Below are positions 1 through 64,000 of a stretch of 64,000 nt of DNA, one piece after another. The notes under the pieces are model-generated. The model was not told the DNA's origin, did not search any database, and worked only from the letters and a program-made list of their open reading frames with translations. A program made the translations under genes and the position numbers. Source of the stretch: Rhodoferax sp. GTDB lineage: Bacteria; Pseudomonadota; Gammaproteobacteria; Burkholderiales; Burkholderiaceae_C. The stretch lies in the NCBI GenBank assembly GCA_031291305.1, contig JARLJH010000063.1, positions 1-64,000 on the forward strand, written 5' to 3'. Position 1 is the stretch's first letter; each line of letters opens with the position of its first letter.

Positions 1-58
1 AAATTCAATCGGTGTTGCCAACACTCATAATATGTATTATTGCCACTACCTGAAGTTT

Positions 59-418
59 TTATACGGCAGCGTAACTATTTGATTTCATTGACACAGCTCG
101 ACAGAAATGAGGAAATCTTCGGATTTGGTGTCGAACCCGGGTGGCCACCTGGAAACGCCAGGCTTCTTTTTCGTCTTCGCGCTTGCGATAGTGAAACGGT
201 GCGTACTCTTTTTTAAAGCGATCAATCAAGTCGCTCAGTGATGTCTTTTCTGCATCAGATGCACTCTGGAAAACGCCCTTGTCGATATCAGCTTCGATTT
301 TCCGAGCCCAAATTGCTGCATCGATTTTTCGCTCAAAGGTCTTTGACTGCGAAGGGTAGCCAGTCATCCGAACTGTTGCTTGCCATAGCCCGGATTCACG
401 CTGTCGAAAGTTTGCCAT
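59..418 (-). pseudogene. Truncated tyrosine recombinase (integrase) remnant
   Basis: The first ~95 residues (from MANFRQRESGLWQATVRM) look like the N-terminal part of a phage/island integrase: a short beta-rich arm-binding segment, then the start of a SAM-like core-binding domain ending near KEAWRF. After about position 145 the translation loses family character and stops; the catalytic domain with the R-H-R-Y residues is absent. The chosen start is ATG at 418 rather than the upstream one at 430. It points away from the tRNA-Ser fragment at 551-613, the usual place for an integrase gene next to its attachment site. I infer a decayed integrase of an element lying mostly to the left of the window. 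Confidence 0.6.
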
Positions 419-550
419 CACAGTTCCCATGCATGGTTTTGATGGCGAAAAGTTTACTCTTACTGTGCCCGTTTTGTGCCGGATATTCTTTCTATTTCCT
501 AAGAATGTTTCTAAGTTATTGATTTATATAATATTTATTATAAACAATTA

Positions 551-613
551 CACGCCTGGAAAGCGTGCGAGGGGTAAAACCCTCCGGGGGTTCGAATCCC
601 CCCTGCTCCGCCA
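551..613 (+). tRNA. 3' part of a tRNA-Ser(GGA), 5' half missing
   Basis: An anticodon stem-loop (CACGC, loop CTGGAAA with anticodon GGA, GCGTG) is followed by a long class II variable arm, a T arm (GGGGG-TTCGAAT-CCCCC, 586-602), the 3' acceptor strand and an encoded CCA at 611-613. The sequence upstream of 551 is AT-rich and cannot form the D arm or the 5' acceptor strand. This is therefore not a functional tRNA but the displaced 3' half left when an element integrated by recombination in the anticodon arm. Confidence 0.8.
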
Positions 614-620
614 AAAAAAC

Positions 621-651
621 AACCCCGTGTCAGCAATGGCACGGGGTTTTG
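621..651. terminator. Intrinsic terminator, probably bidirectional
   Basis: Perfect 7-bp stem CCCCGTG (623-629) / CACGGGG (640-646) with a 10-nt loop, an A-rich tract on the left and a T tract on the right. It originally ended the tRNA-Ser transcript and can also end the leftward stomatin/NfeD operon. Confidence 0.75.
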
Positions 652-668
652 TTTTTGGGTGACTTGAG

Positions 669-1577
669 TCACTGAGGTGTCTGAATCATTTTCATGGCGG
701 AACTCAGCAAAGCTGACACTTCGGTCATGTTGCCAGGCACGATCAGTGTCGTAGTCGCATCAGCAGCCACACGACTGTAGGCCTCCAGAGCCTTTTCTGC
801 CACTTTGAGCTGCACGGCTTGCTCGCCGCCCGGCAGGCGAATCGCCGCTGCGACGCGCTCGATGGCTTCTGCGTTGGCCTGTGCCACAGCCAGAATGGAA
901 GCAGCCTGGCCTTGTGCGTTGTTGATGACAGCTTGTTTTTCACCTTCAGAGCGGGCAATGAAGGCCTCGCGTTCCCCGGTGGCGATGTTGATCTGCTCCT
1001 GTCGACGGCCTTCGGACGCTGCGATCAATGCTCGCTTTTCACGCTCGGCAGTGATTTGTTGCTGCATGGCATGCAGGATCTCTTTCGGGGGTGTCAGGTC
1101 TTTGATCTCATAGCGCAGCACCTTGACGCCCCAATTCAGTGCCGCTTCGTCAATGGCCTGGACCACTTGGGAATTGATGATGGCGCGTTCTTCAAATGTT
1201 TTATCCAGTTCAAGCCTGCCAATGACCGAGCGCAACGTGGTTTGCGCCAGTTGCGAAATGGCGGTGATGTAGTTGCTGGACCCATAACTGGCGCGCATGG
1301 CATCCGTCACCTGAAAGTACAGGATGCCGTCCACCTGCAGCTGGGTGTTGTCGCGGGTAATACACACTTGGCTGGGTATGTCCAGTGGAATTTCTTTCAG
1401 TACGTGTTTGTAGGCCACTTTGTCGATAAAGGGCATCAAAAAATTCAAGCCGGGCGTGAGCGTACCGTTGTATTTACCCAGCCGCTCCACCACCCAGGCA
1501 TGCTGCTGAGGAACTACTTTGATGGACTGCGATACAAAAATGACGGCAATCACGAATAGGACAATGGCAATTTCCAT
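669..1577 (-). CDS. qmcA: SPFH/Band 7 stomatin-like membrane protein (QmcA/paraslipin type)
   Basis: 302 aa. An N-terminal membrane segment (IAIVLFVIAVIFVSQ) is followed by a Band 7 domain (VVPQQHAWVVERLGKY... to about residue 180) and an alanine/glutamate-rich coiled coil (EGRRQEQINIATGEREAFIARS). Such proteins oligomerise at the inner membrane and organise membrane microdomains or protease complexes. The start is ATG at 1577, preceded by TTGGAG seven bases upstream; a TTG at 1589 is less likely. It lies 15 nt downstream of the NfeD gene, the classic NfeD-stomatin pair. The qmcA name is by family resemblance; paraslipin is an equivalent label. Confidence 0.88.
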   Translation of the reverse strand: MEIAIVLFVIAVIFVSQSIKVVPQQHAWVVERLGKYNGTLTPGLNFLMPFIDKVAYKHVLKEIPLDIPSQVCITRDNTQLQVDGILYFQVTDAMRASYGSSNYITAISQLAQTTLRSVIGRLELDKTFEERAIINSQVVQAIDEAALNWGVKVLRYEIKDLTPPKEILHAMQQQITAEREKRALIAASEGRRQEQINIATGEREAFIARSEGEKQAVINNAQGQAASILAVAQANAEAIERVAAAIRLPGGEQAVQLKVAEKALEAYSRVAADATTTLIVPGNMTEVSALLSSAMKMIQTPQ

Positions 1578-1592
1578 GGACGACTCCAATAT

Positions 1593-2027
1593 TTATAAAC
1601 CTAGCGTTTTCTTCAAAATCAAGCGGCTACCTACCACTTCGACAATGGTGTAGCTGCCACTCTCCGCAGATTCCTCGGGGGCTAAAACCGCGTCCCAGCG
1701 CGCCCCGCGGTAGTGCACGCTGCACGTGCCGTCATCATTGAAGGCATCGACATGCACCACTTCCCCAATATCCATGTTGACATCTCGGTTGGCACGTGCA
1801 GGAGCGACTGGCGGTTGAGAACCCTTGATACGCCGCCAGACCACAATGGAGCCACCACCCACCAGCGCAGCGATCACCCATTGCCAGGTGACGGCTACTC
1901 CGGCATGTGCGCCCAGTGCGGCAGCTACCAAGCCTACGGAAATCATCAGCATGTAAAACGTGCCAGTGACTAACTCCACCGCGATCAGGGCACCTGCGGC
2001 AAGCCACCAAAGCGTTGATTCGGCCAT
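1593..2027 (-). CDS. NfeD family membrane protein
   Basis: 144 aa. Two or three hydrophobic segments (LWWLAAGALIAVELVTGTFYMLMISVGLVAAALGAHAG; VTWQWVIAALVGGGSIVVW) precede a C-terminal OB-fold typical of short NfeD proteins (GEVVHVDAF...CSVHYRGARWDAVL...YTIVEVVGSRLILKK). ATG at 2027 is chosen because AGGAAA lies five bases upstream; an in-frame start at 2075 lacks one. It is transcribed with the downstream stomatin and probably serves as its partner in membrane microdomain maintenance. Confidence 0.88.
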   Translation of the reverse strand: MAESTLWWLAAGALIAVELVTGTFYMLMISVGLVAAALGAHAGVAVTWQWVIAALVGGGSIVVWRRIKGSQPPVAPARANRDVNMDIGEVVHVDAFNDDGTCSVHYRGARWDAVLAPEESAESGSYTIVEVVGSRLILKKTLGL

Positions 2028-2156
2028 CTGAGTTTCCTGTAATGTTGTGACCTTACCATTTTCAGTTGAAAGCACGGCGGCTTTATCAAATCAAAGCCTT
2101 TAGTCCTTACACTTCGCGCCAATTTCTTCAATTATTGCTAGTCGCTGGAGCCTGCC

Positions 2157-4445
2157 ATGAAATTTCGCTTTCCGATTGTCATCATCGACGAAGACTACCG
2201 CTCTGAAAACACCTCGGGCCTGGGCATCCGCGCCCTGGCGCAGGCCATTGAGACAGAAGGCTCGGAGGTACTGGGGGTCACCAGCTATGGCGACCTGAGC
2301 CAGTTTGCCCAGCAGCAAAGTCGCGCCAGTGCCTTCATCCTGTCCATTGACGACGAGGAGTTCACGCCCGGCCCGGAACTGGACCCTGCGGTGGTGAACC
2401 TACGTCACTTCATAGAAGAAGTGCGTCGCAAGAACCTGGACGTGCCGATCTATATCTATGGTGAGACCAAAACCTCGCGACACCTGCCCAACGACATCCT
2501 GCGGGAACTGCATGGCTTCATCCACATGTTTGAAGACACGCCCGAGTTTGTGGCGCGTCACATCATTCGCGAGGCCAAAAGTTACCTGGAAGGCGTACAA
2601 CCGCCATTTTTCAAAGCCTTGCTGGATTACGCCGAGGATGGCTCGTACTCCTGGCATTGCCCCGGTCACTCGGGTGGTGTCGCTTTCTTGAAAAGCCCGG
2701 TAGGGCAGATGTACCACCAGTTCTATGGTGAAAACATGTTACGGGCCGACGTCTGCAATGCGGTGGAGGAACTGGGCCAGTTGCTTGATCACGACGGAGC
2801 CATCGGTAAAAGCGAACGCAATGCAGCGCGAATCTTCAATGCCGATCATTGCTTTTTTGTCACCAACGGCACCTCAACCAGCAACAAGATGGTCTGGCAC
2901 CACACCGTGGCTCCCAATGACGTGGTTGTTGTTGACCGCAATTGCCACAAGTCGATCCTGCATGCCATCATCATGACAGGGGCGATTCCAGTGTTTTTGA
3001 AGCCGACGCGCAACCATTTTGGCATCATTGGACCGATTCCCAAAAGTGAGTTCGAGCCCGCCGCCATCAAGGCCAAGATCAAGGCCAACCCGTTGGTTAG
3101 GGAACATTTGCCCGACGTCAACGTGGACAAGATCAAGCCGCGTGTACTGACATTGACCCAATCGACCTACGATGGTGTGCTTTACAACACGCAAACTGTT
3201 AAAAACATGCTGGATGGCTATGTGGAGAACATTCACTTTGACGAAGCCTGGCTGCCACATGCCGCTTTTCACCCGTTTTACGGTTCCTACCATGCCATGG
3301 GCAAGCACCGTCCACGCCCCAAGCACGCCATGGTGTATGCCACCCAGTCCATTCACAAGTTGCTAGCAGGCATCAGCCAGGCCAGCCATGTGTTGGTGCA
3401 GGACTCTCAAACGGTCAAACTGGATAAACACTTGTTCAATGAGGCTTACCTGATGCACACCAGCACCAGCCCACAGTACAGCATCATTGCCAGCTGCGAT
3501 GTGGCTGCGGCCATGATGGAGCCGCCCGGCGGCACCGCGCTGGTCGAAGAAAGCATTGCCGAAGCGCTGGACTTCCGCCGTGCCATGCGCAAGGTTGACC
3601 AGGAATACGGGGACGATTGGTGGTTCAAGGTCTGGGGTCCGGATAAATTGGCCGATGAAGGCATTGGCCGCGCTGACGATTGGGTCATCAAAGGCGAGTC
3701 ACGCACCAACAAGAACGGTGTCAACTGGCATGGCTTTGGCAAGATGGCGACCGGTTTCAACATGCTCGATCCGATCAAATCAACCATCGTGACGCCGGGT
3801 ATGGACCTGAACGGCAAGTTTGCCAAGACCGGCATTCCAGCATCTGTGGTGACCAAATTCCTGGCTGAGCACGGCGTGGTGGTGGAAAAAACCGGGCTGT
3901 ACAGCTTTTTCATCATGTTCACCATCGGCATCACCAAAGGCCGCTGGAACAGCATGCTCACGGCCCTGGCGCAGTTCAAAGACGACTACGCAAAAAACCA
4001 ACCCATGTGGCGCGTGTTGCCGGAGTTTTGCCAAAAGTATCCGAAGTACGAAAACATGGGCCTGGCCGATCTGTGCCAGCATATTCACCAGCTGTACGCC
4101 AGGTACGATATTGCCCGCCTGACCACCGACATGTACCTGAGCGACTTGACACCCGCCATGAAGCCCAGTGATGCCTACGCCCACATTGCGCTGCGCAAAA
4201 CTGAGCGTGTGGAAATTGATCAATTGCTGGGCCGTACCACCGTCGGCCTGGTCACGCCGTACCCACCAGGCATCCCGCTGCTGATTCCGGGCGAGGTGTT
4301 CAACAAGAAGATCGTGGATTACCTGAAGTTCTCGCGCGAGTTCAATGCACAGTGCCCAGGGTTCGAAACTGACATCCACGGCTTGGTGGAAGAGGTGGGC
4401 GCAGATGGCGAAGTGCGCTACTTTGCCGACTGTGTCAAGGTCTGA
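2157..4445 (+). CDS. Orn/Lys/Arg decarboxylase (class III, PLP-dependent)
   Basis: 762 aa, the usual length for inducible basic amino-acid decarboxylases. The N-terminal wing domain is CheY-like (residues 1-130), followed by the aminotransferase-fold core and the C-terminal domain. The core carries the PLP-lysine motif S-I-H-K (Lys401), the PGHSGG motif near residue 180 and the HFDEAW motif (about residue 360). It decarboxylates a basic amino acid, consuming a proton and producing a polyamine or agmatine. The sequence does not let me decide between arginine, lysine and ornithine; arginine or lysine decarboxylase is most likely. It is divergent from nfeD with a short shared upstream region. 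Confidence 0.92.
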   Translation: MKFRFPIVIIDEDYRSENTSGLGIRALAQAIETEGSEVLGVTSYGDLSQFAQQQSRASAFILSIDDEEFTPGPELDPAVVNLRHFIEEVRRKNLDVPIYIYGETKTSRHLPNDILRELHGFIHMFEDTPEFVARHIIREAKSYLEGVQPPFFKALLDYAEDGSYSWHCPGHSGGVAFLKSPVGQMYHQFYGENMLRADVCNAVEELGQLLDHDGAIGKSERNAARIFNADHCFFVTNGTSTSNKMVWHHTVAPNDVVVVDRNCHKSILHAIIMTGAIPVFLKPTRNHFGIIGPIPKSEFEPAAIKAKIKANPLVREHLPDVNVDKIKPRVLTLTQSTYDGVLYNTQTVKNMLDGYVENIHFDEAWLPHAAFHPFYGSYHAMGKHRPRPKHAMVYATQSIHKLLAGISQASHVLVQDSQTVKLDKHLFNEAYLMHTSTSPQYSIIASCDVAAAMMEPPGGTALVEESIAEALDFRRAMRKVDQEYGDDWWFKVWGPDKLADEGIGRADDWVIKGESRTNKNGVNWHGFGKMATGFNMLDPIKSTIVTPGMDLNGKFAKTGIPASVVTKFLAEHGVVVEKTGLYSFFIMFTIGITKGRWNSMLTALAQFKDDYAKNQPMWRVLPEFCQKYPKYENMGLADLCQHIHQLYARYDIARLTTDMYLSDLTPAMKPSDAYAHIALRKTERVEIDQLLGRTTVGLVTPYPPGIPLLIPGEVFNKKIVDYLKFSREFNAQCPGFETDIHGLVEEVGADGEVRYFADCVKV

Positions 4446-4456
4446 CAAGACCTTGA

Positions 4457-4515
4457 TATGCTATCAAATAGATACCTACTAGCCCTTATAAATTAGGGGC
4501 TAGAGGCCGATTTTC
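4457..4515 (+). repeat. Short interspersed palindromic repeat, copy 1
   Basis: AT-rich element reading roughly TATCAAATAGATACC, then TAGCCCTTATAAA, then TTAGGGGCTAGAGGCCGATT. The arms around the TATAAA centre are partly complementary. It lies between the decarboxylase and fabI, which converge here, and resembles the copies listed at 9672, 17112, 21085, 44995, 49645, 50640, 51450, 56899 and 59013. Confidence 0.7.
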
Positions 4516-4516
4516 C

Positions 4517-5311
4517 TTAAGAACCTGCAGACTCAACCACCGCTACGGCGGTCTGGCTGACACCGCAGTCCACATAGGAAATCTGGCCGGTCATGCCTGA
4601 GGCCAGGTCGCTGAGCAGGAATGCAGCGACATTGCCCACTTCGTCGATCGTCACATTGCGCTTGAGCGGTGAGGCCGCCGCTGAAATTCCCAGCAACTTA
4701 CCAAAATCCTTGATGCCGCTGGCAGCCAGGGTTTTGATGGCACCCGCACTCAACCCGTTGACGCGAATGCCTTTGGCGCCTACCGCATCGGCCAGATAGC
4801 GCACCGATGATTCCAGCGACGCCTTGGCCAGCCCCATGGTGTTGTAGCTGGGCACCACGCGCACGCCACCCAGATAGGTCAGGGTCAGCAAAGACGAGGT
4901 GTCGTTCAGGTAGGGCAGGGCAGCTTTTGCCATAGCCGGAAAGCTGTAAGCACTGATGTCATGCGCGATGCGGAAATTTTCGCGCGTCAAACCATCCAGA
5001 AAGTTGCCGGCAATGGCCTCACGCGGGGCGTAGCCAATGCTGTGAACGAAGCCGTCGAATTTGGGCCAGTGCGCCGACAGATCAGCAAACAGCTTTTCAA
5101 TTTGTGCGTCGTCACCAACGTCACAGTCAAAAATCAGCTTTGAATCAAAATCAGCGGCAAATTCGGTGATGCGATCCTTGAAACGCTCACCCACATAGCT
5201 GAATGCCAACTCGGCACCCTGCGCGCGGCAAGCTTTGGCAATGCCGTAAGCAATGGAGCGGTTGGACAAGACACCCGTGATCAATAATTTTTTGCCCGTC
5301 AAAAATCCCAT
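4517..5311 (-). CDS. fabI: Enoyl-[acyl-carrier-protein] reductase, NADH-dependent
   Basis: 264 aa short-chain dehydrogenase-like reductase that performs the last step of each fatty-acid elongation cycle. Visible: the FabI-type nucleotide-binding start (KKLLITGVLSNRSIAYGIA) and the active-site pair Tyr156-x6-Lys163 (SYNTMGLAKA), with Tyr146 upstream. The C-terminus (SYVDCGVSQTAV) is slightly longer than in E. coli FabI. It is transcribed divergently from the yejABEF operon. The assignment is firm. Confidence 0.96.
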   Translation of the reverse strand: MGFLTGKKLLITGVLSNRSIAYGIAKACRAQGAELAFSYVGERFKDRITEFAADFDSKLIFDCDVGDDAQIEKLFADLSAHWPKFDGFVHSIGYAPREAIAGNFLDGLTRENFRIAHDISAYSFPAMAKAALPYLNDTSSLLTLTYLGGVRVVPSYNTMGLAKASLESSVRYLADAVGAKGIRVNGLSAGAIKTLAASGIKDFGKLLGISAAASPLKRNVTIDEVGNVAAFLLSDLASGMTGQISYVDCGVSQTAVAVVESAGS

Positions 5312-5355
5312 ATCGACCTTTTCAATTTTCTAGCTACAGGAAAGCACCGCAAAAG

Positions 5356-5373
5356 TCCCATGCTTTCATGGGA
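5356..5373. promoter_or_regulatory. Palindrome in the fabI/yejA divergent region
   Basis: TCCCATG-CTTT-CATGGGA is a perfect inverted repeat with 7-bp arms, lying between the divergent starts of fabI and the yejA-like gene. It could be an operator or a hairpin in one of the leaders; nothing further supports either. Confidence 0.3.
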
Positions 5374-5439
5374 AAGTTGAATCAAAAGCCAACAACCTAG
5401 CAAATGAAACTGCAGTGACAGATGATGGAGAATTGTCGC

Positions 5440-7257
5440 ATGCGTCGCCTCCTGTTTTTTGTGCTTTTGATTTGGGTCAACCCGCTATGGGCCGCGCATG
5501 GTTACGCCCTGTGGGGCGATTTGAAGTATCCAGCCGGTTTCGCGCACTTTGATTACGTGAACCCCGATGCACCCAAAGGGGGGGAGTTGCGGCTGGTGAG
5601 CAATTTGCGCGTCTCCACGTTTGATAAATACAACCCGTTCACCATCAAAGGCTCCGCCCCGGCCTACTTGTCTGACCTGATGTTTGACACCTTGCTGACC
5701 GGTTCTCTGGATGAAACCGGTTCAGGCTACGGCCTGCTGGCGCAAGACGTCAGTGTGCCAGCAGATGGCCTCAGCGCCACTTTCAAGTTACGCAAGGAGG
5801 CGCGTTTTCACAATGGCGACCCGGTGTTGGCTCAGGACGTCAAGTTCAGCTATGACGCGCTCATGGGCCCTTACACCTCGCCAGGCTATAAGACGCTGCT
5901 GGCCGACGTAGCCGGACTTGACGTGCTGGACGCCACCACCGTGCGTTATCGCTTCAAGAAGCCCAACCGCGAACTGCCTTTGACAGTGGGTGGCCTGCCG
6001 GTGTTCAGCCACGTCTGGGGGATGGAGAACGGTAGAGCCAAACGTTTTGATGAGATCGTCACCGACATCCCGATCGGCAGCGGCCCGTACAAAATTGGTC
6101 CAGTGCGCTTTGGCAAGGACATCACCTACGTGCGCGACCCGCATTACTGGGCCAAAGACCTGAATGTGCGCCGGGGCACCGCCAATTTTGATCGCATCAC
6201 CGTCAAAATTTACAAGGATGGCACAGCCCGGCTCGAAGCTCTGAAAGCCGGCGAATTTGACCTGATGCGTTTCTTTTCTGCGGGCGACTGGGCACGGCGC
6301 GTCAACGGCAAGCGCTTTGATACCGGCGAACTCGTCAAGCGCGAGTATGTTCACCACCTGCCCACCGGCTTTCAGAGCTATGTGCTCAACACCCGGCGCG
6401 ATCTGTTCAAGGATGTGCGGGTGCGCCAGGCGCTGGGTTTGACTCTGGATTTTGAGTGGATGAACCGCCAGCTGTTTTACAACGCCTATCAGCGCGTCAA
6501 TGGTCTGTTTGGCAATACCGATTGCGAAGCCAGCGGCTTGCCCAGCGAGCAGGAGCTGGCATTGTTGGACCCCTGGCGTGGTCAGGTGCCGGGCGCCGTG
6601 TTTGGCCCGATGACCGTGCCGCCCAGTACCGCACCGCCATCGTCGCTGCGCGCCAATTTGCGTCAAGCACAAGCCCTGTTGAAGGCGGCTGGCTGGGACT
6701 ATCACGACGGCGCTTTGCGCAATGCGCAGGGCAGGGCGTTCGACTTCGAGTACCTGGACAGCAATGAGAGCAGCGCCAGGGTGGTTACGCCCTGGGCTCG
6801 CAACCTGGAAAAACTCGGCATCACGCTCAGGTTCAGGCCGGTGGACTTTGCGCTGTACCAGCAGCGCTTGCAGAAGTTTGACTTTGATGTGACCTCTTTG
6901 GCCTATGGCGGCACCAACAACCCCGGACAGGAATATGCCGACCTGTTTGGATCCAAAGCCGCGGATCAGGAAGACTCCGGCAACATGTCCGGCATCAAAA
7001 ACCCGGCCGTGGACGCACTGATCAGCCAGATGACCGCTGCCAAAACCAAGGCGCAACTGCTGCCCGCCTGTCGCGCGTTGGACCGCGTGATTGCCCACAG
7101 CCATGTGCTGATTCCCCAGTGGTCTGCCGGTACCCACCGCATGGTGTTCAACAACTGGCGCCTAGACCAGCCGCCCTCCATGCCACCCTACGCCCAGGGC
7201 GAAGGCTGGGCCATTGACACCTGGTGGGCCAGACCGGCATCGCCCAAATTGCCATAA
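5440..7257 (+). CDS. yejA: ABC transporter periplasmic peptide-binding protein (YejA-like, family 5)
   Basis: 605 aa. A signal peptide (MRRLLFFVLLIWVNPLWAAHG) precedes a family 5 extracellular solute-binding domain of the YejA/oligopeptide type (YALWGDLKYPAGFAHFDYVNPDAPKGG). Start ATG 5440 has GGAG nine bases upstream; an in-frame ATG at 5422 would add six residues before the signal peptide. The following three genes encode two permeases and a double ATPase with 3-nt or overlapping junctions, so this is the substrate receptor of a complete importer. Confidence 0.9.
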   Translation: MRRLLFFVLLIWVNPLWAAHGYALWGDLKYPAGFAHFDYVNPDAPKGGELRLVSNLRVSTFDKYNPFTIKGSAPAYLSDLMFDTLLTGSLDETGSGYGLLAQDVSVPADGLSATFKLRKEARFHNGDPVLAQDVKFSYDALMGPYTSPGYKTLLADVAGLDVLDATTVRYRFKKPNRELPLTVGGLPVFSHVWGMENGRAKRFDEIVTDIPIGSGPYKIGPVRFGKDITYVRDPHYWAKDLNVRRGTANFDRITVKIYKDGTARLEALKAGEFDLMRFFSAGDWARRVNGKRFDTGELVKREYVHHLPTGFQSYVLNTRRDLFKDVRVRQALGLTLDFEWMNRQLFYNAYQRVNGLFGNTDCEASGLPSEQELALLDPWRGQVPGAVFGPMTVPPSTAPPSSLRANLRQAQALLKAAGWDYHDGALRNAQGRAFDFEYLDSNESSARVVTPWARNLEKLGITLRFRPVDFALYQQRLQKFDFDVTSLAYGGTNNPGQEYADLFGSKAADQEDSGNMSGIKNPAVDALISQMTAAKTKAQLLPACRALDRVIAHSHVLIPQWSAGTHRMVFNNWRLDQPPSMPPYAQGEGWAIDTWWARPASPKLP

Positions 7258-7260
7258 CCC

Positions 7261-8295
7261 ATGCTGAGCTACATCCTTAAACGCCTGCTGCTGATGATCC
7301 CGACCTTGCTGGGCGTGTTGATGATCACCTTCCTGGTGATTCAGTTCGTTCCCGGCGGCCCCGTTGAGCAGTACTTGGCGGAGGCCAAGGCTGGTGTCGG
7401 CAAAGGTGCGGTGGCCGAAGGCGGCGGTTTGAGCTACCGTGGCGCGCAAGGTGTGGATCCCAAACGCATTGAACAAATCAAGGCACTGTATGGTTTTGAC
7501 AAGCCCGCGCCTGAACGCTTTTTGAAGATGCTGGGGCAATTTGCCCGGTTCGACCTGGGCAGGAGCTTTTTTCAGAACAAAAGCGTGTCGGAACTGATCT
7601 GGGAAAAGCTACCGGTGTCGATCAGTTTGGGTTTGTGGACTTTTTTTATCAGCTACCTGATCGCGGTTCCGTTGGGCGTGGCCAAGGCAGTTCGTGCCGG
7701 CTCGAAGTTTGATCTAGTGACCACGCTGCTGGTGCTGGTCGGCTATGCCATTCCTGGGTTTGTGCTGGGCGTGGCGCTGCTGGTGATTTTTGGCGGCCAG
7801 TTGCAATGGTTTCCGCTGCGCGGCCTGACATCGAGTAACTGGGACGAACTAACCTGGGGCTCCCGCATCACCGATTACCTGTGGCACATCGCGATGCCGG
7901 TCACGGCCATGGTGCTGGGCAGCTTTGCGGTGACCACCATGCTGACGAAAAATGCGTTTCTGGAAGAAATCCGCAAGCAATACGTCGTCACCGCCTGTGC
8001 CAAGGGTCTGAGCGAGCGCCAGGTGTTGTGGAAACATGTTTTTCGCAACGCTTTGATTCCCATCGTCACGGGTTTCCCGGCCGCGTTCATCGGTGCTTTC
8101 TTCACCGGCTCGCTGTTGATCGAAACCCTGTTTTCTTTGGATGGCTTGGGCTTGCTGAGTTACGAGAGCGTCATTCGGCGCGACTACCCGGTGGTGCTTG
8201 GCACCTTGTATTTCTTCACGCTGATTGGTCTGGTGACCAAGTTGATTTCTGATTTGTCTTATGTTTGGGTGGACCCTCGTGTCAAGTTCGACTGA
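7261..8295 (+). CDS. yejB: ABC transporter permease (YejB-like)
   Basis: 344 aa inner-membrane permease. The N-terminal segment MLSYILKRLLLMIPTLLGVLMITF is typical of DppB/YejB permeases. About six membrane segments follow, with the EAA-type cytoplasmic loop (VTACAKGLSERQVLWKHVFRNALIP) that contacts the ATPase. It starts three bases after the yejA stop and overlaps the next permease gene. Confidence 0.93.
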   Translation: MLSYILKRLLLMIPTLLGVLMITFLVIQFVPGGPVEQYLAEAKAGVGKGAVAEGGGLSYRGAQGVDPKRIEQIKALYGFDKPAPERFLKMLGQFARFDLGRSFFQNKSVSELIWEKLPVSISLGLWTFFISYLIAVPLGVAKAVRAGSKFDLVTTLLVLVGYAIPGFVLGVALLVIFGGQLQWFPLRGLTSSNWDELTWGSRITDYLWHIAMPVTAMVLGSFAVTTMLTKNAFLEEIRKQYVVTACAKGLSERQVLWKHVFRNALIPIVTGFPAAFIGAFFTGSLLIETLFSLDGLGLLSYESVIRRDYPVVLGTLYFFTLIGLVTKLISDLSYVWVDPRVKFD

Positions 8296-9331
8296 CTCTG
8301 CAGCCAAGTCTCCCAGCCCGGGCCGTCGCGCCTGGCAGCGCTTTAAGCGCAATCGCCTTGGGTTTTGGAGCCTGATGATTTTTTGCGTTCTGGTGCTGCT
8401 GAGTCTGTTTGCCGAGGTCATCAGCAACGACCGGCCGCTTCTGGTGCGTTACCAGGGCAAGTTTTACATGCCCGTGCTGAAAGACTACTCAGAAAAAACC
8501 TTTGGTGGCGACTTTAATGCCAACACGGACTACCTGGACCCCTTTATCCGGGAGCGGCTGAGTAGCCACGGCAACTGGGCGTTGTTTGCGCCCAATCCTT
8601 ATGGCTCGAAAACGCTGAATTACTTTGCCAAGTCGCCCAACCCGTCGGGGCCAACGCCGGAGAACTGGCTAGGCACGGATGATCGCGGTCGGGATTTGCT
8701 GGCGCAATTGATCTATGGTTTTCGCGTCAGTGTGTTGTTCGCGCTGGCACTGACCTTCATCGGCACGGTGCTGGGCATCGTCACCGGTGCCATTCAAGGT
8801 TTCTTTGGTGGCAAGACCGACCTGGCGTTTCAGCGGTTTATCGAAATCTGGGGCTCCATGCCCGAGTTGTACCTGCTGATCATCTTCAGCGCCGTGTTTG
8901 CACCCAGTCTGGCGCTGTTGCTGGTGCTATTGAGCCTGTTTGGTTGGATGGGCCTGTCTGACTATGTGCGCGCCGAGTTCTTGCGCAACCGCCAGTTGGA
9001 CTACGTGCGGGCGGCGCGCTCGCTCGGGGTGAGCAACTGGCACATCATCACCCGTCATTTGATCCCCAACAGCATGACGCCAGTGGTGACGTTTCTGCCA
9101 TTTCGCATGAGCGGCGCCATTCTGGCGCTGACATCGCTCGATTTTCTGGGCCTGGGTGTGCCGCCGGGCACACCGTCGCTGGGCGAACTGCTGTCACAAG
9201 GCAAAAACAACATCGACGCGTGGTGGATATCGCTGTTCACCTTTGCGGTGCTGGTCATCACGCTGTTGCTGCTGACCTTCATGGGAGACGCCTTGCGCGA
9301 CGCGCTGGACCCACGCAAGGTGGATGTATGA
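8279..9331 (+). CDS. yejE: ABC transporter permease (YejE-like)
   Basis: 350 aa from GTG 8279, or 356 aa from ATG 8261; both overlap the end of yejB. DppC/YejE-type permease: an N-terminal cytoplasmic part (GRRAWQRFKRNRLGFWSLMIF), a large periplasmic insertion between the first two membrane segments, and the EAA loop (VRAARSLGVSNWHIITRHLIPNSMTPV). It is partner of YejB in the importer and overlaps the next gene by ATGA. Confidence 0.92.
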   Translation: MSSSTDSAAKSPSPGRRAWQRFKRNRLGFWSLMIFCVLVLLSLFAEVISNDRPLLVRYQGKFYMPVLKDYSEKTFGGDFNANTDYLDPFIRERLSSHGNWALFAPNPYGSKTLNYFAKSPNPSGPTPENWLGTDDRGRDLLAQLIYGFRVSVLFALALTFIGTVLGIVTGAIQGFFGGKTDLAFQRFIEIWGSMPELYLLIIFSAVFAPSLALLLVLLSLFGWMGLSDYVRAEFLRNRQLDYVRAARSLGVSNWHIITRHLIPNSMTPVVTFLPFRMSGAILALTSLDFLGLGVPPGTPSLGELLSQGKNNIDAWWISLFTFAVLVITLLLLTFMGDALRDALDPRKVDV

Positions 9332-10941
9332 GCGACAGCGCCGCGCCCCTGCTCAGCGTGCAAAACCTCTCGGTGCGTTTTGGCAGCCACACCGCCGTGC
9401 ATGACATCAGTTTTGACATCGCACGAGGTGAAAAACTGGCGCTGGTTGGTGAGTCGGGCTCGGGTAAAACGGTGTCAGCGTTGAGCCTGCTACGTCTGGC
9501 GGCCAATGCACAAATCACCGGTAGGGCCTTATTTGACGGGCGGGAGCTGCTCTCATTACCAGAGCGTGAACTGCGCGCGATTCGTGGCCGCGACATCGCC
9601 ATGATTTTTCAGGAGCCGATGACAGCTCTGAACCCGCTTATGAGTGTGGGTGACCAGATTGCCGAAGTTATTGTGTTAAAACAAGGCCTAGCCCCCGTCG
9701 CTTCTAGACAAGCAGCTATCGAACTACTAGCAGAGACCGGTATCGACGACCCGCAGCATCGTTATCGGGCCTACCCGCACCAACTCAGCGGTGGTCAACG
9801 CCAGCGTGCCATGATTGCCATGGCGCTGGCCTGCCAGCCCAAATTCCTGTTGGCCGACGAACCCACCACCGCGCTGGACGTGAGTCTGCGCGGCCAGATT
9901 CTTGACTTGCTGGATCGCCTGCAGCAACGGTATGGCATGGCGGTGCTGATGATCACGCACGACCTGAATCTGGTGCGCCGCTTCGCGGACCGGGTGGTGG
10001 TGATGGAGCGGGGCAACATCGTTGAGCAGGGTGCCACGCAAGTGTTGTTCGGCAATCCGCAGCACCCTTACACCCGCCGTCTCATGGCCAGTCGCCCCGA
10101 ACGTGATCCGCTGGCGATTGAGGCACCACCCGCAGACACACCCGCGACCATGGTGGCACAAGGTCTACGCGTCAGCTACCCGACACCTTTGCCGGGACTG
10201 CGCGGCTGGTTCAAACGTGGCGAGTTTGTGGCGGTGCAAGGCGCAGACTTTGCGCTGGCACCAGGGCAGACGCTGGGCATCATGGGTGAGTCGGGTTCGG
10301 GCAAATCCACCTTAGCGTTGGCGGCGCTGGGCTTGCTGCCGTTTCAGGGGCAACTCACAGTCACGGGGCGTCAATGGGGCCAGGACGCAGCCAGAAACAA
10401 GGCACTGCGTCGGCAAATTCAGGTGGTGTTTCAGGATCCATTTTCTTCACTTTCGCCACGCATGACGGTGGAAGAAATCGTCGGCGAAGGTCTGGGCGTG
10501 CATGAGCCCGAGTTGTCAGTGGCCCAGCGACGCGAGCGCGTGATACAGGTCTTGCACGATGTCGGGCTGGACGCGGACACGGCCGGTTCTGTCACCGCAT
10601 TGCTGGGACGATATCCTCACGAGTTTTCAGGCGGCCAGCGCCAGCGCTTGGCCATAGCCCGGGCGCTGATCATTCGTCCGCTGATGCTGGTGTTGGATGA
10701 ACCTACCAGTGCACTGGACGTGACGGTGCAAAAGCAGGTCTTGCAATTGCTGCAAAGGCTGCAGCGTGAACGCGGCTTGAGCTATCTGCTTATCACGCAC
10801 GATGTGGCGGTCATCCGTGCCATGGCCCACACGGTCCTGGTGATGAAAATGGGACAAGTCGTGGAATCGGGTCCGATAGATGCTGTGTTGACCCATCCAA
10901 ACCATCACTACACCCAGATTTTGGTCAATGCAGCGGATTAA
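9328..10941 (+). CDS. yejF: ABC transporter, two fused ATP-binding domains (YejF-like)
   Basis: 537 aa with two complete ABC ATPase units. The first has Walker A GESGSGKT, signature LSGGQRQR and Walker B FLLADEP. The second has Walker A GESGSGKS, signature FSGGQRQR and Walker B LMLVLDEP. It energises the YejABE peptide importer. The start ATG overlaps the yejE stop (ATGA at 9328). A stretch around 9672-9730 resembles the interspersed repeat without changing the expected protein length much. Confidence 0.94.
   Translation: MSDSAAPLLSVQNLSVRFGSHTAVHDISFDIARGEKLALVGESGSGKTVSALSLLRLAANAQITGRALFDGRELLSLPERELRAIRGRDIAMIFQEPMTALNPLMSVGDQIAEVIVLKQGLAPVASRQAAIELLAETGIDDPQHRYRAYPHQLSGGQRQRAMIAMALACQPKFLLADEPTTALDVSLRGQILDLLDRLQQRYGMAVLMITHDLNLVRRFADRVVVMERGNIVEQGATQVLFGNPQHPYTRRLMASRPERDPLAIEAPPADTPATMVAQGLRVSYPTPLPGLRGWFKRGEFVAVQGADFALAPGQTLGIMGESGSGKSTLALAALGLLPFQGQLTVTGRQWGQDAARNKALRRQIQVVFQDPFSSLSPRMTVEEIVGEGLGVHEPELSVAQRRERVIQVLHDVGLDADTAGSVTALLGRYPHEFSGGQRQRLAIARALIIRPLMLVLDEPTSALDVTVQKQVLQLLQRLQRERGLSYLLITHDVAVIRAMAHTVLVMKMGQVVESGPIDAVLTHPNHHYTQILVNAAD
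9672..9730 (-). repeat. Repeat-like segment inside yejF, copy 2
   Basis: Reverse complement contains GATAGCTGCTTGTCTAGAAG, then CGGGGGCTAGGCCTTGTTTT, matching the ends of the interspersed repeat. The encoded protein stays the expected length, so this may be replacement or chance. Confidence 0.35.
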
Positions 10942-10978
10942 AGCGTTAAAAATCAAAGCTATTTAACGGCTTTTCAGG

Positions 10979-11032
10979 TACAATTTGCCGCTTCACGACC
11001 AAACGGGCGAGTCACTTCCGCCCGTTTTTTTT
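10979..11032 (+). terminator. Terminator-like leader upstream of rimP-nusA-infB
   Basis: A -10-like TACAAT (10979-10984) is followed after about 15 bases by a perfect 9-bp stem, AAACGGGCG (11001-11009) / CGCCCGTTT (11019-11027), running into eight T's. It is an intrinsic terminator sitting before rimP. It may end yejF transcription, or act as an attenuator in the leader of the operon that encodes the elongation factor NusA. No convincing -35 was found. Confidence 0.6.
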
Positions 11033-11075
11033 GGTCGATCGTTTTTGGTAGGCTGAAAATCAATCTGAGGTTTTG

Positions 11076-11711
11076 GTGGCGCTGAAAGAAATCGTTGAGC
11101 AAACTGTTATCGGCTTAGGCTATGACCTGGTGGAGATTGAACGCTCTGCTGGCGGTTTGCTGCGCGTCACCATTGACTTGCCTTGGTTGCCTCCGGTAGC
11201 GGGTGCAGCAGTGCCGGAGCAGTTTGTAACGGTCGAGGACTGTGAAAAAGTCACTCGGCAGTTGCAGTTTGCGCTGGAAGTGGATGCCATTGAGTACAAA
11301 CGCTTGGAAGTGTCCTCTCCGGGTATTGATCGACCATTGCGACATCAGCAGGATTTTGAACGTTTTGCTGGTCAGGTGGTGGATATCACTTTGAAAGCTC
11401 CGTTAGGCGCTGCGGCATCAGGTCAGGTCAATGCCAACCGCAAGAAGTTCCGTGGTGTGCTAGAGCGTGCCGAACAGATCGTAGGCGCTGATGCGCCGGT
11501 CGCCGGTAGTTGGCAAATTGTCTGGCGTGATGAGCCAGAGGCCAAGCCCGGTGCCAGGATTAGTAAAAAACGGGCGCAGGCGCCCTTGCAAGCCTTGGGA
11601 TTTACGCTAGATGAATTGCGTGATGCCCGACTGGCGCCGATCGTCAGCTTTAAAGGCCGGGGGCATGCTGGTGGTCTTGATGCCAGCAACGAAGAGTTTG
11701 AATCGAATTGA
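11076..11711 (+). CDS. rimP: Ribosome maturation factor RimP
   Basis: 211 aa from GTG 11076, which has TGAGG five bases upstream; a TTG at 11073 is too close to it. RimP N-terminal domain ([25 protein letters not shown]...[10 protein letters not shown]...[15 protein letters not shown]) plus the SH3-like C-terminal domain. It assists 30S subunit maturation. This protein is longer than E. coli RimP (about 150 aa) because of inserts in the C-terminal half, which I associate with Comamonadaceae. First gene of the rimP-nusA-infB operon. Confidence 0.93.
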
Positions 11712-11728
11712 AACAGGAGAGTCATGGC

Positions 11729-13228
11729 ATGAATCGCGAAATGTTGATGTTGGTGGACGCCATTTCACGTGAGAAAAACGTGGAGCGTGATGTGGTGTTT
11801 GGCGCTGTGGAAGCCGCGCTGGCACAAGCCACAAAAAAACTGTATGCCGGTGACGTGGATATTCGTGTATCCCTGAATCGCGACACTGGTGTCTATGAGA
11901 CCTTTCGTCGCTGGCATGTTGTGCCTGACGAGGCCGGTCTGCAATTGCCAGATCAAGAAATATTGCTGTTTGAAGCTGTGGAGCAGATTCCGGATATCGA
12001 GGTCGATGAATATATCGAGGAGACTATCGAGTCCCTGCCGATTGGCCGCATTGGTGCCATGGCTGCCAAACAGGTCATCCTGCAAAAAATCCGCGATGCC
12101 GAGCGCGAAATGCTGCTCAATGACTTCATGTCGCGTGGTGACAAGATTTTTGTCGGCACCGTCAAGCGCATGGACAAGGGTGACCTGATCGTCGAGTCTG
12201 GCCGTGTCGAAGGTCGTCTGCGACGCAGCGAGATGATTCCGAAAGAGAACTTCCGCACCGGTGATCGGGTCCGCGCCATGATTATGGAAGTGGATTTGAA
12301 CTTGCGTGGCGCGCCGATTGTGCTGTCGCGCTCGGCGCCCGAGTTCATGATTGAGCTGTTCCGTAACGAAGTGCCGGAAATTGAACAAGGCCTGCTGGAG
12401 ATCAAATCCTGTGCCCGTGACGCCGGCTCACGTGCCAAGATCGCCGTGTTGTCACATGACAAGCGTGTGGATCCCATTGGTACCTGCGTTGGGGTGCGTG
12501 GTACACGCGTCAACGGTGTCACCAACGAGCTCGCTGGCGAGCGTGTGGATATTGTGTTGTGGAGCGAAGACCCTGCCCAGTTCGTGATCGGTGCTCTGGC
12601 GCCAGCCAACGTGTCCAGCATCGTGGTGGACGAAGAGCGCCATGCCATGGATGTGGTGGTGGATGAGGAAAACTTGGCGATTGCGATTGGCCGAGGTGGT
12701 CAGAACGTGCGTCTTGCCTCCGAGCTCACAGGTTGGAAGATCAATATTCTGGACGCGGCAGAATCCGCCCAAAAACAGGCTACGGAAGTGGATGCCAGCC
12801 GCGCCTTGTTCATGGAAAAGCTGGATGTTGACGAAGAAATTGCTGATTTGTTGATTGCTGAGGGCTTCATTAGTCTTGAACAGGTGGCCTATGTTCCGCT
12901 CGAAGAAATGCTGGAAATCGAAAGCTTTGACGAAGATACCGTCAACGAGCTTCGCACACGTGCCAAGGACGCGCTCTTGACGATGGAAATCGCCAACGAG
13001 GAAAATGTTGGAAAAGTGGCGACAGAGCTGCGTGATCTTGAAGGGCTGACATCTGAGCATATCAATCAGCTGGCTGAAAACGGGGTTCATACCCTGGATG
13101 AGCTGGCTGATCTGGCGGTGGATGAACTCACTGACATCACGGGACAGTCTGCAGAAGATGCCACGTCGATGATTATGAAAGCACGCGCTCACTGGTTTAC
13201 CGGTGATGCAGCGTCACAAACGTCTTGA
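11729..13228 (+). CDS. nusA: Transcription termination/antitermination factor NusA
   Basis: 499 aa from [12 protein letters not shown] lies nine bases before ATG 11729. Domains in order: N-terminal RNA polymerase-binding domain, S1 ([22 protein letters not shown]), two KH domains ([33 protein letters not shown]) and two C-terminal acidic AR repeats with helix-hairpin-helix character. It controls pausing, termination and antitermination. It sits 17 nt after rimP. Confidence 0.97.
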
Positions 13229-13276
13229 ATCATGAATACAAAATTTCAGTAAAGGCCTCACGCCGCCCGCAGGGCT

Positions 13277-13290
13277 GCTTCGGCCGAAGC
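13277..13290. other. Perfect 14-bp palindrome between nusA and infB
   Basis: GCTTCGGCCGAAGC lies in the 79-nt nusA-infB spacer, within a longer GC-rich hairpin region and without a T tract. It could be an RNA processing hairpin or tune infB expression; function unknown. Confidence 0.35.
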
Positions 13291-13307
13291 CAAAGGTTAC
13301 CCCACAA

Positions 13308-16247
13308 ATGTCCAGTATGACCGTTGCCGAGTTTGCAAACGAACTCAAAAAATCCACCGACAATTTGCTAGAGCAATTGAAGTCGGCTGGCGTGGCTAAA
13401 TCAGCCCCGAGCGACACCCTCACAGAGGCTGACAAGCAGCGTCTGCTCGGGTTTCTTCAAACTGCTCACGGAACAGCCTCGGGTGAGCGAAAGAAGATCA
13501 CCTTGGTCAAGAAGTCGACCACGGAGATCAAGCAAGCAGATGCCACCGGCAAGGCGCGTACGATTCAGGTCGAAGTGCGTAAGAAACGTACCTTTGTCCG
13601 TCGAGATGACGCACTGGACACACCTTTGGCGGCGCCTGTGCATGAGCACGAGCAAGCTGAAGAGGCCACTGATGCTGCTTCGCTAATTGATCGCGCTGAA
13701 CTGACGCGCCGGGAAGAAGAAGCGAGTCGACAGGCGGAGCTGATTCGCCGTCAGGAAGAGGATCTGGCTGAACGTCGCCGCGTCAGGGAGGCTCAGGAAG
13801 CTGCAGCTCGTGAGGCAGCTGAGCAGGCTGCTGCAAAGGCGGCCCTGGCCTTGGCTGAACAGGAAATGGCGAGGGCTCAGGCCAAGCAGGCGACGGCTGA
13901 ACCAGCCATGGCATCGGCGCTTAATGCAGCAGCGGATGCCGTAGTTGCAAAAACCAAGGCTGTTGCCGATGAAAAAGTAGCTGCGGAGCAACAGCTTCAG
14001 ACCAAGGCGAAGGAAAAAGCCGCCGTCGAGTCAAAAAACCGTGCTGATGAAGAGCAGGCCCGTGCGGATGATCTGACCGACCGACGTCGCAAGGCTGAAG
14101 CCGAGGCTGCTGCGATTCGTTTAATGATGTCACAGCCTGGTAGAAAACTGCCTCCCAAGAAAGAAGAACCCAAGCCCGTGGCTGAGCCCACCAAAGCAGG
14201 CATCAAAGGCACCCTTCACAAGCCCGCAGGTAGTCCCGTAGTAAAACCCGCTGCACCGACTGCGCCAGGTGTGGCTGTGCCTCCCGGGGCAGGTAAAGAA
14301 GTTAAATCCGCCAAGCTCTCCAGCAGTTGGGCGGGTGACCCGGCCAAGAAAAAAGGTATTCCCACGCGCGGTGATACCGGCGCAGGTGCCGGTCGCAACA
14401 GCAACTGGCGCGGAGGGCCGCGTGGCCGCCGTGGTACCAATGATCGAGACCGCAATGACCAACACAGCCAGCCTGTGGCTGTTGAAGCGCGCGTGCTTGA
14501 AGTGCACGTGCCTGAAACCATTACCGTCGCTGAGCTTGCGCACAAGATGGCCGTGAAGGCTTCTGAGGTTATCAAACATTTGATGAAGCTCGGTCAGATG
14601 GTGACGATCAACCAGCCACTGGATCAGGATACCGCCATGATTTTGGTGGAGGAAATGGGTCACAAAGCCATTGTGGCCGCACTGGATGATCCTGAGGCCT
14701 TTACAGACGATGAGGTGTCTTTGCAGCAGGCGGAATCTTTGCCGAGAGCGCCGGTGGTCACTGTGATGGGTCACGTGGACCATGGCAAGACCTCGTTGCT
14801 CGACTACATCCGTCGCACCAAGGTGGCCTCGGGCGAAGCCGGTGGCATTACCCAGCACATTGGCGCTTACCACGTGGAAACAGCCCGTGGCGTGGTGTCG
14901 TTCCTCGACACCCCCGGCCACGAGGCGTTCACCGCCATGCGAGCGCGTGGTGCTCAAGCGACCGACATTGTGATTCTGGTGGTCGCTGCTGACGACGGTG
15001 TCATGCCGCAGACCAAGGAAGCTATTAAACACGCGAAAGCGGCCGGGGTGCCAATCGTGGTGGCTATCAACAAGATCGATAAACCTGATGCCAATCCGGA
15101 ACGCGTCAAGAATGAGTTGGTGGTTGAAGAGGTGATCCCCGAAGACTTCGGCGGCAATTCACCTTTCGTCTCCGTGTCAGCCAAGACGGGTCAAGGCATT
15201 GACGAACTGCTTGAACAAGTGTTGCTACAGGCTGAAGTGCTTGAGCTCAAAGCGCCAGTGGATGCCATGGCCAAGGGGCTGGTGATTGAAGCCCAGTTGG
15301 ACAAGGGCCGCGGTCCGGTAGCCACGGTTCTTGTGCAAAGCGGCACGCTCAAAACCGGTGATGTGGTGCTGGCGGGCCAGACCTATGGCCGCGTACGCGC
15401 CATGCTGGACGAAAACGGCAAATCCATCAAGTTGGCCGGTCCTTCGATACCTGTTGAAATCCAAGGTCTCACCGAAGTGCCGCAAGCCGGTGACGAGTTC
15501 ATGGTGCTCTCTGACGAACGCCGTGCGCGTGAAATTGCCACCTACCGTGCTGGCAAATTCCGTCATACCAAGCTAGCCAAGCAACAAGCCGCTAAGCTGG
15601 AAAACATGTTCACCGACATGACCGCTGGCGAAGTCAAGATGGTGCCCATCATCGTCAAGGCCGATGTGCAGGGTTCGCAGGAAGCTTTGGCGCAGTCCTT
15701 ACTCAAACTGTCCACCGACGAGATCAAGGTCCAACTGGTATATGCCGCTGTGGGCGGTATCAGTGAATCCGACGTGAATCTGGCCATTGCAGCCAAAGCC
15801 GTCATCATCGGCTTCAATACCCGCGCTGACGCTGGTGCACGGAAGCTGGCCGAGAGCAATGGTGTGGACATTCGCTACTACGACATTATTTATGACGCTG
15901 TGGATGACTTGAAGCTGGCCATGTCGGGCATGCTGACGCCGGACAAGAAGGAAGAAATCATTGGTACTGCCGAAATTCGTCAGATTTTCAAAGTGTCGAA
16001 GATCGGTTCCATTGCCGGTTGTATGGTCACGTCGGGCGTGGTGCGACGCAGCGCGCGCTTGCGTTTGCTGCGCCAGAATACCGTCATCTACACTGGCGAA
16101 CTCGATTCGCTCAAGCGCTTCAAGGACGATGCCAAGGAAGTGCGCGAAGGCTTCGATTGCGGCTTGAACATCAAGAACTACAACGACATCCAAGAGGGTG
16201 ACGTGTTGGAATTCTTTGAAATCCGCGAAGTGGCGCGTACCCTTTAA
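13308..16247 (+). CDS. infB: Translation initiation factor IF-2
   Basis: 979 aa. An N-terminal IF2_N domain ([24 protein letters not shown]) is followed by a long alanine/glutamate/arginine-rich coiled linker (about residues 120-290) and a basic Pro/Gly-rich stretch. A second IF2_N motif precedes the GTPase domain with G1 GHVDHGKT (about residue 488), G3 DTPGHE and G4 NKID, then domains II-IV. It places fMet-tRNA on the 30S subunit. Start ATG 13308 gives the usual MSS-TVAEFA N-terminus. Confidence 0.97.
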
Positions 16248-16264
16248 GCCAGCGAGAACCCACT

Positions 16265-16633
16265 GTGCGACAAAAAGCAGCCACCCCTAACCGCGCCTTC
16301 AAGGTGGCCGATCAGATCCAGCGTGATCTGACGGAACTGATCGCGCGCGAGTTGAAAGACCCGCGCGTCGGCATGGTGACGATTCAGGGTGTGGAGGTTA
16401 CGCCGGACTACGCGCACGCCAAGGTATTTTTCAGTCTGCTGGCCGGTGACGTGAAGGCCTGTACCGAAGGATTGAACCAGGCAGCGGGCTTCTTGCGCGC
16501 TGGTTTATTCAAGCGACTGCATATTCACACCGTACCGACACTGCATTTCATTTATGACCAGACACCCGAGCGCGCTGCAGACATGAACGCGCTGATTGCG
16601 CGCGCGGTTGCCTCTCGGGTCAAGGACGACTGA
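16265..16633 (+). CDS. rbfA: Ribosome-binding factor A
   Basis: 122 aa KH-fold protein ([47 protein letters not shown]...[22 protein letters not shown]) that helps mature the 30S 5' end. GTG start. It lies 17 nt after infB and 5 nt before truB in the conserved order. Confidence 0.96.
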
Positions 16634-16638
16634 ACCAC

Positions 16639-17586
16639 ATGAATGCGCCGCGTGCACGGGTTGCCAGGCGCCCCGTGCATGGGGTGCTGCTGCTGGACAA
16701 ACCTCTGGGTTGGTCCAGCAATGACATTTTGCAGAAAGTGAAATGGCTGTTGCGCGCTGAGAAGGCAGGCCATACCGGTACGCTTGATCCGCTGGCCAGT
16801 GGTGTCTTGCCCTTGTGTTTTGGCGCAGCTACCAAATTCAGCCAGTTGCAGTTGGATGCTGACAAGACCTACGAGGCCGTGATGCGCCTGGGGCAGAAAA
16901 CCTGCACTGGTGACGCAGAAGGCGATGTGATTGAAACGCGGGCGGTGTCGGTGACACCTGAAGATGTGGCTCGGGTAGCGGCACAATTTGTCGGACCGAT
17001 CCACCAGGTGCCACCGATGCACAGTGCCTTGAAGAAAGACGGTAAGGCATTGTACGAATATGCCAGGGCCGGTATGGAGGTAGAGCGGGTCGCCAGACAA
17101 GTTACTGTTCATGAGCTAAATGCGACTCTAGCCCAGATTGATAAAGGGCAGGAAGCTATTAGAATCATAGTTAAGTGCAGCAAGGGAACCTACATTCGCA
17201 CGCTGGGCGAAGACATGGGTGAAGCGTTGGGATGCGGTGCTCACCTGAGTGCGTTGCGTCGCATAGGTACGGGCGGGTTTGATGTTTCGCAGTGCGTGAC
17301 ACTGGCAGAACTGGAAGCCATGACCGAAGAGCAACGCCTGGCCTGTATGTTGCCTGTGTCGTCCTTGTTGCCGGATCACGTGAACGTCACGCTGGACGAC
17401 GACAATGCCGCCAGATTTTTGAGCGGATTGCGTCGGCGGGGCTCATGGCCCGATGCGGCGCAAGTCGCTGTGTACGCGGAAGGTGGCCAAGTGCTGTTGG
17501 GTACAGCGCATGTGGTGGCCGGTGAATTGATCCCCAGTCGGCTGCTGAGCCCGACTGAAATTGAACAGATGAAGCAAGCTATTTAA
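16639..17586 (+). CDS. truB: tRNA pseudouridine(55) synthase
   Basis: 315 aa. TruB family with the catalytic aspartate motif GHTGTLDPLASGVLPLCFGAATK and the KCSKGTYIRTLGEDMG motif; the C-terminal PUA-like part is present. It modifies U55 in tRNA T loops. An interspersed repeat at 17112-17172 lies in frame before the KCSKGTYIR motif and adds a few residues. Confidence 0.95.
   Translation: MNAPRARVARRPVHGVLLLDKPLGWSSNDILQKVKWLLRAEKAGHTGTLDPLASGVLPLCFGAATKFSQLQLDADKTYEAVMRLGQKTCTGDAEGDVIETRAVSVTPEDVARVAAQFVGPIHQVPPMHSALKKDGKALYEYARAGMEVERVARQVTVHELNATLAQIDKGQEAIRIIVKCSKGTYIRTLGEDMGEALGCGAHLSALRRIGTGGFDVSQCVTLAELEAMTEEQRLACMLPVSSLLPDHVNVTLDDDNAARFLSGLRRRGSWPDAAQVAVYAEGGQVLLGTAHVVAGELIPSRLLSPTEIEQMKQAI
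17112..17172 (-). repeat. Interspersed repeat inside truB, copy 3
   Basis: Reverse complement reads AATAGCTTCCTGCCCTTTAT, then CAATCTGGGCTAGAGTCGCA, close to the other copies. It is in frame with truB and encodes part of the loop before KCSKGTYIR. Confidence 0.65.
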
Positions 17587-17597
17587 GAAAGTGAACC

Positions 17598-19424
17598 ATG
17601 GCTCATAAACAAATCCGAAACATCGCGATCATCGCCCACGTTGACCACGGCAAAACCACCATGGTGGACCAGTTGCTACGCCAGTCCGGCACCTTTGCCG
17701 AACACGAAAAAGTCGTCGATACCGTGATGGACAACAATGCCATTGAAAAAGAGCGTGGCATCACAATTCTGGCCAAAAACTGCGCCGTGACCTGGCAAGG
17801 CACGCACATCAACATCGTAGACACCCCCGGACACGCCGACTTTGGCGGTGAGGTGGAGCGCGCTCTGAGCATGGTGGACGGCGTGGTGCTGCTGATTGAT
17901 GCCCAAGAAGGCCCCATGCCACAGACCCGGTTCGTGACCAAGAAAGCGTTGGCTCTGGGTTTGAAGCCGATTTTGGTGGTCAACAAGGTGGACAAGCCCG
18001 GTGCGCGTCCCCAACACGTGGTGAACGCCGCGTTCGACTTGTTCGACAAGCTGGGTGCCACGGACGAACAGCTGGATTTCCCGGTGGTGTATGCCTCTGG
18101 TATCAACGGTTGGTCGTCGCTGGAAGAGGGTGGTCAGGGCGAACAGTGGGGTCCCGACATGTCGGCCTTGTTCAACACCGTCCTGGAGCATGTGCCGCAC
18201 CAGCAAGGTGACCCTGCTGCGCCGCTGCAACTGCAAATTTCGGCGCTGGACTTCTCTACCTTTGTGGGCCGTATTGGCGTTGGCCGCATCAGCCAGGGCA
18301 CCATCAAGCCGAATATGGACGTGATGGTCATGGAAGGTCCCGACGGCAAAGCCATCAAGGGACGTGTCAATCAAGTGCTGACTTTCCAGGGGCTGGATCG
18401 CGTGCAGACCACCGATGCCGGTCCCGGCGAAATCGTGCTGATCAATGGTATTACCGATATCGGTATTGGCGTCACGGTGACGGACCCGATCACCCCTATG
18501 CCGCTACCCATGCTCAAAGTGGATGAGCCCACACTGACCATGAATTTCTGCGTCAACACCAGCCCACTGGCCGGTCGCGAAGGCAAATTTGTCACCAGCC
18601 GTCAAATCTGGGACCGCCTGCAAAAGGAACTGCAGCACAACGTGGCGTTGCGGGTGAAAGAAACCGACGAAGAAGGTATTTTTGAAGTCATGGGTCGCGG
18701 CGAACTGCACCTGACCATCTTGCTGGAAAACATGCGCCGTGAAGGTTACGAAATGGCGGTATCCAAGCCACGCGTGATGTTCCGTGAGATTGATGGCGAA
18801 AAGTGCGAACCCATCGAAATGGTGACCGCCGACATCGAAGAGCAACACCAGGGTGGCGTGATGCAAGCTTTGGGCGAGCGCAAGGGTGAATTGGTGAACA
18901 TGGAACCGGATGGCCGTGGTCGCGTTCGCCTGGAATACCGCATCCCCGCACGTGGTTTGATTGGTTTCTCCAATGAATTCCTGAACCTGACACGCGGCTC
19001 GGGCCTGATCAGCAACATTTTTGACAGCTACGAGCCACACAAGGGTGACATTGGTGGCCGCAAGAATGGCGTGCTGATTTCCATGGACGATGGCGAAATC
19101 TTCACCTATGCGCTGGGCAAACTCGATGACCGTGGCCGTATGTTTGTGCGTGCCAACGATCCGGTGTATGAAGGCATGATTGTGGGTATCCACAGCCGTG
19201 ACAACGATCTGGTGGTCAACGCCACGCGCACCAAGCAGCTGACCAACTTCCGTGTCTCGGGCAAAGAAGACGCGATCAAGATCACACCGCCGATTGAGCT
19301 GACACTGGAATACGGTGTGGAGTTCATCGAAGACGACGAATTGGTCGAAATCACCCCCAAGAGCGTGCGCCTGCGTAAGCGTCATCTGAAGGAAAGCGAC
19401 CGCAAGAAAGCCAGCCGTTCTTGA
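17598..19424 (+). CDS. typA: Translational GTPase TypA/BipA
   Basis: 608 aa, full length. GTPase domain with G1 [10 protein letters not shown]3 [12 protein letters not shown] and G4 NKVDKPGAR, an EF-Tu domain 2, EF-G-like domains III and V, and the TypA-specific C-terminal domain ending [16 protein letters not shown]. It is a ribosome-associated GTPase involved in stress adaptation and 50S assembly. It follows truB by 11 nt and ends the translation gene run. Confidence 0.96.
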
Positions 19425-19554
19425 TGGTTGATCGTCGCAGGAGCGCGTGTGGTCGCTGACCCACACGCTTTGCGGCCAACAGCTTGCGTTGTGTGACCGA
19501 TCCTGTTTTTTTCAAGCCCGACCCCAAATTGCCAGCATTTCAATGTGATGACAG
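19425..19554. other. Intergenic spacer with a GC-rich hairpin
   Basis: GCGTGTGG (about 19445-19452) pairs with CCACACGC across an 8-nt loop. The following sequence is not T-rich, so this is at best a weak terminator after typA. I see no gene here. Confidence 0.35.
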
Positions 19555-20433
19555 ATGATGAAGGTCAGTCATAACCGCGCTGTGTTGATGATGGTCGCAG
19601 CGACCTTGATGTGGTCCATCGCGGGGGTCGTGACACGTCATCTGGAGCACGCGCAAAAATTTGAAGTCACGTTCTGGCGCAGCCTATTTACCGTGCTGAG
19701 CCTGCTGGTGATCCTGCCCTGGATGCAAGGGCGCGGCGTATTTGCGCGCATGCGCCGTGGCGGTGCTGCGTTATGGATCTCGGGACTATGCTGGTGCGGC
19801 ATGTTCACGTTTTTCATGGTTGGGATCATGCTAACGACCGTTGCCAACGTGCTCGTGACCATGTCGCTGACGCCGTTGCTGACCGCCTTGGCTGCACGCA
19901 TTTTTATCGGCCATCGTATTCCCATGCGCACCTGGATCGCCATTGGTGTGGCTGGATTTGGTATTGCCTACATGTATGGCAACCAGTTGGGGCAGGGTGT
20001 GAGCATGGCAGGCACCCTGGTTGCGCTATGCGTGCCAATCTCTGGTGCCGCCAATTGGACAGTGACACAGCACTCACACGCTCAGGGTCATGACGTGGAC
20101 CTGATTCCGGCCATACTGATTGGTGCGCTCCTGTCGGTGCTGATCACATTGCCGCTGGCTTGGCCATTTCAGGCCTCCCACTGGGATCTGGGCTTGCTGG
20201 CGAGTCTGGGGTTGGTACAGCTAGCCATTCCGTGCACGATGGTGGTGATTTGCACCAAGGTACTGAAGGCACCTGAAGTGGCGCTTTTAGGCCTTTTGGA
20301 GGTGATTTTCGGTATCCTGTTGGCGTGGGTGGGTGCGGGAGAAGTACCAGGCCATGATGTGTTTGTCGGTGGTTCGCTGGTCATCAGCGCCTTGGTGGTC
20401 AATGAAATGGTCGGATGGAGGGGCAGGGCATGA
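19555..20433 (+). CDS. DMT superfamily (EamA) transporter
   Basis: 292 aa with about ten membrane segments in two EamA halves (MVAATLMWSIAGVVTRHL; MAGTLVALCVPISGAANWTV). Predicted inner-membrane permease for small metabolites; substrate unknown. It overlaps the start of the next gene by ATGA, so the two are probably cotranscribed. Confidence 0.85.
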   Translation: MMKVSHNRAVLMMVAATLMWSIAGVVTRHLEHAQKFEVTFWRSLFTVLSLLVILPWMQGRGVFARMRRGGAALWISGLCWCGMFTFFMVGIMLTTVANVLVTMSLTPLLTALAARIFIGHRIPMRTWIAIGVAGFGIAYMYGNQLGQGVSMAGTLVALCVPISGAANWTVTQHSHAQGHDVDLIPAILIGALLSVLITLPLAWPFQASHWDLGLLASLGLVQLAIPCTMVVICTKVLKAPEVALLGLLEVIFGILLAWVGAGEVPGHDVFVGGSLVISALVVNEMVGWRGRA

Positions 20434-21536
20434 AGGCATCGGCAGATGAGGTTCAGACCGAAGTCCGTGGACAGGTAGGGTTCATCACCTTGAACCGGCC
20501 TAGCGCACTGAATGCCCTGACGCTGCAGATGATCCGGACACTGACCGTCTGTTTGCTCACCTGGCGTGACAACCCGCATGTGCAGGCAGTGGCGATTCGT
20601 GGTAGCAACAAGGCAGGCCCCTTTGGCGCCTTTTGTGCCGGAGGTGACATCCGCTTTTTTCATCAGGCCTTGTTGTCGGGTGACCCGGCTCCGGAAGATT
20701 TCTTCACCGAGGAATACACCCTCAACCACCTGATTCACACTTACCCCAAGCCCTACATTGCTTTCATGGACGGTGTGGTCATGGGCGGTGGCATGGGTAT
20801 CAGTCAAGGCGCGTCGCATCGTTTGGTCACGCGGCGCTCCAAAATCGCCATGCCCGAGACAACCATTGGGTTGTTCCCGGACGTCGGTGGTGGCTATTTT
20901 CTGAGCCGCTGCCCAGGCCATACCGGGGAGTGGCTGGCACTTACCGGTACGTCACTGACGGCGACAGAGGCGATAGCCCTGGGGCTGGCGGACCACTGCC
21001 TGGAAGCGACGCAACAAGTCGCAGCATGGGACGCACTGAGCCAGGTAAACCCCGCAGACAGTCAGCAATTGGCTCATTGGATTGCTTCATATTCAATAGC
21101 TAATAATCAAGAAGATATAGGGGCTAGAGGCGAAATTGACCATTATTTTTCTTTGGCATCCGTTGCCGAAATAATCAGCGCACTGGAAGCTGACGCCTCT
21201 GACTGGGCTCAGCATACCGCCCACCAGTTACGCCAACGTTCACCCTTGATGCTGCATGTGGCGCTGGAGCAGATTCGCCGCGCCCGCCACCAGAGTCTGG
21301 CCGACGACTTGCGCATGGAGCGCGACATGGTGAGACATTGCTTCTACCCACGTCACCTGGCTCGCAGTGGTGGCCAGACGGAAACGGCAGAAGGCATTCG
21401 TGCACTGGCAGTGGACAAGGACAACCAGCCTCAATGGCAGCCCGCGCGCATTGAAGATGTCAGACCGGAGATGGTACAGCCATTTTTTGACAGCCCGTGG
21501 ATGCCACATTGCCATCCCTTACGCACGCTGCTCTGA
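20430..21536 (+). CDS. Enoyl-CoA hydratase/isomerase family protein, 3-hydroxyisobutyryl-CoA hydrolase-like
   Basis: 368 aa crotonase-fold enzyme, longer than simple enoyl-CoA hydratases and close to the length of 3-hydroxyisobutyryl-CoA hydrolases. Visible: the N-terminal VGFITLNRPSALNALT, oxyanion-hole motifs FCAGGDIR and MDGVVMGGGMGIS, the PETTIGLFPDVGGGYFLSR motif typical of the hydrolase subgroup, and the C-terminal RMERDM. Probable role in valine or other CoA-ester degradation. An interspersed repeat (21085-21140) lies in frame in the middle. Confidence 0.85.
   Translation: MKASADEVQTEVRGQVGFITLNRPSALNALTLQMIRTLTVCLLTWRDNPHVQAVAIRGSNKAGPFGAFCAGGDIRFFHQALLSGDPAPEDFFTEEYTLNHLIHTYPKPYIAFMDGVVMGGGMGISQGASHRLVTRRSKIAMPETTIGLFPDVGGGYFLSRCPGHTGEWLALTGTSLTATEAIALGLADHCLEATQQVAAWDALSQVNPADSQQLAHWIASYSIANNQEDIGARGEIDHYFSLASVAEIISALEADASDWAQHTAHQLRQRSPLMLHVALEQIRRARHQSLADDLRMERDMVRHCFYPRHLARSGGQTETAEGIRALAVDKDNQPQWQPARIEDVRPEMVQPFFDSPWMPHCHPLRTLL
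21085..21140 (+). repeat. Interspersed repeat inside the crotonase-like gene, copy 4
   Basis: TTCAATAGCTAATAATCAAG, then AAGATATAGGGGCTAGAGGCG: both ends match the other copies. It is translated as YSIANNQEDIGARGEI, a hydrophilic insertion between two conserved blocks. Confidence 0.7.
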
Positions 21537-21584
21537 CCAATCTGATCGCTAACTCATCGGCAACGAAGTGCTTGGTGACGTGGG

Positions 21585-22058
21585 TTAGCGCGTACGTGAC
21601 TTCATAGCGCGCTCCACTTCACGCTTGCCTTCGCGGTCCTTGATGGTGTCGCGTTTGTCGTGCTCGGCCTTGCCCTTGGCCAGCGCAATTTCGCATTTGA
21701 TCTTGCCAGCTTTCCAGTGCAGGTTGATCGGCACCAAGGTGTAGCCTTTTTGTTCCACCTTGCCAATCAGGCGTTTGATTTCTTCCCTGTGCATCAGCAG
21801 CTTTCGGGTGCGCTGTTTGTCCGGGCTGATATGGGTAGAGGCTGTGCCCAGCGGGTGGATTTGCAGGCCGATGATGAATAGCTCGCCATTGCGAATCACT
21901 ACGTAACCGTCAGTGAGTTGCACTTTGCCTTCGCGCAGCGATTTGACTTCCCAACCCTCCAGCACAATGCCAGCCTCAAACCGCTCCTCGAAAAAGTAAT
22001 TGAAAGCCGCTTTTTTGTTGTCGGCAATGCGGGTTGCGGTGTCGGGTTTTTTGGCCAT
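21585..22058 (-). CDS. smpB: SsrA-binding protein SmpB
   Basis: 157 aa; OB-fold protein that escorts tmRNA to stalled ribosomes. Visible: [32 protein letters not shown], the central conserved block, and the basic C-terminal tail [18 protein letters not shown] that enters the decoding channel. The start is at MAKKPD (22058), not an upstream in-frame codon. Divergent from ratA. Confidence 0.96.
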
Positions 22059-22126
22059 GAGGATAGAGCTTGGGGGGAATGAATGCGAGCAAGGCTTGAC
22101 TACAATCCCGCGCAAACCTCCATTCT

Positions 22127-22564
22127 ATGAAAACTGTCAAAAAGTCCGTTTTAATCTGGTACAGCCCTGCAGAAATGTACCGATTGGTGGTTGACGTAGC
22201 GGCTTACCCAGAGTTTTTGCCCTGGTGCGATAAAGGTCGGGTCGTTTCTCTGGAAGAAAACGGCATGGTGGCTGAAATCGGTATCTCTTTCGGCGGTATT
22301 CACCAGACTTTTACCACCAGAAACGCCCACGTGGTGGATCAGCAGGTGACTATCAAATTGGTCAGCGGCCCCTTCTCCAAGCTGGAGGGTGAATGGAATT
22401 TTGTCACTCTGGGCGCTGAACAACGTGCCTGCCGGGTCGAGTTGGCGTTGAGTTACGGTTTTGACACGACCCTGGGCAAACTGGTCAGTCCGGTGTTTGA
22501 CAGGATCGCCGCCAGCATGGTCGATGCATTCATCAAGCGCGCTAAGCAGGTATACGGCGAGTAA
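22127..22564 (+). CDS. ratA: RatA/COQ10 family SRPBCC protein
   Basis: 145 aa START-like protein (VKKSVLIWYSPAEMYRLVVDVAAYPEFLPWCDKGRVV) of the RatA / coenzyme-Q-binding family. In E. coli it is described as a ribosome-association toxin; the ubiquinone-binding role of COQ10 is an alternative. It lies between smpB and rnfH, a conserved order, and precedes rnfH by 6 nt. Confidence 0.88.
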   Translation: MKTVKKSVLIWYSPAEMYRLVVDVAAYPEFLPWCDKGRVVSLEENGMVAEIGISFGGIHQTFTTRNAHVVDQQVTIKLVSGPFSKLEGEWNFVTLGAEQRACRVELALSYGFDTTLGKLVSPVFDRIAASMVDAFIKRAKQVYGE

Positions 22565-22570
22565 ACGCGG

Positions 22571-22900
22571 ATGCAGATCACTGTGATCTATGCGCCTGCA
22601 GCGCGCCAAATCAAGGAAGTGACACTGACGCTGGAGGCGCCTTGTCATGTTTTAAGTGCTTTGCAACAAAGCGGCTTGTTGTACGAATTTCCTGAGATTG
22701 ACAACCTGCAAATTGTGGTTGGTATCTGGGGCCACCCGGTCGGCCTGAAACACTTGCTGCGTGATCGCGACCGTGTGGAGGTTTACCGCCCTCTGCGCGT
22801 TGACCCGAAAATGGCCCGGCGGGAGCGTTTTGTCAAGCAAGGTGCGCGTACCACCGGTCTTTTCGTCAAAAAACGCCTCGGTGCCAAGGCTGGCTATTGA
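22571..22900 (+). CDS. rnfH: RnfH family ubiquitin-like protein
   Basis: 109 aa beta-grasp protein (UPF0125/RnfH, also called RatB): ITVIYAPAARQIKEVTLTLEAP...VGIWGHPVGLKHLLRDRDRVEVYRPLRVDPKMARRERF. Function is not established; it is conserved next to ratA and smpB. Confidence 0.88.
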   Translation: MQITVIYAPAARQIKEVTLTLEAPCHVLSALQQSGLLYEFPEIDNLQIVVGIWGHPVGLKHLLRDRDRVEVYRPLRVDPKMARRERFVKQGARTTGLFVKKRLGAKAGY

Positions 22901-22924
22901 AACCGACGCGAATGCCCAGTCTGA

Positions 22925-23440
22925 TTACTTGCAATCAGAATCAATGATGCTCTGGATGCGCTGAGACTCTGCTGCACGCGCCGCGTCATCGAGAATTTCA
23001 CGCTCACCCTGTTGGTTAGTCCGGGAAAGGCGTACACCAGAATCCAGACCCGCCTTGGCTTGCTTGGCACGAGCGCAGTTGTCCGCCTTGGTTTTGGCCC
23101 GCTTGTCTTCTTCAACCTTGCGTTTGGCCGCTTCTTCCTGATCAGCTTTTTTCTTCTTTTCAGCCAGATCTTTATCCACACCGCTGATCTTGGGTGAGTT
23201 GGCCGCACTTGGCGCTGAAGCGGCTGCACCCGTAGCCGACGCCTCCGTATCCACAGGACTTGGTGTTATTTTCGATTGGCCGGGCCGCTTGATAATGTCT
23301 TTGTCTGGCACTCCGGGCGGCGGAGCGCGGTCACTGAACACCTTGCGCCCGTCCTTGTCCACCCATTGCCACTGGGCATAAGCACCCGATGACAGCGCGG
23401 CCAAGACAACAAGGCATATCGATCTGTAGAGAGAATTCAT
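22925..23440 (-). CDS. DUF4124 domain envelope protein
   Basis: 171 aa from [24 protein letters not shown]: a signal peptide followed by the short DUF4124 block ([31 protein letters not shown]), a Ser/Ala/Pro linker and a Lys/Glu-rich coiled region with two cysteines (DNCARAK... SDCK). Periplasmic, function unknown. It is convergent with rnfH and divergent from guaB. Confidence 0.8.
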
Positions 23441-23608
23441 AGATGCCAAGTTTATGCCAGTCACGTAAACAAGTGGTGTCAACCCGCAACAAGCACAGCT
23501 TGTCGCAAGAAAAATCTGCTTGCATGGCGGCACTCTGTGTCTGAAATCCTTCGGCCAATGAATCGAACCCAAGCCGCTAGTACAATCGCGGATTTGGAGC
23601 TAATACCT

Positions 23609-25078
23609 ATGCGCCTGATTGGCAAAGCGCTCACCTTCGACGATGTTTTGTTGGTGCCTGCGTACTCCCAAGTCCTTCCCAAGGACACCTCCCTCGCCAC
23701 CCGCTTCACCCGCAAGATTGCCTTGAACCTGCCCCTGGTGTCTGCCGCTATGGACACTGTGACCGAATCACGCCTGGCGATTGCCATCGCGCAAGAAGGT
23801 GGTATCGGCGTTGTGCACAAAAACATGACTCCCCAACAGCAGGCCGCCAAGGTGTCCAAGGTCAAGCGCTATGAGTCGGGCGTGCTGCGCGATCCGGTGG
23901 TCATCACGCCACAACACACGGTGCGTCAGGTGATGGCACTGTCCGAGCAATTGGGCGTGTCGGGCTTTCCGGTGATTGACAGCGGCAAGGTGGCGGGCAT
24001 TGTGACGGGGCGCGATCTGCGTTTCGAAACCCGTTATGACCTGCCGGTGAGCCACATCATGACCCCGCGCGAAAAATTGGTCACGGTACCGGATGGCACC
24101 ACACTGGCGCAGGCCAAAGTGCTGCTCAACCAATACAAGATTGAACGCTTGCTGGTGGTCAATGATGCTTTTGAACTCAAGGGCCTGATCACCGTCAAGG
24201 ACATCACCAAGCAAACCAGCTTCCCGAATGCAGCCCGTGACGACCATGGCAAATTGCGCGTAGCTGCTGCTGTGGGAGTGGGTGAGGGTACCGAGGAACG
24301 TGTGGAACTGCTGGCCCGCGCTGGCGTTGATGCCATTGTGGTGGACACCGCGCATGGCCACAGCAAAGGCGTGATCGACCGTGTGCGCTGGGTCAAACAA
24401 AATTTTCCGCAGGTGGAAGTCATTGGCGGCAACATCGCTACCGGTGCGGCTGCGCTGGCCTTGGTCGAGGCGGGTGCCGATGCTGTCAAGGTCGGCATTG
24501 GCCCAGGCTCCATCTGCACCACCCGCATCGTAGCAGGCGTGGGCGTGCCACAAATCATGGCCATTGACAGTGTGGCCACGGCGCTGAGAGGCACGGGCGT
24601 GCCGCTGATCGCCGATGGTGGCATTCGCTTCAGCGGTGACATCGCCAAGGCCATCGCGGCCGGAGCAAGCACGGTGATGATGGGTGGCATGTTCGCCGGT
24701 ACCGAAGAGGCGCCGGGCGAAGTCATCCTGTTCCAAGGCCGCAGCTACAAGAGCTATCGTGGTATGGGCAGCATTGGCGCCATGCAGCAAGGCAGTGCCG
24801 ACCGCTATTTCCAGGAGTCCAGCACGGGCAACCCGAATGCCGACAAGCTGGTGCCCGAGGGCATCGAAGGCCGCGTGCCTTACAAAGGCTCAATGGTCGC
24901 CATCATCTATCAGATGGCCGGTGGCTTGCGCGCCAGCATGGGTTACTGCGGTTGCGCCACCATCTCTGAGATGCAGGACAAGGCCGAGTTCGTCGAGATT
25001 ACTGCGGCGGGCATCCGTGAAAGCCATGTACACGACGTGCAGATTACCAAAGAAGCGCCAAATTACAGAGCTGATTAA
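23609..25078 (+). CDS. guaB: Inosine-5'-monophosphate dehydrogenase
   Basis: 489 aa TIM-barrel enzyme oxidising IMP to XMP. Visible: the N-terminus [18 protein letters not shown], two CBS domains (about residues 95-210), the catalytic loop GPGSICTTR (Cys303) and the flap region [13 protein letters not shown] 23609 has GGAG nine bases upstream; a -10-like TACAAT lies at 23581. It is followed by guaA after 124 nt, giving the two-step IMP to GMP pathway. Confidence 0.96.
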
Positions 25079-25202
25079 TTGAACACCCCAGGCTACGCGC
25101 ACTTTATGTCGCTGCGCCTGGTGGGGCAATACCAGCGGCCCGGCAAAGCCCACTGCGTCGGTGTATGTGGCTTGGGGCACATTCTCTAAACGGACTTTTC
25201 TC

Positions 25203-26819
25203 ATGCATCAAAAAATCCTCATCCTTGACTTTGGCTCCCAGGTCACGCAGCTGATTGCTCGGCGCATTCGCGAAGCGCATGTTTTCTGTGAGGTGCATCC
25301 GTGCGATGTTACCGACGACTGGATTCGTGCCTATGCCCGTGACGGTATGCTCAAAGGCATCATTCTGTCGGGCAGCCATGCCAGCACCTACGAGGAGCAC
25401 GATTTGCGTGCGCCGCAAGCCGTTTACGAACTCGGCATTCCCGTGCTGGGTATCTGCTATGGCATGTTCACCATGGCCGTTCAGCTTGGTGGCATCGTTG
25501 CCGCTAGCAACAAGCGAGAGTTTGGTCACGCCGATGTGCGTGCCCACGGCCATACCGCGTTGCTGGAAGGTATTCAAGACTATGCCACACCCATGGGCCA
25601 TGGCATGCTGCAGGTCTGGATGAGCCATGGCGACAAGGTGACCGAGTTACCCCACGGCTTCAAACTGATGGCCAGCACAGACAGCTGCCCGATTGCCGGC
25701 ATGGCCGACGAAGAACGCCGCTTTTATGCCGTGCAGTTCCACCCTGAAGTCACCCACACCAAGCGCGGTGCGGCGATCTTGGAACGCTTTGTACTCGACA
25801 TTTGCGGGACAAGAGCCGACTGGATCATGGGGGATTACATCAGTGAAGCCGTTGCGAAAATTCGTGAACAGGTAGGTGATGAAGAAGTCATTCTGGGTTT
25901 GTCCGGCGGTGTTGACTCTTCGGTGGCGGCTGCGCTTATTCACCGCGCCATCGGCGACCAGCTGACCTGCGTGTTTGTCGACCACGGCTTGTTGCGTCTC
26001 AACGAAGGCGACATGGTGATGGACATGTTTGTTGGCAAGCTGCATGCCAAGGTGATTCGTGTGGATGCCGCTGACCAGTTTCTGGGGCATCTGGCGGGTG
26101 TCAGCGACCCGGAAGCCAAGCGCAAGATCATTGGTCGTGAATTTGTAGAGGTTTTTAAGGCGCAAGCCCAAGTGTTAACAGCTAAGGATGCTACTAAAAA
26201 AGGTGCAAAGTGGTTGGCCCAAGGCACCATTTATCCTGATGTGATCGAGTCCGGCGGCGCCAAAACCAAAAAGGCTGTGACCATCAAGAGCCACCACAAC
26301 GTCGGAGGCTTGCCTGAGCAACTCGGTCTGAAACTGCTGGAACCTTTGCGCGAACTATTCAAGGACGAAGTTCGTGAACTCGGTGTGGCACTGGGCTTGC
26401 CGTACAACATGGTCTACCGTCATCCGTTTCCGGGACCTGGTCTGGGGGTGCGGATTTTGGGCGAGGTTAAAAAAGAATATGCTGATCTGCTGCGTCGGGC
26501 TGATGCCATCTTCATCGAAGAATTGCACAACTTTGTCGATGAAGCTAGCGGTAAAAGCTGGTACGACCTCACCAGCCAAGCGTTTACTGTGTTTCTGCCA
26601 GTGAAAAGCGTCGGCGTGATGGGCGATGGCCGCACTTATGACTACGTGGTGGCCCTGCGTGCCGTGCAAACCAGCGATTTCATGACCGCCGATTGGGCCG
26701 AATTACCCTACGCACTGCTGAAAAAGGTGTCCAGTCGCATCATCAACGAAGTGCGTGGCATCAACCGCGTGACCTACGACGTCAGTAGCAAGCCACCGGC
26801 TACCATCGAGTGGGAATGA
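25203..26819 (+). CDS. guaA: GMP synthase (glutamine-hydrolysing)
   Basis: 538 aa. Class I glutamine amidotransferase (Cys85 in GICYGMF), ATP pyrophosphatase loop LSGGVDSS, and the C-terminal dimerisation domain ending ATIEWE. It converts XMP to GMP. The insertion [17 protein letters not shown] (26150-26210) is longer than in E. coli and may derive from an interspersed repeat. The last codons and stop are part of the attachment site of the genomic island downstream. Confidence 0.97.
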
Positions 26820-26831
26820 TCACACGTCTGG
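26808..26831 (+). repeat. attL of the guaA-integrated island
   Basis: The last guaA codons, stop and a few bases beyond read GAGTGGGAATGATC-ACA-CGTCTGG. The same string, with two differences (CCG for ACA), occurs in the same orientation at 42459-42482. The guaA 3' end is a known integration hotspot for P4-type integrases, and the integrase gene follows directly. Confidence 0.85.
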
Positions 26832-26866
26832 CATCAGCAGGCATCTGATGGCATCAAAACACCCGT

Positions 26867-26892
26867 AAGCCCGCGTCACTGCGGGCTTTTTT
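26867..26892 (+). terminator. Intrinsic terminator after guaA
   Basis: AAGCCCGC (26867-26874) / GCGGGCTT (26881-26888) with loop GTCACT and a T run. It lies just inside the island, so the island now supplies the guaA terminator. Confidence 0.75.
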
Positions 26893-26948
26893 GCTTTTTG
26901 GTCTGGCATTGACTGGCATCTTCAAGCACCGGCAAGTACGCTTTTCTT

Positions 26949-27105
26949 ATGGTACGGCGGATGGTACTATCTCAGTCGATACCATGATAGACACGCGATA
27001 CCATGCCATGATCTTTAGACTCGGCATGGCATTGAAAATACGTAACATGTTGATTTGTAAGTAGAAAAGCCGTTTTTTTCCTGCTGATTTTTATCATGGT
27101 ATTTT
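26949..27105. promoter_or_regulatory. Cluster of ATGGTAT/ATACCAT sites, likely integrase arm sites
   Basis: ATGGTAC at 26949 and 26961, GATACCATG at 26978 and 26997, CATGGTATTTT at 27095. The same motif recurs near the right end (42377, 42390). Repeated short motifs close to both att sites are the usual arrangement of arm-type binding sites for the integrase N-terminal domain or of Xis sites. Confidence 0.5.
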
Positions 27106-27127
27106 GAACCTAGATAGGACGAATGCC

Positions 27128-28336
27128 ATGCTCACCGATACCAAGCTGCGCAACATCAAGCCGCAGGACAAGCTCTACAAAGTCAACGACCGCGACGGCC
27201 TCTATGTGGCCGTCACACCCGCCGGAGCGATCTCGTTCCGCTACAACTACTCGATCAACGGTAGGCAGGAAACCATCACCTTCGGTCGCTACGGCACCGG
27301 GGGCATCACCTTGTCGGAAGCCCGCGAGCAGCTGGGTGAAGCCAAGAAGATGATTGCGGCAGGCAAGTCACCGGCCAAGGAGAAGGCGCGAGACAAAGCC
27401 CGCGTAAAAGATGCCGAGACATTCGGTGCATGGGCCGAAAAGTGGTTACGCGGCTACCAAATGGCCGACTCGACCAGAGATATGCGCCGTGCAATCTATG
27501 AGCGAGAGTTGAAACCGAAATTCGGCAACCAGAAGCTGGTAGAAATCACCCATGAGGACTTGCGGACGCTGACCGATACCATTGTTGAGCGCGGCGCGCC
27601 AGCTACGGCGGTGCATGTGCGCGAAGTAGTGATGCAGGTTTTTCGGTGGGCAATCGAGCGTGGCCAGAAGGTGGAAAACCCGGCGGATATGGTCAGGCCA
27701 ACCACCATTGCCAAGTTTGAGCCACGTGATCGTGCGTTGACGCATGACGAGATCGGGCTGATGTACCAGTACATGGAGCGCATCGGCACGACACCCTCGA
27801 TTCGGGCTGCGGCCAAGTTGCTACTGTTGACAATGGTTCGCAAGAGTGAACTGACGAACGCTACATGGAGCGAAGTCAATTTCAGCGAAGCCCTTTGGAC
27901 GGTTCCCAAGGAGCGGATGAAGCGACGCAACCCCCATCACGTCTACCTATCTCGGCAGGCGCTGGATATTTTCATCGCACTGAAGACGTTTGCCGGTGGG
28001 TCTGAGTACGTTCTGCCATCAAGATATGACTCGGACTTGCCAATGAGCAGCGCCACGCTCAACCAGGTGCTGACGCTGACTTACAGGTTGGCACAGAAGG
28101 AAGGAAAGACGCTGGCGAAGTTCGGGCCGCACGATCTACGGCGAACGGCAAGCACTTTGCTACATGAAGCTGGATACAACACTGACTGGATTGAAAAGTG
28201 CCTCGCCCACGAGCAGAAGGGTGTAAGGGCGGTGTACAACAAGGCCGAATATCGGGAGCAACGCACGGCCATGCTGCAGGATTGGGCAGACATGATTGAT
28301 GAATGGACGGTCAAGCGGCAACGACCGAATGATTGA
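27128..28336 (+). CDS. P4-type tyrosine integrase of the guaA island
   Basis: 402 aa. N-terminal DUF4102-type arm-binding domain (LTDTKLRNIKPQDKLYKVNDRDGLYVAVTPAGAISFRYNY), a core-binding domain, and a catalytic domain with R (TMVRKSELTNATW), H-x-x-R (PHDLRRTASTLLHEAG) and H (CLAHEQ); the nucleophile is probably Tyr in RAVYNKAEY. Start at ATG 27128 with AGGA upstream. It lies about 300 nt from attL and overlaps the 3' end of the alpA-like gene on the other strand. It catalyses integration at, and with the alpA product probably excision from, guaA. Confidence 0.93.
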   Translation: MLTDTKLRNIKPQDKLYKVNDRDGLYVAVTPAGAISFRYNYSINGRQETITFGRYGTGGITLSEAREQLGEAKKMIAAGKSPAKEKARDKARVKDAETFGAWAEKWLRGYQMADSTRDMRRAIYERELKPKFGNQKLVEITHEDLRTLTDTIVERGAPATAVHVREVVMQVFRWAIERGQKVENPADMVRPTTIAKFEPRDRALTHDEIGLMYQYMERIGTTPSIRAAAKLLLLTMVRKSELTNATWSEVNFSEALWTVPKERMKRRNPHHVYLSRQALDIFIALKTFAGGSEYVLPSRYDSDLPMSSATLNQVLTLTYRLAQKEGKTLAKFGPHDLRRTASTLLHEAGYNTDWIEKCLAHEQKGVRAVYNKAEYREQRTAMLQDWADMIDEWTVKRQRPND

Positions 28337-28541
28337 CGCCAGGCCGGCTGGCCTGGTTGCCGGACGACCTTCGCGCCTCAATCCATGCCTCAACCTCTGA
28401 GAGGTCCCAAGCTACGTTGCGGCTGGTGAGCGCGATGCGGCGCGGGAATTCGCCACGCTGCTCCATGTTGAAAATCGTCCGTTCAGCCAGTGGAATCATG
28501 GCGAGCAGCTTTTTACGGTTGATGAGAGTCTTAGTTTTCAC
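28311..28541 (-). CDS. AlpA family excisionase/regulator
   Basis: 76 aa, GTG start at 28541 with AGGGAG seven bases upstream. AlpA/winged-HTH (MerR-like) block: INRKKLLAMIPLAERTIFNMEQRGEFPRRIALTSRNVAWDLSEVEAWIEAR. Such proteins activate the integrase or act as excisionases of P4-like islands. It is convergent with the integrase, overlapping its last 26 bases. Its start overlaps the stop of an upstream 34-codon leader ORF, suggesting coupled translation. Confidence 0.85.
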   Translation of the reverse strand: MKTKTLINRKKLLAMIPLAERTIFNMEQRGEFPRRIALTSRNVAWDLSEVEAWIEARRSSGNQASRPGVNHSVVAA

Positions 28542-28635
28542 AGTTGATCTCCCTGTGAAAACACTGTCTTTCCGGGATGTTGATCGGGCTCAAACTCGGG
28601 TTGAGGGGGGACGTAAGTGCCTTTTCGATTTGCAT
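28531..28635 (-). CDS. 34-codon leader ORF upstream of alpA
   Basis: ATG at 28635 (within the inverted repeat), TAA at 28531-28533, encoding a peptide starting MQIEKALT. Its first eight codons nearly match the 70-aa gene at 30083 (MQIEEALT), because they lie in the duplicated 111-bp sequence; the rest is unrelated. The stop overlaps the alpA GTG. It may be only a leader that couples alpA translation to the duplicated promoter and ribosome-binding site. Confidence 0.4.
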   Translation of the reverse strand: MQIEKALTSPLNPSLSPINIPERQCFHREINCEN

Positions 28636-28727
28636 ACGGTGTCATTCCTTCAATTACGTATCTATTGGTTGAAGGATGCCCGTTGGGTGAAGATAAGTCA
28701 GTCTATTAAGTTGTCAATTAAGTTGAC
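28617..28727 (-). repeat. 111-bp inverted repeat, left copy, with promoter/operator
   Basis: Aligns without gaps to the reverse complement of 29991-30101 (about 16 mismatches by eye, only 3 in the first 68 bases). On the minus strand it holds -35 TTGACA (28712-28717), a weak -10 TATCTT region, an operator GTCAA-TTAAG-TTGAC (28713-28727), an inverted pair CCTTCAA/TTGAAGG, a ribosome-binding site AAGGA and the ATG of a leader ORF. It drives alpA leftward. Confidence 0.75.
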
Positions 28728-28862
28728 GCCAAACGATGCAAACCAAAGGCATCGAGTGAAGTAGTAAAAAAGCAGAGCGTGTACACGCAATGAGACGCCT
28801 GCCCCATCTATTGGGTGGCATTGTGTGGTCGAGTGTTGAATTTCCTCGCCGCTATGTCGGGG
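28728..28862. other. Spacer between the left repeat and the zinc/HTH gene
   Basis: About 135 bases with no supported gene; a 7-codon ORF (MQTKGIE) follows the repeat but is probably meaningless. The repeats plus this spacer and the central gene make a 1.5-kb symmetric regulatory block. Confidence 0.3.
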
Positions 28863-29990
28863 TCAAATTTGTTCAGTAGATTCTGACTTTGAGCAAAGAA
28901 GATCGAGCCGGTAATCTGCTGGTATCGATTGCAGGGCTTTCGAAATTGCTTGCCGTTCCACGCAAAGCCGTTTGGCTATCTCGGATTGATTAAGACCGGA
29001 AAGCAGGAGAATGACAATTTCCTTTTTTCGATCAGATATTTTTTCATCCACCAGCATTCTGGCTTCATCACGAAGCCTTTTGTCGAGTAAGTCTACTGAG
29101 TTTTTATCAAACTCTAGGCCTTGACGCCGATGAGCAACCAGGCGACAGATGAATTCATCAACAAGCTTATTTCCCGAATTTGCGCGAGGCACTAACGCGC
29201 TACCCCAACTCTGACGTTCGAGGCGAAGAAATTCCAAATCAAATTTGGATTGATTTCTCTTGGCTTTCAGATAACTTGGACGGACCGAGTCATTGAATGG
29301 TGCTTTAGGTTTATGGTCACCGCAATAGAGTGAACTTAGTCTAAGGCGCTCGTCGTCTAGGTCCTGTGCCGGCCACGGGGCACCATTGATGTGTGCTGAA
29401 AGCTCGGTTTGTTGACCGCAGAGTCTGCAAACAAGGTTTTCACGGCGTGCATTGACTTTGCCGTGAGCCTTCTTCTTTGACTTCTTAGATCGACAGGCCA
29501 GTGCAAGTTCGCGGAGGCTATCAAGGCTCTGTGATGACGCATATGCGGTCTCAGCGGTGTCGCCGTACATTTCCTTTCCAAGGCTTGCGAAATGGATAAA
29601 TTGGTCCATCGCTGCAAAGCCATGACGACGTGCAATTTCACTTAAGAGATAGGTTTCACCCGTCTTTCCACCGCATGGCGTGAATGCACGGCGCATGCGC
29701 TCAGCTTTTTGTATTGCGGTCTCTATATCGCCCTCTGAGGGGGCTGAAGATCGCCATTTTTCCCATTGATAGCGATTCCATGCGTGATCCAGCAGGGCGC
29801 TGTTTAGGGCTGGATAGCGAAGGCAGAAGTCATGCCATGCGGGATCAATCAAATCACGCATCAGCCTGAATATGGAATAGCGCCGGGACTCAGCCGAGTA
29901 CGGCCCCCAGCTCTCTAAAAACAATTCGATGGCCTTTGCTAACTGTGGGTCGCAGCCAGGCCAGGCAGTGATTTTTCTTGATTCCGTCAT
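28863..29990 (-). CDS. Unknown zinc-binding/HTH protein of the island
   Basis: 375 aa, not recognised as a named family. The middle holds a probable zinc site (CRLCG... H... CGDH, about residues 190-232). The C-terminus holds a helix-turn-helix like those of sigma-70 region 4 or LuxR (VILLLSGLNQSEIAKRLCVERQAISKAL). The start ATG directly abuts the operator GTCAACTCAATTGAC, leaving no clear ribosome-binding site. It sits between the two outward-facing inverted-repeat promoters, so I infer that it regulates one or both of them; this is untested. Confidence 0.65.
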   Translation of the reverse strand: MTESRKITAWPGCDPQLAKAIELFLESWGPYSAESRRYSIFRLMRDLIDPAWHDFCLRYPALNSALLDHAWNRYQWEKWRSSAPSEGDIETAIQKAERMRRAFTPCGGKTGETYLLSEIARRHGFAAMDQFIHFASLGKEMYGDTAETAYASSQSLDSLRELALACRSKKSKKKAHGKVNARRENLVCRLCGQQTELSAHINGAPWPAQDLDDERLRLSSLYCGDHKPKAPFNDSVRPSYLKAKRNQSKFDLEFLRLERQSWGSALVPRANSGNKLVDEFICRLVAHRRQGLEFDKNSVDLLDKRLRDEARMLVDEKISDRKKEIVILLLSGLNQSEIAKRLCVERQAISKALQSIPADYRLDLLCSKSESTEQI

Positions 29991-30101
29991 GTCAACTCAA
30001 TTGACAACTTAATGGGCTGAATCATAACGCCTTACCGGGCATCCTTCAACCATTAGTTACGTAATTGAAGGAATGACACCGTATGCAAATCGAAGAGGCA
30101 C
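29991..30101 (+). repeat. 111-bp inverted repeat, right copy, with promoter/operator
   Basis: Mirror of 28617-28727. It contains operator GTCAA-CTCAA-TTGAC (29991-30005), -35 TTGACA (30001-30006), a -10-like CATAAC (30023-30028, 16-bp spacing), the palindrome pair CCTTCAA...TTGAAGG, GAAGGA (30067-30072) and the ATG of the 70-aa gene at 30083. It drives the small HTH gene and the replication initiator rightward. Confidence 0.75.
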
Positions 30102-30295
30102 TGACCAAGCAGTACGGTCCACTATTGAGCGTTGCACAGCTTGCGAAGGTGCTGGATCGCTCAGCCGAAGGGCTGCGCATCAGTTTGCGCACTGATTCGG
30201 ATTGGTCCAAACCTATCAATGCAGCCAAGCTAAAGCTAGGTCGGCGTGTTTACTTTCGGACCGCTGAAATTGCCCGCGTTCTGAGCGGCAAGTAA
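30083..30295 (+). CDS. Small HTH DNA-binding protein upstream of the replication gene
   Basis: 70 aa with a helix-turn-helix (LLSVAQLAKVLDRSAEGLRISLR) and a C-terminal part (AKLKLGRRVYFRTAEIARVL) reminiscent of AlpA/MerR-like or plasmid repressor proteins. It lies 10 nt before the TrfA-like gene and probably regulates it. Its first codons are in the duplicated repeat. Confidence 0.7.
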   Translation: MQIEEALTKQYGPLLSVAQLAKVLDRSAEGLRISLRTDSDWSKPINAAKLKLGRRVYFRTAEIARVLSGK

Positions 30296-30305
30296 AGCGG
30301 CCGGC

Positions 30306-31193
30306 ATGACATCTTCACTGCTTGCTCAACATCCCGCGTTGGTTGCGCGGATGGCAGAGGCACAGGCCCGCACCGCAGCGCGCCGCGAATCGCCTGAGCC
30401 ACAGCAGATGTTCTTGCCAGGGCTTGACCCCGAAGTTAGGGCGATGCCAAACCATGTCGCCCGATCATCACTTTTTGCTCCTGTTGCCCGTGGCCGCAAG
30501 GTTCTGCATGAGCAGGCGGTTCTGGTGAGCCGTGCAGACGCCACTATCACTTACACCGGGTATCAGCTGGATGAGGCTCAGGCCGATGCGTGGATGCAGC
30601 TCATGTTCGAGGCGAAGGATGCCCCGCTTGGTCAGCCTGTCCTCATCAATCGAGCTGCATTCCTGCAGGCCATTGGACGCGGGACGAGCGGCCGGGAATA
30701 CGAGTGGCTACATCGAGCGATGTTCGTGTTCACGGCAGCAACCATCGTCATTGAGACGCGCAAGCGAGACGGCGCACCGAAGTACCGCTTGGGGCACACC
30801 AAGGCGTTTCACATGCTGGCCGATTTTGAATATGACGCGGATGCCGAAACCTACACCTTCACCATTGATCCGCGTTGGAAAACACTATTTGGTGGCCAGG
30901 AATACGCCCTGATCGACTGGGACAAGCGTTTGCAGATCGCCCAGGGCCAAGACATGGCAAAGGCGCTGCAGCGGCTGACCGCAACATCCTCAGACCCTGT
31001 GCAGCGGTACGCGCTGGACTGGCTTAAAGAAAAGCTCCAGTACACCAGTCCGATTCGGAAGTTCAAGGCATCGTTGATCGCTGCCATGCAGGAGTTGGAG
31101 CGTGTTGGCGTCATCGCCGGCGGCCGCATCGAACGCAGCACCAAGGGCCGTGAGCAGGCGGCCTGGACCAAGCTGGCCGGGGAGGAGTCTTGA
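30306..31193 (+). CDS. TrfA-like plasmid replication initiator
   Basis: 295 aa. The block ARSSLFAPVARGRKVLHEQAVLVSRADATITYTGYQLDEAQADAWMQLM, followed by GREYEWLHRAM and a C-terminal winged-helix-like region, resembles TrfA, the initiator of IncP plasmids. The gene is directly followed by four iterons (31208-31285), which are the expected binding sites. I infer that the excised island can replicate; whether the protein is active is unknown. Confidence 0.82.
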   Translation: MTSSLLAQHPALVARMAEAQARTAARRESPEPQQMFLPGLDPEVRAMPNHVARSSLFAPVARGRKVLHEQAVLVSRADATITYTGYQLDEAQADAWMQLMFEAKDAPLGQPVLINRAAFLQAIGRGTSGREYEWLHRAMFVFTAATIVIETRKRDGAPKYRLGHTKAFHMLADFEYDADAETYTFTIDPRWKTLFGGQEYALIDWDKRLQIAQGQDMAKALQRLTATSSDPVQRYALDWLKEKLQYTSPIRKFKASLIAAMQELERVGVIAGGRIERSTKGREQAAWTKLAGEES

Positions 31194-31206
31194 TGCGCTC
31201 AACCCA

Positions 31207-31386
31207 TCGTGTTTGCGTTCCGGGGGCGTCGTGTTTGCGTTCCGCTTTCTCGTGTTTGGATTCCGCTTCTTCGTGTTTGCGTTCCACCCCATCGCCGCAA
31301 ACCCGCATGGGCATTGGCTTTAAGAGCAGTTCGCCGCCCTCTACCTTCTTTTTACCTTCTCTTTACCGGGAAGTGCCTGTGGACAA
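31207..31386 (+). other. Iteron-type replication origin (oriV)
   Basis: Four direct repeats CGTGTTTGCGTTCC start at 31208, 31230, 31251 (two differences) and 31272, i.e. every 21-22 bp. Three T-rich repeats with TACC at 31342, 31353 and 31364 (11-bp period) look like an unwinding element, and TGTGGACAA at 31378-31386 is one base from a DnaA box. The order initiator gene, iterons, AT-rich repeats, DnaA box is typical of theta-replicating plasmids. Confidence 0.75.
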
Positions 31387-31480
31387 ACAGGCGCAACAGA
31401 AGCTCACCTCACTTCGGCAGCGTCGTCGTCATCGACTTGCTGAGGAAATTCAATTGATGACGCCAAAAGGAGAAATAGCA

Positions 31481-32233
31481 ATGCACAACTCAACAGCACG
31501 AAAAGCCGTTTTGGTCGCGCTCGTGTCCACCATGGCAGTGTCCGCCGCTAACGCGGGGAGCGTGGCCGGTAACGGTGGCTCTACGGAAGTGACGCAGATT
31601 TTGAACAACGTCGAGCTGATCCAGCAATCGGCTCAGATGTACCAACAGGTTCAGCAGACCCTGCAGCAGGTACAGATGGCCCAGCAACAGCTGAAGAACT
31701 TGATGGCTGCACCACAACAGTTGTGGGGCCAGGCTCAACAGGAATTGACCAGCCTGACCCAACTGGTTGCGCAGACCAACGCCATCAGCTACGCCGCCGG
31801 CAACATTGACCAGTCGTTTAAGCAAGCGTTTCCTGGCTATGCAAAAAGCGCGGGTGCAACGAATTACGGCACCAAGTACGCCGCGCTCATTACGAAGGCC
31901 ATGGACGGCTTGAGTTCGGCGCTGCAAGGAGCAGGACTGAATGCCAATCAGTTTGCGAATGAGCGCGCCGCTATCCAACAGATTCAAGGCATTTCCGCTG
32001 GTTCGCAAGGCTCCCTGCAGGCGGTTCAGGCCGGCAACATGATCGCCAGCCAAACGGTGGACCAGCTGCAGAAGTTGCGCCAGTTGCTGGCCAGCCAGGC
32101 GCAGTCGCAAGCGAACTTCCTGGGCGCGCAGGCGCAGATTCAGGCAGACCAGACAGATGCCACACAGACCCTTCTGAAACAAGGTGATGGCACCGTGCGC
32201 AAGGCTGGCCAGAGCGGCTACAAAACTTTCTGA
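31481..32233 (+). CDS. trbJ: P-type conjugative transfer protein TrbJ (VirB5-like)
   Basis: 250 aa from MHNSTARKAV, with AAGGAG before the ATG. A signal peptide (VLVALVSTMAVSAANA) is followed by long glutamine-rich helices (IQQSAQMYQQVQQTLQQVQMAQQQLKNLM), typical of TrbJ/VirB5 minor pilins. It is followed by a TrbK-like lipoprotein and TrbL in the RP4 order. The C-terminus TVRKAGQSGYKTF is shared with the next gene's product. Confidence 0.85.
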   Translation: MHNSTARKAVLVALVSTMAVSAANAGSVAGNGGSTEVTQILNNVELIQQSAQMYQQVQQTLQQVQMAQQQLKNLMAAPQQLWGQAQQELTSLTQLVAQTNAISYAAGNIDQSFKQAFPGYAKSAGATNYGTKYAALITKAMDGLSSALQGAGLNANQFANERAAIQQIQGISAGSQGSLQAVQAGNMIASQTVDQLQKLRQLLASQAQSQANFLGAQAQIQADQTDATQTLLKQGDGTVRKAGQSGYKTF

Positions 32234-32244
32234 GGATCGACGCC

Positions 32245-32496
32245 ATGAAAAATTTCATCAAGCAAATGAGCCACGACCAAAAGCGTTGGTTTTCCCTTGG
32301 CGTTGCTTTGATCCTGTTCACCCTGTTTTCGCTCTTGACAGGGTGCAGCGACAAGGTGGCTGAAGAAAGCGCAGCGCGTCAGAAGGCGCAAGACGCAGCC
32401 ATGCAGCAGATGTTGAAACAAAGCGGAGCGGCCAGTACGCCGGACGGTAGCCACACCGTGCGCAAAGCTGGCGAATCCGGCATGAAGGGGTACTGA
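32245..32496 (+). CDS. TrbK-like lipoprotein (possible entry exclusion)
   Basis: 83 aa with a lipoprotein signal (FSLGVALILFTLFSLLTGC, lipobox LLTGC) and a short Gln/Ala-rich mature part. The position between trbJ and trbL and the lipobox match TrbK, the entry-exclusion lipoprotein of RP4; sequence similarity beyond that cannot be judged. It ends TVRKAGESGMKGY, nearly the same C-terminal motif as the TrbJ-like protein. Confidence 0.65.
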   Translation: MKNFIKQMSHDQKRWFSLGVALILFTLFSLLTGCSDKVAEESAARQKAQDAAMQQMLKQSGAASTPDGSHTVRKAGESGMKGY

Positions 32497-32498
32497 CC

Positions 32499-32735
32499 AT
32501 GTGTGACGCTGAATTCAGACATTACTTCGGCAAGGCCAAGGACGCCAAAAGGGGCGGAAAGGACGCATGGGATGTGCAATCCACAGGCGAAAAGGTGGCC
32601 GTAGCGCTCGCGCTCAACAAGCCCGAATGGCTTGCCAGCCTGGGATACACCCTTGCCGAGGCCATCGACCGCACAGGGCCGCAATGGATTGCGTTGCTGC
32701 CGCGTGTTGAGCGTGCCTTGCTTGACCTCGAATAG
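32499..32735 (+). CDS. Hypothetical protein in the trb cluster
   Basis: 78 aa, no recognised domain, no signal peptide; mixed charge with a hydrophobic middle (VAVALALNKPEWLASLGYTLAEAIDR). It starts 2 nt after the TrbK-like stop and ends about 20 nt before trbL, so it is part of the same transcript. Confidence 0.6.
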   Translation: MCDAEFRHYFGKAKDAKRGGKDAWDVQSTGEKVAVALALNKPEWLASLGYTLAEAIDRTGPQWIALLPRVERALLDLE

Positions 32736-32755
32736 TTCAGACGGGAGAAAGAAAT

Positions 32756-34492
32756 ATGAAACAACGCAATCTGTTCCTACTGGCCTTTGGCCTTCTGATG
32801 ATCGCATCGCCAGCATTCGCCGACACCACCGGCTATGACTTGGGCTCGATCATGGACAAGTACCAAGCGGCCGCCACTCAGTTCGGCTCGAACATCACTG
32901 CAGTGGCGCTCAAGCTCTGCTACACGCTATTCGCCATTGACCTGGCTTGGACGGTTCTCGGTCGCCTTCTCAAGGGTTCTGATGTTGTGGAAATCGGCAC
33001 CACGCTAATCATGCGGGTAATGTGGGTTGGCCTGGTCGTGTGGGTCATCAACAACCCCAGCGTGCCGCTGGCATTCGTCAATGGCTTTATCCAGTTGGGC
33101 AAGACCGGCGCGAACACTTCAGCCATCAGTCCCGGTGACGTGTTCTGGCAGGGCATTGACCTGGTCAATATGATGATGACCAAGTTTTCCGACAATGCCA
33201 CTGTGGCCGGTGTGCCGGTTCCGGCGGGGATCGCGGCGATGGCTAACCCCTTTGCGGCCATCCTCATTGGAATTGCCTTAATCGTCATCGTCGTTTGTTA
33301 CGCGATGCTGGCAGCACAGTTCGCTGTGGCCTGGGTTCAACTCTGGTTTTACCTTGCTGTCTATCCGATTGTCTTGGCCTTCGGTGCGATGAAGTGGACT
33401 AAAGACATAGCGATGAAGGTCATCACCACACCGCTTGTCTATGGCGTTCGGTTCATGGCGATCTACTTCATCATGGCCGTGGGAACCACCTTGGCGCAGG
33501 ACTTCGGCACCGAGATTGGAAACCTCTCGCTGACTAACCTGACACCGATCTGGACGATCCTGGCAGGCTCGGTACTGTTGTTCATGCTCACGTTGAAGGT
33601 GCCGACGCTGGCCGCCGATTTGTTGGGCGGTACCGCATCGCTGTCCGCTGGTGATGGTGTCGGCGCTGGCCTTGTCGCTGGTGGCGCTGTCGCGGCCGTG
33701 GCCGGTGGTGCATATGCCGCTGGGTCTACCCTTGCGAACGGTGTAGGCGGTGCCATAAAGGCGGGTCAAGCTGCGATAACGCAGGCCCGTGAAAAAGGTG
33801 CCACTGGTGTCATTGGTACGGCTGCAGGTGCTGCAGGTGCGGTGGGTAGCGCCGTTGGCGAAGCTGCGATGGAGGGCATCAAGGGCTTGGGCGGTGATTC
33901 TATGGGCGGTCGCCTGGCCGGGCGGATCGACACCAAAACAGCTGGTATCCGTGAAAGCAAAGCAGCGGCTAGCGTGTCTGCGCCTTCCGTTCCGGGTAGT
34001 CAACCGCCAGCGCCTGCAAGCGGCGAATCCAGCCCAGCGGCCACCACACCGCAGGCCCCACTTGCAACTGAAGGAAGCCAAGCCACCCAGCCGGCAGCAG
34101 TACCTACTGAAACGCCACCAGAGCCGACGCGCGATACGCCAGCAGCGCCGATTGTGAGCAGCACCGCCACAGGCCAGCCTGGCGTACCAGCAGCTCCAAC
34201 TGACGTGACGGCACCGGCGCTGACAACAGTACCAGCACCTAACGGGTTGCCTGCAGAGACTCCTTCTGCGCCAACCTTGCCAAGTGCTGCACCAGTTGCA
34301 AATGCAGAGCGTGTACACGCATCCGATTTGTCCGCTGTTGCCGCCACCAAGACAACGGGAGACGCAACGGAAGCGGATTTGCCAGGCGCATCGAGCAAGG
34401 CCGCCTTGGCCGTCAAGGCCGTTCTCAATGAGGTTCAGAAAACCAGCGGCTCAGGCGGCGGGTCTGTGCAAACAAGCCACGGCAACGAATAA
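32756..34492 (+). CDS. trbL: P-type conjugative transfer protein TrbL (VirB6-like)
   Basis: 578 aa. Signal peptide (LFLLAFGLLMIASPAFA), a VirB6/TrbL-type polytopic core with five or more membrane segments (residues ~40-290: LIMRVMWVGLVVWVINNP; IALIVIVVCYAMLAAQFAVAWVQLWFYLAVYPIVLAFG) and a long Gly/Ala then Pro/Ala/Thr-rich tail that is probably disordered. VirB6 proteins form part of the inner-membrane channel of type IV secretion. AGACGGGAG precedes the start. Confidence 0.88.
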   Translation: MKQRNLFLLAFGLLMIASPAFADTTGYDLGSIMDKYQAAATQFGSNITAVALKLCYTLFAIDLAWTVLGRLLKGSDVVEIGTTLIMRVMWVGLVVWVINNPSVPLAFVNGFIQLGKTGANTSAISPGDVFWQGIDLVNMMMTKFSDNATVAGVPVPAGIAAMANPFAAILIGIALIVIVVCYAMLAAQFAVAWVQLWFYLAVYPIVLAFGAMKWTKDIAMKVITTPLVYGVRFMAIYFIMAVGTTLAQDFGTEIGNLSLTNLTPIWTILAGSVLLFMLTLKVPTLAADLLGGTASLSAGDGVGAGLVAGGAVAAVAGGAYAAGSTLANGVGGAIKAGQAAITQAREKGATGVIGTAAGAAGAVGSAVGEAAMEGIKGLGGDSMGGRLAGRIDTKTAGIRESKAAASVSAPSVPGSQPPAPASGESSPAATTPQAPLATEGSQATQPAAVPTETPPEPTRDTPAAPIVSSTATGQPGVPAAPTDVTAPALTTVPAPNGLPAETPSAPTLPSAAPVANAERVHASDLSAVAATKTTGDATEADLPGASSKAALAVKAVLNEVQKTSGSGGGSVQTSHGNE

Positions 34493-34503
34493 GGACAGGT
34501 GAA

Positions 34504-34791
34504 ATGAGGAAACCAGAAAAAATCGCAGGCTTTGCGGTCGAGGCATTTCCACACGTGAAGAGCACCCAGGTTGAATGGGTCGTGCAATTCCGTGATTTGC
34601 CCAATGTCAGGGCAACTGGTGCCAGTTTGCCGGAAGCCAGAGAACGGTTGGCAATCAAATGGGAAAAGACTGCAGAAGCCTTCAAAGCTGCTGGCCTTGC
34701 CGTGCCGAAGCCAATTCGGCCCAGAGGGAATAAGCGGATTCTGGACACGATCCGCAGGCTGGCTGAACGGCCATGGACCCCAATTTTTTAG
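34504..34791 (+). CDS. HicB-like small protein
   Basis: 95 aa. The pattern VEWVVQFRDLPNVRATGASLPEARERLAIKWEKTAEAFKAAGLAVPKP resembles the HicB/UPF0150 fold (strand, D-L-P, G-x-S-x-x-E-A, P-x-P). No HicA-type toxin gene lies beside it. It follows trbL by 11 nt. Confidence 0.55.
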   Translation: MRKPEKIAGFAVEAFPHVKSTQVEWVVQFRDLPNVRATGASLPEARERLAIKWEKTAEAFKAAGLAVPKPIRPRGNKRILDTIRRLAERPWTPIF

Positions 34792-34808
34792 GCCGTTTGC
34801 AGCCGTTG

Positions 34809-34902
34809 TGCAGTGTCAATGCAGTGAAGGTGCAGTGAAGGTGCAGTGTAAATGTAGTGAAGCTGAATGCTTTTGTAGTGCAGCAGTAGTGAAAGTGCAG
34901 TG
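34809..34902 (+). repeat. 11-bp tandem array (TGCAGTGAAGG type)
   Basis: TGYAGTG occurs at 34809, 34820, 34831, 34842, 34853, 34874 and 34896, with a one-mismatch copy at 34885 and a degenerate one near 34864: nine units on one face of the helix. Such phased short repeats are typical cooperative binding arrays for ribbon-helix-helix proteins; an RHH gene starts at 35171. Confidence 0.75.
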
Positions 34903-35170
34903 CTTTGGCGTATTTCTGCTATGCGAGCACTCTAAAACTGCTGCAACTATTTTGCGTTTATGGCGTACAGGAATCTGAAGGGGTTGTTGTCCCGGAAACG
35001 TGTTGCAAGACTCACAGACAAGAACCCTAGTGGAACATAAAGGGTGTATTGCGCTGCTGCTGTGTTTTTGGTGTTTTTCCTTGGTGCGTGCCGCTTGGAT
35101 GCGTACTGCGTATTTTGAAAATGTGTTGCGAATGCAGGACGACCGCGCAACACGACAGAAAGGAGGCCAC
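34903..35170. other. Non-coding region between the 11-bp array and the RHH gene
   Basis: About 270 bases without a supported gene. Rightward frames here have no good start or family resemblance. It presumably holds the promoter of the downstream RHH operon; AAAGGAGG lies just before ATG 35171. No clear -35/-10 pair was picked. Confidence 0.35.
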
Positions 35171-35758
35171 ATGGCCGCGAAACAAACCTATTCCGTTCGG
35201 CTTGATGCCGATCAACGGCTTCAGTTGGACGCCAGGGCTGAAAGCATGGAGTTGCCAGTCGGCTGCTTGATACGCCTGGCCATCGACGCATATCTGAAGC
35301 AGCAGGAAGAAAAGGATTACCTGTCGGAGGTTGAGAAGCGCATCGCGGTCACGATTGATCGACTTGCCCGTCAGGTAGCGAAAGACCGGGCAGAACAGCA
35401 AATGGTTGTCGGCATGTTGGACTATTTGAGGGAGTGGCTGGCATTCACGCTTCCGACGCCGGCCGACAAGAACCAGGCAAATGACCTTATGCGCGAGCGC
35501 GACAAGGTTTTTTGGGAGCGGCTGCCTTTGCAGTTCACAAACAGCACCAAAGCCAAAGTGACAACCTACATGGAGGAAAAGACGCGGCGAGCTGAGCCGT
35601 GTCCGAAATGTGGGACTGGATGGCTTCACCCCAAGGAGGGAAAGAAAGGGGTGTTCTGGTACTGCAGTAATTGGAAGGCATCGCCAAAGTGCGAAGTAAC
35701 TTTTCAAGACGCTGATGGCCGGCCATTGTTACCCAGTGCCGAAACCACTGACCAGTAA
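35171..35758 (+). CDS. Ribbon-helix-helix protein with C-terminal zinc ribbon
   Basis: 195 aa. The N-terminus (TYSVRLDADQRLQLDARAESMELPVGCLIRLAIDAYLKQQ) is an RHH DNA-binding fold, followed by a helical middle. The C-terminus is a four-cysteine zinc ribbon like topoisomerase I tails (PCPKCGTGWLHPKEGKKG...WYCSNWKASPKCEVTF). A strong AGGAGG-like site precedes ATG 35171. It is a likely partition, relaxosome-accessory or autoregulatory protein acting on the 11-bp array upstream. The combination is unusual and I cannot name a family. Confidence 0.7.
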   Translation: MAAKQTYSVRLDADQRLQLDARAESMELPVGCLIRLAIDAYLKQQEEKDYLSEVEKRIAVTIDRLARQVAKDRAEQQMVVGMLDYLREWLAFTLPTPADKNQANDLMRERDKVFWERLPLQFTNSTKAKVTTYMEEKTRRAEPCPKCGTGWLHPKEGKKGVFWYCSNWKASPKCEVTFQDADGRPLLPSAETTDQ

Positions 35759-35784
35759 CCACGTAACTCAATAGACCAGGAGAA

Positions 35785-36126
35785 ATGAAAATGGAAAACC
35801 ATATCAGGATTGACTCGGCAATGGCGATGCTGACGCAGGCAACGTCCATCAACCACGTTTTTGATGAAGATGCGGCAGAGCTTGGCTGTGGCCCGATTCA
35901 CTATGCCTTGGAACTCGATGGTCAGCTTTATCTGGTGTGCCGAGACGATGACACCGAAAAAATGGTTGTTGTGCCAGTTGAGTGCTGGGAGCTGGGCAAT
36001 CTGCTGGAAGCGATTGACGATCCTCTGTCCGTGTTGTCGTTCCGACAGCTGGACGGGGAGTCTTTTGAGAAGGTGGCAGCACGAACGATTGCGACGTTCG
36101 TACCGCCTGCCACGACGACCCATTAA
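35785..36126 (+). CDS. Hypothetical acidic island protein
   Basis: 113 aa, acidic, cytosolic; AGGAG precedes the ATG. Strand-rich centre (IHYALELDGQLYLVCRDDDTEKMVVVPVECWELGNLL). No family recognised. Same direction as the RHH gene, 26 nt downstream. Confidence 0.6.
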   Translation: MKMENHIRIDSAMAMLTQATSINHVFDEDAAELGCGPIHYALELDGQLYLVCRDDDTEKMVVVPVECWELGNLLEAIDDPLSVLSFRQLDGESFEKVAARTIATFVPPATTTH

Positions 36127-36177
36127 GAGAGCTGCCATGACCCGTCAAAGATACACCAAGAAGCAGGGAGCGTGAAG

Positions 36178-36483
36178 ATGGCTTTTTTCATAACCTACGT
36201 TGTTAACGAGGGTCAGGGCGCTATTCGCGTGACCCTGCCTGACTTCAGTATCCACACGTTTGTTCAGGCGATTTGTGACGTGCCAGAGCAGGTGCAAAAG
36301 GCGCTGGCCGAGCAATACCGGGGACCCGTTCCGAAGGATTCGCATATCGAGGATTGGCAGAACGATGCTAACTATCGGGGCGGTTGGTGGCTATGGCTCA
36401 ACATTGACGTGGACGACCTCGCTGGTCGCGGCAGGCGTGGGCGACGCCAGCGGCCTGCATCGGCTCAGGTAGCAGCATCTTGA
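36178..36483 (+). CDS. HicB-like small protein, second copy type
   Basis: 101 aa from ATG 36178 (GGGAG seven bases upstream; a GTG at 36172 is too close). FFITYVVNEGQGAIRVTLPDFSIHTFVQAICDVPEQVQKALAEQY resembles the HicB antitoxin strand-PD-helix pattern; the tail is tryptophan-rich then strongly basic (GRRGRRQR). No toxin partner is adjacent. It precedes traB. Confidence 0.5.
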   Translation: MAFFITYVVNEGQGAIRVTLPDFSIHTFVQAICDVPEQVQKALAEQYRGPVPKDSHIEDWQNDANYRGGWWLWLNIDVDDLAGRGRRGRRQRPASAQVAAS

Positions 36484-36491
36484 GCGTGAAT

Positions 36492-37730
36492 ATGGGAGCG
36501 GCGCGGCCGATGACCATTACTGGACGGGCACGCACCTTGTGGTGGACATTGCGCATCAGGGCATTGTCGTTGGTGGCAAGTGGAACGCTGTGCGGCCTCG
36601 CATGGGGCCATGAAGGGCACACATGGCTGCTTGGCCTGGCCGCCGTTATGCCGCTCCTGTGGCACTGGTCGGCGTCTAGGTGGCTGGCCGGCGCTGTCGC
36701 GCTGGCCTATTACTTGGCAGGTAGCCGTGGCCTACCCTTTGGGGCAGGCATTTTTTTCGCTGAATCGGCCCCGGCCTGGTTTAGTTGGGCGCTGTGGTTG
36801 GTTGCCGGCATGGTGAATGCCTTGCCCTGGTTTGTCCTTTGGAGTCAAAACCCACGCCGCCAGGCGTGGACTTTGCCGGTAACTCTGGCGCTGACCGCAC
36901 TACCTCCGCTGGGCTTCATCGGATGGACCAATCCGCTGACGGCCGCCGGCGTCGTTTTTCCTGGGCTTGGATTCGTTGGTCTGATTCTCCTGGTTGCCGG
37001 CATGGTGGCCGTGGTATTGCGTCGTTGGCCTGTGGTGGCAGCAGTCGCCGGCGTGGCCGTGGCGGCGAACGTCAGCACGGCGCTATGGGTCAAGCCTCCG
37101 CCCTGGGTGGCTTTCTGGTCGGGAAGAGATACGCACTTTGCGCGACTGCAGACCGACGCCAAGCCCGATTTGCTGGGCGAAGGCCAGCGCGTCATGCAGA
37201 TTTTGATGATCGCCGGCCAGCTCGAACCTGGGCGTGTGGTGGTATTGCCTGAAACAGTCTTGCCACGTGCGCGCCAGGGCAACGACTTTGCCGCGACTAT
37301 GCTGGCCGACGTGTCCGCCAGTCTGAAGGCGAAGGGCAGTGCGATCTTGGTGGGTGCGGAATTGGCCGCACCTGGTCAGCAACTGCAAAACGTCCTAGTC
37401 GCCTTGGGTGACGCCAGCGGGCCTTTGGTCCAGCGCGTGCCGGTGCCGATTGGCATGTGGCGGCCGTGGGCGGCTGAATCCGTCGCCGCCGATCCGCTGG
37501 CCAGCGGTGTCGGCAAGGTCGCCGGTCGCAAGGTGGCGTACTCGATCTGCTATGAACAACTTCTGGTGTTCCCGCTCCTGGTGAGCGTGGCGCACGGGCC
37601 GGATTTGATCGTGGGCGCGGCGAATGACTGGTGGGCACGTGATACCAGCATCCCGACGATTCAGGGACAGGCACTGGACTCATGGGGCGTGTTGTTCGGC
37701 TTGCCGGTAGTGCGCGCCACAAACTTGTAA
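36492..37730 (+). CDS. traB: Conjugal transfer protein TraB (Lnt/nitrilase-like)
   Basis: 412 aa from ATG 36492; TTG 36480 and ATG 36510 are alternatives. Six or so N-terminal membrane segments, then a carbon-nitrogen hydrolase domain as in apolipoprotein N-acyltransferase and TraB of Ti plasmids. Visible: Glu254 (LPETVLP) and Cys353 (YSICYEQ). The position of the catalytic Lys of Lnt (Y-x-K-x-x-L-x-P-F-G-E) reads L-V-Q-R-V-P-V-P-I-G-M, so this Lys and the following Glu seem replaced. Probably not a normal acyltransferase. Confidence 0.75.
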   Translation: MGAARPMTITGRARTLWWTLRIRALSLVASGTLCGLAWGHEGHTWLLGLAAVMPLLWHWSASRWLAGAVALAYYLAGSRGLPFGAGIFFAESAPAWFSWALWLVAGMVNALPWFVLWSQNPRRQAWTLPVTLALTALPPLGFIGWTNPLTAAGVVFPGLGFVGLILLVAGMVAVVLRRWPVVAAVAGVAVAANVSTALWVKPPPWVAFWSGRDTHFARLQTDAKPDLLGEGQRVMQILMIAGQLEPGRVVVLPETVLPRARQGNDFAATMLADVSASLKAKGSAILVGAELAAPGQQLQNVLVALGDASGPLVQRVPVPIGMWRPWAAESVAADPLASGVGKVAGRKVAYSICYEQLLVFPLLVSVAHGPDLIVGAANDWWARDTSIPTIQGQALDSWGVLFGLPVVRATNL

Positions 37731-37772
37731 ACCGGAGGGCACACAGCCCCGGCTGTTACGCGAACACGGTTG

Positions 37773-37826
37773 TTGACGTTCTAGGACATTTGTCCTATTA
37801 TTTGCACAGGTAGGACAATCGTCCTA
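37773..37826 (+). promoter_or_regulatory. Promoter with two TetR-type operators before the OYE operon
   Basis: -35 TTGACG (37773-37778), 17-bp spacer, -10 TATTAT (37796-37801). Two 16-bp palindromes, TAGGACATTTGTCCTA (37782-37797) and TAGGACAATCGTCCTA (37811-37826), sit in the spacer and at the start of transcription. This is the layout of a repressor-controlled promoter; the TetR gene at 38953 is the obvious regulator. Confidence 0.85.
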
Positions 37827-37849
37827 ATTTGAATAAGTAAGGAACTTCG

Positions 37850-38935
37850 ATGCAACCTAATCTCTTCGCCCCAACCACAGTTGGCACCCTAACACTTGCG
37901 AACCGTATGGTGATGGCACCCATGACGCGCAATCGATCCGATCAGGCAGGAGTTGCCACTTCGCTGATGGCGACCTACTACGCACAACGCGCTGACGCGG
38001 GCTTAATCATTTCCGAATCCGTCCCCGTGTCGGCCCAGGGGGTTGGCTATCCATGTACGCCGGGCCTCTTCACGGACGAACAGGTACAAGGGTGGTGCCG
38101 TGTGACAGATGCCGTGCACGAAAGAGGAGGGCTCATATTTGCCCAGCTTCAGCATTGCGGACGGGTGTCTCATCCCAGCATGCAAGCGCATAACGCTGCT
38201 CCAGTTGCGCCGTCTGCGCTCAAACCCGATGGGCAGGCCTTTACCTACGCGGGTGCACAGGACTTCGTCACGCCCCGGGCTTTGGCTGTCGAGGAGATGT
38301 CATCCATCATTAAGCAGTTTCAGGATGCTGCCCTTCGCGCCAAGCAAGCCGGGTTCGATGGCATCGAGGTGCACGCTGCGAATGGCTACCTGATTGACCA
38401 GTTCCTTCGAGATGGCAGCAACCAGCGCACGGATGGCTACGGCGGATCGGCTGAAAACCGCCTGCGCCTCTTGATGGAAATCCTGCATGCCGTTTGCGCC
38501 GTGTGGCCTGCAGATCGGGTTGGCGTCCGCTTTAGTCCCGAGAACACTTTCAACAGCATGACCGACTCTGATCCCTTGGCACACTTCGGATATTTCATCG
38601 AGCAGCTGGGGATGCTGAATCTGGCATTTGTCCATGTGCTGGAAGGCGACATGATGACCAAGACAACACGGCTGGACTATCGACAACTTCGAGGTCGTTT
38701 AAACGGCCTGTATATCGCCAACAATGGGTATGACCTGGAGCGTGCGAAGAAGGCTGTTTCGGGTGGTACTGCTGACCTGGTGGCTTTTGGTCTGCCCTTC
38801 CTGGCCAATCCCGATCTGGTGGCACGCTACCGGAACAACCTCCCGTTAAACGAAGCCGACCAAGCCTCGTTTTACGGTGGCGGAGCTGGTGGCTATACCG
38901 ACTATCCTTTGCACGAGACGGCATCAGCCGTCTAA
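37850..38935 (+). CDS. nemA: Old yellow enzyme family NADH:flavin oxidoreductase (NemA-like)
   Basis: 361 aa FMN-dependent ene-reductase. Visible: N-terminus LFAPTTVGTLTLANRMVMAPMTRNRS, QLQHCGRVSHP, the substrate/FMN motif VHAANGYLIDQFLRDGSNQRTDGYGGS, and the C-terminal phosphate site LVAFGLPFLANPDL. It reduces activated alkenes, N-ethylmaleimide-type electrophiles and nitro compounds. First gene of an operon with a NemR-like repressor, as in E. coli nemRA, but here with yciI and tag added. Confidence 0.9.
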   Translation: MQPNLFAPTTVGTLTLANRMVMAPMTRNRSDQAGVATSLMATYYAQRADAGLIISESVPVSAQGVGYPCTPGLFTDEQVQGWCRVTDAVHERGGLIFAQLQHCGRVSHPSMQAHNAAPVAPSALKPDGQAFTYAGAQDFVTPRALAVEEMSSIIKQFQDAALRAKQAGFDGIEVHAANGYLIDQFLRDGSNQRTDGYGGSAENRLRLLMEILHAVCAVWPADRVGVRFSPENTFNSMTDSDPLAHFGYFIEQLGMLNLAFVHVLEGDMMTKTTRLDYRQLRGRLNGLYIANNGYDLERAKKAVSGGTADLVAFGLPFLANPDLVARYRNNLPLNEADQASFYGGGAGGYTDYPLHETASAV

Positions 38936-38952
38936 AACTGACCTTCTTACCC

Positions 38953-39543
38953 ATGGCTAAATCAAATCAGGGTACGCGGGAGCGAATCGTTGAGACGGCG
39001 GACCAGTTGTTCTACGAACGTGGGTACGACCACACGTCATTCGCCGATATTGCGGAGGCCGTCGAACTATCTCGCGGAAATTTCTACCACCACTTTAAGA
39101 CCAAGGACGAGATTCTTGAAGCGGTCATTGGACTGCGTGCAAAAAAGACGCAGGCAATGCTGGATACCTGGGCTGCGCAGGCTCATACGCCGACCGAACG
39201 TATCGACCGATTCATCGAGATGATGGCCATGAATGGCCCACAGATTCGGCGTCACGGGTGTCCGGTTGGCACCATGTGTACGGAACTCGCCAAGCTCGAT
39301 CATCCGGCGTTACCTCACGCGAGTGCCCTCTTCACATTGTTCCGGCGCTGGCTTGCCACGCAATTCGAGCAAATCGGGTTCAATCGCGATGCCGACAGCA
39401 TGGCCATGCACCTGCTGGCCAGGAGCCAGGGCATCGCCACCCTGGCCAATGCGTTCAATGACGAGGCATTCATCCGGCAGGAGGTTCTGCAGTTGCATCA
39501 GTGGCTTCGCACTGTTTGCGAACCATCTTCGTCTGCGCTGTGA
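38953..39543 (+). CDS. nemR: TetR family repressor (NemR-like)
   Basis: 196 aa. N-terminal HTH (RERIVETADQLFYERGYDHTSFADIAEAVELSRGNFYHHFKTKDEIL) and a ligand domain with two close cysteines (RHGCPVGTMCTEL). Similar cysteines in NemR sense electrophiles by modification. It should bind the TAGGAC-N4-GTCCTA palindromes upstream of the OYE gene, 17 nt after which it lies. Specific orthology with NemR is an inference. Confidence 0.85.
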   Translation: MAKSNQGTRERIVETADQLFYERGYDHTSFADIAEAVELSRGNFYHHFKTKDEILEAVIGLRAKKTQAMLDTWAAQAHTPTERIDRFIEMMAMNGPQIRRHGCPVGTMCTELAKLDHPALPHASALFTLFRRWLATQFEQIGFNRDADSMAMHLLARSQGIATLANAFNDEAFIRQEVLQLHQWLRTVCEPSSSAL

Positions 39544-39576
39544 CAGGCGACACATTCAACTATCAAGGAGATTACC

Positions 39577-39873
39577 GTGTTTATCGTACTGCTTAAGATA
39601 TCAGGTAGTAAGGAGCGAGCTGCTGAGTACATGGCCAGGCACAAGGCGTGGCTTCAACAGGGCTTTGACGAAGGCGTCTTTCTGGCCTCCGGCAACCTGA
39701 TGGGTCAGCCGGGAGGGGGAATTGTGGTTCACGGTCTCAGCGATGCAGAGGTACAGCAGCGGGTTAGCCAAGACCCGTTCGTCATTCACGGCATAGTGAC
39801 CGTGCAAGTTATTGGGATCACGCCGTCCAAGGTTGATCCTCGGTTGGCGTTCTTGCTAGAGAGTGCGGCATGA
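39577..39873 (+). CDS. YciI family protein
   Basis: 98 aa; GTG start with AAGGAG seven bases upstream. YciI-like ferredoxin fold (FIVLLKISGSKERAAEYMARHKAWLQQGFDEGVFLASGNLMGQPGGGIVVHGLSDAEVQQRVSQDPF) with the conserved His in MARHKAWL and Asp in SQDPF. Such proteins may hydrolyse or dehalogenate small reactive compounds. It overlaps the tag gene by ATGA. Confidence 0.8.
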   Translation: MFIVLLKISGSKERAAEYMARHKAWLQQGFDEGVFLASGNLMGQPGGGIVVHGLSDAEVQQRVSQDPFVIHGIVTVQVIGITPSKVDPRLAFLLESAA

Positions 39874-40478
39874 GTCCAACTTTTTTGGGTGCTGACGGGC
39901 TGCTGCGTTGCCGTTGGTGCAGTACTGCACCGGAATTTCTTGGCTATCACGACAAAGAATGGGGTTTTCCTGTCGTAGACGACTTCAGGCTGTTTGAAAA
40001 GATTTGCCTGGAAGGATTTCAGGCAGGTTTGAGTTGGCGAACGATTTTGGCCAAGCGCGAGGACTTTCGTGCGGCCTTTCTCGGGTTCGATTTCAACAAG
40101 GTCGCTAGTTTTGGTGCGCAAGATGTGGATCGTTTGCTCCAAAACGAGGGGATTGTGCGGCACAGGGGAAAGATTGAGGCGGTTATCAGCAACGCGGCGT
40201 GCGCCCAAGCACTTGTCCAGGAAGTGGGTTCGCTTGCTATCTTCTTTTGGCGTTATGAGCCGAATGCCTCAGAGTTGCCTGCACCGCAAACAGCATCTAC
40301 TTCGCCTGCCTCAACGGCATTGTCCAAGGAGCTGAAACGACGAGGCTGGAAGTTCGTGGGGCCGACCACGATCTACGCATTTATGCAAGCCATGGGACTG
40401 ATCAATGATCATGTTCCAGAATGCGTGACTCGACTACGAGTGGAACATGAGCGGACAAAGTTCAAGGCGCCGTTCTGA
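39870..40478 (+). CDS. tag: DNA-3-methyladenine glycosylase I
   Basis: 202 aa. Tag family: zinc-site cysteines at the N-terminus (RCRWCS), YHDKEWGFPVVDDFRLFEKICLEGFQAGLSWRTILAKREDFRAAF, and the C-terminal zinc ligands in MGLINDHVPECV. It removes 3-methyladenine from alkylated DNA. Its place in an electrophile-detoxification operon suggests a joint response to alkylating agents. Confidence 0.93.
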   Translation: MSPTFLGADGLLRCRWCSTAPEFLGYHDKEWGFPVVDDFRLFEKICLEGFQAGLSWRTILAKREDFRAAFLGFDFNKVASFGAQDVDRLLQNEGIVRHRGKIEAVISNAACAQALVQEVGSLAIFFWRYEPNASELPAPQTASTSPASTALSKELKRRGWKFVGPTTIYAFMQAMGLINDHVPECVTRLRVEHERTKFKAPF

Positions 40479-40584
40479 TGCTCCCTGTGGTCGGGTAACC
40501 AGGCGGCCACTATCTTTGAGCGATTTTTCAAAAAAGAATACGCCAAGTTGCTGCATTAGTATGTCCGAATGAGCTGTATCGTTC

Positions 40585-41607
40585 TTAAAAAGGTGCCTCC
40601 GGTTGCCCATAGAGGGCCTCGTTGATCAGGCTCTCGTACCGACCTTCCTCGTACTGCTTCTGGATCAGCGGCCAGTCATCGGTTTCTTTGGTTACTTTGT
40701 CTCTTAAACACGCATAGTCATCTGGATACCAAGCAACCTGATGTATTTTCTTCATGATAACTGCGGGCATTGCCTTGCACGCACGCAATGCCTCAATGTC
40801 TTCGTTTGGTAGCTCGTATCCGGAGTAGTAAATTAGGTTATGCGCCTGATCACAGAAAGTGATGAGAAGTTTAAGTTGTTCACGGCAACGCCAATAATTC
40901 CAACGCTCAAAATCCCATACTTCATACGTAGTGAAACTCACCCCCTCATCCGTGGAGCGATATAGGCGAACCGCTACGCCGATTGGTTCTGGATCAGCTT
41001 TGCCACTGTCGTTGTCAGCCCGTGCGCTTGGGAAATTGGCGTGTTCCCGCCGTAGAAACATTACATGGGGTCGAAATCCCAATTCTGCATATTTCAACAG
41101 TTTTTTCGCTGCCGCATAGACGTTCTTGTACCAGCGCACATCGATTCCTAGCTCTATGACAGAATCGCGTGCGCCGCTTATCCATTCTGGGCGCACAAAG
41201 AAGGTTTCTGCCAAATGTTGAATCGCCTTTTGGTCGAGTAAATCAAGTAAGCGAGCAGGGTTATCTAGTACGGACAGCGTGAAGCCTTGATCCTTCATTA
41301 TGCTCACGATGCCTGGTAGATCAAGCTGGTGAGTTTGGAATAGATAAAAGAACCGTTCACGGATTGTGCGTAGCGTTCCCGATGTACTGTCCACCGTCAT
41401 TTCCGCCACGCCATCGAGAATCATTGCGATCAAGCTTTGCACTGAAGTGTTGAGAGCGAGCGCCTGGCAGTCGAGGAAATGCTTCGTTGCTGGCTTAAGC
41501 CGAATTGAGGTGGGTGGCGGCGTGTTGGTGTCCGGCGAAGTGGTGCGTGCGGTGTCTGAGCCTTTCAGTACAAGACGCTGGAGCAATGACTCAAGTGAAA
41601 TCTTCAT
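40585..41607 (-). CDS. Unknown island protein with RHH-like N-terminus
   Basis: 340 aa, not recognised. Residues ~33-72 (TSIRLKPATKHFLDCQALALNTSVQSLIAMILDGVAEM) look like a ribbon-helix-helix DNA-binding segment. The rest is an alpha/beta domain rich in aromatic residues without a motif I know (FETYEVWDFERWNYWRCREQLKLL-like stretch near residue 240). It has its own promoter with GACTAC/GTAGTC half-sites (41618-41664), suggesting autoregulation. Lower GC than the core genes. Confidence 0.65.
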   Translation of the reverse strand: MKISLESLLQRLVLKGSDTARTTSPDTNTPPPTSIRLKPATKHFLDCQALALNTSVQSLIAMILDGVAEMTVDSTSGTLRTIRERFFYLFQTHQLDLPGIVSIMKDQGFTLSVLDNPARLLDLLDQKAIQHLAETFFVRPEWISGARDSVIELGIDVRWYKNVYAAAKKLLKYAELGFRPHVMFLRREHANFPSARADNDSGKADPEPIGVAVRLYRSTDEGVSFTTYEVWDFERWNYWRCREQLKLLITFCDQAHNLIYYSGYELPNEDIEALRACKAMPAVIMKKIHQVAWYPDDYACLRDKVTKETDDWPLIQKQYEEGRYESLINEALYGQPEAPF

Positions 41608-41617
41608 GGTGATTTGC

Positions 41618-41664
41618 CGTAGTTGAAATGACTACATTATCGTAGTCGATTTTTTCGATGTCAA
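41618..41664 (-). promoter_or_regulatory. Promoter with GTAGTC operator half-sites
   Basis: On the minus strand: -35 TTGACA (41659-41664), 17-bp spacer, -10 GATAAT (41636-41641). GACTAC (41630-41635) and GTAGTC (41642-41647) form an inverted repeat around the -10, and a further GTAGT lies at 41619. A repressor, perhaps the gene's own product with its RHH segment, would block polymerase here. Confidence 0.75.
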
Positions 41665-41726
41665 GTGGCGCCGTGCAGAGCGAGCAGTCAAGTGGTGAGG
41701 CCGTCATTGCTGGATGTAATGAAAAC

Positions 41727-41753
41727 GTATATACTTGATCCATACATGTCAAG
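41727..41753 (+). promoter_or_regulatory. Palindromic operator region before the toxin-antitoxin pair
   Basis: GTATATAC (41727-41734) is a perfect palindrome and CTTGA (41734-41738) pairs with TCAAG (41749-41753), just upstream of the antitoxin ATG at 41764. RHH antitoxins usually autoregulate through such sites. Confidence 0.45.
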
Positions 41754-41763
41754 AGGCTGCACT

Positions 41764-42042
41764 ATGTCCAAGGAAGCCGTTTTCACTATGAAGCTAGAGC
41801 CGGAGTTGCGCGCCGATTTCATGGCCGAAGCGGAGGCCGCGCACCGGCCAGCTTCGCAAGTCCTGCGCGAACTGATGCGCGAATTCGTCCAGCGTCAGCG
41901 CGAGACGCGGGAATATGACCTGTTCCTGGGTCGCAAGGTTGAGGCCGGTCGCGCCTCAATGCGCGCCGGAGTCGGTCACTCCAATGATGAGGTTGAAGCC
42001 ACGTTCGCCGCTCGACGCGCAGTCTTGGCGAAACAGGTGTGA
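41764..42042 (+). CDS. RHH-type antitoxin (ParD/YacA-like)
   Basis: 92 aa from MSKEAVFTMKLEPELRADFMAEAEAAHRPASQVLRELMREFVQRQR, a ribbon-helix-helix fold, then a C-terminal toxin-binding region (GRKVEAGRASMRAGVGHSNDEVEATFAARRA). It overlaps the toxin gene by four bases (GTGA). It should neutralise the toxin and repress the operon. Confidence 0.85.
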   Translation: MSKEAVFTMKLEPELRADFMAEAEAAHRPASQVLRELMREFVQRQRETREYDLFLGRKVEAGRASMRAGVGHSNDEVEATFAARRAVLAKQV

Positions 42043-42323
42043 GGGTCATTTGGACGCCTGAAGCGCTGCAGGATCGTGCTGACGTTTGGGACTACATTTC
42101 GGCAGACAACCCGCGAGCGGCTGCCCGCATGGATGAACTTTTCAGCGATGCGGCCGCTAGGCTTGCTGATCACCCGAAGCTGGGGCGGCCGGGAAAGATT
42201 CAAGGAACTCGTGAGCTGGTGCCGCATGAAAGCTATCGCTTGGTGTACGAAATCAGCGGGGAAGCCGTGTGGATGCTTGCCTTGGTCCACACTGCGCGCC
42301 AGTGGCCATTGGTCCGTGATTGA
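42039..42323 (+). CDS. ParE/RelE superfamily toxin
   Basis: 94 aa, GTG start. VIWTPEALQDRADVWDYISADNPRAAARMDELFSDAAARLADHPKLGRPGKIQGTRELVPHESYRLVYEISGEAVWMLALVHTARQWP is a typical ParE/RelE fold, including the RLVYEI and VHTARQWP blocks. Together with the antitoxin it forms an addiction module near the right end of the island, favouring its retention. Confidence 0.88.
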   Translation: MRVIWTPEALQDRADVWDYISADNPRAAARMDELFSDAAARLADHPKLGRPGKIQGTRELVPHESYRLVYEISGEAVWMLALVHTARQWPLVRD

Positions 42324-42376
42324 GCGGGGCGAATGGGAGCCTAGGATCGTCCGGGATGTGACAATTATCTAATGAG

Positions 42377-42397
42377 CATGGTATTTTTTATGGTATC
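42377..42397. promoter_or_regulatory. Right-end copies of the ATGGTAT motif
   Basis: CATGGTATTTTT (42377) and ATGGTATC (42390), about 70 bp from attR, match the left-end cluster at 26949-27105. Probable integrase arm sites. Confidence 0.45.
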
Positions 42398-42458
42398 AAA
42401 TCGTACAGACTTCGCTAACACAATGATTTCATTAGTATTTTTTGTCTCGTTAATAACT

Positions 42459-42482
42459 GAGTGGGAATGATCCCGCGTCTGG
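42459..42482 (+). repeat. attR of the guaA-integrated island
   Basis: GAGTGGGAATGATC-CCG-CGTCTGG, in the same orientation as attL at 26808-26831, with two mismatches. The next gene (42526) is ordinary chromosome, so the island ends here. The 24-bp repeat copies the end of guaA including the stop codon. Confidence 0.85.
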
Positions 42483-42525
42483 TAGCTCGCTCCAGCATGC
42501 AACGGTCAACTGCAATAATCTGGCA

Positions 42526-43161
42526 ATGTATTTGCCACCCCAGTTCGTATCCACTGACCCTGCGCATGCTCGCGACTTGATTCGTGACTACCCATTCGCC
42601 AACCTGATATCGGTGGATAACGACGGCGTGCCTTTTGTCACGCCACTGCCTCTGCATTTAATGGAAGAAGAAGGGCGCTGGCTGCTGTTGGGTCACTGTG
42701 CCAAGCCCAATCCTCATTGGCGGTTTCTGCAGTTGCGGCCCAAAGCCGTGGTCACGTTCATGGGGCCGCAGGCGTATATGAGTCCGAGTGTCTACCCGGA
42801 TTTGGCGCGCGTGCCCACCTGGAGCTATCTGATGTTGCACTGCACGGTGCAGGCGCGGCTTGTCGACCATTTTGACGACAAAGACCGGATGCTCAAACAC
42901 CTGATTCACGATCACGACCCAGCTTACGAGCAGCAATGGCGTGGCCTAGGCGACGATTACCAGCGCAAGATGATGGCAGGGATGCTAGCTTTTGAGCTTG
43001 AAATCACCAACTTGCAATGCAAGCTCAAACTCAACCAGCACCGACCCGAGTCGCATCGGGCGATGCACGCCGCCTATGCAACTGGCAATGATGACCAGCG
43101 TGCGCTGGCTGACTGGATGCAGCGTCTGGGTTTGGTCAACCATTTATCGGGAGATGTCTGA
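42526..43161 (+). CDS. PaiB family FMN-binding protein
   Basis: 211 aa; PaiB-like split-barrel flavin-binding fold (MYLPPQFVSTDPAHARDLIRDYPFANLISVDNDGVPFVTPLPLHLMEEEGRW...GPQAYMSPSVYPD...VPTWSYLMLHCTV). PaiB of Bacillus is described as a transcriptional regulator of protease and sporulation genes, but the exact role here is unknown. It was probably next to guaA before the island inserted. Confidence 0.85.
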   Translation: MYLPPQFVSTDPAHARDLIRDYPFANLISVDNDGVPFVTPLPLHLMEEEGRWLLLGHCAKPNPHWRFLQLRPKAVVTFMGPQAYMSPSVYPDLARVPTWSYLMLHCTVQARLVDHFDDKDRMLKHLIHDHDPAYEQQWRGLGDDYQRKMMAGMLAFELEITNLQCKLKLNQHRPESHRAMHAAYATGNDDQRALADWMQRLGLVNHLSGDV

Positions 43162-43430
43162 TGCGTGCGATTTTCGGGTTGGTGAGTTTGCTGATTGTGC
43201 TGGCGGTCACGGGCTTCCTGGTACGCCAGCAAATGAAGGCCGTTCAAGCGCCAGTGCCTTCCTTGCAAGTGCCAGCGACGACCGACGATGGTTCTGCGGG
43301 TACCCCTGCTGCCATCACTCTGCCAGCCAGCGTCACGCCTGCCCAGCAAAGCCAGCAGGTTCAGCAACAGTTCAAACAGGCGCTGGATAAGGCCATGCAG
43401 ACGCGCCAGATGCCCGACGACCAGCCGTGA
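43161..43430 (+). CDS. Small membrane-anchored hypothetical protein
   Basis: 89 aa: one N-terminal membrane segment (FGLVSLLIVLAVTGFLV), then a Pro/Ala/Thr-rich linker and a Gln-rich helix (AQQSQQVQQQFKQALDKAMQTRQ). The start overlaps the PaiB stop (TGATG) and the end overlaps the tadA GTG, so it is part of one transcript. Confidence 0.7.
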   Translation: MRAIFGLVSLLIVLAVTGFLVRQQMKAVQAPVPSLQVPATTDDGSAGTPAAITLPASVTPAQQSQQVQQQFKQALDKAMQTRQMPDDQP

Positions 43431-44488
43431 CAAGCACGGACACTCATCCAGATGTGCTGTGGATGCAGGCGGCACTGAGCCAGGCACAAGCTGCCGCTGC
43501 TGCGGGCGAAGTTCCGGTAGGCGCGGTGGTGGTGCGCTGTGGGCAAATCATCGGCGTTGGCCGAAATGCCTCGATCCAGACACAGGACCCCACTTGCCAC
43601 GCCGAAATAGTGGCCTTGCGAGATGCCGCCCGGCATCTCGGTAACTACCGGCTCGACGACTGTGAGCTGTATGTCACGCTGGAGCCGTGCACCATGTGTG
43701 CCGGTGCCATACTGCACGCCCGCATCAAGCGCGTGGTATTTGGTGCAGCAGATTCCAAGACCGGCGCAGCAGGCTCGGTCAGCGATGTTTTTGCAAATTC
43801 ACGGATCAACCACCACACGCGAGTGCAGGGCGGAATACTGCAAGAGGCCTGCGCCGGGGTTCTTCAGGACTTTTTCAGACGGCAACGCGCCCAGCAGCAG
43901 GTTGATTCAGCGCAGACGGGCAGGGCGCTGCGCGAAGATGCTTTGCGTACCCCGCAAAGTCGCTTCTACGCCCTGCCTGCGTTTCCTGCACCGTCGTTTG
44001 AGATCCACAATTTGCCCAGCCTGGCGGGCTTGCGCATGCATTATGTGGATAGCGGTCCAGCTGACGTTTCGCGTGCCATGCTCTGCCTTCACGGCGTGCA
44101 GGAGTGGAGCTACGCTTGGCGCAGCGCCACCCTGCAAGCAACTGCCGCGCATCAGCGTGTGATCTGTCCGGATCTGATCGGGTTCGGCAAGAGTGACAAG
44201 CCCAAAAAACAGGCGTTTCATACCCTGGACTGGCACGCACAAGTCTTGCTCGAATTGATCCAGCGCTTGAAGCTAAAAACTGTTCAGGTGTCAGTTGCCA
44301 GATCGACACTGCAACTGGCCAAGACCTTGCACGCCTTGACAACCGAAAGCGTAGAGGGCGTCGTCGTCGCAGAAACCGACACACTCAGCGATGACGCATT
44401 ACAAGCTCCTTTTCCTGATCAAGGTCACCGGGCGGGCCCGCGAGCATTTTCTTCGCTGAAAATCCAGTCGTTACAACACGAGACTTGA
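43427..44488 (+). CDS. tadA: tRNA adenosine(34) deaminase TadA with a C-terminal hydrolase-like extension
   Basis: 353 aa, about twice the usual TadA length. Residues ~8-160 are a complete TadA: CHAE (catalytic Glu) and PCTMCAG zinc ligands, making inosine at tRNA position 34. Residues ~195-300 resemble the first half of an alpha/beta hydrolase of the haloalkane-dehalogenase type (LCLHGVQEWSYAWR; RVICPDLIGFGKSDKP). The expected nucleophile elbow is replaced by VQVSVARSTLQLA, and the catalytic acid and His are not visible. The extension is probably non-catalytic. Confidence 0.88.
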   Translation: MTSTDTHPDVLWMQAALSQAQAAAAAGEVPVGAVVVRCGQIIGVGRNASIQTQDPTCHAEIVALRDAARHLGNYRLDDCELYVTLEPCTMCAGAILHARIKRVVFGAADSKTGAAGSVSDVFANSRINHHTRVQGGILQEACAGVLQDFFRRQRAQQQVDSAQTGRALREDALRTPQSRFYALPAFPAPSFEIHNLPSLAGLRMHYVDSGPADVSRAMLCLHGVQEWSYAWRSATLQATAAHQRVICPDLIGFGKSDKPKKQAFHTLDWHAQVLLELIQRLKLKTVQVSVARSTLQLAKTLHALTTESVEGVVVAETDTLSDDALQAPFPDQGHRAGPRAFSSLKIQSLQHET

Positions 44489-44499
44489 AACCGCACGCC

Positions 44500-45459
44500 A
44501 TGAAAAAACATATCTACATTTATTCGCCCTCCGGCGCCGTGCGCGACAAGGCAGCATTCAAACGTGGTATTCAGCGACTGCAAGCTCAGGGTCATGAGGT
44601 CGAGGTGGACGAGGCCGCTCTGGCCAGCCAGCAACGCTTTGCCGGCGACGATGCCACCCGCCTCGCCGCCATCCACCGTGCAGCAGACAGTGGCGCTGAT
44701 GTGGCGCTGATCTCGCGCGGTGGCTACGGCTTGACCCGTCTGCTGCCCGACATTCGCTACAAGAAGATTTCCAAGGCCATCCACAAAGGGCTGCAGTTTG
44801 TCGGCATGAGCGACTTCACCGCCTTCCAGACCGCCGTGCTGGCCAAGACCGGTGCCATCACCTGGGCAGGGCCTGCGCTCGGAGAAGGTTTTGGCATGGA
44901 GGGCACGCCTGATGAAATCATGGAAGCCTGCTTTGATGACATGCTATGTGGACAAGGGGAGGGCACTGGCTGGCGCCAGCTTCGTCAAAGTTCGTCTGAA
45001 GATACAAAAGCTATAGCTGGAAACTCCGACCCCATAAGGGATAGCGATAGTTTTTTTATAAAAGATGCGGTGTTATGGGGCGGCAACCTGACAGTGCTAA
45101 CCGCTTTGCTGGGCACGCCTTATTTTCCCGACATCAAGGGCGGCATTCTGTTTTTGGAAGATGTAGCCGAACATCCTTACCGTATCGAGCGTATGCTGAC
45201 CCAATTGCTATATGCCGGTGTGCTGAAGCGGCAAAAGGCAATTGTGCTTGGCCAGTTCACAGATTTCAAACTCACCCCGCATGACCGAGGTTTCAAACTG
45301 GCAACTGTAGTGCAATGGTTGCGGCAAAGAATTGCCACCCCGGTACTAACTAACTTGCCCTATGGACACGTGCAGACCAAAGTGCTTTTGCCCGTAGGCG
45401 CCAAGACTGATTTAAGTGTCGATTCACGCGATGCATTGCTGGTTTGGGGACACCTTTGA
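44500..45459 (+). CDS. ldcA: LD-carboxypeptidase (LdcA/MccF family, S66)
   Basis: 319 aa from MKKHIYIYSP; a TTG at 44485 is an alternative. Motifs: SRGGYGLTRLLPDI, the nucleophile Ser in VGMSDFTAF, and the Glu and His of the triad probably in the VLWGGNLTVL / LFLEDVAEHPYRIERML and NLPYGHVQTK regions. It trims the terminal D-Ala from muropeptide tetrapeptides during murein recycling. An interspersed repeat lies in frame at 44995-45062. Confidence 0.9.
   Translation: MKKHIYIYSPSGAVRDKAAFKRGIQRLQAQGHEVEVDEAALASQQRFAGDDATRLAAIHRAADSGADVALISRGGYGLTRLLPDIRYKKISKAIHKGLQFVGMSDFTAFQTAVLAKTGAITWAGPALGEGFGMEGTPDEIMEACFDDMLCGQGEGTGWRQLRQSSSEDTKAIAGNSDPIRDSDSFFIKDAVLWGGNLTVLTALLGTPYFPDIKGGILFLEDVAEHPYRIERMLTQLLYAGVLKRQKAIVLGQFTDFKLTPHDRGFKLATVVQWLRQRIATPVLTNLPYGHVQTKVLLPVGAKTDLSVDSRDALLVWGHL
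44995..45062 (+). repeat. Interspersed repeat inside ldcA, copy 5
   Basis: ACAAAAGCTATAGCTGGAAA, then CCCCATAAGGGATAGCGATAG, then a T run. It encodes a hydrophilic stretch (DTKAIAGNSDPIRDSDSFF) in a family-variable position between the catalytic Ser and the GGNL motif. Confidence 0.65.
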
Positions 45460-45514
45460 CTGAGCTTTGATGCATCGCCTAAACTCACGTCATCACAATG
45501 GGAATTCAACGGGA

Positions 45515-46429
45515 ATGAGTGTCCAATCCACTGTCGTTTTTGCCGATCTGTTTGGGAGCACGGGTGTCTTCGAGTCTTTGGGCAATGCGAAGGCGACCGA
45601 ACTGGTCACACAAGCCACCGCGTGGGTGGCCCAGCGTTGTAGTGCCCACGGTGGGCGGGTGGTCAAGTTTCTAGGCGATGGTGTCCTTATTATTTTTGAG
45701 GACAGCACCAAGGCCGTTCTGGCAGTGATGGACCTACAACACTCTTACCAGCAAGTGCTTGGCTGCATGCCCCCAAAAGCATATATGCCGCTACGCGTTG
45801 GCGTCGCGCGTGGCGGAGTGGAACTCGTGGCTGACGACTGCTATGGTGATGCCGTCAACATTGCCGCACGGCTGAGTGAACTCACAGGGCCGCATCAGAT
45901 CTGGGTCAATAGCGAAGCCATTGAAGACGGATTTGACGTGCCTGACCCGCGTTTTCGTCTGCTGGGCCCCATTCACATCCGTGGCCGTGCGGAGTCTTGC
46001 AAGGTCTATCAGGTTGAATGGCAGGAAGACCAAAACTCAGAGCAATTGACAGTGCCCGCTGGTTTTGATCTATCCAGCAGATTTGGCTCCAAGGATGCGT
46101 TGGGAGTGCAGATCGAATTAGCTTGGTTGGATCAGAAAAAATCGTTCAACGCCTTCGACTTGCCCATCCACATTGGACGAACCCACCAGGTTGAGTTTGT
46201 GGTGTCCGACGCGCGCGTGTCACGTACACATGCCCGGTTGGACTGGCGCAATGGCAGCGTGGTGCTGGTAGACCTCAGTTCTTATGGTTGCTGGGTTAGG
46301 TTTGCCGGTGGTGGAGCTGATTTGTTGCTGCGACGAGAAGAGTGTGTATTGCATGGGCGTGGCGAAATTGCGCTTGGCACATCGTTCAGCGACCCAAGCG
46401 CTCCGGTTATCGAGTTTCTGGTGCTTTGA
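45515..46429 (+). CDS. Class III nucleotidyl cyclase with C-terminal FHA domain
   Basis: 304 aa from MSVQSTVVFADLFGSTGVFESLG. The cyclase domain (residues ~1-170) shows the first metal Asp in FADLFGST, KFLGDGVLIIF and the GDAVNIAARL motif. The C-terminus (~200-300) is an FHA phosphothreonine-binding domain (HIGRTHQVEFVVSDARVSRTHARLDWRNGSVVLVDLSSYGCWVRF). It probably makes cAMP in response to a phosphoprotein partner; no kinase gene is adjacent. Start chosen for the family N-terminus. Confidence 0.87.
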   Translation: MSVQSTVVFADLFGSTGVFESLGNAKATELVTQATAWVAQRCSAHGGRVVKFLGDGVLIIFEDSTKAVLAVMDLQHSYQQVLGCMPPKAYMPLRVGVARGGVELVADDCYGDAVNIAARLSELTGPHQIWVNSEAIEDGFDVPDPRFRLLGPIHIRGRAESCKVYQVEWQEDQNSEQLTVPAGFDLSSRFGSKDALGVQIELAWLDQKKSFNAFDLPIHIGRTHQVEFVVSDARVSRTHARLDWRNGSVVLVDLSSYGCWVRFAGGGADLLLRREECVLHGRGEIALGTSFSDPSAPVIEFLVL

Positions 46430-46500
46430 GGATTTTAGATTTTTTAGCTCCGTTTATTACTTAACATAATATACATCGTATCTACTATAAATCACACCTG

Positions 46501-47181
46501 TCACCAAGTTCCTTTAGGTTGCTGGCCGCGCACGAAAGCCGAAATAATCTGAGCGGCATCACCCCGAGTGGCCCGGTTAGCAAAGTCCAGCGCGCTCAGA
46601 CCTAGATCATTCTTGAGAGATGGGTCAGCACCGGCTTCCAGCAATAGTTGGACCGCTTCCGGTGTGCCGTAACGCGCTGCCATCATCAGTGGCGTGGTGC
46701 CGTTGGGCGAAGTGGCATCAATGTAAGCGCTTTCATCCAGAAGCATTCGAATCACTTCCAGATGACCGTTGGTGGCGGCGTAATGCAAAGGAGTCCAGCC
46801 AGTTTTGTTGACATCTGCATCTTTGTCGATGAGCATCCGGCACATCTTTACATTTCCCGCAAGAGCAGCCAGCATCAGCGGACTCTCATCCGCAGCGTTG
46901 CGAACTTCAACGTTGGTCTGCGGCCACTGGATCAACACCTCGGCCACGTTCAGGGACTCCAGCTTGATGGCCGAAATCAGCCCATAAACACCGGCTGCAT
47001 CTACGGTATTAGGATCAAAACCTCTTTGCAGCAAGGCAGTGACTTCCGCCGCATCGTCTTGCCTGATAGCCGTAAAAAAATCGTCATAAGACCCTGCATA
47101 TACAGCCGAAAAACCAATTAAAACAATGCAATAAAAAACATTCTTAAAGCAATTATTCAACTTCAAAAAAGAAGTGCTCAT
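46501..47181 (-). CDS. Secreted ankyrin-repeat protein
   Basis: 226 aa with a signal peptide (VFYCIVLIGFSAVYAGS) and four to five ankyrin repeats (DESPLMLAALAGNVKMCRMLIDKDADVN; TGWTPLHYAATNGHLEVIRMLLDESAYID; NGTTPLMMAARYGTPEAVQLLLEAGADP). Probably a periplasmic protein-protein interaction module. Its start overlaps the stop of tatD. Confidence 0.85.
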   Translation of the reverse strand: MSTSFLKLNNCFKNVFYCIVLIGFSAVYAGSYDDFFTAIRQDDAAEVTALLQRGFDPNTVDAAGVYGLISAIKLESLNVAEVLIQWPQTNVEVRNAADESPLMLAALAGNVKMCRMLIDKDADVNKTGWTPLHYAATNGHLEVIRMLLDESAYIDATSPNGTTPLMMAARYGTPEAVQLLLEAGADPSLKNDLGLSALDFANRATRGDAAQIISAFVRGQQPKGTW

Positions 47182-47975
47182 GAGACGAAGATTCCTTTGA
47201 AGAGCCTGTCAAAATTGTTGCTGGTCACACTGGCCACCTCTTCAATGCTGATGCCGCGTAACTCAGCCAGCGTTCGGGCAACAAAAGGTACGTAAGAAGG
47301 GTTGTTGGGTTTACCCCTGTAGGGCACAGGGGCCAGATAGGGACTGTCGGTTTCAATCAATAAACGATCCATGGGTACCTGCGCTGCCACATCGCGAATC
47401 GACTGCGCGCTTTTGAAGGTCAGAATGCCTGAAAATGAGATGTAAAAGCCAAGATCCAGCGCTGTCTTGGCTACATTCCAATCTTCCGTAAAGCAATGAA
47501 ATACGCCACCCGCGCACCCTGCTGAGCCGTCCTCACCCTCCTCGCGCAGGACTTGCAAAGTATCTTCAGACGCGCTGCGGGTGTGGACCACCAGCGGCTT
47601 GCCCAGTTGCCGCGCGGCGCGAATGTGTACCCGAAAACGCTCACGCTGCCAGTGCATGTCGGCGATGCTGCGGCCATTGAGGCGGTAATAGTCCAGTCCA
47701 GTTTCGCCAACGCCTACCACCCGCGGCAAGCTGCCCAATGCCAACAAATCATCAAGCGTAGGCTCCCTTACCCCCTCATTGTCTGGATGAACGCCCGCCG
47801 TGGCCCACAAGTTGTCATGCTGCTGCGCCAGTTGATGTACGTCACCGAATTCTTCCAGCGTCGTACAGATACACAGCGCACGTTCCACCCGGGCTTGCGA
47901 CATGACTTGCAAGATGGCAGGCAGGTTGGACGCCAGCTCGGGGAAATTCAAATGGCAATGGGAATCCGTAAACAT
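47178..47975 (-). CDS. tatD: TatD family metal-dependent DNase
   Basis: 265 aa TIM-barrel hydrolase. Metal ligands visible: DSHCHLNF, the Glu in GVGETGLDYYR, the His in VVHTRSA and VFHCFTEDW, and the Asp in LIETDSPYLAPVPYRGKPNNP. It is a 3'-5' exonuclease/DNA-repair-type enzyme. It lies in the conserved order mltG-tmk-holB-pilZ-tatD. Confidence 0.94.
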   Translation of the reverse strand: MFTDSHCHLNFPELASNLPAILQVMSQARVERALCICTTLEEFGDVHQLAQQHDNLWATAGVHPDNEGVREPTLDDLLALGSLPRVVGVGETGLDYYRLNGRSIADMHWQRERFRVHIRAARQLGKPLVVHTRSASEDTLQVLREEGEDGSAGCAGGVFHCFTEDWNVAKTALDLGFYISFSGILTFKSAQSIRDVAAQVPMDRLLIETDSPYLAPVPYRGKPNNPSYVPFVARTLAELRGISIEEVASVTSNNFDRLFKGIFVS

Positions 47976-48019
47976 GGGGCTGTGAAATGTTGAAATCCGC
48001 CCCCATAGGAGTGGACGTG

Positions 48020-48391
48020 TCAGATGGTTTGCGTTTGGCGGTCAGAAGCCAGTTGACCACCCAGAATTTCTTCTATCTTGAGCTTGAGCGCAAGTGAGCC
48101 CTCGTCTTTGGGAAAGCGAATACCGACGCCCTGAGCGCGGCTATAGGCGGCTTTGGCTGGTGTCACCCACGCGACCTTGCCGGCAATCGGGTAACGCTGC
48201 GGCTCGTCGGGTAAGGAAATCAGCACATACATTGAGTCGCCCAGCTGGTAATCACGGTTGGTGGGAATAAACATGCCGCCTTCCGAGAACATCGGAATAT
48301 AGGCGGCGTAGAGCGCGCTTTTCTCCTTGATGGCCAGTTGGATCACACTAGGACGCGGTGTGCTCGGGGAATGTGTTGCGTTGGCATTCAT
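48020..48391 (-). CDS. pilZ: PilZ domain protein (type IV pilus assembly PilZ)
   Basis: 123 aa. PilZ-type barrel (SEGGMFIPTNRDYQLGDSMYVLISLPDEPQRYPIAGKVAWVTPAKAAYSRAQGVGIRF). The RxxxR c-di-GMP motif is not visible, as in the original type IV pilus PilZ next to holB. Its ATG overlaps the holB stop. Confidence 0.9.
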   Translation of the reverse strand: MNANATHSPSTPRPSVIQLAIKEKSALYAAYIPMFSEGGMFIPTNRDYQLGDSMYVLISLPDEPQRYPIAGKVAWVTPAKAAYSRAQGVGIRFPKDEGSLALKLKIEEILGGQLASDRQTQTI

Positions 48392-49398
48392 GGTTTGGAG
48401 TTTAGAGCCAATTGCGCCTGACTAACCAGCGCCTCTTGCATCAAGCCTGCATTGAATGGGTGCTCTACCGTGCGACGGATGTCTCCGAGTGCCTTGGCCC
48501 ATGTGGTCAAACTCTGCCAGGAACCGCCCTTGGGAAGGTCCGCCGTCTCAAAAAAGCGCGATGGCGCACCGGCCCTGACGGCCAGCAGATCGTGGCACAG
48601 CTTATGCAGCGCGTCCACCGTCTGCGCGGGTGTCCAGTCCTTGAACACGCTGACATCACCGCGCTGCACAGCCTTGGGCAGATAGGACCAGCGCTCACCC
48701 ACCGGTGCCATCTGCAGCGCGTCTGTTGGTCGGCCACCCGAGGCGCGCCAGGTCACCTGAGCCTGCGAAGCGGACATGCCCTGCTCCTGCAACCAGCGCA
48801 TCGCGGCAGGCGCATCCGGCCAGAGCATGGTGTGACCCAGGCAACGACTGCGGATGGTTGGTAGCAGCAGATGGGCAGCATCCGTGGCCAACACAAATTT
48901 CACGTCACCAGCTGGCTCTTCCAATGTTTTAAGCAGCGCGTTGGCGGTAAACAGATTCATGCGTTCGGCTGGAAACACCAGCACCGCCTTGCCTCGGCCA
49001 CGGGCGCTGGTGCGTTGCGCAAACTCCACCGTATCGCGCATGGATTCCACACGGATTTCTTTACTGGCCTTACGCTTCTTGCTATCAATCTCGGACTGGG
49101 CTTTTTCACTCAGGGGCCAGCCCAAGTCCAGCAGCGTGGTCTCGGGCATCAGCACGCACAGGTCGGCATGCGCGTGAACGTCGATGGCGTGACAGCTGGC
49201 ACACGCGCCACAGGCACTTTGCGCACTGGGTCGATCACACAACCAGGCGCGTACCAGGGCCAAAGCCAGCTCATATTGGCCCAAACCCGATGGCCCGGCC
49301 AGCAGCCACGCATGGCCACGCTGTGCCAACAGGCTTCGCGCCTGAGCGGCAATCCAGGGCGCCACTGTGGCTGACCCGGGTGATGCTGATTCACTCAT
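48388..49398 (-). CDS. holB: DNA polymerase III subunit delta'
   Basis: 336 aa from [11 protein letters not shown]+ clamp-loader subunit: [18 protein letters not shown] (degenerate P-loop), zinc module [33 protein letters not shown] and the SRC motif (TIRSRC). It is part of the replication clamp loader. It overlaps tmk by four bases. Confidence 0.94.
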
Positions 49399-50075
49399 GG
49401 TAACCAGCCCTGTTGTTGAACCGCCTGCAGCACATGTTGCCAAACGACATCGCGCAGGTTGTCAGCAGCAATGCGAGCAAAACGTTTCGAGTCGGCTTGC
49501 ATGCGCCGTTCGTAACCGCCGCTGACACGTCTGAAAAATTCGGCGCTTTGCGACTCGAATTTATCGGGGACGCGCGCACCCGCCAAGCGCGCAGCCGCGA
49601 TGTCAGGGTCGAGATCAAACCACAGCGTTAAATCAGGTTGACGCACAAAATCACCCTCTAGCCCTTGTGCAGTCTGCACAAGACGCTCCAGATACAGGAG
49701 CGTCTTCCAGTCGTAACCACGACCGCTGCCTTGATAGGCGAAGGTGGCATCGGTGAATCGGTCGCTGATCACCACATCACCGCGCACCAGGGCGGGCTCA
49801 ATCAATTGCTGCAGATGGTCGCGTCGGGCGGCAAACACCAATAAGGCTTCAGTCAGCGCATCCATAGCCTCGTTGAGGACCAGAGTACGCAGCTTTTCAG
49901 CCAAAGCGGTGCCACCAGGTTCTCGCGTCAAAGTCACCGCCCTGCCCTGCGCCTCAAAGGCATGCGCCAAGGCTTCAATGTGAGTGGACTTACCTGCTCC
50001 GTCAATGCCTTCAAAACTGATGAAAATTCCGCGATGTGTCATGAATGAAGGGCTGTCTTTAGAGGAGATGCTCAT
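49395..50075 (-). CDS. tmk: Thymidylate kinase
   Basis: 226 aa (215 if the start is MTHRGIF at 50042). P-loop [13 protein letters not shown] motif [16 protein letters not shown], and a lid region. It phosphorylates dTMP. An extra stretch ([12 protein letters not shown]) before PDLTLWFDL coincides with an interspersed repeat at 49645-49700. Its start overlaps the mltG stop (ATGA). Confidence 0.94.
49645..49700 (-). repeat. Interspersed repeat inside tmk, copy 6
   Basis: Reverse complement ends AAGGGCTAGAGGGTGATTTT, the best-conserved end of the repeat family, preceded by a TTGTGCAG/CTGCACAA inverted repeat. It is in frame with tmk. Confidence 0.6.
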
Positions 50076-51055
50076 TGTCCAAGCTGGTACTGTCCAACCG
50101 CATGATTGTGCGCGTCCAGCGTTTCGCTGAACTGGCTGCTACCGTCACCCCTGGACACGAAATACAGCGCCCGGCTTTTGGCAGGTTGAGCTGCAGCCAG
50201 CAGGGACGCCTTGCCTGGCATTGAAATGGGCGTAGGTGGCAGGCCCGTACGGGTGTAGGTGTTCCAGGGTGTATCGGTCTGCAGGTCACGACGGTGCAAG
50301 TTACCGTCAAATTTGTCACCCAGCCCGTAGATCACACTGGGATCTGTCTGCAGCATCATGCCGATGCGCAAGCGGTTGGTGAACACGGCGGCCACCATTG
50401 GCCGGTCACTCGCAAGGCCAGTTTCTTTTTCAATGATGCTGGCCAGGGTCAGTAATTGGTCCGGCGTTTTCAAAGGCGAATTGCTTTGGCGCAGTTGCCA
50501 AGCGGCGTCCAGATGGCGATCCATGGCCCGCAAGGCACGCTTGAGTACGGCCAGGTCGCTGCTGCCTTTGGTGTAGGTGTAGGTGTCAGGATAAAAACGC
50601 CCTTCCGGCGGGACGCCTGGGCGATCCAGCTTTTGCATGATCAAATCGGGTGTCAGCCCTTGTGTATCCTGGACAAGTTGATCTGCTTTTGATAGCAAAT
50701 GGCGAAACTGCTTGAAGTTCAACCCTTCCACCAGTGTGACGGCGCGCAAGGCCTCTTCACCCCGCACCAATTTGGATAGCAAACCGCGTGGCGTAACGTC
50801 GCCCTGCAATTCGTAGCTACCGGCTTTGATCTGGCGCGCTTGGCCAGAGAGACGAAACCACCAGTACAACAATTGTGGTGATGTCTGCACGCCAGCGTCC
50901 ACCGCGTCTTGCGCCACACCCCGTGGCGAAGTGCCGGGCTCGATGGACAGGTCAACCACGGGCGTGCTTAGACCCAGGCTCTGGCTGATCCACCAAAATC
51001 CGGTGCCCGCCGCGGCCAGTATCACCAATAAAACAATGCTTAATAGTCGCCGCAC
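50072..51055 (-). CDS. mltG: Endolytic transglycosylase MltG
   Basis: 327 aa; GTG start. One N-terminal membrane segment ([20 protein letters not shown]) and a YceG-like catalytic domain with the Glu in [10 protein letters not shown] and the VIYGLGD...[30 protein letters not shown] block. It cuts nascent glycan strands. An interspersed repeat (50640-50705) lies in frame. Confidence 0.94.
50640..50705 (-). repeat. Interspersed repeat inside mltG, copy 7
   Basis: Reverse complement: ATTTGCTATCAAAAGCAGAT, then ACACAAGGGCTGACACCCGA. Partial match to the family; in frame. Confidence 0.5.
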
Positions 51056-51093
51056 AACCCTGTCGCCTTCTCCAAATTGAACTCCGCATCATA

Positions 51094-52032
51094 ATGCGCG
51101 GCATGCAAAACTTAATCCACGGCGTGGCCCCGCTGACACATTTAGGGCTGATACGTGCACAAGGTGATGACGCAGCCAAATTCCTTCACAACCAGTTCAC
51201 ACAGGACTTTGTGCTGCTGGACTTGCGCCAAGCCCGTCTGGCTGGTTATTGCACGGCCAAGGGCCGCTTGCAGGCGAGTTTTATCGGCTTCAAGCGCACC
51301 GAGACAGACCTCCTGCTGATCTGCAGTCGCGATATTCTTGCAGCGACGATGAAGCGTCTGTCCATGTTCGTCCTGCGCGCCAAAGTCAAACTCACCGATG
51401 CCAGCGACGATTTTGCGCTGTATGGGTTGGCTGGCAGTGCCCTGCAGAATACTATACAAAATATAGCTTCCTACAAAGGTGATACATGGGCTAAGGTCGA
51501 TTTTGATGATATATCAGTGATTAACCTCTATCCGGCTGATGGTGTGGCACGCGCGCTCTGGATCGCACCGGCTGACCATGCGGCACCTGCCGGTGAAAGC
51601 TTGAGCCCCGAACTTTGGGACTGGAGCGACGTGCGTAGCGGCATCGCTACCGTATCTCAGCCCACGGTTGAAGCGTTTGTGCCGCAAATGCTCAACTACG
51701 AGTCGGTGGGGGGCGTGAATTTCAAGAAAGGTTGTTATCCGGGGCAGGAAGTGGTGGCGCGCAGCCAGTTTCGCGGCACACTCAAGCGTCGCACCTATCT
51801 GGCACATGCCAGCACCCTTCTGAAAGCCGGTGACGAGGTCTTCCTGCCAGCTGACGAAGGCCAACCCTGTGGCACGGTGGTGCAGGCCGCTGCTTCACCC
51901 AAAGGTGGCTTTGATGCTCTGGTGTCTATGCAAATCAGTGCTTTTGAGGCGGGTGACGTGCGACTGAGTGCGGCCGACGGGGCGGCGCTGCAACTGTCGC
52001 CACCGCCCTACCCTTTGCTGGCTGACATCTGA
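51094..52032 (+). CDS. ygfZ: Folate-binding Fe-S cluster repair protein YgfZ
   Basis: 312 aa GcvT-like protein with the YgfZ signature KGCYPGQEVVARSQFRGTLKRR. It takes part in Fe-S cluster maintenance (MiaB and others). The repeat at 51450-51505 adds a hydrophilic loop (NTIQNIASYKGDTWAKVDFDD). Divergent from mltG; its 3' end overlaps that of the histidine kinase gene by 25 bp. Confidence 0.92.
   Translation: MRGMQNLIHGVAPLTHLGLIRAQGDDAAKFLHNQFTQDFVLLDLRQARLAGYCTAKGRLQASFIGFKRTETDLLLICSRDILAATMKRLSMFVLRAKVKLTDASDDFALYGLAGSALQNTIQNIASYKGDTWAKVDFDDISVINLYPADGVARALWIAPADHAAPAGESLSPELWDWSDVRSGIATVSQPTVEAFVPQMLNYESVGGVNFKKGCYPGQEVVARSQFRGTLKRRTYLAHASTLLKAGDEVFLPADEGQPCGTVVQAAASPKGGFDALVSMQISAFEAGDVRLSAADGAALQLSPPPYPLLADI
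51450..51505 (+). repeat. Interspersed repeat inside ygfZ, copy 8
   Basis: ACAAAATATAGCTTCCTAC, then ATACATGGGCTAAGGTCGATT: both ends match the family. In frame with ygfZ. Confidence 0.65.
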
Positions 52033-53336
52033 TCCGGGAAACTCACCCGTACCAGCAAGCCCTTGCCATCTGCTGGGCTTTCTAGCAAAAGAGTGGCGCC
52101 GTGGTTCAGGACCACCTCCTGAACAATGGACAGACCAAGTCCAGCGCCCTCTATGGTCGAATCCACGCGCACAAAAGGCAGCAAAATGCGTTCACGCAAC
52201 TCCGGGGCAATGCCAACACCGTAATCGCGCAGCATCAAGGTCACGCTTTGGCCCTGATGGACGATATGCATTTCAACGACCGTGTCTGGTGGTGAAAACT
52301 TCAGGGCGTTGCCCAGCAGGTTGTCCAGCATCAGGCGCAGGTCATCAGCATCACCTTGCACCAAGGTGGACCCGCTGGCATCCAGCGCAAATTCAATACC
52401 TCGGTGACTGGCGAGAGCCGACAAATCCATCATGGATTGCTGCGCCAGATGCTGCAAGTCCACGGTGACGCGCAGCCTAGCCTTCGTGCGAGCTTCCAGA
52501 CGCGCCAGCGCAAGCATCTGCTGCAACAGATGTTGCGCACGTTGCGTTCCAAGCTTCAACCGGGCGGCAGTTTCCAGCATTTGGACCATACTTTGCCCGC
52601 GCATCAGGTTATCCACCTCCAGGCTCAGCGCGGTGATCGGCGTACGCAGTTCATGCGCGGCATTGGCAATGAAGCGTTTGTGTGCCTGCAGGCTGGTGTC
52701 GAGCTGCACCAACAAACGGTTGAGCGTGCTGACCACGCTACCTAACTCTGCGGGGGCATGTGGCATTACCACGGGCTGCAGCGAACCCACATCGCGCCGA
52801 CTCAGCTCGTCGGCGAGTTCGCGAATGGGCTCCAACTCCTTACGAATGGTCAGAGTAACCATCACGGCGCCCACCAGCATGACCAGCAGTGCCGGAATCA
52901 CCACATCCAGCTCGGCGTCCCAATACAACTGATCGCGCAGATCCTGTGAATGCATCACCTGTACCGTACGTTGCCCGTTACTCAGAGTGAAGACCTTAAG
53001 TTCCACGGCATCGTGTTGGTGGCCACTCCGCACCGATGACAAGCCGGGAGGTGTGTCCAGGGCAACGTCAATCTGCTCGCTGGAGCGATATAGTCGCACG
53101 CCATCAGCATCCCAGATCTGCACATCCAGGTGCAATGCGGGGTCGGAATCCCAGGTCTGCGCCGTGCCTTGCAAGTCGCTGAGAATGAGCGCGCGAGCCA
53201 CTTGCTCCAGCTGGTAGTTCAACAATTCTTTTTGTTGCTTGTGGACTTGCGTGAGTACCGTTACCGCCAGCACCACACTGACCAGCAGTACACCGACTAA
53301 CAGTCGACGCTTAAGTCGGCTTTCTAGTGAGAACAT
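52008..53336 (-). CDS. Two-component sensor histidine kinase (QseC/PmrB-like)
   Basis: 442 aa. N-terminal membrane segment (RLLVGVLLVSVVLAVTVL), periplasmic sensor (~30-160), second membrane segment (VIPALLVMLVGAVMVTLTI), HAMP-like region, H-box ANAAHELRTPITALSLEVDNL, N box (DNLLGNALKFSPP) and G boxes (DYGVGIAPEL; EGAGLGLSIVQEV). It overlaps the response-regulator gene by 13 bases and should phosphorylate it. The signal is unknown. Confidence 0.92.
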   Translation of the reverse strand: MFSLESRLKRRLLVGVLLVSVVLAVTVLTQVHKQQKELLNYQLEQVARALILSDLQGTAQTWDSDPALHLDVQIWDADGVRLYRSSEQIDVALDTPPGLSSVRSGHQHDAVELKVFTLSNGQRTVQVMHSQDLRDQLYWDAELDVVIPALLVMLVGAVMVTLTIRKELEPIRELADELSRRDVGSLQPVVMPHAPAELGSVVSTLNRLLVQLDTSLQAHKRFIANAAHELRTPITALSLEVDNLMRGQSMVQMLETAARLKLGTQRAQHLLQQMLALARLEARTKARLRVTVDLQHLAQQSMMDLSALASHRGIEFALDASGSTLVQGDADDLRLMLDNLLGNALKFSPPDTVVEMHIVHQGQSVTLMLRDYGVGIAPELRERILLPFVRVDSTIEGAGLGLSIVQEVVLNHGATLLLESPADGKGLLVRVSFPDQMSASKG

Positions 53337-54001
53337 GGCTGTTCATCACGCGGCACAAAGTAGCCAACGCCCCGAATATTCAGGATGCACCCCATGCCGA
53401 GTTTGCGTCTCAGGTTATGAATATTCACCTCCAATGCGTTGCTGGCGACCTCTTCTCCCCAACCCAGCAAACGCTCTTCCAGTTGCGCACGCGACATGGG
53501 CATGCCTGGACGACGCATCAGAAGCTCCAACAAAGCAAATTCACGCGCCGACAGACTCACTGCCGTGCCGTTTTTGGTAACCATTTTGGTGTCAGGGTGC
53601 AAGACGACGTCACCACTGCGCAAGACCGGGTCTGCCCGTCCCGAGCGGCTACGGATGGCAGATCGCAGGCGTGCGGCCAATTCGTCCATCTCGAAGGGTT
53701 TAAGGATGTAGTCATTGGCACCAGCGTCCAGTCCGGCCACCCGGTCGGACAGCGCGTCGCGTGCGGTCACCACCAGAATCGGCATCAGATGACCGCCACC
53801 GCGTAGATCGCGTAGCACCTGCATACCATCACGTTTGGGCAACCCGAGATCCAGCACAACCGCATCAAATGGTTCACTGCGCGCACATTGCAGGCCCAGT
53901 TCGCCGTCACGTACCCAGTCAATCGTGATGCCAAGCCGGGCAAGTCCTACGCGCACGGCTTCACCGATCAGCGGATCGTCTTCAACCAGGAGTACTCGCA
54001 T
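53324..54001 (-). CDS. OmpR-family response regulator (QseB/PmrA-like)
   Basis: 225 aa. Receiver domain (VLLVEDDPLIGEA, phospho-Asp in DAVVLDLGLPKRDG, Lys in ILKPFEMDELAARLRS) and a winged-helix output domain (LSAREFALLELLMRRPGMPMSRAQLEERLLG... EVNIHNLRRKLG). The kinase gene overlaps downstream. The CTTAG array at 54478-54515 is a candidate target, because PmrA/QseB-type regulators bind direct repeats of this kind. Confidence 0.94.
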   Translation of the reverse strand: MRVLLVEDDPLIGEAVRVGLARLGITIDWVRDGELGLQCARSEPFDAVVLDLGLPKRDGMQVLRDLRGGGHLMPILVVTARDALSDRVAGLDAGANDYILKPFEMDELAARLRSAIRSRSGRADPVLRSGDVVLHPDTKMVTKNGTAVSLSAREFALLELLMRRPGMPMSRAQLEERLLGWGEEVASNALEVNIHNLRRKLGMGCILNIRGVGYFVPRDEQPCSH

Positions 54002-54111
54002 GGGGCTTATGAAGTTAGTAAAACGTAATTTCCAGGCTACGGAGACACCAGCACACCGAGGGCATCAGCCGCATCTTAGGGTTGAATACAGCAGTGGCGC
54101 ACGCCAGACGC

Positions 54112-54142
54112 AAAAAAGGCTGCGATAGGCGCAGCCTTTTTT
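54112..54142. terminator. Bidirectional intrinsic terminator
   Basis: Perfect 13-bp stem AAAAAAGGCTGCG (54112-54124) / CGCAGCCTTTTTT (54130-54142), loop ATAGG. It ends the leftward small-protein gene before the response-regulator gene. Confidence 0.85.
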
Positions 54143-54177
54143 GTCAAGACGGGCCGCAGCCCGCCCTGGCCGGGACA

Positions 54178-54393
54178 TTACATCGCAGCCGATGCTTTGG
54201 CAGCAGCTTTTTTGGCCTTCTTGGCAGCGTGTTTCTTCACGACCTTCTTGGCAGCCTTCGTCACGGGTGCTGCAGCGGGTGCTTCAGCAGTAGCGGATGC
54301 TGGTGCTTCGGCAGGTGCCGGTGTAGCAGCGAACGTCATGCCAGAACCCAGGAGGCCAGCAGCGATAAAGAGAGCAGCGAGACTTGATTTCAT
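54178..54393 (-). CDS. Small secreted Lys/Ala-rich protein
   Basis: 71 aa: signal peptide (SLAALFIAAGLLGSGMTFAA), then a Pro/Ala/Glu linker (TPAPAEAPASATAEAPAAAP) and a basic histone H1-like tail (TKAAKKVVKKHAAKKAKKAAAKASAAM). After cleavage a short polycationic periplasmic peptide remains. It has its own terminator and probably a response-regulator-dependent promoter. Function unknown; surface-charge or polyanion-binding roles are conceivable. Confidence 0.75.
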   Translation of the reverse strand: MKSSLAALFIAAGLLGSGMTFAATPAPAEAPASATAEAPAAAPVTKAAKKVVKKHAAKKAKKAAAKASAAM

Positions 54394-54461
54394 GATAGAT
54401 CCTTAAAGTAACGACCATTGGGTCGGTTGCTGTGATGTTGGTTTGGAACCAACTGAGCGTG

Positions 54462-54515
54462 ACTGTAAAGACTCAAACTTAGTTTAGCCTTAGGGTTGAC
54501 TTAGCTAAGACTTAG
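54462..54515 (-). promoter_or_regulatory. Four CTTAG boxes at 11-bp spacing upstream of the small secreted protein
   Basis: CTTAG starts at 54478, 54489, 54500 and 54511, exactly 11 bp apart, with an inverse copy near 54532. On the minus strand a -10-like TACAGT (54462-54467) lies about 10 bp downstream, so the boxes cover the -35 position. This is the layout of an activator promoter for an OmpR-family regulator (the PmrA box is CTTAAT-N5-CTTAAT). Confidence 0.65.
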
Positions 54516-54556
54516 GCGCAGGTTCTTTTTGCTAAGGGCGAGCAGCCAAAATGTCA

Positions 54557-55240
54557 TCAAACTTCTGGCGCCGTAACCACCCTGCCCGCTTCGATGGTGA
54601 TCACGCGTTGACAGCGCGCCGCCAGAGCTTTGTCATGCGTCACCAGCACCAGCGTGGTACCAAGCTCGCGGTTCAGGTCCAGCATCAGCTCCATCACCGT
54701 TTCTCCGGTGGCAAAGTCCAGGCTACCGGTGGGCTCGTCGGCCAGCAACACGGCGGGTTGCACCACAAAGGCACGGGCCAACGCTACCCGTTGTTGCTCG
54801 CCGCCCGAGAGCACCTTCGGGTAATGGCTCAGGCGCTGCGACAGTCCCACCCGCGCGAGCAGCTCAGTGGCGGTTTTTCGGGCATCGCGCCGGTTGGCCA
54901 GTTCCAGGGGCAGCATCACATTTTCAAGCGCCGTAAGATTGCCCAGCAACTGAAAACTCTGGAACACAAAGCCTACTTTTTGCGCCCTTAGTGCTGCACG
55001 TTCGTCCTCGTTCATGGTAAAAATTTCCTGACCCGCCAGCCGCACAGCGCCCCGAGTAGGAACATCGAGCCCGGCAATGATGGACAGCAGCGTGCTTTTG
55101 CCTGAGCCGGATGCACCGACAATAGCCACTGTTTCCCGCTGGTTCAACTGGAAATCAATATCGCGCAGAATGTCGAGTGTGCCGGTCGAATCGGTGACCG
55201 ATTTGAAAACGTGTTCGACCGAAATAATGCAATCTGACAT
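54557..55240 (-). CDS. ybbA: ABC transporter ATP-binding protein (YbbA/LolD type)
   Basis: 227 aa from [13 protein letters not shown]. Walker [11 protein letters not shown]-loop [24 protein letters not shown], signature [14 protein letters not shown] and Walker [13 protein letters not shown]. MacB/LolD-like ATPase; the YbbP-type permease is not next to it here. Its start is back to back with the arylesterase gene, as ybbA and tesA are in E. coli. Confidence 0.88.
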
Positions 55241-55922
55241 GGATGTTTCTTTGAATCTGATCAATGTGAATCGTCGTCACTGTATCGCGTTGACAACCGT
55301 CTGGACTCTGGCAGGGATTACACCAAGCACCTTGCAGGCCAAAACGATGACTACAACGCGAGCAGCTACGACCATTTTGGTGGTGGGTGATTCGCTGAGC
55401 GCCGAATACGGCCTCAGGCGCGGCAGTGGCTGGGTGGCGCTTCTGGAGAAAAAGCTGGCTGCCGAGAAAATTCCCGCTACCGTGATCAACGCCAGCATCA
55501 GTGGCGATACCACCACTGGTGGGCGTACGCGCCTACCGGCGCTGCTGGCAAGTCACCACCCGACCTTGGTGGTGATTGAGCTCGGCGCCAACGACGCGCT
55601 GCAAGGTTTGCCCCTTACTTTGACACAAGACAACCTCACAGCCATGACACAAGACGCCCAAAAGTCAAATGCCAAAGTTCTGTTGCTGGGCATGCAGGTG
55701 CCACCCAACTACGGACGTGACTATGGTGCACGCTTTGCCAGCCTGTATGTTGACGTGGCCAAGGCCAGCAAAGCCGGTCTGGTGCCGTTCATGCTCAAAG
55801 GCATTGCCGATGTCCCAGATAGCCTGAAGTGGTTTCAGGCTGACCGAATTCACCCGGTGGAAGCTGCGCATCCGCTGATTCTGGGCAATATCTGGCCCGA
55901 GCTGAGAAAAGAACTCCGATGA
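55239..55922 (+). CDS. tesA: Periplasmic SGNH-hydrolase (TesA/arylesterase)
   Basis: 227 aa from ATG 55239; GTG 55266 would start just before the signal peptide (NRRHCIALTTVWTLAGITPSTLQA) and is equally possible. SGNH blocks: VVGDSLSAEYGL (nucleophile Ser), SISGDTTTGG, LGANDALQG and DRIHPVEAAH (Asp/His). Multifunctional thioesterase, esterase and lysophospholipase. It overlaps selU by ATGA. Confidence 0.9.
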   Translation: MDVSLNLINVNRRHCIALTTVWTLAGITPSTLQAKTMTTTRAATTILVVGDSLSAEYGLRRGSGWVALLEKKLAAEKIPATVINASISGDTTTGGRTRLPALLASHHPTLVVIELGANDALQGLPLTLTQDNLTAMTQDAQKSNAKVLLLGMQVPPNYGRDYGARFASLYVDVAKASKAGLVPFMLKGIADVPDSLKWFQADRIHPVEAAHPLILGNIWPELRKELR

Positions 55923-56977
55923 GCCTGACCCCCATCACCGCTGACGCGTTGATCAGTCGGTTTGACGACTTCGATGCCGTCATCGACGCCCGCAGCGAAG
56001 ACGAATTTGCCTATGACCACCTGCCTGGCGCGGTGAATTGGCCCACCCTGAACAACATAGAACGCATCCAGATTGGCACGTTGTACAAACAAGTCAATCC
56101 GTTTGAGGCGCGAAAGCGTGGCGCTGCCATAGCGGCACGCAACATTGCAGCGCACATCGAGCGTGAAGTAATCGGCAAACCCAAGGACTGGAAACCCCTG
56201 GCGTATTGCTGGCGTGGGGGGCAGCGCAGCGGCGCGCTGTCCATGGTGTTGGGCCAGATCGGCTTTCGCGTGACACTGGTCGAAGGCGGCTACAAGGCGT
56301 TTCGCGCAGCCATGCTGCGAGATGTGGATCGCATGGTTGCCTCCCTGCGTTTTCAGGTGGTGTGCGGGCCAACGGGTTCAGGCAAGACACGTTTGCTGCA
56401 GGCGCTGTCTACCCAGGGGGCGCAGGTGTTGGACCTGGAAGCGCTGGCCAACCACCGAAGTTCCGTGCTCGGAGCGATTCCGGGTGTGGCGCAACCTAGC
56501 CAGAAGCGGTTCGACACCTTGATCTGGGACGCACTGCGCCACATAGATCCAAGCAAACCCGTGTTTGTGGAGAGTGAGAGCAAAAAGGTCGGCAACTTGG
56601 CATTACCCAACTCTCTGGTCGAGGCCATGCGCCTTAGCCCATGCCTGAACCTGCAGCTGCCGGACAGCGAACGGGTGGCACTGCTGATGGAGGACTATGA
56701 CCATCTGGTGCGCGACGTGGACTTTTTATGCGACCGATTGACGGTATTGATTCCGCTGCGAGGTCGTGCGGTGGTGAACGCCTGGATGGCTCTGGCGCGC
56801 TCAGGCCAGTTGCCCCAGGTGGTGCAGGATTTGCTGACTCAACACTACGATCCAGCCTATCTGCAGTCTATGCAACGCAATTTTGTTCAGTTCAATGATT
56901 CAAAAATAATAGTGCCTAATGACCATTCTAAAACGGCTATGGCCGATTTAAGCACTCAAATCCTGCAAGACATTTGA
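55919..56977 (+). CDS. selU: tRNA 2-selenouridine synthase
   Basis: 352 aa. Rhodanese domain (VIDARSEDEFAYDHLPGAVN, active Cys in YCWRGGQRSG) followed by a P-loop domain (CGPTGSGKTRLLQAL). It converts 2-thiouridine to geranylated and selenated uridine at tRNA wobble positions. A repeat (56899-56955) lies in frame near the C-terminus. No selD is in the window. Confidence 0.93.
   Translation: MSLTPITADALISRFDDFDAVIDARSEDEFAYDHLPGAVNWPTLNNIERIQIGTLYKQVNPFEARKRGAAIAARNIAAHIEREVIGKPKDWKPLAYCWRGGQRSGALSMVLGQIGFRVTLVEGGYKAFRAAMLRDVDRMVASLRFQVVCGPTGSGKTRLLQALSTQGAQVLDLEALANHRSSVLGAIPGVAQPSQKRFDTLIWDALRHIDPSKPVFVESESKKVGNLALPNSLVEAMRLSPCLNLQLPDSERVALLMEDYDHLVRDVDFLCDRLTVLIPLRGRAVVNAWMALARSGQLPQVVQDLLTQHYDPAYLQSMQRNFVQFNDSKIIVPNDHSKTAMADLSTQILQDI
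56899..56955 (+). repeat. Interspersed repeat at the 3' end of selU, copy 9
   Basis: CAAAAATAATAGTGCCTAAT, then ACGGCTATGGCCGATTTA. Matches both ends of the family. In frame, encoding part of the last 25 residues. Confidence 0.6.
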
Positions 56978-56993
56978 AGGTGCTGGCGCGCTT

Positions 56994-57176
56994 TTATACG
57001 GGCAGACCAGACTCATCAGTCGGCGGGGTTGGCTCGCCGGAAGAATCGTCAGAAGTACCTTCAGGCATGGGATCGCCCGCTTTGCGCTGGGCTTTTTCTT
57101 TCAACTTTTCTTCTTTTTTCTTCTTTTTTGCCAGTTCTTTTTGACGCTTTTCGTAGCCGTAATTAGGTGTTGCCAA
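56994..57176 (-). CDS. Small lysine-rich hypothetical protein
   Basis: 60 aa: MATPNYGYEKRQKELAKKKK, a Lys/Glu-rich helix, then an acidic Ser/Pro tail. I recall similar short proteins (YGYEKRQKELAKK) as conserved in Burkholderiales; function unknown. It is convergent with selU. Confidence 0.75.
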   Translation of the reverse strand: MATPNYGYEKRQKELAKKKKKEEKLKEKAQRKAGDPMPEGTSDDSSGEPTPPTDESGLPV

Positions 57177-57219
57177 TGTAGTCTTTCAAGGTTGATGTAC
57201 CCAATTTTACCCGCTGGAT

Positions 57220-58425
57220 TCAGGCGAACACTGTCAATGCGGCTGCGAGGTCGGCGCGTAAGTCTTCCACAGCCTCTAACCCGATAGAAAACCGCACCAA
57301 GGTACCGCGTGCCAAGTGCGCAGGCCAATCAGGGCGCATCGTGGCGATGTCATACGGCACCACCAGACTGATGGGACCACCCCAACTGTAGCCAATCTCA
57401 AATAGCTTCAGCGTATCGCAAAACGCATCCACTTGTTGCTGGTTGAATTCGGGGCGGAAGATCACGCTGAACAAACCGGCAGCGCTCCCGGGCTCCCCAT
57501 GGCAAAGCACCTGCCAGTGACGATGACCGGGTGAATTGGGCAAAGCCGGGTGCAACACCTGGGCAAATTCAGGCCTTGTCTGACACCAGCGCGCCAGCGC
57601 ACGGGTAGCTTCGTCATGGGCGGCGTAGCGCAACTTGAGGCTGGGTAGACCACGCAATACAGCCTCAACGTCGTTGGCTGCCACACCCAGGCCCATGCGC
57701 ATGTGGCAGAGTTTGAGACGCATGTGCAGCGACTCATCGGTCGTGATGACGCTACCCATGAGCACATCGCCCCCACCATTGGGATACTTGGTCAAAGCAT
57801 GGACGGAAATATCGACCGCCACGGGTACTTCGGAGCCTGGCTCCAGGTCAAAGGGCGCGAACGCCAGCCCGGCTCCCCAGGTGTTATCCAGCGCACACAG
57901 CACGCCCGCAGCTTTGCAGATGCGTACCTGTTCGATCAGATCAGGAAACTCCAACGTGACTGATCCCGCCGCCTCCAGCCAGACCAGCCGTGTTTTGGGG
58001 CCAATTTTGCTTGCCAGATCCTGCGGGTTGAGCGGGTCATAAAACTGATGGCCGATGCCCCAATGCATCAGTTCACCTTCAGCCAGCGCTTTGTTGGGTC
58101 CATAAACGTTGTCAGGGATCAGCACCTCGTCGCCAGAGCGCAACAACGCCAAGGACACCGTAGCGATGGCTGCCAGGCCACTCGGGACCAGCAGGCATTG
58201 CTTGCCGCCTTCCAGGGTGCACAGGCGCTCTTCCAGCATGTAGGTGGTGGGGGTGCCGTGCAGGCCATAGGTATATGCGGACTTGTCCTTCCACTCAAAG
58301 TGACGCATAGCAGCTACGCTAGGGAAAAACACCGTTGATGCCTTGAAAACACCTGGCTGAGGTGCTGCGAAACCTGCTGGTGGAATATAGGCGTGGTGAA
58401 TCAGGTCGGTGCTGGAGACAGTCAT
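57220..58425 (-). CDS. metC: Cystathionine beta-lyase-like PLP enzyme
   Basis: 401 aa Cys/Met metabolism PLP enzyme. Visible: YGLHGTPTTYMLEERLCTLEGGKQCLLVPSGLAAI, the cofactor Asp in LDNTWGAG, and the PLP lysine in VHALTKYPNGGGDVLMGS. It splits cystathionine to homocysteine, pyruvate and ammonia in methionine synthesis; other trans-sulfuration activities cannot be excluded. Confidence 0.87.
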   Translation of the reverse strand: MTVSSTDLIHHAYIPPAGFAAPQPGVFKASTVFFPSVAAMRHFEWKDKSAYTYGLHGTPTTYMLEERLCTLEGGKQCLLVPSGLAAIATVSLALLRSGDEVLIPDNVYGPNKALAEGELMHWGIGHQFYDPLNPQDLASKIGPKTRLVWLEAAGSVTLEFPDLIEQVRICKAAGVLCALDNTWGAGLAFAPFDLEPGSEVPVAVDISVHALTKYPNGGGDVLMGSVITTDESLHMRLKLCHMRMGLGVAANDVEAVLRGLPSLKLRYAAHDEATRALARWCQTRPEFAQVLHPALPNSPGHRHWQVLCHGEPGSAAGLFSVIFRPEFNQQQVDAFCDTLKLFEIGYSWGGPISLVVPYDIATMRPDWPAHLARGTLVRFSIGLEAVEDLRADLAAALTVFA

Positions 58426-58477
58426 TGTGGAGGTGCGTTAACAATCGAGAAAATATATATTAATCAATAGATTGCGA

Positions 58478-59002
58478 TTAAACGCTCCACTTTTTGATTA
58501 ACTGTTCGGGGCGCATGCTGTCATACCCTTCAAAGGGTTGATGAATCCACGGGTTGGTTGGTAGAAAGTCAACACAGTAGTCCGGTGTGAATGTGGACAG
58601 TGCCTTGGTCCAAATCACCGCACTACGTAACTCCGTGATGGGTTTATAGTTATTTTTAAGTTGCTCAATCACCTTATTCAACGTATGGCCCGAATCCGCC
58701 AGGTCATCCACCAACAGGACTTTGCCAGCAATTTGACCCTTGGGGGTGGTGATGTAGTGCGCAATGTCAAGTTGACCCTGCACCGTGCCCGCCTCAGAAC
58801 GGTAGGAACTCGTCGACATAATGGCCAATGGCTTGTCAAACACACGAGAGAGTACGTCGCCAGGGCGCATGCCACCGCGCGCCAGACATAGGATAGTGTC
58901 AAACTGCCAGCCTGACTGAAACACCTTGATGGCGAGTTTTTCAATCAGGTTGTTGTACTCGTCATAACTCACATAAAGGTGTTTGCCGTCTTCTGTCAAC
59001 AT
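58478..59002 (-). CDS. Purine-type phosphoribosyltransferase
   Basis: 174 aa type I PRTase. PRPP loop VLLVDDLADSGHTL, N-terminal ILCLARGGMRPGDVLSRVF, and a hood-like C-terminus (WIHQPFEGYDSMRPEQLIKKW). Similar to xanthine/hypoxanthine-guanine PRTases; exact base preference not visible. It follows purA in the same direction. Confidence 0.85.
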   Translation of the reverse strand: MLTEDGKHLYVSYDEYNNLIEKLAIKVFQSGWQFDTILCLARGGMRPGDVLSRVFDKPLAIMSTSSYRSEAGTVQGQLDIAHYITTPKGQIAGKVLLVDDLADSGHTLNKVIEQLKNNYKPITELRSAVIWTKALSTFTPDYCVDFLPTNPWIHQPFEGYDSMRPEQLIKKWSV

Positions 59003-59012
59003 GAATTTGCTC

Positions 59013-59074
59013 CAGTAAAAATAGCTGCCTATCGAATAAATATAAGGGCTAGAGACTGATTTCTTATATAAATC
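59013..59074 (+). repeat. Interspersed repeat between purA and the PRTase gene, copy 10
   Basis: AAAAATAGCTGCCTATCGAA, then ATATAAGGGCTAGAGACTGA, then TTTCTTATAT. One of the clearest copies; intergenic. Confidence 0.75.
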
Positions 59075-59103
59075 TCGAGCAAGGACAATGAACGCCGTGC
59101 ACT

Positions 59104-60495
<1,392 letters not shown>

Positions 60496-61644
60496 TCAGA
60501 TTGCTTGCACAAGCCATTGACCGGCAGCTTCAACAAGCTCGCGGTCGCAATGGAATTCATCCACTTCACTCTCGTGGCCAGGAAACTCGCACACCACCAC
60601 TTCACCGCGCGAGCGTAGCGAAACAATGGCCGCTGCCAGGGCGGGTTCGTCACGCCAGGGAGCGCGGATAGCTGCCTGTAATGGACGCGTTGCCACGGCA
60701 CTGACGATGGTTTTCAGATCCAGGCTAAAGCCAGCAGCCGGGCGATTGCGCCCGAACACCGCGCCAACCTGGTCATAACGCCCACCACGTGCCAATGCTC
60801 CACTGGCGCTTGGCGCATAAATCGCATAGCGAGCACCGGTGTAATAGGCATAACCTTGCAGGTCTGCCAGATCAAACGTTACTTGAACACTTGGCAAATG
60901 CGATGCCAGGCGCTTCAAGTTTTGAAGCGCTTCTGCTACTCCTGGCAGGGGCGGGAGGGCTTTTTCTGCCTCATCCAGCACGGACGCATCGCCATACAGT
61001 TGCACCAGAGTCAATAAGCCTTGGCGAATGTGTTCGGGCAGATCGCGGGTCAGCATCGCCAGTTCGGGGCTGTCTTTTGCAGCCAGCGCGGCATACAGCG
61101 GGGCCAATTGCGAGGCATCGAGAGAAAGACCAGACAGCATGGACTTGACAAGGCGGGCATCCGCCAGATCGACGCTGGGACTCTGAACCTTGGCTGCCTT
61201 GAGACAGTCCAGCGCCAGATTCAGCACCTCGATATCCGCCTCCAGACCCGCATGACCATAAATTTCTGCACCAAACTGCAAAGGCTCACGCGTGGCATGC
61301 GGAGCACCAGGCAAGGTATGCAACACCGGGCCGCAGTAGCAAAGCCGAGTGACACCGGCGCGGTTGAGCAGATGGGCATCAATGCGAGCGACCTGCGGCG
61401 TGCTGTCGGCACGCAGTCCCATCATGCGTCCTGAGAGCTGATCGACGAGCTTGAAAGTTTGCAAGTCCAGCGCCACACCAGCGCCAGTTAGTAGAGATTC
61501 GAGATGCTCCAGCAGCGGTGGCATGACCAACTCGTAGCCATAACAACGCGCTGCATCCAGCAGGTCTCGACGTAATTCTTCGATGTGCCGCGCTTCAGAC
61601 GGCAAGACATCGGCAATGTGATCCGGCAGGACCCAAGCAGACAT
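60496..61644 (-). CDS. hisZ: ATP phosphoribosyltransferase regulatory subunit
   Basis: 382 aa HisRS-like protein without anticodon domain ([79 protein letters not shown]). It activates the short form of HisG. It is between the hflKC and purA genes. Confidence 0.94.
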
Positions 61645-61701
61645 GGATAAATGGGAGGCTGTTAAAACCTGAATTCTACCGGGCGAATGCAGACGAAGAC
61701 T

Positions 61702-61902
61702 TCAAGCCAACCACCAAATCAGCGTTAGGCCCAACAGTAGGCTGATCAAACCAAAAAAACGCAACTGTCCGTCAGTGAACTTCAAAATTTGCGTGAATGT
61801 CTGGCGCCACGTGGCGGGGGACACAAAAGGCATGAAGCCCTCCACCAGCAAAACCAGCCCCATGGCCAACCAGAAGGTGGTGCTGTTCAGGCCGGATTCC
61901 AT
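61702..61902 (-). CDS. DUF2065 small membrane protein
   Basis: 66 aa with two membrane segments (TTFWLAMGLVLLVEGFMPFVS; LRFFGLISLLLGLTLIWWLA). It follows hflC by 2 nt; the pairing of DUF2065 with hflKC is common. Role unknown. Confidence 0.9.
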   Translation of the reverse strand: MESGLNSTTFWLAMGLVLLVEGFMPFVSPATWRQTFTQILKFTDGQLRFFGLISLLLGLTLIWWLA

Positions 61903-61904
61903 GC

Positions 61905-62810
61905 TTACTTTTTGCCGCTGGCCGTCGCAGCGGCGGAACCGCTGCGCATGGTCTTGAAAAAGTCAGAGCTGCCTGGGTCCAGGACCATCACATCGCTCTT
62001 CTTAGAGAAGGTCGCCTTGTAAGCATCCAAACTACGGTAGAACTGGGCGAATTGCGGGTCACGGCCAAAGGCCTCGGTATAGGTGCGAGCGGCTTCAGCA
62101 TCACCTTCACCCTTGATTTTCTGGGCATCACGGTAAGCATTGGCCACCGTCACCTCACGCTGGCGGTCAGCATCAGCGCGGATTTTTTCACCTTCGGCGG
62201 CTCCGGTGGAGCGCAATTCATTGGCAACGCGCTTGCGTTCGGCCTCCATACGTCGATACACCGACTCGGTGATAGCGTCCACATAGTCAACGCGGGTAAT
62301 GCGTACATCCACCACATCAATACCCCAAGGTTTGGCACCACGCACCTGGCTGAGCACTTCGTTTTTGACGTCTTCCATCAAGGTTTCACGCTTGGCCGAC
62401 AGCAGCTCCTGAACCGTGCGCTTGTTGATCTCTTCCTGGAAGGCATTACGTACCACCCGATTCAGCTGACTGGCGCCCGCTGCCTCATTGGTGCCGACAT
62501 TACGGATGTACTCGGTAGGCTCGGAAATACGCCAGCGCACATACCAGTCAATCACCACACGTTGCTTTTCAGCAGTCAACACCGGCTCGTTGTCAACACT
62601 GTCGAGCGTGAGCAGTCGCTTGTCGATGTATGACACATTTTGGAATGGCGGCGGTAACTTGAAGTTCAACCCAGGCTCGACGATAACTTCCTTGATTTGT
62701 CCTAGCGCGAAAACGACACCAAACTGACGTTGATCGACCACAAACAAGGTGGAATTGGCCAATAGCAGCAATAGCAAGACGGTAGAGAAAATAAAACCTA
62801 AGCGATTCAT
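61905..62810 (-). CDS. hflC: HflC protease modulator
   Basis: 301 aa from MNRLGFIFSTVLLLLLLANSTLFVVDQRQFGVVF: one membrane anchor, a Band 7 domain, and a Lys/Glu/Ala-rich helix (EAERKRVANELRSTGAAEGEKIRADADRQREVTVA). With HflK it forms a membrane complex that restrains FtsH. Start ATG 62810 with GGAG upstream, 10 nt after the hflK stop. Confidence 0.94.
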   Translation of the reverse strand: MNRLGFIFSTVLLLLLLANSTLFVVDQRQFGVVFALGQIKEVIVEPGLNFKLPPPFQNVSYIDKRLLTLDSVDNEPVLTAEKQRVVIDWYVRWRISEPTEYIRNVGTNEAAGASQLNRVVRNAFQEEINKRTVQELLSAKRETLMEDVKNEVLSQVRGAKPWGIDVVDVRITRVDYVDAITESVYRRMEAERKRVANELRSTGAAEGEKIRADADRQREVTVANAYRDAQKIKGEGDAEAARTYTEAFGRDPQFAQFYRSLDAYKATFSKKSDVMVLDPGSSDFFKTMRSGSAAATASGKK

Positions 62811-62820
62811 CTGGGAGCTC

Positions 62821-64000
62821 CTAGCGGGTTTCGCGCGTACGTGAACGGGCAGCGTCTCGGCTGCGGGCATCAACGGCGTTTGCTAAAGCATCCGTCACTG
62901 GAGGGCTGGAAGCTTGTATCGGTGCTGTCGTCACACTTGGCGCTTCCTGCGCCACCTGACTGGTCATCTGCATGATCTTGTCAAGCGGCAAGTAAAGCAA
63001 GTTGGAGCCCTGTTTAGAGTCCACCATGACTTTGGTCACACTGCTGTAAATTTGCTGCATGGCATCGATATACATGCGGTCACGCGTGACTTGTGGTGCT
63101 TTCTGGTATTCGGTCAGAACGGATTTGAAACGCTGCGAATCACCTTGTGCCTGAGCCACGATGCGTGCTTTGTAGGCGTCAGCTTCTTCTTTCAGGCGCG
63201 ATGCGGCACCCACGGCGCGAGGAATCACGTCGTTAGCATAAGCTTGGGCCTCGTTCTTGGCACGTTCGCGTTCTTGACCGGCTTTAAGCACGTCGTCAAA
63301 GGCTGCCTGGACTTGTTCAGGGGGGCGAACACCGCCTTGTTGCAAGTTGATACCCACCACCTCAATGCCGACTTTGTAACGATCCAGAATTTTCTGCATC
63401 AACACCCGCACCCTGGGCGCGATCTGATCGCGCTCGTCAGACAAAGCGCTGTCCATACGCATCTTGCCGACAACTTCACGTACCGCCGTCTCGGCGGCCT
63501 GAACCACGGCGTCGGTCGGATTTCTGCTTTCAAACAAAAAGGCACGTGCGTCACTGAGCCGGTATTGCACGGCAAACTTGATTTCAACGATATTTTCGTC
63601 TTCGGTCAGCATGGCTGATTCACGCAGTCCGGTTGCCTTGATGATTACGTCGCGCCCCACATCCACCGAGCGAATCTGCGTAACAAAAACCAGTTCGTGG
63701 CGTTGAATGGGGTACGGTAGACGCCAATTAAAACCGGCCCCTACTGTTGAGTGGTACTTGCCAAATTGTGTGATGACGGCCTGCTGACCCTCTTGCACGA
63801 TGAAGAAACCGGTACCCAACCAGATCAACACGGCTACACCGGCTATCAAACTCGCACCAATACCAGCCGTTTTCATGTCAGGTTGAAAACCGCCAGGCCC
63901 ACCATTGCCACCACCTGAGTTGCCCCCGCCGGAGCCTCTCTCAGAAGGTTTGGCATTGCCAAACAGACCACCAAGCTTGCGATTGAAGTCACGCCACAAC
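62821..64000 (-). CDS. hflK: HflK protease modulator (5' end outside window)
   Basis: At least 392 aa are visible, beginning WRDFNRKLGGLFG; the usual N-terminal Gly/Pro-rich start is missing, so the gene runs past 64000. It holds a Gly-rich segment, a membrane anchor (GIGASLIAGVAVLIWLGTGFFIV), a Band 7 domain, and a coiled coil. Partner of HflC. Confidence 0.93.
   Translation of the reverse strand, partial: LWRDFNRKLGGLFGNAKPSERGSGGGNSGGGNGGPGGFQPDMKTAGIGASLIAGVAVLIWLGTGFFIVQEGQQAVITQFGKYHSTVGAGFNWRLPYPIQRHELVFVTQIRSVDVGRDVIIKATGLRESAMLTEDENIVEIKFAVQYRLSDARAFLFESRNPTDAVVQAAETAVREVVGKMRMDSALSDERDQIAPRVRVLMQKILDRYKVGIEVVGINLQQGGVRPPEQVQAAFDDVLKAGQERERAKNEAQAYANDVIPRAVGAASRLKEEADAYKARIVAQAQGDSQRFKSVLTEYQKAPQVTRDRMYIDAMQQIYSSVTKVMVDSKQGSNLLYLPLDKIMQMTSQVAQEAPSVTTAPIQASSPPVTDALANAVDARSRDAARSRTRETR

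Follow-up and report, generated by a model that had tools for sequence, protein, structure and literature searches.

A putative switch gene between inverted promoter copies in a guaA-integrated island of Rhodoferax sp., and signs of its exchange as a cassette

Why does a mobile island carry one gene between two outward-facing copies of the same promoter region, one facing an excision gene and the other facing replication genes? This arrangement was noticed in an initial annotation of 64 kb of DNA (64,000 nucleotides; hereafter, the window) from a Rhodoferax sp. contig. Here, we report a computational analysis of the locus and its relatives. The reading that we favor, at a probability of roughly 70%, is that an island-encoded switch protein binds matched operators, jointly controls its own gene, replication, and excision (with mobilisation in some islands), and is exchanged with those operators as a cassette.

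The end of guaA forms the first copy of a 24-bp direct repeat (22/24 identical) that recurs at the right end of the island (Table 1), which therefore is 15.67 kb long; judged by its sequence, the island is integrated at guaA and related to GIsul2. The alpA, small helix-turn-helix (HTH), and TrfA-like genes were all found by Pfam search where the initial annotation had placed them, and a TrbL gene is also present around the central repeat block. A motif scan of the island returned two operators in total, with none before the integrase and none before a mobilisation gene. The left copy had been described as carrying an ATG and driving alpA; the duplicated ATG (position 28635) opens a 34-aa leader open reading frame (ORF), which overlaps alpA because its stop codon (28531-28533) sits just beyond the alpA GTG (28541). 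Leader ORFs of two related loci (L046 and L048) likewise overlap the alpA start; in L047, L050, L051, and L098, the duplicated ATG is itself the first codon of the alpA frame.

Table 1. Features of the guaA island, with positions in the window
Feature	Position	Strand	Evidence
Island left end, att core at guaA 3' end	26808..26831	+	24-bp direct repeat
Tyrosine integrase	27104..28336	+	PF00589, 1.8e-22; 80.7% DNA identity to plasmid-borne GIsul2-type integrases
alpA, likely excision factor, GTG start	28311..28541	-	PF05930, 2e-11
34-aa leader ORF begun by duplicated ATG, overlapping alpA start	28531..28635	-	Read from sequence
Left promoter/initiation copy, facing alpA	28613..28727	-	98/115 identical to right copy
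Ribosome-binding-site stem, left copy (predicted)	28647..28675	-	Shine-Dalgarno pairing 1.00, z -2.13
Left operator, 26 bp, oriented towards alpA	28702..28727	-	Motif A score 28.8; one of two island sites
375-aa putative regulator, RegA family, CxxC/CxxH and C-terminal HTH	28863..29990	-	Pfam, alignment, hhalign, AlphaFold2
Right promoter/initiation copy, facing small HTH gene and trfA	29991..30105	+	Repeat search, alignment
Right operator, adjoining regulator start codon	29991..30016	+	Motif A score 29.4
Ribosome-binding-site stem, right copy (predicted)	30043..30071	+	Shine-Dalgarno pairing 1.00, z -1.46
70-aa small HTH gene	30083..30295	+	PF12728, 8.4e-4, below cut-off; 30 relatives
TrfA-like replication initiator	30306..31193	+	PF07042, 2.2e-9
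Island right end, att core	42459..42482	+	24-bp direct repeat with left end

The two copies had been described as an ungapped inverted repeat of 111 bp with about 16 mismatches, and the description holds with slightly longer arms: the repeat search gave 115 nt, 85% complementary, spaced 1263 nt apart, and direct ungapped alignment gave 98/115 identical positions (17 mismatches). The runner-up inverted pair within the 5-kb region was merely 27 nt at 70%. Read on the strand of the gene that it faces, each copy comprises a directional operator of 26 bp, a predicted hairpin covering the Shine-Dalgarno sequence, and an ATG with the opening codons of the small HTH gene; we infer that the duplication ran from the small HTH gene to alpA. 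The operator string GTCAACTNAATTGACAACTTAAT occurs at two sites in the 64 kb, each with 0 mismatches and with no other site within 3 mismatches, against a mean of 0.00 across 100 dinucleotide shuffles. A palindromic operator (GTCAA-N5-TTGAC) had been proposed; it was rejected, as the palindrome is not kept among relatives, which instead conserve two direct, head-to-tail half-sites (GTCAAC, then CAAC or CAAT, then AAT). The -35 hexamer TTGACA, attributed to each copy, is present in both and falls within the operator, but a sigma70-like promoter passes the scan rule on the left copy only (TTGACA-16-TATCTT, 10/12), in a scan that found 3 sites overall against 1.7 expected.

The CCTTCAA/TTGAAGG pair of each copy looks less like an operator than like an RNA hairpin, predicted to cover the Shine-Dalgarno sequence. 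At least 75% of the Shine-Dalgarno was paired in 25/28 copies versus 3/24 other gene starts (window plus five loci; predicted folding), in a comparison where the copies are mutually related, the Shine-Dalgarno was chosen by a simple rule, and one control start (trbJ) is mis-set. Pairing fell below 75% in L040 and in both L048 copies. The stem was found, scored by presence, in copies of differing sequence, those of L098 among them. An Rfam search at gathering thresholds returned no match. Ribosome-binding sites of repA/trfA are also predicted to fold strongly (pairing 0.83-0.99; L010:9658-10536, L055:5238-6116, and 30306 in the window), a hint that translation of these genes is coupled to that of the small HTH gene.

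Relatives were obtained by scanning a genome-contig collection with the small HTH protein, which yielded 30 loci. Across the analysis, 6/25 genomes of one match set and 11/14 of another were covered. The symmetric block recurs in several of these islands: long inverted copies of 97-116 nt were detected with BLAST in 5/30 loci (L046, L047, L048, L050, and L051, with the L050 contig belonging to a Comamonas genome from the same family as the window host). L098 has a further one (111 nt at 75%), inspection by eye shows a diverged one in L108, and an operator repeat of 62 nt is present in L129. Relatives commonly lack the long second copy yet keep the operator before alpA. An operator copy precedes alpA in 33/33 rows with a regulator, alpA, and the small HTH gene, comprising 31 by scan (p <= 0.008 each, 500 shuffles), with the window and L046 added from the alignment and the motif scan; these rows represent 32 distinct genomes (L111 is the genome of L061) and 14 regulator clusters at 85% identity. 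The window and L046 were missed by the scan because their leader ORFs place the operator further upstream. In 29/33 rows, no more than 32-154 nt separate alpA from the regulator ahead of it, yet the operator persists there. The count leaves out L049, L052, L053, L054, L040, L090, and L091 (no alpA in the stretch), L011 and L012 (no small HTH gene), and L098 (another regulator). More distant small-HTH loci (L092-L097, L109, L110, and L130-L135) had no such regulator or alpA, and the stretches around TrfA relatives at 36-47% (L041-L044) had none of the small HTH gene, regulator, or alpA.

The central gene had been described as encoding a zinc site and a C-terminal HTH. The HTH is supported by Pfam matches, all below curated cut-offs, and residues C188, C191, C223, and H226 are invariant in 14/14 aligned relatives; these four would be the ligands of a putative zinc site. 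In the AlphaFold2 model (mean pLDDT, 73; blocks 321-360 at 92-95), the C-terminal HTH is predicted with confidence and the rest, less certainly, as mostly helical. The window protein belongs to one family (RegA) that shares its C-terminal HTH region with a second (RegB; hhalign probability 97.7, E 1.4e-12), and the CxxC and CxxH residues are invariant in each (14/14 RegA, 5/5 RegB). Foldseek returned 0 matches of the model to pdb at E <= 0.001, and Pfam gave HTH_3 at 0.096 only (below cut-off), no peptidase S24, and no FlhDC-type activator match. For the KORA domain, known from the KorA (TrfB) repressors of IncP plasmids, no match was listed for the window protein, and the L048 and L047 proteins reached 14.1-14.5 bits, short of the curated cut-off of 26.7; a profile search of PDB gave weak matches to KORA chains. 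Searches of plasmids with the regulators or the small HTH protein, of phages with the cassette DNA, and of viral contigs returned no relatives, as did a first scan of the genome-contig collection; the RegB profile gave one weak match (4.7e-4) across 274 genomes of the class. In L098 (6682-7753), the regulator's place is taken by a 272-aa protein between 111-nt inverted copies of its own; it had no Pfam match at E <= 1 and, by its sequence, is a third regulator type unrelated to RegA and RegB. The RegA protein of L068 (3771-4928) has about 40 extra N-terminal residues that resemble, by eye, a transposase-type HTH.

Operator type follows regulator type. Motif A was confined to RegA targets (19/27 scanned), motif B was confined to RegB targets (7/27), and R485 had neither, with the motifs built from most of the sites later found and the rows related; L011, L012, and L090 took no part in building the motifs and also fit the pairing. 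The alpA operator matched the other operator of its own island at a mean of 20.4/26 positions (14 clusters); permuting the operator pairs gave 14.5/26 overall and 17.2/26 when partners were drawn from the same family (p ~5e-5 in each case, the lowest value that 20,000 permutations allow). Its own partner ranked first in 9/14 clusters, and 5/14 alpA operators fit another island's better. Within six islands, the inner operator region was 67-85% identical.

Three islands make the mosaic plain: those of the window, L046 (Undibacterium griseum), and L048 (Herminiimonas contaminans). The DNA flanking the center is 93-97% identical among them (93-96% for the two relatives against the window, with TrfA at 99%), and the center itself has no blastn match except at its ends. 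At the protein level, identities are 99-100% for the integrase, 99-100% for TrfA, and 94-99% for TrbL, versus 26, 26, and 47% for the regulators (those of L046 and L048 are each 26% identical to that of the window), and each island carries a matched operator pair of its own. Between the window and L046, the outer part of the copies agrees at 54/59 positions, whereas the inner operator part is alike only within each island. The window regulator is closer to that of L047 (52%), though the L047 TrfA is just 60% identical. The pattern suggests that regulator and operators move as one cassette between near-identical islands.

Sister islands also place an operator at mobilisation genes. A third, directly oriented copy lies ahead of a DUF5338 gene in RepA/RepC islands (with a NikA-like gene next in L010), and the operator stands at exactly -92 of the DUF5338 gene in 12/16 rows, or 11/15 distinct loci, because L010 and L056 are one genome.

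The central gene product would, then, be the island's own DNA-binding switch protein, acting on a short directional operator. Through the right operator it would act on the small HTH gene together with the replication initiator, and through the left one on alpA; upon a presumed signal, its release would set off excision at the same time as replication, along with mobilisation in sister islands. Autoregulation and joint control are suggested because the right operator abuts the regulator start, TTGACA lies inside the operator, and the distance to the target start is near-fixed. The initial proposal, that one duplicated control region couples excision to replication, is thus supported by the comparison (an operator before every alpA counted, tracking regulator type), without its palindrome. 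As to the sign of control, we modestly prefer a repressor over an activator, because both window copies carry the -35 hexamer and because immunity-conferring repressors are expected to diversify in specificity.

The best-placed alternative keeps the same regulon and makes the central protein a class II activator at the -35 position, like AcaCD in SGI1. It is argued for because copies outside the window mostly have no evident -35/-10 pair, and is also favored by the almost fixed operator orientation and start-codon distance and by AcaCD-controlled SGI1 promoters, which have no -35 box and fit class II activation (PMC5058578). We consider it unlikely, though worth keeping in view, since TTGACA stands in both window copies (with the promoter-like site on the left), the right operator adjoins the regulator's own start codon, and specificity exchange is more easily explained by a repressor. 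A profile for a -10 box at fixed distance over 32 copies peaked only within the operator. A sigma-54 promoter, read by eye from GGCAC boxes, was dropped because the spacing is off by one.

A switch protein encoded by the central gene also has to be weighed against other binders, namely, the small HTH protein, AlpA, or a host factor, with the central gene a mere neighbor. The first two are DNA-binding by family, and one operator always adjoins the small HTH gene, but operator type tracks RegA/RegB, and the window and L046 have different operators despite 97% identical small HTH and 93% identical AlpA proteins; we regard this explanation as improbable. Lower odds still attach to a duplication that arose by chance, has no shared function, and stays similar through gene conversion: the arms are indeed more similar within islands than between them, but the operator is kept before alpA even in copies that have otherwise diverged (L055-L075), and in L012 alpA has been relocated behind rep with an operator of its own. 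That the enclosed segment is an invertible switch, an alternative raised in the initial annotation and suggested by the 115-bp inverted repeats around one gene, was rejected as scarcely credible because the regulator points to alpA in a single orientation in 33/33 loci, with arms just 85% identical and no recombinase family matched by Pfam in the enclosed gene.

In the lambda immunity region, a regulator gene lies between two outward promoters with like operators, and the block is exchanged between lambdoid phages. The window resembles it in that outward promoters sharing one operator flank a putative regulator and that, at the level of sequence, regulator and operators are exchanged as a block; unlike lambda, it has no CI-like protein (HTH_3 plus peptidase S24). 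Tentatively, and at odds somewhat short of even, the guaA islands may hold exchangeable immunity cassettes, in which a regulator, together with the operators that it matches at replication, excision, and mobilisation genes, sets a specificity group. Such a group would block further islands of its own kind, and new groups would arise in a near-identical backbone as at least three regulator types (RegA, RegB, and the L098 protein, related to neither) recombine, as in phage heteroimmunity. Cassettes that did act as immunity groups would carry the phage heteroimmunity idea over to mobilisable islands. In the relatives, the predicted circuit is complete, from regulator through operator to regulon.

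Other known systems share parts of this arrangement. SetR of SXT/R391 is, like the window regulator, island-encoded and beside its operators, and controls excision and transfer; unlike it, SetR has four operators on one side of setR and is a CI-like protein with a peptidase domain (PMC4542580). The P2 C repressor also uses direct, not inverted, repeats but is an unrelated protein of 99 aa, with repeats 22 bp apart as opposed to 12-13 bp in the window (PMC4752584). In SGI1, AcaCD coordinates excision and replication, and an HTH_17 gene lies ahead of rep, so that, as in the window (where the HTH_17 match is below cut-off), one cis-element precedes both the excision factor and an HTH_17-rep operon (PMC7433901, PMC5058578). 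The SGI1 activator is supplied by a helper plasmid (and SgaCD) (PMC7433901, PMC5058578), whereas the window candidate is island-encoded, unrelated by Pfam search, and located between both promoters. GIsul2-type islands share with the window integration at the guaA 3' end, a related integrase, alpA, a rep module (RepA/RepC in GIsul2), and trbJKL, and the authors suspected that alpA there is without an efficient promoter (PMC9376610). The window differs in having a TrfA-like initiator in place of RepA/RepC, which occurs in sister islands such as L010, and in having the regulator and operators, both absent from the scanned R485 element (int, alpA, repA, repC, trbJKL, in that order).

In a literature search of titles and abstract openings, the regulator, operators, and exchange in guaA islands were not described among the matches listed. 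Coordinated excision and replication was already known from SGI1; what this locus would add is the flanking-operator cassette and its exchange, and its regulators belong to no named family. GIsul2-type islands spread resistance genes.

Several smaller features were recorded. Beside the left att (26830-26920) are five GGCAT(C/T) direct repeats (at 26830, 26840, 26850, 26905, and 26915, in 10-bp steps), the only such tandem places in the 64 kb on the pattern used and candidate integrase-arm or AlpA sites; one GGCATC is also present in each promoter copy. Immediately past trfA (31207-31291) are four 21-bp direct repeats (TCGTGTTTGCGTTCC...) that may be iterons of an origin of replication. On the right side of the island (36172-36483), a weak HicB-like match (5.1e-4, below cut-off) is possibly the remnant of a toxin-antitoxin pair. 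The island of Candidatus Burkholderia pumila (L073:1143-4928) looks decayed, with integrase and regulator matches split over several frames; operator-like sites persist there despite the apparent decay.
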